Both the position numbers and the translations under genes were made by a program. The notes under the pieces are model-generated. The model ran no database searches. It worked only from the letters and a program-made list of their open reading frames with translations, and was not told the DNA's origin. A stretch of 32,349 bases of DNA from Methanocorpusculum sp. (GTDB lineage Archaea > Halobacteriota > Methanomicrobia > Methanomicrobiales > Methanocorpusculaceae), in contig JAUNXT010000001.1 of assembly GCA_030539655.1 (NCBI GenBank), forward strand, positions 52,910 to 85,258, written 5' to 3'. Positions 1 to 32,349 of this stretch are shown piece by piece. Each line of letters opens with the position of its first letter. The stretch's first letter is position 1.

Positions 1-34
1 TTTTTTTCCTTTATTCAGGCGGACGGTTCCTGCC

Positions 35-1285
35 TTATGTCATACGGATTTCAGGGTAGAGCGGGTATCTCAGACAGAATTTTTTGACCTCTTCCTTAAT
101 CTCGGAAAGAACCGCAGGTTTGTCCATGTTTTTCAGTGCCCGGGCAATCCAGTCCGCAATCTGTCTGCATTCATCCTCTTTCATGCCGCGGGAGGTAATG
201 GTGGGTGTTCCGATTCTGATACCGGAGGTCTCGAATGGTGAGAGTGCCTGACGGGGAATAGTGTTTTTGTTGACGGTAATTCCTGCACGTCCGAGGGTAA
301 TCTCTGCCTGATGACCAGAGATATTGTGGTCTGATAAATCGACCAGACATAAGTGGTTGTCCGTTCCGCCTGATACCAGACGGAAGTTGTTATCCTCAAG
401 AGCGGATGCGAGCACCTTACAGTTTTTGACAACCTGCTTTGCATACTCTTTGTACTCAGGGGTTGAGGCCTCGCGGAAACAGACCGCCTTTGCGGCGATA
501 ACATGCATCAGAGGCCCGCCCTGCATTCCCGGAAACACAGCGTTATCGATACGGTTTGCCTCTTCCTTGTTGCACATGATAACTCCTCCGCGGGGGCCTC
601 TGAGGGTTTTGTGGGTGGTTGATGTGGTAAAGGTTGTAACCCCCACGGGAGAGTTGTGCAGTCCCGTGCAGCAGAGACCTGAGATATGGGCGATGTCAGC
701 CATGGATTTTGCACCGACATCTTCTGCAATCTCTGCGAATGCTTTGAAGTCTATCTCACGGGGATATGCTGATGCGCCGCAGACGATGAGTTTTGGTTTC
801 AGCTTTCGTGCAGTCTCCTCGATTGCTCCGTAATCGAGCAGTTCGGTGTCAAAATCCACACCGTATGCGGTGACGTCAAAGTATTTTCCGGAGATATTTG
901 CAGGGTCTCCGTGGGATAAGTGTCCTCCGTTGTTGAGCGACTGGCTCATCATTTTGTCCCCCGGCTTCATGAAGGAGAGGTAGACTGCCTCGTTTGCCTG
1001 ACTTCCGGAGTGGGGCTGCACGTTGGCGTGTTCCGCGCCAAAGAGGCGGCAGAGGCGGTCACGTGCCAGGTTTTCAATCTGGTCATGGAATTCGCATCCT
1101 CCGTAGTAGCGTTTCCCGGGGTATCCTTCCGCGTATTTGTTCGTGAGAATGGTGCCCATTGCTTCGAGCACCTCGCGTGCTACAACGTTTTCAGAGGCGA
1201 TGAGCTCAAGCCCTTCGGTCTGACGCCGGTGTTCACGGTTTATCAGGTCAAATATTTCCGGGTCAAAGAGTGCTAATGATGACAT
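35..1285 (-). CDS. glyA: Serine hydroxymethyltransferase
   Basis: Predicted to interconvert serine and glycine, passing the one-carbon unit to a pterin cofactor; cytosolic PLP enzyme. The 416 residues match the usual GlyA length. Visible are the N-terminal LIASENVV motif (about 28-35), the YPGKRYYGG substrate loop (55-63) and the Schiff-base segment [15 protein letters not shown] with the PLP lysine at 226. The start has no clear Shine-Dalgarno, but a TATA-like box lies about 35 nt upstream, suggesting a very short leader. The upstream co-directional neighbour is fhs, 102 nt away, so the pair may be partly independent. Whether the acceptor is tetrahydrofolate or tetrahydromethanopterin cannot be read from the sequence, but the fhs neighbour favours folate. 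Confidence 0.97.
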
Positions 1286-1315
1286 AGAGTAGTTATTTTA
1301 TTTGTTTTTTGGTAT

Positions 1316-1323
1316 AATATATG
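1316..1323 (-). promoter_or_regulatory. TATA-like box for glyA
   Basis: On the minus strand the sequence reads CATATATT, centred about 35 nt before the glyA ATG. With the usual archaeal spacing of about 26 nt to the start site, the leader would be under 10 nt, which fits the missing Shine-Dalgarno. Inferred from position and composition only. Confidence 0.45.
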
Positions 1324-1365
1324 TTTGTTTTTGCGTCAAAACGGGCCGGCTGACTTCGCCGTCCG

Positions 1366-1383
1366 TAAAAAAGAAAAAGAGAG
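1366..1383 (-). terminator. T-rich terminator after fhs
   Basis: Directly after the fhs stop the minus strand becomes T-rich, with CTTTTTCTTTTTT. Archaeal termination commonly uses oligo-T tracts without a strong hairpin, so this is a plausible fhs terminator separating it from glyA. Confidence 0.4.
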
Positions 1384-1387
1384 CCGG

Positions 1388-3055
1388 TTAGAATAAACCG
1401 GAGATCTTTCCATTGTTGTCAACATCGATGCCGCATGCTGCCGGGACAAGCGGAAGTCCGGGCATTGTCATGATGTCTCCTGTCTCTACCACAATGAATC
1501 CTGCACCGTTGCAGAGCCGGACTGTTGCCGCCTTAATCTTGTAGCCGACAGGTCTTCCAAGCTTGTTCGGGTCATCGGATAAGGAATACTGCGTCTTTGC
1601 AACACAGACCGGCAGTTTGTCACGTCCGAGTGCTTCAATGTCCTTAATTGCAGACTCTGCCTGAGCGGTGTAGACCACACCGTCTGCTCCGTAAATCTCC
1701 TTTGCGATTGTCTCAAGCTTCTCCTTAATCGGCTTTTCAACATCGTAGAGGCAGTGATAGTTTGTCGGCTTCTCGCAGGCTGCGACAACCTTCTTTGCAA
1801 GCTCGATTCCTCCGTCTCCGCCTTTTGCAAAGACCTCGGATAAGGCAAAGTCTGCTCCCTTGGATTTGCAGAACTCCTCTAAAGTCTTTAACTCCTCATC
1901 GGTATCTGCTGCGAACCGGTTGATGGCAACAACGACCGGAACACCGTACTTCTGCAGGTTCTCGATATGTGCCTCGAGGTTGACCATACCTTTCTTCATC
2001 GCCTCAACATTCGGTTTTGCTGTATCTTCCTTCTTTACACCGCCGTTGTACTTCAGGGCGCGGACAGTTGCCACAAGAACAATCGCGTTCGGAGTAAGAC
2101 CTGCTGCGCGGCATTTGATATCGAGGAACTTCTCGGCTCCGAGATCGGAACCGAACCCTGCCTCCGTAATCAGGTAGTCTGCCATTTTCAGACCCAGTTT
2201 GGTGGCTCTTACCGAGTTGCATCCGTGAGCGATATTTGCGAACGGTCCTCCGTGGATAAGGCACGGTGTGTTTTCCAGCGTCTGGACAAGGTTCGGCTTG
2301 ATTGCATCCTTTAAGAGGGCTGCCATTGAGCCGACGGCCTTTAAGTCTGATGCATAGAGCGCCTTTCCGCTTCTGCTGTAGCCGAAGATAATCTTTCCGA
2401 GCCGCTCTTTTAAGTCGTCGATGTCGTTTGCAAGGCAGAGGATTGCCATGATTTCAGAGGCGACGGTGATCAGGAAGTGGTCCTCGCGCGGCATGCCGTT
2501 TGTGACCCCTCCAAGGCCTATGATACAGTTTCTGAGTGCTCTGTCGTTCATGTCGAGACAGCGCTTGAAGATGATTCTGCGCGGGTCAATGTCTAAGGCA
2601 TTTCCCTGGTGGATGTGGTTGTCTATCATCGCGCAGAGAAGGTTGTTTGCCGAGGTAATCGCATGGAAGTCACCGGTGAAGTGAAGGTTGATGTCTTCCA
2701 TCGGGATAACCTGTGCGTATCCTCCGCCTGCAGCTCCTCCCTTGACACCGAAGACAGGGCCTAAGGACGGCTCACGTAAGGCAAGCATTGCCTTTTTGCC
2801 AATCTTGGGCATGGCCTCTGCAAGACCCACGGAGGTGGTACTCTTTCCTTCGCCTGCCGGCGTCGGGTTAATGGCTGTTACGAGAATGAGTTTTCCGTCT
2901 TTGTTCTTCGATAATCGTTTTTCGAGTTCATCGGAGATTTTTGCCTTGTAACTTCCGTATAACTCGATTTCGTCAGCTGCGATGTCCAGAGATGCCGCAA
3001 CTTCGGTAATCTTTTTTATCTTCGCCTGCTGGGCGATTTCAATGTCTGATAACAT
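1388..3055 (-). CDS. fhs: Formate--tetrahydrofolate ligase
   Basis: Predicted to make 10-formyl-tetrahydrofolate from formate, ATP and tetrahydrofolate. The 555 residues match the family. The P-loop-like nucleotide motif TPAGEGKST is at 65-73 and the glycine-rich [15 protein letters not shown] segment follows near residue 105; the C-terminus with PGLPLVPAA is also typical. The start is supported by AAGGAG ten nt upstream and a strong TATA box. It lies upstream of glyA on the same strand, so together they could feed formate carbon into purines, serine and glycine. It is notable in a methanogen, whose main C1 carrier is tetrahydromethanopterin; origin by transfer from bacteria is possible but not tested here. 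Confidence 0.97.
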
Positions 3056-3065
3056 TGGTTTTCAA

Positions 3066-3105
3066 CTCCTTAAATGACTTAGTATGGTCTCTCATATTAT
3101 ATAAA
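3066..3105 (-). promoter_or_regulatory. fhs promoter and ribosome binding site
   Basis: On the minus strand TTTATATA (3098-3105) is followed by the Shine-Dalgarno AAGGAG (3066-3071), ten nt before the ATG. The expected transcript start is near 3075, giving a leader of about 20 nt. It is one of the clearest promoter plus RBS sets in the window and contrasts with the leaderless-type starts of several neighbours. Confidence 0.6.
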
Positions 3106-3170
3106 GATGTCAGTATGATATCCCTGCATCACACTCTGAGGCCTTCCACTCCTCCATTCAATGACACATC

Positions 3171-3199
3171 TTTTAAACCGGAATAGAACAAATATAATA
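3171..3199 (+). promoter_or_regulatory. Promoter of the PP-loop/desulfurase fusion gene
   Basis: TTTTAAA (3171-3177) sits about 33 nt before the GTG start and is followed by AATATAATA (3191-3199). No Shine-Dalgarno is present, so the transcript is probably leaderless or nearly so. The same two-part arrangement occurs before the ferredoxin gene (16923-16949) and the AI-2E-family gene (23548-23576). Confidence 0.45.
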
Positions 3200-3206
3200 A
3201 GTAACT

Positions 3207-6158
3207 GTGCCTCACGAATATAAACCCCCGAAATACCGCCATACAGATAAAAGCCGCCGCTTAGGAAAACCGGCAGCGCATGCTCCGTCCCATAGGCAGC
3301 GGGAGAATATTGCAGGAGATAAACCCCCGCGAAAAACCGCACCGAAATCGCTTGGAAACGAGCTCACCAGAAAAGACAGTATTCATGCAAAACTTCAGAA
3401 ACAGCTCTTCTGGTGCCCCAAATGCAACATTCCGCTCCTTGCAAAAACCTGTGCGTGCAGCACTGCCTCTGTAAAAATCGACCTGCAGCAGCCCTATGAT
3501 GTGCGCCCCGTGCTCAAAGCAGATTATAATCTCATTGTAAAGACCATGCGGGAGCGCTTCGGGGATAGGGTATCTCTTCCCCGGATTGTTGTGCTCAACA
3601 AGGCAGGCGGTCTTGACCGGCGTGACCTTATTATCGCAAACGGCATACGGTTTGCATGGTTTTCGTTTGATCCGGTAAACAGAAAGTATGCATTCGACAT
3701 AGAAGCAGAGGCGCTTCCCTATCTTGCAAAAGATGCGGACAAAGGCATCGTCCGTCTGGAAGACGCGGCTGAAGAGGTCCCCGAAGGACGGCTTGGCGGG
3801 AAACGCATCACTATTCGCCCGCAGAACATGGATGACGGAGTGGTAATTGTCAGATACAAATCAAAGTGGGGAACAGGTATTCTGAAAGGCACCTCACTGA
3901 AAATAAAAGAACTCGGCGCCCTCGATGAGACAAAACATCTCCCGGACCCGGACTGGAGTGAGTTTACCGCGAAAAACGCATTCCATATCAAAAACATGGA
4001 GCGGACCGCGGTGCGCGAAATCAGGCAGAATCTGACGCTTCGCCCGGAGATTAACTGTTCGTTTTCCGGAGGAAAGGACAGTACCGCAGTCTGGAACATC
4101 GCGCAGAAGGCGGGTGTTACCAAAGCTTTCTTCATCGACACCGGGCTTGAGTTTCCGGAAACAATCGCATTCGTTAAGGCGCAGAATGTGGAGTTCATTG
4201 AACGTGCCGGAAACTTCTGGCAGGCGGTGGAAAAAGCAGGTCCCCCGGCAAAAGACCACCGCTGGTGCTGTAAACTCTTAAAACTCAATCCGGTAAAGAT
4301 TCATTTAAACGAAACCGGCCCGTGTCTTACGGTGCAGGGAAACCGCTGGTACGAGTCATGGAACCGTGCGGAACTTGAGGCTGTGACGCAGAATCCGAAC
4401 AATCCGCTGCAGTTAAACATCTCGCCTATCCGTTCCTGGCGTGCTCTGGATGTCTTCTGTTACCTCTGGCTGAAGGAGATTCCCTATAATCCGCTGTATG
4501 ACATCGGGTATGAACGGATTGGCTGCTATCTCTGTCCCGCGATGCTTGAGTCCGAGCTTGAAACCATGCAGCGGACGCATCATGACATGGCGGAACGCTG
4601 GGATGCGTTTCTGCGCCGCTGGGCTGAGGAACGCGGTCTTCCGGAGGAGTTTATCTCATGGGGTCTCTGGCGGTGGAAGGAGCTTCCGCCGAAGATGCAG
4701 GAGCTTATAAAAGAGCGTGGTCTTGACCTGAGTGAACAGCCGCTGCGGCGCAGCACCCCGGCTTCGGTTGCATCTCTCATGCCAGAACACCAGAGAGGAG
4801 ATATTGTAGATGACAGCATACCTGCCGCACCAAAGCAGGAGAAGACAGAACAACAGACCATAAAACCGCAGAACACCGGACAATACTCTGAATCCGTGAG
4901 TGTGAACCAGGACATGAAATCCAATATAAACAGTGCAGAAACTATATCATCCGGCGTGGATTCGTCAGAGGGTTTTGATGTTGAACAGATTCGTGCAGAC
5001 TTCCCGATGATAGGAGATATCATTTACCTCGACAGCGGTGCTACCGCCTTCTCCCCGAAACAGGTCATAGATGCCGCGTACGCGTACGATACCACATGCC
5101 GCTCGAACGTGGGACGCGGCGTTCACCGCTTAACGCGGATTGCAACGCAGAAGTACTGGCATGCGCACAAAAAGGTCACGGAGTTCATCAACGGAAGCGC
5201 AGGAACGCTTGTGTTTACGAAAAACTCCACCGAGGCGCTTAATATTGTGGCACACGGCTTCCCCTTTAATCCGGGGGATGTGGTTGTAAACACCATCCTG
5301 GAGCACCACTCAAACACACTTCCCTGGCGTGCACTGAAGAACAAAGGTGTCACTCTGAAGACTGTGGGTGTCTGTGATGATTTATCGCTTGACATGGATG
5401 AACTCACCCGTATCCTTGATGAAGGAAACGTGAAACTGGTAACCGTCTGCCATGTCTCAAATGTTACAGGAACAGTCAATCCGGTTCGTGAGATAGCAGA
5501 CCTCTGTCACAGGCACGGCGCAAAACTCTGTGTGGATGCCGCACAGTCCGTTCCGAAGATGAAGGTCGATGTGGAAGCGCTTGGGTGCGATTATCTGGCA
5601 TTTTCCGGACACAAAATGCTTGCACCCACAGGAACCGGCGCACTCTGGATAAAGGAGGATAATCTCGAGCCGCTGATTTTAGGCGGAGGGATGGTTGAAA
5701 GCGTTTCAGACGACAGTTATGTGCCAATCAAAGGATATGCAAAGTTTGAGTCGGGGACGCCGAACATATCAGGAGGAATCGGATTTGGTGCGGCTGCAGA
5801 CTATCTCTCCGCAATCGGGATGGATGCTGTTGAAGCACGTGAGAGAAAGCTCACTGCGCTGTTAATCAGCGCCCTTGAAAAGATAGAAGGCGTGCATCTG
5901 TTCTGCGCGAAGGATGAGAATGCGAGAATCGGTGCTGTTTCATTTACCCTCGATGGAATCGCCCCGCACGAAGCGGCAACCGTACTCGATGAAGAGTACG
6001 GAATCGCAGTTCGTTCCGGAATGCACTGTGCCGAGCCGCTGATGCGAAGACTCGGGGCCGCATCAGGCACAATCCGTGCTACACCTGCCTTTTACAACAC
6101 CGAGTCCGAGGTAAATATGCTGGCAGCTGCGGTCCGCGAGATGCTGGAACAAATCTAA
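3207..6158 (+). CDS. PP-loop (PAPS reductase-like) and cysteine desulfurase fusion
   Basis: A 983-residue fusion. In order: a basic N-terminus; a zinc-binding-like cluster CPKC (70-73) with CAC (82-84); a PUA-like stretch around 200-240 (VVIVRYKSKWGTGILKGTSL); a PP-loop domain with SGGKDST (287-293), WCCK (353-356) and GCYLCP (439-444); a polar linker (about 510-590); and a SufS-type desulfurase with PLP lysine 803 in SGHKM and catalytic cysteine 941 in RSGMHC. The GTG start is the only usual start codon before the cysteine cluster, since a stop lies three codons upstream. The desulfurase should release sulfur from cysteine as a persulfide, and the PP-loop could use it for ATP-dependent thiolation. 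True PAPS reduction is an alternative. Domain identities are strong; the joint function is inference. Confidence 0.9.
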   Translation: MPHEYKPPKYRHTDKSRRLGKPAAHAPSHRQRENIAGDKPPRKTAPKSLGNELTRKDSIHAKLQKQLFWCPKCNIPLLAKTCACSTASVKIDLQQPYDVRPVLKADYNLIVKTMRERFGDRVSLPRIVVLNKAGGLDRRDLIIANGIRFAWFSFDPVNRKYAFDIEAEALPYLAKDADKGIVRLEDAAEEVPEGRLGGKRITIRPQNMDDGVVIVRYKSKWGTGILKGTSLKIKELGALDETKHLPDPDWSEFTAKNAFHIKNMERTAVREIRQNLTLRPEINCSFSGGKDSTAVWNIAQKAGVTKAFFIDTGLEFPETIAFVKAQNVEFIERAGNFWQAVEKAGPPAKDHRWCCKLLKLNPVKIHLNETGPCLTVQGNRWYESWNRAELEAVTQNPNNPLQLNISPIRSWRALDVFCYLWLKEIPYNPLYDIGYERIGCYLCPAMLESELETMQRTHHDMAERWDAFLRRWAEERGLPEEFISWGLWRWKELPPKMQELIKERGLDLSEQPLRRSTPASVASLMPEHQRGDIVDDSIPAAPKQEKTEQQTIKPQNTGQYSESVSVNQDMKSNINSAETISSGVDSSEGFDVEQIRADFPMIGDIIYLDSGATAFSPKQVIDAAYAYDTTCRSNVGRGVHRLTRIATQKYWHAHKKVTEFINGSAGTLVFTKNSTEALNIVAHGFPFNPGDVVVNTILEHHSNTLPWRALKNKGVTLKTVGVCDDLSLDMDELTRILDEGNVKLVTVCHVSNVTGTVNPVREIADLCHRHGAKLCVDAAQSVPKMKVDVEALGCDYLAFSGHKMLAPTGTGALWIKEDNLEPLILGGGMVESVSDDSYVPIKGYAKFESGTPNISGGIGFGAAADYLSAIGMDAVEARERKLTALLISALEKIEGVHLFCAKDENARIGAVSFTLDGIAPHEAATVLDEEYGIAVRSGMHCAEPLMRRLGAASGTIRATPAFYNTESEVNMLAAAVREMLEQI

Positions 6159-6203
6159 AAATATTTATTCTTTTTAAAAGAGATAAGAAATGGAGTTTTT
6201 TGC

Positions 6204-6305
6204 ATGAGAAAAATACGGGGAAGAGACTGGATTATACTCGGAATCGGGCTTATTGTTATTCTGCTCGCTGTTTTTGCATTTGTTATGAGTGCTGTATGCA
6301 GATAG
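6204..6305 (+). CDS. Small single-pass membrane peptide (33 residues)
   Basis: An ATG at 6204 opens a 33-codon frame ending in TAG. The peptide starts with a basic segment (MRKIRGRDW) and continues with about 20 hydrophobic residues (IILGIGLIVILLAVFAFVM), a clear transmembrane helix with an expected cytoplasmic N-terminus. GGAG lies eight nt upstream. It starts 45 nt after the fusion gene and may be co-transcribed. I do not recognise a family. Small size limits certainty, but the RBS, charge pattern and position argue for a real gene. Confidence 0.55.
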   Translation: MRKIRGRDWIILGIGLIVILLAVFAFVMSAVCR

Positions 6306-6326
6306 TGCTGCTGCAAAATTCACACT

Positions 6327-6542
6327 TTAATACTTAACAACAATCTCTCTGCACTCTTCACAGCAGTATGCTTCCAGGCTGATACGATGACCTGCTTTCA
6401 GGGGGGTAATCTGAATATATCCCTCGGCGTTTTTCGCGTTGGAAAAAACACCCGGAACTTCCACTGCAAAACTGAATGCACCGTCTTTTGTCGTAAACAG
6501 GTAGCCTTTTTTCATTTCCTTACCGCATGATGGACAGTTCAT
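6327..6542 (-). CDS. Zinc ribbon protein, DUF6487-like
   Basis: A 71-residue protein with two CxxC knuckles, CPSC near the N-terminus (residues 3-6) and CCEEC near the C-terminus, separated by a beta-rich core. The N-terminal NCPSCGKEMKKGYL and the C-terminal AYCCEECREIVVKY resemble the DUF6487 zinc-ribbon family as I remember it. No catalytic function is known to me. It faces the 33-residue membrane gene with a 21-nt gap. No Shine-Dalgarno is obvious. The 162 nt upstream of it (6543-6704) show nothing beyond AT-rich promoter-like sequence and the end of sstT transcription. Confidence 0.75.
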   Translation of the reverse strand: MNCPSCGKEMKKGYLFTTKDGAFSFAVEVPGVFSNAKNAEGYIQITPLKAGHRISLEAYCCEECREIVVKY

Positions 6543-6704
6543 ATATGATGTTATCTGTTTATCACAGAAGTAGTTTCCGACACTGATACAACGCAGGAGA
6601 TATCCTGTTAACTGAAATGAATTATGAATTATTTTCAGTTTAAATGTTCTTTTCGGATGGCTGGTCCTGACTGATTCGGGAAAAAGAAATGAGCACGGAG
6701 GGGA

Positions 6705-7940
6705 TTATCCCTCTGTTTTCAGAGAGATGGGTTTTCCTGCTTTTTTCATCTCACGGAACTCGACAGCTGCTGTAATGAGTGCATCTGTTGAAGAGTTCAG
6801 GCCTGTTTCCATGGAATCCAGAATCACGCTGATGATAAATCCGATACCTACCACCTGCATTGAGATGTCGGACGGGATGCCGAAAAGGGAGCAGGCAACA
6901 GGAATGAGCAATAGTGAGCCGCCTGCAACTCCTGAGGCCCCGCATGCAGCAAGTGCTGCAACAAAGCAGAGCAGAATCTGCAGATAGATTGGAACATCAA
7001 TGCCAAGTGTGTAAGCACAGGCAAGCGTCATTATGGAAATTGTAACTGCAGCCCCTGCCATGTTAATGGAAGCCCCTAAGGGGATTGAGGTTGAGTAGGT
7101 ATTTTCGTTGAGCTTTAAGGACCTGCACAGCTCCATGTTAATCGGGATGTTTGCTGCGGAACTGCGGGTAAAGAATGCCGGGATGAAAGAAACCTTCAGG
7201 CATCTGAACAGAAGCGGGTATGGATTCTGATGAATCTGGGTGTAGACAATGATAGGATTAATTATGAAAATAACAGCGGCCATTGTTCCTGTGAGAACAA
7301 GAATAAGCAGACCGTAATCAGCAAATATACCAAGACCGCTGGAACTCACAGCAGTAAATACCAGGCCGAGAATCCCGAACGGCGCAAAGGAGATAATCCA
7401 TTTGACAACCTTTGACACCATGTCGGATACGTCTTTAATAAAATTCTTTGTATTGTCACTTGATTTGCGGAAGGCAAGCCCGAATAGGATAGCCCAGAAG
7501 AGAATTCCGAGGAACTGACCGTTTACCACTGCAAGAAGCGGGTTTACTATAATGCCTACTACTAAATCTGATATTTCCTGTATCAAATTATCCGGACTTG
7601 AAGAACCCGCTATCTCCTCAATGTCGGTAAGCGGAAGAGATACCGGAAAGATGGAAAATACAACCACGGCAGTAACTGCTGCTGCAAGAGTTCCGATGAT
7701 ATACAGGATGACAATCCTGAAAATGGAACTTCCGTTTGATTTTCCACGGGATAATGCAGATATAACAAGGACAAAGATAAGGACGGGTGCGATGGCCTTT
7801 AGGGCACCGACGAACAGTGTTCCGAGAATCCCGATTCCGGTCGCCTGCGGGATAAGGAGAGCCAGAATTGTTCCAATTACAATCCCTCCTGCGATTCGCA
7901 GAATCAGATTAGTGTTGTTCCATCTCTGAATAATGTTCAT
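6705..7940 (-). CDS. sstT: Sodium:serine/threonine symporter SstT
   Basis: Predicted inner-membrane sodium-coupled importer of serine and threonine in the dicarboxylate/amino acid:cation symporter family. The 411 residues compare with about 414 in E. coli. The signatures FFTRSSAANIPINM (256-269), SIPLGASINMAGAA (285-298) and GASGVAGGSLLLIP (334-347) match E. coli SstT very closely as I remember it, and multiple hydrophobic helices cover the whole length. It follows pyrB by 36 nt on the same strand and may be the last gene of the pyrimidine operon. That context could instead suggest aspartate uptake for PyrB, but the motifs favour serine/threonine. The close bacterial resemblance suggests horizontal acquisition (inference). 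Confidence 0.93.
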   Translation of the reverse strand: MNIIQRWNNTNLILRIAGGIVIGTILALLIPQATGIGILGTLFVGALKAIAPVLIFVLVISALSRGKSNGSSIFRIVILYIIGTLAAAVTAVVVFSIFPVSLPLTDIEEIAGSSSPDNLIQEISDLVVGIIVNPLLAVVNGQFLGILFWAILFGLAFRKSSDNTKNFIKDVSDMVSKVVKWIISFAPFGILGLVFTAVSSSGLGIFADYGLLILVLTGTMAAVIFIINPIIVYTQIHQNPYPLLFRCLKVSFIPAFFTRSSAANIPINMELCRSLKLNENTYSTSIPLGASINMAGAAVTISIMTLACAYTLGIDVPIYLQILLCFVAALAACGASGVAGGSLLLIPVACSLFGIPSDISMQVVGIGFIISVILDSMETGLNSSTDALITAAVEFREMKKAGKPISLKTEG

Positions 7941-7976
7941 GCGTATACTTTTTTCCTATAGCAGCTATTCTGATTT

Positions 7977-9104
7977 TTACCGCCTTACAACGCGCTTCAT
8001 CATCCCGGAATCCGCCTTCACCTTCTTTTCGCAGTACACGCAGCGGCAGATTCCTGCCTCTGCATCAACCACGCGGAACACATGGTCCAGCTCCTGCTCG
8101 GTTGCCGTAATACAGCGCGGGTTCGTGCATTTTATCTCATTGATTAACACACTGCGTCCGGCTAAAAGATCCTCTGTCTCCGGATTTTCTTTCGCGGATG
8201 CAAGGAGTTTCAGGATAAGTGCCATACGCATGTACTTTCCGTTTTCCACCTGCTTAAAGTAGCATGCACGCGGGTCTTTATCCACCTTCACGCTGATTTC
8301 ATTTACTCGGGGAAGCGGATGCATAATGCACAGGTCACTTTTTGCCGATGCAAGCTTTTCAACAGTCAGGATATAACTGTCCTTTAACCGTTCATACTCG
8401 GAAGGGTCGGTAAACCGCTCCTTCTGGATACGGGTCATATAGAGGATGTCAAGCGAGGGAAGCGCTTCCTCGAGTGAATCGGTCTCCGTGTATAAAACAT
8501 TGTGCCGTGCGAGAATCTCGTACTTTACAAATGTCGGAAGCTTTAACACATCAGGGGAAATCAGGACAAATCTGACATCCGGATACCGTGACATGGCTTC
8601 AATCAGTGAGTGTACAGTCCGCCCGTACTTTAAATCCCCGCAGAATCCTACGGTGAGGTTGTTAAAGCGCCCCTTCTCGCGGTAAATCGTAAAAAGATCT
8701 CCTAACGTCTGTGTCGGGTGTGCATGCCCGCCGTCTCCGGTGTTTATCACAGGAATTGTGGCATTCTTTGCCGCAACAAAGGCTGCTCCTTCCTTTGGGG
8801 AACGCATTGCTATAATATCTGCGTAGCAGGAGACAACACGTGCGGTATCTGCGACACTTTCTCCTTTCACAGCGGAGGAACTCCCGGGCTCTGAAAAGCC
8901 GAGCACGTTTCCGCCAAGCTCCATCATGGCAGCCGTAAACGAAAGGCGTGTACGTGTCGACGGCTCATAAAAGAGTGTTGCAAGGATTTTTCCTTCGCAG
9001 CTTTTTGCATACTTTTCGGGGTGCGATGCGATATCTCCTGCGGTTTTAATCAGCTCATCAATCTCTTCTACGGAAAGATCAGGGATATCGATAACGCTTT
9101 TCAT
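7977..9104 (-). CDS. pyrB: Aspartate carbamoyltransferase fused to PyrI zinc domain
   Basis: Catalyses carbamoyl phosphate plus aspartate to carbamoyl aspartate. Residues 1 to about 305 form a complete catalytic chain: STRTR (49-53), the SSAVKGES loop (76-83), HPTQ (129-132) and HPLPR (262-266). Residues about 318-362 match the zinc-binding C-terminal domain of the regulatory chain PyrI, with cysteines 326, 331, 355 and 358 in C-x4-C-x23-C-x2-C, the E. coli PyrI spacing. The roughly 100-residue nucleotide-binding domain of PyrI is missing. The enzyme probably keeps the structural zinc contact but lacks CTP/ATP control. It begins one nt after pyrE. A separate full pyrI elsewhere in the genome cannot be excluded. 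Confidence 0.95.
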
Positions 9105-9105
9105 T

Positions 9106-9753
9106 TTATGCTCCTATCCAGCTTTCATCCGAAGGGTTATTTCTAAAGGCAATCAGCCGTTTGATATCTTCGGGCTTTATGTATCCTTCTTCAGCCGCGA
9201 CATCTGCTATAACATCGAAGTTTGTGAGCGAGACATTTTTCACCTTTGCATCAGAAAGACGCTTAAGACCTGCTTCCATCCTGTATGTGAAAATACTTGC
9301 AACACCTAATACCTCGGCACCTGCTGCACGAAGGACATCAACCACTTCGAGAACACTCCCGCCGGTGGAGATTAAGTCTTCGATTACGACAACCTTAGCT
9401 CCTGCTTCGAGTTTTCCTTCAATCTGGTTCTGCCGTCCGTGGTCTTTTGCACCTGAGCGGACGTATCCCATCGGAAGTCCCAGAAGGTGTCCGGTGATTG
9501 CTGCGTGCGCAATTCCCGCAGTCGAGGTGCCCATAAGCACTTCACAATCCGGGTACTCTTTTTTCACAACCTCTGCAAGTCCCTGTTCCACATCGAGCCG
9601 CACGGAAGGTGCGGTAAGGGTTAAACGATTGTCGCAGTATACCGGGCTTTTAATGCCGCTTGCCCAGATAAACGGTTCGTCCGGGCGGAAGAAAACGGCT
9701 TTGATTGACAGAAGGTCCTTTGCAATTTTTATTTCAAGTTCTGAGTGTTTCAT
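9106..9753 (-). CDS. pyrE: Orotate phosphoribosyltransferase
   Basis: Converts orotate and PRPP to orotidine 5'-phosphate, the penultimate step to UMP. The 215-residue chain has the PRPP-binding signature [14 protein letters not shown] in its second half and the [16 protein letters not shown] substrate segment near the N-terminus. It lies 13 nt after pyrF and one nt before pyrB in the pyr operon, so it is expected to be co-expressed with the other pathway enzymes. The ATG start is supported by the AAGGAG-like AAAAAGGAGCAT just upstream (reverse complement of 9755-9770). Confidence 0.96.
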
Positions 9754-9766
9754 GATATGCTCCTTT

Positions 9767-10468
9767 TTATGCTCCTAAAAACTCCCTGCAGCAGCGTTCG
9801 TATGCTGCCGCCGGGTCATCTGCCTGTGTTATGGGGCGTCCGACCACAATGTAGTCAGAGCCTGCTTTTGCAGCATCAGCAGGGGTCATAATGCGTTTCT
9901 GATCTCCTGCGGCGGAGTCTGCAAACCGGATGCCGGGTGTTACTGTGACAAACGATTGTCCGCAGACTGCGTGTACTTTTGCGGCTTCCAGGGGAGAGCA
10001 GACAACTCCGTCAAGTCCTGCAGATGCCGCATTTTTCGCATATGACGCGACAACCTCTTCCATGGGTTTTTGAATCAGCAGTTCCCGTTCGAGCTGTTCC
10101 TGCCCGGTTGAGGTGAGCTGAGTTACCGCAATCAAAAGAGGTCTTGTGCCGTCCGCACGTGTTAACCCAACGAGCGCGGCTTTCATCATTGAGGAGGTCC
10201 CTGCTGCGTGCACATTGCACATATCCACATCGAGACCGGATAAAACCGTCATGCTTTTTTTCACGGTGTTCGGGATGTCATGCAGTTTTAAATCGAGAAA
10301 GATTTTGTGTCCCCGGCGTTTAATCTCACGGACGATTGACGGCCCTTCCGCATAGAAAAGCTCCATTCCTATCTTTACAAACGGTTTTTTCCCGTGGAAT
10401 CGGTCAAGAAACGCATATACTGCGTCTGCACTGTCAAAATCGCAGGCGATAATTACATCTTTTGGCAT
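9767..10468 (-). CDS. pyrF: Orotidine 5'-phosphate decarboxylase
   Basis: Decarboxylates OMP to UMP. The 233-residue protein carries the catalytic [11 protein letters not shown] motif (59-69, with Asp59, Lys61 and Asp64) and the phosphate-binding YIVVGRPIT segment near the C-terminus. The layout and length fit the bacterial-type enzyme. Its start overlaps the end of pyrD by 16 nt, indicating translational coupling in the operon. Confidence 0.96.
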
Positions 10469-11400
10469 GTGTGTGCAGCTCCTGTTATTTCTTTTAATGA
10501 ATGTATGTTGTATTTCCTCATAACCTTTGGCAAATCATTGATGATATCGCGGCATGCATATGGATGAATCAGATTTGCAGTTCCGACCTCAACTGCGCAC
10601 GCACCAGCCATCATCATTTCAATCACATCCTCTGCAGTGGAAACGCCTCCGATTCCCACAATCGGAATCTTTACCGCTTCTGCTGTCTGATAAACCATCC
10701 GGAGTGCTGCAGGAAACACCGCAGGACCGGAAAAGCCCCCTGTGGTGTTGGCAAGGACGGGACGCCGGCGGAACAGGTCGATGCGCATTCCGACAAGCGT
10801 GTTGATAAGAGACAAACCATCCGCTCCTGCCTCTTCGCAGGCCTTTGCAATCTCTGTGATATCAGAGACATTGGGTGAGAGTTTGATGATTACCGGTTTT
10901 TTCGTTACCGCTTTTACGGCTTTCGTAACGGCTGCAGCACTTTCCGGGTCAGTCCCGAAATGCATCCCGCCTCCTTGTACATTGGGGCATGAAATGTTTA
11001 CCTCGAACCATCCTATCTGCTTTTCGGAATCAAGACGTCTGCAGACTTCTGTGTACTCCTCGATGGAAAAACCGCTTACATTTGCCATGACGGGCTTTGC
11101 AAAGCAGCGCTTGAGTTTCGGCAGTTCTTCCGAGATGACTTTATCCACTCCCGGATTCTGCAGACCTACCGCATTCAGCATGCCGCCTCTGCACTCGGCA
11201 ATCCTTGGTGTCGGGTTTCCAAACCGCGGCTCAAGTGTCGTTCCTTTGAAGGAGAATGTCCCGAGGCAGTTTATGTCATAGTACTCTGCGAATTCATATC
11301 CGTAACCGAAGGTACCGCTTGCAGGAATAACCGGGTTTTCCAGTTCAATCCCGCAGAGATTTGTTGTAAGGTCCGGTGTTGTAAGGTCTGAAGTTACCAT
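10453..11400 (-). CDS. pyrD: Dihydroorotate dehydrogenase B, catalytic subunit
   Basis: FMN enzyme oxidising dihydroorotate to orotate. The 315-residue chain has the active-site NISCPN motif (135-140, catalytic Cys138), typical of class 1 enzymes, and [15 protein letters not shown] in the FMN phosphate-binding region. The neighbouring pyrK identifies the NAD-dependent, two-subunit PyrDB type. It overlaps pyrK by 7 nt and pyrF by 16 nt, so the subunits are made from one transcript. Confidence 0.96.
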
Positions 11401-12122
11401 AAAATATCCTCCGATTTCATCACCGGACCATCTTTGCAGATGCGCTTAAAGCCGGCAACTGTTTTGCAGGAACATCCCATACAGGCACCGAATCCGCAGC
11501 CCATCCGTTCTTCAAAGCTCATCTCCCCGGGGGCCACTGCCGCGGAAAAGACAGCCTTTAGCATAGGCTCCGGTCCGCAGGCATAGTAATGTGAACAGGT
11601 CTCAGGCATCGCTGCCGTGACAAACCCTTTGATGCCGTAACTTCCATCAACTGTTGTTACCCGGACATCCGCACCGAGGACTGCAAACTCCTTTTCATAG
11701 AAGATTTCATCCTTCGTGTTAAAGCCGAGAATAACAGTAACTGTTTTTCCTGCAGCGGTCAGAAGTTTTGCGAGTTTGTAGAGCGGGGGAACGCCCACCC
11801 CGCCTCCGATGAGAAGCGGGGTGTTTCCGGCAGCAGATACATCATATCCGTTTCCAAGGCCTGTCAGGACATCAAGCTGGTCTCCTTTGGTCATCCGACT
11901 CATCTTCTCAGTTCCTTTTCCGATGACCTTGTAGATGATGGTAACTGAATCCGGTGTCGAGTCGCAGACTGAAATAGGCCGCCTGAGAAACAGACCGTCT
12001 ATCAGGATGTTGATGAACTGCCCGGGGGCAGTTATGGCTGATGCGTCGCCTGAGAGCACCATCCGGTACACGGATGGTGTCAGCGCCTTGTTTTCCGCAA
12101 TGGTAAATATACCCTGTTTCAT
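11394..12122 (-). CDS. pyrK: Dihydroorotate dehydrogenase electron transfer subunit
   Basis: Passes electrons from the PyrD FMN through an iron-sulfur cluster and FAD to NAD. The chosen ATG at 12122 gives 242 residues beginning MKQGIFTIAENK; a longer frame starting at 12179 would run 50 nt into carB and adds a non-family N-terminus, while TGAGG five nt before 12122 supports the shorter start. Visible are the flavin-binding RRPISVCD, the GGGVGVPPLYKLA nucleotide segment and a C-terminal cluster C-x4-C-x2-C-x11-C in GCGFGACMGCSCK, which binds the [2Fe-2S] centre. It starts 7 nt after carB. Confidence 0.94.
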   Translation of the reverse strand: MKQGIFTIAENKALTPSVYRMVLSGDASAITAPGQFINILIDGLFLRRPISVCDSTPDSVTIIYKVIGKGTEKMSRMTKGDQLDVLTGLGNGYDVSAAGNTPLLIGGGVGVPPLYKLAKLLTAAGKTVTVILGFNTKDEIFYEKEFAVLGADVRVTTVDGSYGIKGFVTAAMPETCSHYYACGPEPMLKAVFSAAVAPGEMSFEERMGCGFGACMGCSCKTVAGFKRICKDGPVMKSEDILW

Positions 12123-12129
12123 TCCCGCC

Positions 12130-15100
12130 TCACGCATCAATGGTTGAGATGGTAATTGTTGTCTCCTCCAGAACATCAAGAAGGACTCTTACCGTATCAA
12201 GCGAGGTAAACATGGTCACGTTGCTTTCCGTTGCATACATGCGTATCTTGTACCCGTCGCTTTCCTCGTCTGCTGCACCGACGTTGCTGGTGTTGATAAC
12301 GTAGGCGATATGTCCCTGACGGATTGCATCACGGATTTCAGTGCTTCCGTCGCTAATCTTTTCCAGTGTCCGTGCCCTGATGCCGTTCTCGCGCAGGAAC
12401 ACTGCAGTGCCGCGTGTTGCCTCGATGTTAAATCCAAGGTTGTAGAAGCGTCTGATAAGGGGCAGTGCCTCCTCCTTGTCCGCGTCTGCGATTGTTGCAA
12501 AGACTGTTCCATAGTTCTGCACACGTGTTCCTGCCGCCTGCAGGCCCTTAAAGAGTGCACGGTTCAGTGCGGAATCGTAGCCGATGGCCTCTCCTGTCGA
12601 CTTCATCTCAGGTGATAAGTAGGCATCGAGGCCTTTAATCTTGTTAAAGGAGAAGACCGGGACTTTGACATAATGGCGTTCCTTTTCTGCCGGATAGAGG
12701 TCAAAGATACCCTGCTCTTTTAATGTCTTTCCGAGGATTACCCCGGTTGCGATGTCCGCAAGCGAGTAGCCGGTTGATTTGGATAAGAACGGAACGGTAC
12801 GCGAGGAACGCGGGTTTACTTCGATAATGTAGACATCCTCGTTTTTGTCAACAATGAACTGGATGTTGTACAATCCGATAATGCCGATTGCAGGTCCTAA
12901 CTTTTTGGCGTACTGAAGGATGATGCCTTTGACCTTGTCCGAGATGGAGAAGGATGGATAGACTGAGATTGAGTCGCCTGAGTGAATACCCGTGCGTTCG
13001 ACAAGCTCCATGATGCCCGGGACAAACACATCGCGCCCGTCGCAGACCGCATCCACTTCTACCTCTTTTCCGATGATGTATTTGTCCACAAGAACAGGTT
13101 TGTCCTCGTCAATTTCCACCGCGGTCTTTAAGTAATGGCGAAGCTGCTTTTCGTTTGCCACAATCTGCATTGCGCGCCCTCCAAGGACAAAACTCGGGCG
13201 GACCAGAACCGGGTATCCAATCCGTTCCGCAGCAGCCACACCATCTTCAATCTTTGTTACTGCACACCCTTCCGGCTGGGGGATGCCCAGTTCAACCAGG
13301 AGTTTTTCGAAGAGTTCACGGTTTTCAGCCTTGTCGATTGCATCACAGTCAGTTCCTATGATTTTTACACCGCGTGCGTGGAGGGGTTCTGCAAGGTTAA
13401 TTGCGGTCTGTCCTCCAAGGGATGCAATGACACCTTCCGGCTTTTCAAAGTCAATGATTGCCATCACATCTTCGGGTGTCAGCGGCTCGAAGTAGAGTTT
13501 GTCTGCCGTTGTATAATCGGTTGATACCGTCTCCGGGTTATTATTGATGATGATTGCCTCATAACCTGCCTTGCGGATGGTCTGGACTGCATGCACTGTC
13601 GAGTAGTCGAACTCGACTCCCTGACCTATTCTGATGGGTCCTGCGCCGAGCACAATAATCTTCTTTTTGTCGGAAAGACGCGAGGCGTTCTCTCCGGTGT
13701 AGGTGGAGTAAAGATATGCGATGTACTTTCCTGTATGGAGGGTATCTACCATTTTAAAGACAGGCGTGATGCCGTTTGCCTTGCGGATGCTGTAGATATC
13801 GGTCTCCTTCATCTTCCAGAGGTGTGCGATGTATTTATCGGAAAATCCGAAAATCTTTGCCTTCTTTAAGACAACAGTGTCGCCTGCCTTCTGAATCACC
13901 TCATCTTCAAGGTTGACAATCCGTTTGACTGCTTCCAGGAAAAGCGGGGTGATCATGGTCACCTTATGAATATCTGCAATGTCTGCTCCTATCCGTATGA
14001 GTTGTGCCACGGCAAAGATACCGTCTGCGCGGAACATTTTCAGGTATTCAAAGAGCTCTTCTGCAGACATATTCGCAAACTTTGGAAGCCACAGATGGTC
14101 TGCACCGATTTCAAGTGATCTGACGGACTTTAACAGACACTCTTCAAGCGAGGAACCGATGCTCATCACTTCTCCGGTTGCTTTCATCTGTGTCCCGAGG
14201 GTATTTGGAGCTGAGGTGAACTTATCGAACGGGAACCGCGGGAACTTTGCGATGACGTAGTCGAGTGCCGGCTCTGTCGCTGCGGTACCTCCTGCAACAG
14301 GAATCTCTGAGAGTTCCATTCCAACGGCGATTTTTGCGGTGACGCGGGCAATCGGGTAACCGCTCGCTTTTGAGGCAAGCGCGGAAGAACGGGAAACACG
14401 CGGATTTACCTCAATTAAGAAGTATTCACTGGTATGGGGGTTTAAGGCGAACTGGACATTGCACCCTCCGGCGATTTTAAGCTCGCGGATGAGCTTTATG
14501 GCGCTGTTGTTCAGCATCGCATAGTCTTCAGCTGAAAGTGACATAATTGGAGCTACAACTACGGAGTCTCCGGTGTGAACGCCTACCGGGTCCACATTTT
14601 CCATGCCGCAGATGGTTATTGTGTGGTCGGCAGAGTCACGCATGACCTCAAATTCAATCTCCTTGTATCCGCGGACACTTTTTTCCACCAGCACCTGATG
14701 AACTGGTGATAAGGCAAAACCGTTTGCTGCGATTTCCATGAGTTCCGCCTCGTTTTCCGCAAACCCGCCGCCGGTACCTCCAAGGGTAAACGCAGGGCGC
14801 AGAACAACTGGGTAGCCGATATGAAGAGCTGCTGCCTTTGCTTCCTCAATAGTGTAGGTAATCTCCGAGGGAATAACCGGTTCACCGATTTTTTCACACA
14901 TCTCCTTGAAGAGTTCGCGGTCTTCCGCACGCTCGATACTTGAAGCAGGCGTTCCTAAAAGCTCTGTGTGGCACTCTTTAAGGATACCCTTTTTATCAAG
15001 CTGCATTGCGAGATTCAGCCCGGTCTGTCCGCCTATTCCCGGTACAATTGCATCCGGACGCTCATAGCGGAGGATACGTGCGACATACTCCAGTGTCAGC

Positions 15101-15303
15101 GGTTCCATGTAGACTTTGTCCGCAATCGAGGTATCTGTCATTATGGTTGCAGGGTTTGAGTTGACCAGAACAACCTCATATCCTTCTTCCTTTAAGGCAA
15201 GGCATGCCTGTGTTCCTGCATAGTCAAACTCCGCGGCCTGACCAATCACAATCGGTCCCGAGCCGATTATAAGAATCTTTTTTAAGTCCGTTCTTTTTGT
15301 CAT
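12130..15303 (-). CDS. carB: Carbamoyl-phosphate synthetase, large subunit
   Basis: Makes carbamoyl phosphate from bicarbonate, ATP and ammonia supplied by the CarA glutaminase. The 1057-residue chain shows the family's internal duplication: GSGPIVIGQ (14-22) and GAGPIRIGQ (553-561) open the two ATP-grasp halves, and EVNPRVSRSSALASK (298-312) is in the first carboxyphosphate site. The last 120 or so residues form the MGS-like allosteric domain. Full length, no break seen. It overlaps pyrC by four nt (ATGA). The partner carA is not in the window, although every later gene of the pathway is in this operon. Confidence 0.97.
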   Translation of the reverse strand: MTKRTDLKKILIIGSGPIVIGQAAEFDYAGTQACLALKEEGYEVVLVNSNPATIMTDTSIADKVYMEPLTLEYVARILRYERPDAIVPGIGGQTGLNLAMQLDKKGILKECHTELLGTPASSIERAEDRELFKEMCEKIGEPVIPSEITYTIEEAKAAALHIGYPVVLRPAFTLGGTGGGFAENEAELMEIAANGFALSPVHQVLVEKSVRGYKEIEFEVMRDSADHTITICGMENVDPVGVHTGDSVVVAPIMSLSAEDYAMLNNSAIKLIRELKIAGGCNVQFALNPHTSEYFLIEVNPRVSRSSALASKASGYPIARVTAKIAVGMELSEIPVAGGTAATEPALDYVIAKFPRFPFDKFTSAPNTLGTQMKATGEVMSIGSSLEECLLKSVRSLEIGADHLWLPKFANMSAEELFEYLKMFRADGIFAVAQLIRIGADIADIHKVTMITPLFLEAVKRIVNLEDEVIQKAGDTVVLKKAKIFGFSDKYIAHLWKMKETDIYSIRKANGITPVFKMVDTLHTGKYIAYLYSTYTGENASRLSDKKKIIVLGAGPIRIGQGVEFDYSTVHAVQTIRKAGYEAIIINNNPETVSTDYTTADKLYFEPLTPEDVMAIIDFEKPEGVIASLGGQTAINLAEPLHARGVKIIGTDCDAIDKAENRELFEKLLVELGIPQPEGCAVTKIEDGVAAAERIGYPVLVRPSFVLGGRAMQIVANEKQLRHYLKTAVEIDEDKPVLVDKYIIGKEVEVDAVCDGRDVFVPGIMELVERTGIHSGDSISVYPSFSISDKVKGIILQYAKKLGPAIGIIGLYNIQFIVDKNEDVYIIEVNPRSSRTVPFLSKSTGYSLADIATGVILGKTLKEQGIFDLYPAEKERHYVKVPVFSFNKIKGLDAYLSPEMKSTGEAIGYDSALNRALFKGLQAAGTRVQNYGTVFATIADADKEEALPLIRRFYNLGFNIEATRGTAVFLRENGIRARTLEKISDGSTEIRDAIRQGHIAYVINTSNVGAADEESDGYKIRMYATESNVTMFTSLDTVRVLLDVLEETTITISTIDA

Positions 15304-16508
15304 TTGTTCACCTTGGTTCTGCGGTACAGAATAGTATTGTCAGCTGCTGTCAGATAGTTTCTGCCAAAGACCTCCATCCCTTCAAAGGGTGTTGCTTTAC
15401 CCATTGAGAGGAACTCGCCGGAATCTATGCGGTACCGTTCGTTCAGATTCCAGACAGAGTACCCGCAAAACGGAATGGAGAACCGTTTCCGCGGGGATAC
15501 AGCGAGGAGGTCGATGAGTTTTTCGAGAGAGATAACTTTTTCGAGCACGAGTTTTGTGTACAGCACAGGAAATGCTGTTTCGAGCCCGGTCACTCCAAAC
15601 GGGCTTTTTTTCAGTCCTGATGCTTTTTCCGCCCCGGTATGCGGGGCATGGTCGGTTGCAATCATATCGATTGTCCCGTCCCGGAGCCCCGCAATGAGTG
15701 CCATCCTGTCCTCTTCGGAGCGCAGCGGCGGGTTCATCTTAAATCTTCCCTCCTCCTGCAGGTCGTTTTCATCAAGGACCAGATAGTGCGGGGCTGTTTC
15801 GCAGGTAACATCCACACCGCGGGATTTTGCGGCACGGATAAGTGCAACACTCTCTTTTGTTGAGATGTGACAGACATGGAAGGCACATCCTGTCTCTTCT
15901 GCGAGACGAAGGTCGCGTTCCACCTCTGCATACTCGCTTTCAGAGGAGATTCCCTGGTGTCCATGCGCTTTTGCATAGGCACCGTCGTGGATGTACCCTC
16001 CGTGCAGAAGCGAGTTTACCTCGCAGTGTGCGGCGATAATTTTCCCGAGGGATTTTGCCTTTATCATTGCACGGCGCATCACAGCATCAGACTGAACTCC
16101 GCGGCCGTCGTCAGAGAAGGCAATGACATTTGGTGCAAGTTCCCCCATCCGCGACAGCCGCTCTCCTTTTTCACCGACAGTTACAGCCCCGTACGGGTAG
16201 ACTGCTATTGCTGCATCCGATGCGATGATATCAGTCTGTTGTTTCAGATGTGCTGCACTGTCGGGGACCGGAGAGAGATTGGGCATGGTACATACTGCAG
16301 TATACCCTCCGTGTGCTGCAGCAAGAGTTCCCGTTTTTATGGTCTCCTTTGCTGAAAACCCGGGTTCCCTGAAGTGAACATGTACATCACAGAAACCGGG
16401 GAAAACAGAAAAAGCATCAGTGTCAAAAGCAGCGGAGAGAGAATCAGGCAGGGGATAAGCAAGTGACTTATCCGTACCTGATACTGTGTGCGCAAATTTC
16501 ATTTCCAT
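15300..16508 (-). CDS. pyrC: Dihydroorotase, class I
   Basis: Cyclises carbamoyl aspartate to dihydroorotate; zinc amidohydrolase. The 402 residues carry DVHVHFREPG (41-50, metal-binding histidines 43 and 45), FSDDG (131-135), AAHCE (159-163), HVCHIS (211-216) and TDHAPH (285-290). The order and length mark the long class I type. It is the first gene of the operon. The ATG at 16508 has an in-frame ATG two codons later; neither has a clear Shine-Dalgarno, so the exact start is uncertain by two residues. Confidence 0.95.
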   Translation of the reverse strand: MEMKFAHTVSGTDKSLAYPLPDSLSAAFDTDAFSVFPGFCDVHVHFREPGFSAKETIKTGTLAAAHGGYTAVCTMPNLSPVPDSAAHLKQQTDIIASDAAIAVYPYGAVTVGEKGERLSRMGELAPNVIAFSDDGRGVQSDAVMRRAMIKAKSLGKIIAAHCEVNSLLHGGYIHDGAYAKAHGHQGISSESEYAEVERDLRLAEETGCAFHVCHISTKESVALIRAAKSRGVDVTCETAPHYLVLDENDLQEEGRFKMNPPLRSEEDRMALIAGLRDGTIDMIATDHAPHTGAEKASGLKKSPFGVTGLETAFPVLYTKLVLEKVISLEKLIDLLAVSPRKRFSIPFCGYSVWNLNERYRIDSGEFLSMGKATPFEGMEVFGRNYLTAADNTILYRRTKVNK

Positions 16509-16555
16509 TGAATAAACACTACCGCTGACAATTTCCTTATCATATTGGTCGTCTA

Positions 16556-16572
16556 TCTAATTATACTAATTG
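16556..16572 (-). promoter_or_regulatory. Candidate promoter of the pyr operon
   Basis: The minus strand reads TTAGTATAATTAGATAG, an AT-rich TATA-like element centred about 55 nt before pyrC. It would give a leader near 28 nt. The 244-nt region 16509-16752 around it holds no convincing small gene; I see no attenuator or PyrR-type element. Confidence 0.35.
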
Positions 16573-16752
16573 TTTTTATGCGGAGACACATTTGAGTCCG
16601 CGGGACAGATAGGATGTGGTCTTTTGGAAAAATCAATTCTGAGAGCGAATAAATCTGCGACAGTAAAAGAGATGTTGTATCCGGCATTTTTGATGCAGGA
16701 CAGCGAAAATACCAGTAGAAACCGGTCAGAAAGAAGCAGCGTCTACCGCTTC

Positions 16753-16887
16753 TTACCACTTCCCGGTGACCCAGCCGTATACACCGTAGGCAATACATCC
16801 GAGGGCGACTGCCATTAAGATGTAGTACATAATGCTCGGCTTTTTACCCGGCTCTCTTGCAACCCGTGTTGAACGTTCCTCATCCAT
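16753..16887 (-). CDS. Small membrane protein (44 residues)
   Basis: A 44-codon frame from the ATG at 16887 to TAA. The N-terminal 18 residues are charged (MDEERSTRVAREPGKKPS), then a hydrophobic stretch (IMYYILMAVALGCIAYGVYGWV) forms one transmembrane helix, ending in TGKW. The charge layout is typical of a small integral membrane protein. I do not recognise the family. It lies between the pyr operon and the divergent ferredoxin gene, and the AT-rich 76 nt at 16888-16963 would hold both promoters. Frames on the opposite strand across it are longer but lack protein-like composition. Confidence 0.6.
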   Translation of the reverse strand: MDEERSTRVAREPGKKPSIMYYILMAVALGCIAYGVYGWVTGKW

Positions 16888-16922
16888 GTACAATATTGTT
16901 TGATGTTTCTAACATATCAATC

Positions 16923-16949
16923 TTTTAACATCCGGCGTCCAATATAATA
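16923..16949 (+). promoter_or_regulatory. Promoter of the ferredoxin-GGR operon
   Basis: TTTTAACA (16923-16930) followed by AATATAATA (16941-16949), with the ATG at 16964. Matches the layout before the fusion gene at 3207 and the gene at 23635. No Shine-Dalgarno is seen, so a short leader is likely. Confidence 0.4.
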
Positions 16950-16963
16950 TAACAGCAATAATT

Positions 16964-17140
16964 ATGATAACGATACGAAGAGAAATCTGCCGTTCCTGCG
17001 GGGCATGTGTCAGTGTGTGTCCTCATAATGCACTTGAACTCTTTGATGCATATCTGAATCATGACGCAGCGCTTTGCAGGGAAAAATGCGGATTCTGCAT
17101 CGCCGTCTGTCCGCTCGGCGCAATATCGGAGGAGAGATGA
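16964..17140 (+). CDS. Two-cluster [4Fe-4S] ferredoxin
   Basis: A 58-residue ferredoxin. Two binding sets are visible: C9, C12, C15 and C19 in ICRSCGACVSVCP, and C38, C42, C45 and C49 in CREKCGFCIAVCP, the second with one extra residue between its first two cysteines. Its TGA overlaps the ATG of the geranylgeranyl reductase by four nt, so the two are translationally coupled. Its expected role is to deliver electrons to that reductase; a dedicated ferredoxin has been described for the Methanosarcina acetivorans enzyme. The assignment to this partner is strong from context. Confidence 0.92.
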   Translation: MITIRREICRSCGACVSVCPHNALELFDAYLNHDAALCREKCGFCIAVCPLGAISEER

Positions 17141-18339
17141 AATCAGAATATGATGTAATTGTTATAGGTGCGGGTCCTGCCGGTTCGATGGCGGCAAAAA
17201 CAGCAGCAGATGCAGGTCTCTCAGTCCTTCTCGCGGAAAAACGATCTGAAATAGGCGTTCCCGTCCGCTGCGCGGAAGGAATTATAAAACGGGACCTTGA
17301 GGAGTTTCTCTCCCCCGACCCTGTGTGGATATCTGCAGAGATTGAACGCGGAATTCTGGTCTCTCCGGACGGGAAACAGATAACTGTCCGCGGGAAAGGT
17401 ACTATCGGATACACGCTTGACAGAAAGCGCTTTGACAAAGCCCTCGCAGATCGCGCGGCAGGTGCAGGGGCTGATGTGGAAATCCGGGTGCGTGCAGTCC
17501 CGCTTATGGAGAACGGAAAGGTCACAGGGGCTCTTATTTACCAAGGCGGAACCGAGTGCCGCGTCAAAGCAAAACTGGTTATTGCGGCAGACGGTGTTGA
17601 ATCGCAGTTTGCAAAACGAGCGGGAATTAACACAACTCTTCGATTGCATGAGATTGGGTCCTGCTGTGAGTATTTGGTATCCGGGCTGGATATAGATGAA
17701 AAAACAGATGTTGTTTATTTTTCCGCAAAAAATGCACCCGGTGGATATTTTTGGGTTTTCCCCAAAGGAGACCACAGTGCAAACATTGGTGTGGGGATTG
17801 CCGGTGATATGTTACGGAACGGATATCATGCGAAGGATGCCCTTGATGCGTTCCTTGCAGAACACTATCCTGAAGGAAAAATATTCAGTATCGTAACAGG
17901 TGCTGTTCCAGGTGCAAAGCCTCTGGAACAGATGAGTGCAGATAATTTGCTCATAGCAGGCGATGCGGCGCATTTGTCAGATGTTATGACAGGGGGCGGA
18001 ATATATCAGGCGCTTGCATCGGGAAAACTTGCGGGAGAATGCGCGGTTTCTGCAGTGAGGGCGGGAGATACCTCCGCAAAAGCTCTTCAGGTGTATGATA
18101 GTCGGTGGAAGAATAGTTCTGCAGGCAGGAATCTGATGTTGAGTTATTTTCTGCGTACCAAATATGTCAAACTATCGGATGACGATTTGAACTCCCTGTT
18201 TGACAGTCTCGAAGACATAACACTCGAAGAGTGTACAGTAAAAAATGCGCTTACTGCCATTCTTAAAGACCATCCCGGAATTTTTCTGAAACTTCCTGCA
18301 CTGCTGAAGTCGGTATTCCCCGGTAAAAAATCGGAATGA
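17137..18339 (+). CDS. Geranylgeranyl reductase (archaeal lipid saturation)
   Basis: FAD enzyme predicted to hydrogenate the isoprenoid chains of digeranylgeranylglycerol phospholipids, giving saturated archaeal membrane lipids. The chosen ATG at 17137 gives 400 residues and starts MKSEYDVIVIGAGPAGSMAA, placing the FAD-binding GxGxxG at the N-terminus as in the family; a longer frame from 17074 would lie inside the ferredoxin gene. GGAGGAGAG just before supports this start. LIAGDAAHLSDVMTGGGI in the middle is the second FAD-contact motif of this oxidoreductase class. A generic NAD(P)/FAD oxidoreductase is the alternative, but the ferredoxin partner favours the reductase. Confidence 0.88.
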   Translation: MKSEYDVIVIGAGPAGSMAAKTAADAGLSVLLAEKRSEIGVPVRCAEGIIKRDLEEFLSPDPVWISAEIERGILVSPDGKQITVRGKGTIGYTLDRKRFDKALADRAAGAGADVEIRVRAVPLMENGKVTGALIYQGGTECRVKAKLVIAADGVESQFAKRAGINTTLRLHEIGSCCEYLVSGLDIDEKTDVVYFSAKNAPGGYFWVFPKGDHSANIGVGIAGDMLRNGYHAKDALDAFLAEHYPEGKIFSIVTGAVPGAKPLEQMSADNLLIAGDAAHLSDVMTGGGIYQALASGKLAGECAVSAVRAGDTSAKALQVYDSRWKNSSAGRNLMLSYFLRTKYVKLSDDDLNSLFDSLEDITLEECTVKNALTAILKDHPGIFLKLPALLKSVFPGKKSE

Positions 18340-18369
18340 TTCCCTGAGCAATCCGGAAAACGTAAAAAA

Positions 18370-19059
18370 TTACTGGGAGTTTTCCTCTCTTTTTTTCCAG
18401 ATAAGGAGAATCCCGTCATCAAAGCGTTCTGCGGATTTCAGAGTAAGCCGCGGGAATTCTTCGGGTTTTGTAAAGCCGTCACCGTCCGCAAACGTGGGGG
18501 AGGTTTTTCCACCAATAATTAATGCCCCGATGTAGATACGTATCTCATCGAAGAGCCGCTGACTCATAAAAGACCAGAGAATAGATGCCCCGCCTTCGAC
18601 CATGAGCTGTCTGATGCCCATATCTCCTAACCGGTCGAGCAGAATTCCGAGGTCTACTGATGTTTTCCCGGCAGTTATAACAGTCACACGTTCAGATAAT
18701 GCAGCAACACGGTCTTTGTCAGCGGCTTCAGATACTGCAACAATAATTTTTCCGCTTCCTTTTATGAACATGTCAGAATCATCCGGAAACTCTGCGCGTG
18801 AGTCGATGACGATGCGGGCTGGTTCTGCAGGGAGTTTTTTCTCCCGCCGTTCTTCTTTTAAGGCCTCATTTTTTAGTCTGAGTGACGGGTTGTCCGAGCG
18901 GACTGTCCCAATTCCAACGAGAATTGCGTCTGATTCGGCGCGAAGTTTTTCCATTCGGGCAAAGTCTTCAGCACCGGATATTTTCGTCTGTTTGCGAAGC
19001 GGAGTGGAAATTTTACCGTCTGCACTCATAGCTGCGTTGATTATAACGTAGGGTCTCAT
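18370..19059 (-). CDS. Diaminohydroxyphosphoribosyl-pyrimidine reductase (ArfC/RibD type)
   Basis: A 229-residue RibD C-terminal-type reductase, predicted to reduce the ribosylamino-pyrimidinone 5'-phosphate intermediate in archaeal riboflavin synthesis, a pathway that also feeds F420. The N-terminal NAAMSADGKIST, the LVGIGTVRSDNPSL segment, and MVEGGASILWSF with IYIGALIIGG near the C-terminus are characteristic of the NADPH-dependent reductase domain. There is no deaminase domain, as usual in archaea. It converges on the geranylgeranyl reductase with a 30-nt gap and is upstream of the 65-residue protein gene in reverse direction. Confidence 0.9.
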   Translation of the reverse strand: MRPYVIINAAMSADGKISTPLRKQTKISGAEDFARMEKLRAESDAILVGIGTVRSDNPSLRLKNEALKEERREKKLPAEPARIVIDSRAEFPDDSDMFIKGSGKIIVAVSEAADKDRVAALSERVTVITAGKTSVDLGILLDRLGDMGIRQLMVEGGASILWSFMSQRLFDEIRIYIGALIIGGKTSPTFADGDGFTKPEEFPRLTLKSAERFDDGILLIWKKREENSQ

Positions 19060-19093
19060 GTTTCGCCTGAATTAATTAAGAAGCCGCAGAGTT

Positions 19094-19291
19094 TTATTTT
19101 TCTGCTTTTTCTACGACCTTGTAGACGTTGACACCGACACGGACATCCGGGAATGCGCGGGATACAGCCTTGTTTCCAAGGGTTGAACCGATGATAATCG
19201 TTTTTCCGGATGCGGAAGGACCGAAGTCCTGGCTTAAGTCAACCTTTATCGTCAGGATGTTTCCGTCTACACTCATGTTTACATTTTTCAT
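19094..19291 (-). CDS. Conserved small protein of unknown function (65 residues)
   Basis: A 65-residue soluble protein. It is beta-rich, with MSVDGNILTIKVDL, the conserved-looking DFGPSASGKTIIIGST and VGVNVYKV near the end. I recall closely similar small proteins in other archaea and bacteria but no function. It contains GxSASGKT, which resembles but does not match a P-loop closely, and the protein is far too short for an ATPase. Its promoter has TTTATTAA about 28 nt before the ATG, indicating a leaderless transcript. It ends 34 nt before the ArfC-type gene starts. Confidence 0.85.
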   Translation of the reverse strand: MKNVNMSVDGNILTIKVDLSQDFGPSASGKTIIIGSTLGNKAVSRAFPDVRVGVNVYKVVEKAEK

Positions 19292-19315
19292 GTACTAAGT
19301 AATATGTTGAGGAAG

Positions 19316-19323
19316 TTAATAAA
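19316..19323 (-). promoter_or_regulatory. Leaderless-type promoter of the 65-residue protein
   Basis: The minus strand has GGTTTATTAA with the box centred about 28 nt before the ATG at 19291, so the transcript should begin at or beside the start codon. The same GGTTTATTAA sequence stands at about 27 nt before sepF (28361-28370). Confidence 0.5.
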
Positions 19324-19324
19324 C

Positions 19325-19651
19325 CTTTTCCGTATTTTATGGGTTTTAAGGGGTGAAGGTGAGGGTAGGTGCGTGAATAAGTTAGTGTCCGTCTCCAAAA
19401 AACAACATCTGTATTTTATAATCCTATATTATTTTTCCTGATAAACTATAACATAACACAGGAATCTCCCTGCCCTGCGGCAAAAGACCCGCTTACAAAG
19501 ATGGGGGGACAGCGGATTCATCATCCGGCTGCTTGCCGCAGCCGGCCTTGCGGTCCTTACAAAAATCCTGCTGTTCTAACCGGCAGAACCCTCTCCTTTT
19601 TTTAGAGTCTGTCAAACGGCGTTTCTTTTCCGCCGGAATATCTTTCTATTT
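19325..19651. other. Non-coding stretch with a perfect hairpin
   Basis: About 330 nt without a supported gene. The left third is AT-rich. At 19525-19545 lies a perfect 8-bp inverted repeat, CCGGCTGC and GCAGCCGG around a 5-nt loop. A startless frame at 19457-19579 crosses it and would encode a basic-then-hydrophobic segment ending in TKILLF; it lacks any usual start codon. A run of seven T follows near 19595, which could end a plus-strand transcript. It may hold a small RNA or a degraded gene, but I cannot decide. Confidence 0.3.
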
Positions 19652-20224
19652 CTATTGCTCTGTGTCTGTAAAGCCGCAGACACCGCACAGCAGTTCTGCC
19701 GCCTCCTGCTCGCGGCGTCCTCCGCACTTTCTGATAAGAGCCAGATCATATCTTATTCGTTCTGCAAGCTCCTCCGAGTGTGTCCGGATATACCGCGTTG
19801 CATGAACCGATGCATCAACAACCGCATCAAACCCGCGGTTTACCCGGCGTACTCCGGGGCTGACGATAACCTCCTCTCCTACAGGGGTCAGATCAACCAG
19901 ATACGTGTTCTCTGTTTCGTGCGCAACCGCTGCATGATATGGGATGTATGCATCAGCTGCTGAAAGCCGCTGAAACGCTCCGGCCTCTCTCAGTTCTTCC
20001 GGTGCTGCATCATAAAACGCATACTTTGCGTAAAGATATGCGTCCGAGACAAAATTTGCTGTAACCCATCCATATTGTCTGATGTTTTCCTCGGTTTTTG
20101 AGCCCTTAAAAAGAATCATCTTCGGGCACTGCCCTTCGCGCAGAATAATTCCAATCGGCGCCGCATTGTCCTTTGTGACCGCAATAACCTCGGTAATCCC
20201 CTCACTTACGAGTCCCACTCCCAT
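19652..20224 (-). CDS. DUF447 family protein
   Basis: A 190-residue DUF447-like protein, probably with a flavin-binding split-barrel fold. The N-terminus EGITEVIAVTKDNAAPIGIIL and the later TANFVSDAYLYAKYAF fit the family as I remember it. Function unknown. Its gene overlaps the CitG-like gene by 19 nt and is the last in the marker9-CitG-DUF447 operon. The start is either ATG 20224, with GGAGG very close, or the GTG two codons on, with a better spaced GGAGGG. I recall DUF447 in tetrahydromethanopterin gene sets of methylotrophic bacteria, which would point to C1 cofactor metabolism (memory, not checked). Confidence 0.82.
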   Translation of the reverse strand: MGVGLVSEGITEVIAVTKDNAAPIGIILREGQCPKMILFKGSKTEENIRQYGWVTANFVSDAYLYAKYAFYDAAPEELREAGAFQRLSAADAYIPYHAAVAHETENTYLVDLTPVGEEVIVSPGVRRVNRGFDAVVDASVHATRYIRTHSEELAERIRYDLALIRKCGGRREQEAAELLCGVCGFTDTEQ

Positions 20225-21033
20225 CCCTCCAGAAGTGCGGTGAAAATCCCTGCAATACAGATATCCGCAAGAGAACCCGGATTAAATCCTTCAGAAAGGC
20301 ACCATGCATCAAAAATTTCAGCTGACATCTTTCCTGTACGCACCATCCGGGCGCAGTTTCTGACCTCCTCTGCAGCAGCAGACCCTGCCTTTTTGATGAT
20401 AAACGTGTCCGGGTATGTTGCAAGCATCTCCATAAAGACATCGGGAATTGCCTTGCATCCGCCCGCGGTCTTCAGCCCGTCCGCAAATTTCCGGGTCAGC
20501 TCAAACCCGTTTACCCATTCGCGTGAGTTCATATCGTTTTCCGCGGAGAATGCCATCACATCATACATCGTCATGTTGTTTTTGCGCAGCTCCTCAAGTG
20601 ATGCCGGGTCATGCACATCCATCTCGGACTCCTCGGAAACCCGCACCGAGGTAAGGCCGAACGCCTCATAGAAACGCACGGCATCTTCCACCGTGGTTTT
20701 CTTAATCTCTTCTTTTGCCCCGTCAATGCCGCGCCCTTTCAGGATGGGGAGCAGCAGGATAAATGCCCCGAAGTGGGTGTTTCCGCCCGAATGGCTGTTG
20801 GTACGTTTTACCGCCTCATAGATGGCCTCTCCTAACGGGAGTTCATCTATTTTTTCAAACACAGGTCTCGCACGTACCGCAGACGATATAAAATGTTCAA
20901 AGACAGTATCATCAAAGTCATGCTCACGGTCGATGTTTCCCGGTTTCAGCTTTGCGGAAATTTCCAGAAGCATCGCAAACGAGGCAAGCTCTGCCGCGTC
21001 TGCTGCTGACATCTTCTCTCTATGTTCTGCCAT
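20206..21033 (-). CDS. Triphosphoribosyl-dephospho-CoA synthase-like (CitG family)
   Basis: A CitG-family protein of 275 residues from the chosen ATG at 21033. A longer frame would start at a TTG inside the upstream gene; the ATG sits one nt after that gene's TAA (TAAGATG), typical of coupling. Key segments are KLKPGNIDREHDF (about 29-41 from this start) and NTHFGAFILLLP (about 85-96), the conserved substrate-side motifs of the family. True CitG builds the prosthetic-group precursor of citrate lyase, but no citrate lyase gene is visible here, so the substrate in this organism is unknown. The tight operon with marker 9 and DUF447 suggests a role in coenzyme assembly instead (inference). Confidence 0.85.
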   Translation of the reverse strand: MAEHREKMSAADAAELASFAMLLEISAKLKPGNIDREHDFDDTVFEHFISSAVRARPVFEKIDELPLGEAIYEAVKRTNSHSGGNTHFGAFILLLPILKGRGIDGAKEEIKKTTVEDAVRFYEAFGLTSVRVSEESEMDVHDPASLEELRKNNMTMYDVMAFSAENDMNSREWVNGFELTRKFADGLKTAGGCKAIPDVFMEMLATYPDTFIIKKAGSAAAEEVRNCARMVRTGKMSAEIFDAWCLSEGFNPGSLADICIAGIFTALLEGWEWDS

Positions 21034-21034
21034 C

Positions 21035-22138
21035 TTATCTGCCTTCAAAGATATGCTTCATGATGGCTTGCGACAGCAGGCGTTTCTGTTTCATATATTC
21101 ACTCTTCGAAAGGCCGCATCCTGCAAGCGACATATCACGGAACATACAGGGTGTGGAGGTTTTGCAGCAATAGGCAAGACTTCCGAAACAGGTACTGGAG
21201 CCTTCCGCAAGCAGGGTTCCTTCAACCGCCGCATTTTTCAAATCAACATACTCCTCATGTCCGAGACCTGCCGCTCTCAGTGTCGGAATCAGTGCACACT
21301 GCTTCATCGGCATGCAGCAGAAGGTAAGACCCCTGAAGTCCCCTCCCCTGCAGACCTGCTTCGGGGCATTATACCATCCGACCTCTTCCGCCATTCCCGC
21401 CATATAGTCGGATAAATAGTGCAGCAGCGGCAGGGATGCCTTTCTGGCGACAGAGACCAGGTCCGCCCCGTGCGAGAAGTAATCCATCATAACCTCGTCA
21501 GAGGTTACCCCGTTGTTTGCGATAATTATTAAGGGACATGCGTTTCTTATCTGTCTGAGTTTTGCATGACCAAAGTCCATTAAGTCAACATGCAGGATGT
21601 CAGCTCCCGCCTTCCAGAGGCTGCTGGCAAGTGCCGCGTCATCAGTGATGCCTGCGCGAAACTTCACCGAAACACAAAATCCTGCGGCATGAAGGGTGCT
21701 TACGATACCGGAGAGCTTTTGAATATCAGAAAGGAGTGCTTCACCCGCACCTGCGTCAGTCATCGGCTTTTGTCTGCAGTGTGCATCGATTTCACAGATG
21801 ACATCATGCCCGAAGCACTCTGCTGCTGCAAGATATGCCTCCTTTGTTGTCCCGCGGAGGTTTACGCCAAGGGCAAGTTCCGTATCTTTGAGGCTTTCGA
21901 GTTCCACTTTAATATCTTCAAGGGAGGCATCAAACTCCGCTCTTCCACAGGCTTCCATCTCCTTTGATGCGCCGCGCGCCGCATCGTCAATGCTGTACCC
22001 TCCGATAAACGCCCCTCCGGCAGAGTCCGCGCGTTCTTTCACATACGCGGCATCAGTTATCCCTGCCATGGATGCAAGAAAGACCGGACTTTTCACCGCA
22101 GTCCCGTTAATTGTGATATATTGACTCTCTTTGGTCAT
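21035..22138 (-). CDS. Flavoprotein barrel fused to methanogenesis marker domain 9
   Basis: A 367-residue protein in two parts. Residues 1 to about 250 resemble dihydroorotate-dehydrogenase or tRNA-dihydrouridine-synthase-type FMN barrels (VFLASMAGITDAAYV, IANNGVTSDEVMMD). Residues about 255-367 are cysteine-rich, with nine cysteines (263, 274, 275, 281, 317, 324, 325, 331, 341) and the segment WYNAPKQVCRGGDFRG, matching methanogenesis marker domain 9 as I remember it. That marker occurs in methanogens and is uncharacterised. The cysteines probably bind an iron-sulfur cluster. It is first in the operon with the CitG-like and DUF447 genes. Confidence 0.85.
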   Translation of the reverse strand: MTKESQYITINGTAVKSPVFLASMAGITDAAYVKERADSAGGAFIGGYSIDDAARGASKEMEACGRAEFDASLEDIKVELESLKDTELALGVNLRGTTKEAYLAAAECFGHDVICEIDAHCRQKPMTDAGAGEALLSDIQKLSGIVSTLHAAGFCVSVKFRAGITDDAALASSLWKAGADILHVDLMDFGHAKLRQIRNACPLIIIANNGVTSDEVMMDYFSHGADLVSVARKASLPLLHYLSDYMAGMAEEVGWYNAPKQVCRGGDFRGLTFCCMPMKQCALIPTLRAAGLGHEEYVDLKNAAVEGTLLAEGSSTCFGSLAYCCKTSTPCMFRDMSLAGCGLSKSEYMKQKRLLSQAIMKHIFEGR

Positions 22139-22184
22139 TTGTAGGGTTATATGGGTTCTTTCATGTATTATTTCTTTCTCGGTA

Positions 22185-22198
22185 ATCCTTTAAAGGAT
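22185..22198. promoter_or_regulatory. 14-bp palindrome in a divergent promoter
   Basis: A perfect palindrome ATCCTTTAAAGGAT lies between the marker 9 operon (ATG at 22138) and the CofE-like gene (ATG at 22231). Its TTTAAA core can serve as the TATA element in both directions, about 39 nt from one start and 53 nt from the other. It may be a shared bidirectional promoter or an operator. AGGAG follows at 22216-22220 for the plus-strand gene. Confidence 0.5.
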
Positions 22199-22230
22199 AA
22201 ATGACATAAAGATATAGGAGATTTTTACCA

Positions 22231-23424
22231 ATGGAACGAATGGTTGGTACTGTCGTTCGCGGCATCCGTGCTCCGATTATCCGGAGCGGGGATAACCTTG
22301 CGAAGATCGCAGCAGATTCCGTACTTGCTGCGGCAGAGTCCGAGGGTTTTAAACTTCAGAACCGTGATATTGTTGCTGTCACCGAGTCTGTTGTTGCCCG
22401 TGCACAGAATAACTATGTATCGGTTGATGATATCGCAGCCGATGTGAAAGCAAAACTGAAAGGAGGGACAATCGGTGTCATCTTCCCGATTCTTTCCCGC
22501 AACCGGTTTGCAATCTGCCTTCGCGGAATCGCAAAGGGCGCAAAGAAGGTTGTCCTTATGCTTTCATACCCGTCAGACGAGGTGGGAAACCATCTGCTTT
22601 CATGGGATGCACTGGACGAGAAAGGAATTGACCCGTACCGGGATGTCTTAACCCTGAAACAGTTCCGTGAACTCTTCGGTGTTGTGGTTCACCCGTTCAC
22701 CGGTGTAGACTATGTTGAGTACTACTCGCAGATTGTCCGCGATGCAGGAGCAGAGGTTGAGGTCATCTTTGCAAACGACTGCCGTGCAATTCTTTCCTAT
22801 ACAAAGAACGTCTTAACCTGCGATATCCACACCCGTGAGCGCTCAAAGCGTCTTTTAAAGGCGGCAGGAGCAGAGATTGTACTTGGTATGGATGATATCA
22901 TGACATCCCCGGTAAACGGCAGCGGATACAATGAGCAGTATGGTCTTCTCGGCTCAAACAAGGCGACTGAGGATAAACTCAAACTGTTCCCGCGTGAAAG
23001 CCAGGTGTTTGTGGATGCCCTTGCAAAGGAACTGAACACAAGAACAGGGAAAAACATTGAGGTTATGGTCTACGGAGACGGCGCATTCAAGGATCCGATG
23101 GGAAAGATCTGGGAACTCGCAGACCCGGTAGTATCTCCGGCATACACTGCAGGACTTTCCGGAAAACCCAATGAACTGAAGATGAAGTATCTGGCAGACA
23201 ATGATTTCGCAGATCTCTCGGGAGACGCCTTAAAGTCTGCAATCAAGGACTCCATCCGTTCAAAGGATGCTGACTTAAAGGGATCGATGGCATCTGAAGG
23301 TACGACTCCCAGAAGACTCACGGATTTAATCGGCTCGCTGTGCGATCTGACATCAGGCAGCGGAGACAAAGGAACGCCGATTATTCTCGTTCAGGGCTAT
23401 TTCGACAACTACATCTCCGAATAA
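22231..23424 (+). CDS. CofE-like (F420-0:gamma-glutamyl ligase family) protein
   Basis: A 397-residue protein of the F420-0:gamma-glutamyl ligase family. The N-terminal VVRGIRAPIIRSGDNLAKIA and NRDIVAVTESVVARA segments match the family's typical start. True CofE is about 250 residues, so this is a longer paralogue with roughly 150 extra residues, and its substrate is unknown. AGGAG lies ten nt before the ATG. It is divergent from the marker 9 operon across a palindrome, so the two may be regulated together. It could glutamylate F420 or another cofactor; I cannot distinguish these. Confidence 0.82.
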   Translation: MERMVGTVVRGIRAPIIRSGDNLAKIAADSVLAAAESEGFKLQNRDIVAVTESVVARAQNNYVSVDDIAADVKAKLKGGTIGVIFPILSRNRFAICLRGIAKGAKKVVLMLSYPSDEVGNHLLSWDALDEKGIDPYRDVLTLKQFRELFGVVVHPFTGVDYVEYYSQIVRDAGAEVEVIFANDCRAILSYTKNVLTCDIHTRERSKRLLKAAGAEIVLGMDDIMTSPVNGSGYNEQYGLLGSNKATEDKLKLFPRESQVFVDALAKELNTRTGKNIEVMVYGDGAFKDPMGKIWELADPVVSPAYTAGLSGKPNELKMKYLADNDFADLSGDALKSAIKDSIRSKDADLKGSMASEGTTPRRLTDLIGSLCDLTSGSGDKGTPIILVQGYFDNYISE

Positions 23425-23547
23425 TATTGTCAGGGATTTTTCCCTGTCTTTTTTCCCGTTTCTTTCCGGATTTACATATACTGCGTTCGCGTTCCCTCTG
23501 TGTCTCATTCTGCTGTAATGTATAATGTGCTGTGCATAATGTACGGG

Positions 23548-23576
23548 TTTAATATCATTATCTGCCCAATATAATA
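23548..23576 (+). promoter_or_regulatory. Candidate promoter of the AI-2E-family gene
   Basis: TTTAAT (23548-23553) and AATATAATA (23568-23576), the same arrangement as at 3171-3199 and 16923-16949, but 58 nt before the ATG. Between them and the start is a 6-bp hairpin CAGCTC/GAGCTG (23592-23608). The remaining intergenic sequence (23425-23634) shows no gene. Confidence 0.35.
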
Positions 23577-23634
23577 GAACAATACTACCAGCAGCTCCGG
23601 CTGAGCTGGTCTGACAAATAATAACCGGATATCT

Positions 23635-24765
23635 ATGACAGTTGCCACATTTCTGAAAAACCATTTCAGCCTTCTTCTTGTACTTGCCCTGATAATTATT
23701 ATTCTGATTGTCAGCTGGAGCTACATCGCAGTGGTCATTTTTGCTGCATCGCTCGCGGTTGTCGGCATCCCTCTTTACCGGAAACTGCACAGGAAGCTTC
23801 CTGCACCGTTTTCCTCATTCATCGTGACTACACTCATATCAGCCATTATTGCGGCAATATTTATGGTTATTGTGTTGGTCCTTGTCTCCGACAGCGGCAC
23901 GCTTTCCGAGATGATAAACAGCATTGTCGCATTCATTGGACATCTGTTCGGCTTTCCGATCGGCGTGGATGCCGGGGGTTCAATCGTTTCAACCATCCTT
24001 AATGTACTCGCACCTGCTCTTCCGGAATTTGTCGTATCAGCCGCGTCTGTTGGTGTTTATGTCTGTATCGGGTGTATTCTGTTCTATGCACTGTTATATC
24101 TTTTCCTCATCTTCGGGGAAAAAATCTGCGCAGATTTATGGAGCATCATCCCCGAGCAGTCCAGACCAAATGTCGGTCTGATGGCGGGACGGACAAAGGA
24201 TATTCTCTTCTCGCTCTATATTGTAAACTTCATCATGGCACTGATAACTTTCGGCCTTGCAGTTCCTTTCTTCCTTCTGCTGGGCTACGGGCATGTTATC
24301 TTTTATTCGGTCCTCTGCGGACTGTTTGCCCTTATCCCGGTCCTTGGTCCCTTAATGATTATCATCTTTGTTGCCTTGTATGCGCTTTCAATCGGCGACT
24401 GGTTCGGGCTGATTTTAACCATGACCATGGGTTACTTCCTGACCTGTATCCTGACTGATTTCTTCCTCCGTCCGAAGCTTACGGCACGGCGGGTTAAGAT
24501 TCGTCCCATGCTGATGTTTATCGGATTCTTCGGCGGGGCTGCTGTGATGGGTCTATTAGGATTTGTCTTAGGTCCGGTCCTTCTGGTGCTTGGCATTGCA
24601 GCCTATGAAATCTTCTTTAAGGAGATGCGCCAGGTCAAAAAGGAGATTGATACTGCAGGTGATGCACACCCTGCAGCATCTGCCAACCCCCCGGTATCTG
24701 TAAATAAACAGGTCTCCGAAAAATCAAATCCGGCTGAAACCGCACCGTCTGATACTGTGAAATAA
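23635..24765 (+). CDS. AI-2E family (UPF0118) membrane permease
   Basis: A 376-residue polytopic membrane protein with about seven or eight predicted helices spread along the chain and a hydrophilic C-terminal tail rich in Pro, Ala and Ser. The late motifs FFGGAAVMGLLGFVLGPVLL and GLFALIPVLGPLMI are typical of the AI-2E/UPF0118 transporter family. In bacteria some members export autoinducer-2 or act as sodium antiporters; no specific substrate can be read here. The gene follows the CofE-like gene by 210 nt with its own candidate promoter, and faces mfnA at a 46-nt gap. Confidence 0.9.
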   Translation: MTVATFLKNHFSLLLVLALIIIILIVSWSYIAVVIFAASLAVVGIPLYRKLHRKLPAPFSSFIVTTLISAIIAAIFMVIVLVLVSDSGTLSEMINSIVAFIGHLFGFPIGVDAGGSIVSTILNVLAPALPEFVVSAASVGVYVCIGCILFYALLYLFLIFGEKICADLWSIIPEQSRPNVGLMAGRTKDILFSLYIVNFIMALITFGLAVPFFLLLGYGHVIFYSVLCGLFALIPVLGPLMIIIFVALYALSIGDWFGLILTMTMGYFLTCILTDFFLRPKLTARRVKIRPMLMFIGFFGGAAVMGLLGFVLGPVLLVLGIAAYEIFFKEMRQVKKEIDTAGDAHPAASANPPVSVNKQVSEKSNPAETAPSDTVK

Positions 24766-24811
24766 CCGGGAAGAAATGGAGAGGAAGTCCCCCCGCAGTT
24801 TATCTGAAAAA

Positions 24812-25915
24812 TTATTTCTGTTTCTGTTCTGCGATATCTGCGAGGAACGCTTCCACGACATCCCGTGTTACATGCGGCATCAGAACAAACCTGAGTTCAT
24901 GCCGTCCGGTATGAGATACCATCCAGCCGTCCGGGACCGCAAAGTCGCGGAAGACCGTAAGGTTTAGCACGGGGTCTAAGACCTTTTCATATCCGAATGC
25001 GGAAAGTCCTGCGGTAAGTCTTCTGGTGTTTTCCATGCACCCTGCAACAATATCCCTGAATCCTTCGCGTCCGAGATACGTAATTACCGCATAGGCAGCT
25101 GCAGCATCTGCTCCGGGGCGTGTTCCTGTAAGCGTTGTTTGCTCCTTTGAAATCAGGTACGGTGTGGAGACGCGAAGGGCTTTTACATCTTCTTCCTCTC
25201 TGAAGAGAAGACATCCTCCGGGGATTGTGCCAAGCCCCATCTTATGCGGGTCGAGCGAGACCGAGTCAACCCCTTCGACTGCAAAATCGAACGGAACCGG
25301 ATTTTTCAGGAATGGTATTACAAAGCCCCCGAACGCCGCATCCACATGAAGATATGTGTCTGTTTCGCGTGTAATCTTTGCAATGGTTCTGATATCATCA
25401 ATCGTTCCGTACTCAGTAGACCCGGCAACGGCAGAGACCGCAATTGTATTCTTATCAATCAGCTCTGCCATCCTCCCGGTATCTGCGATGTATTTTCCAG
25501 GCGCATACGGCACGGTCCGCATCTCAAGTCCCAGGATATCACATATCTTATAGAACGAGAAGTGGGCAGACTCCGGGACGACAATGTTCGGCTTTTCGGT
25601 TTTCTTCCGCTTTTTTGCAGCGCGTATCGCCTGCAGATTGGATTCAGTACCTCCTGATGTCATCCAGCCTGATGCTGTTTTGCAGTGCAGCAGGTCTCCG
25701 AGACTTTCGATTAACAGCTGCTCTATCTTTGCCGCCCCTGCAAATACCGCAGGGTCTCCCAGGTTTGACGCGGCGAAGAGTCTTTTTGCCTCTTCCGCTA
25801 TCTGGTGGGGGATGGTGCACATCGAACTTAGGATACGGGTGTGCGGGGTATCAAGCGCCCGGTATCCGATAAGCTGTGCGGATATGACTTCACGCGGAGT
25901 TCCTTTCTCTTCCAT
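24812..25915 (-). CDS. mfnA: L-tyrosine decarboxylase for methanofuran synthesis
   Basis: PLP enzyme decarboxylating tyrosine to tyramine, the first step of the methanofuran side chain. The 367 residues fit MfnA. Visible are WMTSGGTESNLQA (84-96), YLHVDAAFGG (188-197) and the Schiff-base lysine 225 in SLDPHKMGLG, plus the N-terminal ILSSMCTIPH segment typical of archaeal enzymes. Some archaeal members also decarboxylate aspartate for coenzyme A; that dual use is possible and cannot be excluded. The start lies inside the upstream gene, a 26-nt overlap, so translation is coupled to the Rsm22-like gene. Confidence 0.94.
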   Translation of the reverse strand: MEEKGTPREVISAQLIGYRALDTPHTRILSSMCTIPHQIAEEAKRLFAASNLGDPAVFAGAAKIEQLLIESLGDLLHCKTASGWMTSGGTESNLQAIRAAKKRKKTEKPNIVVPESAHFSFYKICDILGLEMRTVPYAPGKYIADTGRMAELIDKNTIAVSAVAGSTEYGTIDDIRTIAKITRETDTYLHVDAAFGGFVIPFLKNPVPFDFAVEGVDSVSLDPHKMGLGTIPGGCLLFREEEDVKALRVSTPYLISKEQTTLTGTRPGADAAAAYAVITYLGREGFRDIVAGCMENTRRLTAGLSAFGYEKVLDPVLNLTVFRDFAVPDGWMVSHTGRHELRFVLMPHVTRDVVEAFLADIAEQKQK

Positions 25916-27389
25916 GATTTTCCTTCTTTATTTGTGTTCCCTGCACTTTTACCTTCGTATTCTGTTTTTGTTTTCCGGACGGTTTTCTGCCGGTCCCGGA
26001 TGCCTTTTTCGGTCCGGGCACTGCTTTCGGTCTACCGGATTTTGCCGGATGTTTTCCGGCACGCACTGCCGCTTTTGCTTTGTCCGGACATGACTTTTTT
26101 ACAGGAGTGCCTGCTATCAGTCTGCAGATGCTGTTTTTCCCCATCAGGAGGTTGTATGCCTTCTGTTTTTCATTCCAGCGGACGAGTACCGAATCAACCG
26201 CGACAACACCTGCATAGGGGGCGGTTAACAGCGCCTCATGGTCTCTTGTCCGGTGAAACGCGGGAAGTGCGAGATAGCAGGGAGTGGTTCCCGACCCGTC
26301 GCATACCAGGTAGAGATAGGTTTTGGCATCTCCGATGTCTTCTGACATTACAGAGACTGTTACATGAATCCGTTTTCCTTCGTGCTGCTTTATCTGTGAC
26401 AGACGTGCACGCTTTGCATCCGCGGGGATTTTGTACCCGCACCTGCGGTGGCCGTCGGTCCGCAGCACCACGTAGGAGAATTTGACATCCGTGTTGATAT
26501 ACCGGTATTTTTCCGTATCCGAGCCGAGGGATTCCATCAGGGCAGTGGGCTTTATGTCATCGTACGATTGAAACGACCAGCAGGGATGAACGCGGCAGGG
26601 TACTCCCCGCAGGTCGTTACAGGGGGCATAGATGGTAAGCCCCCGCTCTTTTGCCGCCCGTGAGATGTCGCGCAGTTTTGCCGCATTTTCAAGGTCTGCC
26701 GGTTCAAAGACCAGCAGGTTTCCGTCGGGTGCCAGATGCTTTGAAACGGAGATGAGAAACTCTGTTTTTGCCTCATCATCTCCTGAGAGCTCATTTAACA
26801 CGTTTGAGCAGATGATAAGATCAAACGTTCCTTCGGGAAGCTTTTGTGTGATGTCCATCGAAAGCGGTTTTTCCGCGGTACAGTTTCCGGAGGTCTTCAG
26901 AAGTTCCGGTATCAGATAGGAGTATGCCTCACGGTGTGTGTCCATACGCTCTGCGGCACAGATTTCCGCACTCATCTCCGGAAACAGGGAAAATATGCGT
27001 ATCACGGCCGCGGATGCAGTACCAGGCCCTGCTCCGAGGTCAAGGACGCGGATATGTTTTCGCATCAGTCCGCGGGAGATGAGGGATAGGAGAAACTCTG
27101 ATATCTCAAAGACATACCCGGGCATCTGGTATGCGATGTAGGATAAAACACTGTATGCTCCCGTGTAGGAGACACTGCGTTTTACGCCCTCCTTCCAGTA
27201 GGCGTCTTTCTGGCTTACCACAGCCGCACGAATCTTTTCAAGAACCGTTTCATCGGTCCATTTTTTCCCGGTAATCTTTTCGATGTAGGATTCGGAAAGC
27301 CGTTCAAGTTCAGGAAACGACCGGGATTTTAAGAGTTTTTCTGCCGCATGCAGTTCCTCTGCAGACGGCACATAGCGGGAATTGTCCAT
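25890..27389 (-). CDS. Rsm22-like ribosome-associated methyltransferase
   Basis: A 499-residue SAM-dependent methyltransferase of the Rsm22 family. VLDLGAGPGTAS (115-126) is the SAM-binding motif and LIICSNVLNEL (191-201) the following strand. Cysteines 257, 265, 270 and 317 lie after the fold and may bind iron-sulfur or zinc, as in mitochondrial METTL17. The last 90 residues form a basic Lys/Pro/Gly-rich tail suggestive of RNA contact. It is expected to act in small-subunit assembly or rRNA modification. It begins five nt after the ZPR1-like gene and overlaps mfnA by 26 nt. Confidence 0.88.
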   Translation of the reverse strand: MDNSRYVPSAEELHAAEKLLKSRSFPELERLSESYIEKITGKKWTDETVLEKIRAAVVSQKDAYWKEGVKRSVSYTGAYSVLSYIAYQMPGYVFEISEFLLSLISRGLMRKHIRVLDLGAGPGTASAAVIRIFSLFPEMSAEICAAERMDTHREAYSYLIPELLKTSGNCTAEKPLSMDITQKLPEGTFDLIICSNVLNELSGDDEAKTEFLISVSKHLAPDGNLLVFEPADLENAAKLRDISRAAKERGLTIYAPCNDLRGVPCRVHPCWSFQSYDDIKPTALMESLGSDTEKYRYINTDVKFSYVVLRTDGHRRCGYKIPADAKRARLSQIKQHEGKRIHVTVSVMSEDIGDAKTYLYLVCDGSGTTPCYLALPAFHRTRDHEALLTAPYAGVVAVDSVLVRWNEKQKAYNLLMGKNSICRLIAGTPVKKSCPDKAKAAVRAGKHPAKSGRPKAVPGPKKASGTGRKPSGKQKQNTKVKVQGTQIKKENHGRERNSA

Positions 27390-27394
27390 AAAAA

Positions 27395-27946
27395 TCAGCT
27401 GTAGGGCACAAAGGACATCCCGTCCTGCCGCTCTACCTCAAGTTTTGTTTTCTTTGCCTTCGATGAGACTATCCCTGAGTTTCCTGAAGGGTCTGTTATC
27501 CGGAGGGTAAATGCAAACTTTCCCTCACGTGCTTCTGTGATACGGGATAATACCGACTCGGCAGCTGTTATCTCGTCTCCTTCCGCAGATATCAGGGCAC
27601 GGCGAACGGCATCTTCCGCACGTTCAAGCACGCCTTCCACATTGGATACAAAGCCGCTGCAGGCAGGCCCCGGGCGGATGTTGATTCCAAGCTCCGGAAG
27701 GTCAATTTCTCCTGCGGTGCTTCTGACCACACGCACACTTAAGTCGTCTGTGGTATCCGCGTGCAGTTCCCAGATGCAGGGCTCCCGCTCGTTTAGTATC
27801 ATCGTGTCTGTGATGCGGAATCCGCATGACTCACAACTCCCGCTGATTAACAGTATCTCGGAAAAATAGGGGATGTTTTCCGTGTCATAGATGAAGGTAA
27901 TTTCTTTCCCGCAGTCCGGACACGGTGCTTTTACAACCTGATGCAT
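27395..27946 (-). CDS. ZPR1-related zinc finger protein
   Basis: A 183-residue protein with a four-cysteine zinc finger at the N-terminus, C9-x2-C12 and C38-x2-C41 (CPDCG and CESCG), followed by the alpha/beta domain of the ZPR1 family. Eukaryotic ZPR1 binds translation factor eEF1A; archaeal versions with a single repeat are thought to share the fold. A role in translation fits its neighbour, the Rsm22-like methyltransferase, five nt downstream. It follows sepF by 14 nt. Confidence 0.88.
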   Translation of the reverse strand: MHQVVKAPCPDCGKEITFIYDTENIPYFSEILLISGSCESCGFRITDTMILNEREPCIWELHADTTDDLSVRVVRSTAGEIDLPELGINIRPGPACSGFVSNVEGVLERAEDAVRRALISAEGDEITAAESVLSRITEAREGKFAFTLRITDPSGNSGIVSSKAKKTKLEVERQDGMSFVPYS

Positions 27947-27960
27947 TGAGATCCGCAGAG

Positions 27961-28338
27961 TTAGTAGCCGCAGATCTTTTCACGGGAGATGCGCATGCCG
28001 GTCGGCACAATGATAACATAGCGCTGGTCGCCAAGACCAATAATATCTCCGTTGACATCACGGGCAACTGCGCGCAGGTCTCCCATTACGCGGTCGAACA
28101 TAATTTTGTCGAGCTTCAGTTTGGTGATGTCGACAATTACTACGTTTCCGTTGTAGATTTCGTCTTTGACTCTCGGACACTCTTTGATGTCTGTGATAGA
28201 GGCAATTTTAACGTACGTTGTCGCAGGACCTTCACTCATCGAACCTTCATATGACTGAAGGTCGAGTTTCATGTATGTGTCTTCATCGGTCTGCGGTTTT
28301 TTATCTTTCGATCCAAATACTCCGTCGAGGAATCCCAT
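27961..28338 (-). CDS. sepF: Cell division protein SepF
   Basis: A 125-residue archaeal SepF. The first 11 residues, MGFLDGVFGSK, form a short amphipathic, membrane-binding-like helix, followed by a charged linker and the globular SepF core (YVKIASITDIKECPRV to the end, with NGNVVIVDITKL). Archaeal SepF anchors FtsZ to the membrane at the division site. No ftsZ gene is in the window. It has a leaderless-type promoter, and ZPR1-like, Rsm22-like and mfnA genes follow closely behind. Confidence 0.93.
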   Translation of the reverse strand: MGFLDGVFGSKDKKPQTDEDTYMKLDLQSYEGSMSEGPATTYVKIASITDIKECPRVKDEIYNGNVVIVDITKLKLDKIMFDRVMGDLRAVARDVNGDIIGLGDQRYVIIVPTGMRISREKICGY

Positions 28339-28360
28339 ATATATTATTGTTTTGTGAGAG

Positions 28361-28370
28361 AATTAATAAA
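28361..28370 (-). promoter_or_regulatory. Leaderless-type promoter of sepF
   Basis: The minus strand has TTTATTAATT, centred about 27 nt before the sepF ATG at 28338, exactly where a leaderless transcript needs its TATA box. No Shine-Dalgarno precedes the start. Confidence 0.55.
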
Positions 28371-28388
28371 CCTTCTTATCGAAGGTGC

Positions 28389-28886
28389 TCAAAGTTCGAG
28401 ATTCCAGAGCTCATCACCCACATAATGGATGTTTTTCGCGGCTTTTCCCTTTTCGAGCGCGAGAATCCCATCCGCATCATAGAGGGGGATTACAACTGCA
28501 AGCGGCTTTCCGTGGCTTTCGTCAACGGCGAGTGCGGGGTACCCTGCCTTTACATCGGGGGTGACTGATACAATTCCGGGGCGCATAATGTCTGCGCCGT
28601 TTACCATGTAGGGGACTGCCCCCATGTCAACGACAATCCGGCGTCCGGAGAAGGGGCGGAGGATTGCGCCGCGCAGTGTCGGGAATGCCCATTCGTCTTT
28701 TTCCATCAGGATTGGTTTTTTGTCAATCAGATAGATATTGAACTTGGAGGTGGTTTCTGCGATTTCAATCATGGGGGCTGTGTAGAGCCCTGCATCATCA
28801 CCTATCGACTCCTTCAGTTTTGTCATCAGGGAGGTGAGCTGCCCTTTTTTTATGGCGTGGCGTTTTTTTATGATAATTTCTGCCAT
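28389..28886 (-). CDS. PUA-domain RNA-binding protein
   Basis: From the chosen ATG at 28886 the protein has 165 residues; a frame extending to 28964 adds 26 residues of poor quality and crosses the promoter. The N-terminus is basic (MAEIIIKKRHAIKKGQ) and the C-terminal half resembles a PUA domain (VDMGAVPYMVNGADIMRPGI, LAVVIPLYDADGILALEKG). Archaeal members resemble the MCT-1/Tma20 group, which act in translation initiation or recycling; here the exact partner is unknown. A TATA-like element lies about 31 nt before the ATG. Confidence 0.82.
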   Translation of the reverse strand: MAEIIIKKRHAIKKGQLTSLMTKLKESIGDDAGLYTAPMIEIAETTSKFNIYLIDKKPILMEKDEWAFPTLRGAILRPFSGRRIVVDMGAVPYMVNGADIMRPGIVSVTPDVKAGYPALAVDESHGKPLAVVIPLYDADGILALEKGKAAKNIHYVGDELWNLEL

Positions 28887-28910
28887 TGTGTGTACTATTG
28901 TTTGGCGTAA

Positions 28911-28922
28911 GATGTAATAAGG
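28911..28922 (-). promoter_or_regulatory. TATA-like box of the PUA gene
   Basis: CCTTATTACATC on the minus strand is centred about 31 nt before the ATG. No Shine-Dalgarno is seen, so a leader of a few nt is likely. Confidence 0.35.
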
Positions 28923-29013
28923 ATGAAGGGTTGAGCGGGAGATGAAGCAGGATAAAAATCTCATGAACAGGCGTTTGCCGGTTCACATAGGTAAAAATAG
29001 ATATGTTTTCCCG

Positions 29014-29637
29014 TTACTCCCCGTCCTCTTCCTTTTTCCTTTTCATCTCCAGAAGCTTACGGTAGAGCGCAATCTCTTCAGGAGAAATCTCCTTTACCAC
29101 CGGGAACTCCCCGTTTTTGTCCTCCTTCCGTACCATAATCTGGAATCGTCCGGTTCTCGTATAGGGAGAGGGGATGGAGATGATATACTGGTATCCGCTG
29201 CCCTTCATCGGATTCTTCCTTGCATACTCATCCGCTATCATATTTACTGCCTCCATATCAGGATGCTCCCAGGATATCACCTCCCCGCAGCCGCAGCAGA
29301 ACTTTGAATCACCTGTGTTCAGTCTCCCGCATTTTCTGCAGCGGAACAGGCCGAGGATCTCTCTTACGGCGAGCTTTACAAACTGCTCCCTCGAGGGTTT
29401 CTCGAGTTCCCCGGTTTTTCCGGGAAGCTCAAACTCCTGCTCGTACCAGATATTAACCTCCTCGTCCGATACAAGATCCTCTGCAAACCCGGAGGTGACC
29501 GCTTTTTCGAGCGTCTGCTTAATCCACTCGTTTGTGGTGATGTTTCTTTTGCGCGCTTCCGTGCTGCACCGCTCCTTAAGCTCCCCAGGTATTCTGAGGG
29601 TGAGTGCTGCGTCATATCCTTTTGGTTTCGCTGTCAT
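29014..29637 (-). CDS. Ribbon-helix-helix and zinc-ribbon protein
   Basis: A 207-residue putative regulator. Residues about 8-50 (ALTLRIPGELKERC to NEWIKQTLEKAV) resemble a ribbon-helix-helix DNA-binding domain. A zinc ribbon with cysteines 100, 103, 114 and 117 (CRKCG and FCCGCG) follows, then a beta-rich C-terminal part ending in a Lys/Glu tail. It is divergent from the ATPase gene at 29934 across about 300 AT-rich nt with inverted and direct repeats, a typical layout for a self-regulating repressor. Its promoter appears leaderless. Target and ligand unknown. Confidence 0.78.
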   Translation of the reverse strand: MTAKPKGYDAALTLRIPGELKERCSTEARKRNITTNEWIKQTLEKAVTSGFAEDLVSDEEVNIWYEQEFELPGKTGELEKPSREQFVKLAVREILGLFRCRKCGRLNTGDSKFCCGCGEVISWEHPDMEAVNMIADEYARKNPMKGSGYQYIISIPSPYTRTGRFQIMVRKEDKNGEFPVVKEISPEEIALYRKLLEMKRKKEEDGE

Positions 29638-29654
29638 AGTAATATATTTGCGCT

Positions 29655-29668
29655 CATATAATATAAAA
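29655..29668 (-). promoter_or_regulatory. Leaderless-type promoter of the RHH gene
   Basis: TTTTATATTATATG on the minus strand, centred about 25 nt before the ATG at 29637, with no Shine-Dalgarno. The repeats at 29674-29727 lie directly upstream, well placed to control it. Confidence 0.5.
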
Positions 29669-29673
29669 CGATT

Positions 29674-29727
29674 TATTTGGCATCATATTGACATATTAGT
29701 TTCAATTTTTTATTTTGACATCAAATA
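29674..29727. repeat. Inverted and direct repeats, candidate operator
   Basis: TATTTG (29674-29679) and CAAATA (29722-29727) form inverted arms. Inside, TTGACAT occurs twice in direct orientation (29688-29694 and 29715-29721), 27 bp apart. The elements sit just upstream of the RHH gene promoter and about 200 nt before the ATPase gene, so they may bind the RHH protein. From 29728 to 29933 there is a TATA-rich stretch (29735-29752) and a GC-richer leader without a recognisable gene. Confidence 0.4.
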
Positions 29728-29933
29728 ACAGAAAGTATTATATATTTATAAAACAAATACTATGGTGTGATAGTAAACACATCCATCAAAAAAAAGTGCT
29801 GCACTGAAAATTTTTTCTCCTGCAGCGCCAACGTACCGCACACGACCAGCACGGCATCCGCCGCGTACAGAGTACAGCCCCGGGTCTCTTTTGCCCGCGG
29901 CTTTGTCAGAAAAAACGGGAGCACTGATCTGAG

Positions 29934-31349
29934 ATGACCGAAGCAGAATGTACCCTGCCCGAAACACCGCCTTCAGCACCCCCTGCACCATCGGCTCCGC
30001 AGGAGACCTCTTCCGGAGGGCTGAACCTCGCAGAATTTGGCGGGACCTCCTGCTCGGCGCAGGAAGGACGTGCTGTCCCGCAGCTCGACATCTCTGCTGC
30101 AGAACAGCAGAGTGAGGAAGAGAAACATCAGGAAGATGAAGCCCGCAGGATTTATGAAAGCGGACAGGCCTTTGAATACATGACAAACACCTGTCTTAAA
30201 CTCCATGTGGACGATGAAAACATCATCCGGGCACTTATTTTATCCTACGCGGGAACCTTCATTGCCAACAACGAACTTGGGATTAACATCAGAATCTCCG
30301 GCGAGGCGGGGATTGGAAAGACCCATGTGGCAAACACCGTTGCAAAGATTATTCCCCCTGACTATATACTTGCCGCGAGATTCTCGGACAAAGCGCTGCT
30401 CTACATGTGCGAGGATCTGAAGTCCGGCTCTGTCATTTACTATGACGACCAGGCGTTAAGTGAACAGGCGGCTGAAATCATGAAGGCACAGACAAGCGAC
30501 ATCAACAAACCCTTCATCTATCATACGGTGGCAAACAGCAAACATGAACAGCTTACCTTCCCTCCGCTCTGTGTGCGGTGGTTTGTTCTGTGCAACTCAA
30601 CAGGAGATGAGCAGACAGCAGACCGTGAGCTTTCTTTTTTCGTGGACAACTCATTTGCGCATCAGCAGCGGGTGAAAAAACTCAAGGCCTTCCTGAGCAT
30701 GAACCCCTCGGTTCAGCAGGACACGACGGAAGTTGATACCGCACGGAGAATCTGGAAGTATATCCGGCGGCAGACGATTGTTCAGATTCCGTTCGCGGAC
30801 CGGATTGAATCAGACGGAAGCGAGCCGTTAAGAAACCTGGCTCTTTTTGAGTCACTTATCCGTGCCTCGGCTGTTCTCCACGCACCGGTCCGTGAGATGA
30901 CGGCAGATGGGTTTGTTGTCGCATCGGAAGAGGATTTTGAGATTGCTGCAAGAATCATGAATCCGATTTTAAAAGGTGTTCAGGGCAGTCAGAAACGTAA
31001 ACTCACCAAGAATCAGGAGAGGATTCTGACAGAGTTCCTTGAACTAAAGGAGAGCAGTTACTATCTGTTTAAGGATATCCGTGATGCCCTGAATCTGAGC
31101 GAAGCACAGCTTTCACAGGCTGTCAACGGACGATACGACGCAACACACCACTCTGACGGTCTGCTGAAGATTCCGGGAATTGCTGCACGTCAGGATAAGG
31201 ACGGGATTAAGTATCTTGAGTGGGATGCAGATAATTACTGGAGATGGAACGGCTCGAATGCATACTTTATCCTGAGACCGGTGTCTGAGATGTCTGAAGA
31301 GCCGGTGTCTGAGAAAAAAGGTAAAGTGATTATGGGTTTACACAGATAG
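29934..31349 (+). CDS. P-loop ATPase, possible replication initiator or helicase
   Basis: A 471-residue ATPase. A Pro/Ala/Glu-rich, probably disordered N-terminus (1-75) precedes a P-loop domain with Walker A GEAGIGKT (123-130), Walker B-like SVIYYDD (166-172) and a sensor-like RWFVLCN (215-221). A helical region follows, and the C-terminal part (about 360-445) looks like a winged-helix DNA-binding domain. The ATPase part recalls helicase-like and plasmid replication proteins, but I do not recognise a specific family. The gene ends at a cluster of GGTAAA(G) repeats, one of which overlaps its last codons. GGAG lies 12 nt before the ATG. A role in replication of an integrated element is inference. 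Confidence 0.75.
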   Translation: MTEAECTLPETPPSAPPAPSAPQETSSGGLNLAEFGGTSCSAQEGRAVPQLDISAAEQQSEEEKHQEDEARRIYESGQAFEYMTNTCLKLHVDDENIIRALILSYAGTFIANNELGINIRISGEAGIGKTHVANTVAKIIPPDYILAARFSDKALLYMCEDLKSGSVIYYDDQALSEQAAEIMKAQTSDINKPFIYHTVANSKHEQLTFPPLCVRWFVLCNSTGDEQTADRELSFFVDNSFAHQQRVKKLKAFLSMNPSVQQDTTEVDTARRIWKYIRRQTIVQIPFADRIESDGSEPLRNLALFESLIRASAVLHAPVREMTADGFVVASEEDFEIAARIMNPILKGVQGSQKRKLTKNQERILTEFLELKESSYYLFKDIRDALNLSEAQLSQAVNGRYDATHHSDGLLKIPGIAARQDKDGIKYLEWDADNYWRWNGSNAYFILRPVSEMSEEPVSEKKGKVIMGLHR

Positions 31350-31622
31350 GGTAAAGTCTAAACTCCTATCTTTTTCCTTTATTTTAAAAAATATATTTTT
31401 TTTAAGCTTTAAATTTTTGACTTTACCTTTTTACCTTTTTTTCGGGTGCGAGAGGGGGGAGGTGAGCTGTTCTTCATTTTCTCTTACTGCCTCTCACATT
31501 TACCATTAAGGTAAAATGATATTATAAATATAATAATTATTATTATAATACCCTTAGAACAGGTAAACGGAGCATGTTTGGACTTTACCATCCACTGGTA
31601 AAGTGAGGGTAAAGCGGTAAAG
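31320..31622. repeat. Cluster of eleven GGTAAA(G) repeats in AT-rich DNA
   Basis: Plus-strand GGTAAA(G) copies start at 31320, 31350, 31510, 31562, 31597, 31608 and 31616; minus-strand copies (TTTACC) start at 31421, 31430, 31499 and 31583. Seven or so extend to the full heptamer. Two copies form an inverted repeat with 8-bp arms and a 5-nt loop (31583-31603), two others have 6-bp arms and a 5-nt loop (31499-31515). Between them lie AT-rich runs (31378-31418 and 31520-31549). The pattern suggests iterons of a replication origin or an operator array. There is no protein-coding signal in 31350-31658. Confidence 0.8.
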
Positions 31623-31658
31623 TTTTCCGGAAATGAGGTCTGATGAGGTCCTGCCCCG

Positions 31659-32273
31659 TCACTTATCCAGACTCCCCTCATCCAGGAGAAACTCAAAGAG
31701 TCCCATCGTCACAATACCATCCTCATCCCGCTTCAGCATCATGTCATCCTTCACCACAATAATTTTCTTAAACGAATCATCAATCGACAAAAGCGGCCGC
31801 TTCTCCTGCAGAACCTTGTCCGCATCGGATAGTGCAAACGCCGACTGAACATAATATCGTCTGCTTCCCTGATTCACCACAAAATCAACCTCATACCGGA
31901 CTCTGCCGCGTTTCCCTGAGGCGTTCTGCTCAAACCGTTCAACAACCCCGACATCCACATCAAATCCGCGGGCACGGAGCTCATTGTAGATGATGTTTTC
32001 CATCAGATAATTCTCCTCCTGCTGACGGAAGTTCAGCCGGGCGTTTCGAAGGCCCGCATCCTCAAAGTAATATTTCAATGGGGTGCCGATGTACTGTCTC
32101 CCGCGGATATCAAACCGCTTTACACCGGTAATCAGGAACGCATCCTGCAGTGCTGCCAGATAGGAGGCCGCTGTCACCGCCGAGATTGAGCTCTTCTCAA
32201 CACTCCGGAACGTATTTACGATACGCTGCGGGTTTGTGAGTGAACCTATGGAGGAGGAGAGGATGTCTGCTGT
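31659..32273 (-). pseudogene. 5'-truncated DUF4143 ATPase fragment
   Basis: The open frame, bounded by TAG at 32274-32276, encodes the C-terminal domain of a DUF4143-type archaeal/bacterial ATPase: SSSIGSLTNPQRI, SAVTAASYLAALQDAFLI, FDIRGRQYIGTPLKYYF and VDFVVNQGSRRYYVQSAFAL. The matching N-terminal P-loop ATPase is absent, as the window end follows and upstream frames contain stops. Upstream in a second frame, NRYKSRKSTI resembles the linker normally preceding this domain, hinting at a frameshift near 32270. A GTG at 32177 could start a 172-residue domain, but the conserved SLTNPQRI would be lost. Most likely a degraded gene; a longer, intact version would have to continue beyond the window. 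Confidence 0.7.
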
Positions 32274-32349
32274 CTATTGTAGATTTCCGTGATTTGTAAC
32301 GGTTTTCTACAGCAGCTGTTTATCCTCCTTTCCTCCCGTGTGGGCGAAC

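Follow-up and report, generated by a model that had tools for sequence, protein, structure and literature searches.

Results

Gene content and repeats at the locus

We use the term window for the whole stretch of DNA analysed, 32,349 nucleotides (G000:C42:52910-85258) at the end of an 85-kb contig in a Methanocorpusculum assembly of 1.2 Mb that is 77% complete. The host is a gut-type methanogen. Near the end of the window, a gene for a short P-loop ATPase is followed directly by an array of GGTAAA repeats and is preceded by a divergent gene for a ribbon-helix-helix (RHH) protein; the contig terminates 728 bp past the array. The features, in window coordinates, are the following:

29014-29637, minus strand: RHH and zinc-ribbon protein, 207 aa, divergent from the ATPase gene (Pfam HicB, 1.8e-05; Arc-like repressor PHROG, 1.2e-04)
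29934-31349, plus strand: P-loop ATPase, 471 aa, intact open reading frame (ORF), candidate replication initiator/helicase
30297-30326, plus strand: Walker A region SGEAGIGKTH, ATPase residues 122-131 (alignment)
30987-31268, plus strand: C-terminal region, ATPase residues 352-445 (alignment; weak PHROG_296 match at 352-402)
31320-31325, plus strand: GGTAAA copy 1, within the 3' end of the ATPase ORF
31350-31355, plus strand: copy 2, immediately 3' of the ATPase stop codon
31422-31427, minus strand: copy 3
31430-31435, minus strand: copy 4
31499-31504, minus strand: copy 5
31501-31550: softest 50 bp, 90% AT, candidate DNA-unwinding element (nearest-neighbour stability scan)
31510-31515, plus strand: copy 6, bordering the AT-rich element
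31530-31582, plus strand: non-repeat core TTATTATTATAATACCCTTAGAACAGGTAAACGGAGCATGTTTGG, common to the arrays on contigs C8 and C48 (alignments)
31562-31567, plus strand: copy 7
31583-31603 (C42:84492-84512): palindrome CTTTACC-N7-GGTAAAG, made of copies 8 (31584, minus strand) and 9 (31597, plus strand)
31608-31613, plus strand: copy 10
31616-31621, plus strand: copy 11

The initial annotation, made from the letters of the window, had reported eleven copies of GGTAAA on both strands between 31320 and 31622, and we recover every one of them where it was placed, seven extending to GGTAAAG. It had also described an array that sets in within the last codons of the ATPase gene, holds an AT-rich stretch and contains short inverted pairs; this description agrees with the unwinding element and palindrome listed above, and the array extends roughly 270 bp beyond the stop codon. 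The eleven copies occupy 302 bp, while the remaining 32 kb of the window holds 35 copies of GGTAAA (about 1.1 per kb), so that a stretch of 302 bp would be expected to have about 0.3. When the 400-bp segment was shuffled 300 times with its dinucleotides preserved, no 6-mer exceeded six copies and the mean maximum was 3.3.

Elsewhere in the window we note a 172-aa DUF4143 protein fragment 3' of the array (31659-32177, minus strand), with an upstream frame that appears interrupted and the contig end at 32349, and a 983-aa ORF (3207-6158, plus strand) in which PAPS-reductase-like and cysteine-desulfurase-like parts can be made out by eye in a single frame. Where the window was examined (the ORF list, with Pfam on five neighbours), no integrase, packaging, interference or virus structural gene was recognised. 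PADLOC lists the candidate PDC-S01 beside the window array.

The ATPase and its relatives

In alignments of the ATPase, the Walker A motif GxxGxGK[TS]H, a Walker B DD, an Arg and a GD[DE]Q-x(3)-R motif are invariant. Pfam returns weak AAA matches only, and profiles from the PDB likewise recognise nothing beyond weak AAA; PHROGs matches the protein to a DnaC-like helicase loader (2.7e-05), and there is a weak match to a phage DNA-transposition family. An AlphaFold model made without an alignment was unusable (mean pLDDT 34). Residues 352-445 are presumed, from the alignment and profile match, to form a helix-turn-helix or winged-helix part that binds the origin.

Homologs of the ATPase occur in 51 of 100 relatives, mostly within ORFs of about 800-1100 aa. 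By eye, these longer homologs within the order Methanomicrobiales begin with an N-terminus resembling archaeo-eukaryotic primases, which Pfam did not name, followed by a Cys/His motif; the alignment shows that the 471-aa protein of the window has no such primase-like N-terminus. No Pfam match to DUF927, D5/Primase_Cterm or VirE was found in 12 homologs at E<=0.01. Searches of IMG/VR and phage records gave no relatives of the window protein or of its form in a provirus (genome G010, below), phage matches to one homolog of about 1000 aa covered its N-terminal third only, and the one weak plasmid match to the ATPase is annotated as a toprim-domain protein.

Two solitary arrays in the same genome

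A BLAST search with the window array region returns, besides itself, C8:5344-5629 (79% identity) and C48:30839-31050 (75%), two solitary arrays that together with the window array are the only GGTAAAG arrays in the assembly. GGTAAA is thus not equally dense elsewhere, with three arrays in 1.2 Mb. The palindrome CTTTACC-N(4-10)-GGTAAAG is found at five places in the assembly, all with N=7 and all within the three arrays, while close direct pairs outside them proved in a genome scan to be scattered singles. A tblastn search for the ATPase shows no trace of it on C8; its matches on C48 and on G023:C135, where G023 is Candidatus Methanocorpusculum equi, are at chance level.

The C8 array lies directly 3' of the gene for the PolD small subunit (DP1) and about 3.3 kb downstream of an orc1/cdc6 gene, about 100 bases of which read as N (masked; L034:1178-1277); a second orc1/cdc6 homolog is on C47. 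This setting could be read as that of a secondary chromosomal origin used by the host initiator Orc1/Cdc6, with the ATPase beside the window array as an incidental neighbour. We regard this as hardly likely, since classical origin boxes, the ORB-like TTCGACTGGAGGG and TCCAGTGGAAA, lie upstream of the C8 orc1/cdc6, no DP1-downstream array occurs in the available sequence of 18 other Methanocorpusculum, and the array word follows the ATPase rather than Orc1 (below). GC skew at C8, C42 and C48 was uninformative, with no clean switch at C48. The ORB-like boxes imply that the canonical oriC is an element other than the array.

Two further candidates were set aside. The window array as the chromosomal oriC, with Orc1/Cdc6 and ORB boxes, was rejected, the word here being GGTAAAG and the ORB-like boxes lying elsewhere, on C8; a genus-wide conserved chromosomal site was rejected on the same survey of 18 species and on the scarcity of matches in the genus (below). 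At C48, aroC/chorismate-mutase stands next to the conserved OB-gene/Nif3 pair; we did not see this neighbour in the 1.5 kb inspected in relatives.

Among 24 other genomes of the genus, clear GGTAAAG-type matches occur in Ca. M. equi only. A stretch of the window core preceding GGAGCATG is also present there (alignment). Plasmid and phage records yielded no similar array DNA, and a palindrome scan across genomes gave, besides Ca. M. equi, matches in unrelated bacteria that were not dense arrays. Separately, a viral contig (L099:5800-5920, IMGVR_UViG_3300032030_000506) carries six GGTAAA/TTTACC in about 110 bp in a different context; they lie just before an ORF whose translation looks, by eye, like the N-terminus of a tyrosine recombinase, and are possibly arm-type sites.

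Related short ATPases with repeated words of their own

Would the same arrangement be found beside homologous ATPases, as an iteron reading predicts? Searching with a model of the array core sequence, we obtain a weak match (E=0.002) at C28:15265-15385, just 3' of a paralog (L036:7644-9071) that is about 50% identical to the window ATPase (52% over the matched part). The array there is built on another word, GGAAAGTC; GGAAAG/CTTTCC occurs in it twelve times, on both strands. Counting k-mers 3' of every homolog retrieved adds ACGTAAA in G009 and TGTTGAA in G010, both other Methanocorpusculum genomes. The words of C28, G009 and G010 each stand above all 300 shuffles, while upstream control segments do not. 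The genus's other short ATPases, too, have an array directly 3' of them (0-200 bp downstream), each with a private word: in all, four ATPase types are each paired with a different exact word, and there is a fifth type (G003 and G021) in which no exact k-mer is enriched and the layout is seen with the degenerate word [TC]G[AT]CAA, chosen by eye and post hoc. Farther out, homologs of about 800 aa in another genus have weaker repeats of GTGCAAA type (2 of 300 shuffles for L012 and L016; not significant for L019), and no exact k-mer is enriched downstream of homologs of about 1000 aa.

The divergent pair of RHH/zinc-ribbon and ATPase genes is present in the window, on C28 and in G009, and its profile matches make the RHH gene a candidate for copy control or repression in the module; no RHH neighbour is listed beside the ATPases of G010 and G003/G021. 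The initial annotation's term orphan thus fits the window ATPase in part only, given this divergent partner and a paralog with an array of its own elsewhere. The G010 ATPase adjoins an AAA_24 ATPase and is followed, 2.7 kb further on, by genes for a terminase large subunit and a Mu-F-like protein, which places it in a provirus. The C28 module has the PADLOC candidate PDC-S02 beside it. Patatin-like genes lie near the G009 module (L156:2683-3546) and near the GGTAAAG array of Ca. M. equi (L140:621-1478); they are only 28% identical, and their shared presence is probably coincidence.

An RHH gene, a P-loop ATPase and a repeat array together make up the general anatomy of some partition systems, in which the RHH protein would bind the array and the ATPase would serve as motor, and several sites per chromosome would fit such a centromere function as well. 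We consider a partition module very improbable here, however: the ATPase loop is GxxGxGK[TS]H and not the deviant ParA type, its relatives are proteins of about 800-1100 aa with an apparent primase N-terminus, and in G010 the word follows the ATPase even where the RHH gene is missing.

A layout shared across different words

The arrays share more than their place. Measured from similar starts, and with the right-hand part compared where the sequence is long enough, they run from left repeats through inverted middle copies at about 106-139 to an AT-rich softest 50 bp, a right inverted pair and direct repeats, whichever word they are written in. The softest 50 bp starts near 191-209 (place about 191-258) and is 84-96% AT in the arrays compared, except the truncated array of Ca. 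M. equi, whose own softest 50 bp is at 231-280; contig ends interrupt the arrays of G009 and Ca. M. equi. Tested against random placement, position and orientation are shared in most pairs, for example between C42 and C28 (p=0.003), C28 and G010 (p=0.002), G010 and G021 (p=0.006), C42 and either G009 or G010 (p=0.012-0.014), and C8 and C28 (0 of 1000), while the sharing is not significant for C42 and G021 (p=0.157) or G010 and G009 (p=0.12). Reverse-complement controls score similarly in several pairs, because the layout is nearly symmetric.

Two other uses of such an array can be weighed against this layout. RHH repressors bind repeated short words and initiators often autoregulate, so that the array could be a regulatory operator and nothing more, through which the ATPase or the RHH protein controls neighbouring genes. 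This is unlikely, because the array is 3' of the ATPase and not in the RHH-ATPase intergenic region, where no word is enriched; moreover, no RHH gene is listed next to the ATPase in the provirus or in G003/G021, the solitary arrays have different neighbours, and the AT-rich melting element is retained in all layouts. Alternatively, repeats in opposite orientations at both ends and copies at several loci recall the repeated transposase sites of Tn7-like transposon ends, and the weak match of the ATPase to a phage DNA-transposition family would suit a target-selection ATPase. Against this, we see no transposase gene beside the ATPase, a variable number of outer repeats without a sharp edge, no target duplication evident by eye, one complete array on one side of the gene instead of two element ends, and relatives that carry a primase-like domain or sit inside a provirus; transposon ends are the least probable reading we considered.

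Conservation and decay of the arrays

The module shared by G003 and G021 occupies one and the same chromosomal site in both, and its dN/dS of 0.157 at a dS of 0.107 is in keeping with selection. In the two solitary arrays, C48 and C8, the motif columns are 89-98% identical and the other columns 51-53%, and no rotation of the motif mask does as well, a comparison to be read with the caveat that an aligner can favour repeated words. Words that are kept while spacers drift suggest that the solitary arrays still bind protein.

Ca. M. equi (assembly about 70% complete) has both a GGTAAAG and a GGAAAG array, with no full ATPase detected. The GGAAAG array is 90% identical to that of C28, and only the last 34 ATPase codons remain beside it (88% identical); its other part is on a separate contig, where it adjoins a BREX BrxD gene (L169:187-1470, G023:C62; NCBIfam equivalog, 377 bits). 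G009 likewise has a second array, a partial ACGTAAA array (L170:1480-1620, G009:C205) that is solitary, 77% identical to the module array and has no ATPase nearby. From the array that keeps a mere remnant of its ATPase and from this partial solitary one, it follows that arrays outlive the gene.

Discussion

After the comparisons of density and of homologs, both of which came out in its favour and the second of which is decisive, an iteron origin beside its initiator, as first proposed in the initial annotation, is the best-supported reading, and we carry it forward with three additions: the origin would be of mobile-element type, the canonical oriC lies elsewhere, upstream of orc1/cdc6, and the genome has two more arrays, both solitary. 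The array is probably the iteron-type replication origin of a mobile element, with the upstream ATPase as its cognate initiator helicase. We favour a mobile-element origin over the chromosome's own oriC because members of the ATPase family occur in proviruses as well, and within larger proteins that appear to have a primase N-terminus. In this mechanism, the ATPase would use its C-terminal part to contact GGTAAAG heptads to either side of the AT-rich element, would assemble there as a ring or double ring, and would then open the AT-rich DNA for priming and for the host's replication proteins, while the divergent RHH protein would restrain expression. The solitary C8 and C48 arrays, written in the same word, could be bound in trans by the window ATPase. 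Whether the module replicates on its own today is doubtful, since no integrase or other virus gene is recognised around the window ATPase: the RHH gene, ATPase and origin sit in the chromosome without recognisable virus genes, while a relative lies in the provirus of G010.

The solitary arrays may be decoys, secondary origins or relics. One version, to which we give a rather low chance, holds that they are under selection as copies of virus or plasmid origins, either as decoys that titrate the initiator of related viruses on their entry or as auxiliary origins at which a domesticated initiator acts in trans. A decoy role is conceivable because ectopic lambda origins arrest lambda (PMC4488673), and the defence-type candidate neighbours (PDC-S01, PDC-S02 and BrxD) would fit it.

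If the iteron-origin reading is right, Methanomicrobiales methanogens would possess a rep-ori module recognisable from its sequence alone, and with it a possible base for replicating vectors in organisms for which genetic manipulation is difficult. The word swaps beside related ATPases would open an initiator recognition code to exchange of arrays and domains. The solitary arrays also pose a question: do hosts retain foreign origins to act as decoys? For lambda, such an effect is known from engineered cells only (PMC4488673). In the literature searched, which was limited in extent, we found no description of a rep-ori module of this kind.

Comparison with known systems

The iterons of staphylococcal SaPI elements flank an AT-rich region, and their specificity differs between islands. 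Both SaPI Rep and SCCmec Cch2 use a C-terminal domain to bind short repeats that lie immediately 3' of the gene encoding the protein (PMC7581432). By analogy, the window would resemble SaPI pri-rep-ori and SCCmec Cch2 in having an initiator ATPase gene with a multi-iteron origin directly 3' of it. It differs from SaPI in its archaeal host, in an ATPase that is not DUF927, D5 or VirE by Pfam, in having no separate primase gene adjoining and no island genes around it, and in the solitary origin copies elsewhere in the chromosome.

Among archaeal plasmids, the minimal replicon of pRN1 from Sulfolobus consists of the copy-control gene orf56, the replication protein gene orf904 and an origin that falls in the 166 bp 3' of these genes (PMC4234260). 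The window has counterparts of all three: a gene of repressor type, one for a putative replication protein and, directly after the latter, the proposed origin. The pRN1 origin, however, is a 100-nt stem-loop and not an iteron array, and orf904 encodes a combined primase and SF3 helicase and forms an operon with orf56, whereas the module in the window lacks a primase and has its RHH gene in divergent orientation. The longer homologs of the ATPase, with what by eye are a primase, a Zn motif, a P-loop ATPase and a C-terminal region, resemble the primase-helicases of the PrimPol-PV1 supergroup in the domain order described for replication proteins of mobile elements (PMC5862659), from which the short form in the window differs in lacking the primase-like part; the passages of that survey consulted here do not name the ATPase family of the window or describe an origin array.

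Finally, the origin of phage lambda combines four 19-bp iterons with an AT-rich stretch, and ectopic copies of it arrest replication of the phage (PMC4488673). The window array is like it in placing iterons beside an AT-rich melting region. In lambda, however, the origin lies within the initiator gene O and the decoy effect comes from plasmids, whereas the solitary arrays described here are natural and chromosomal.
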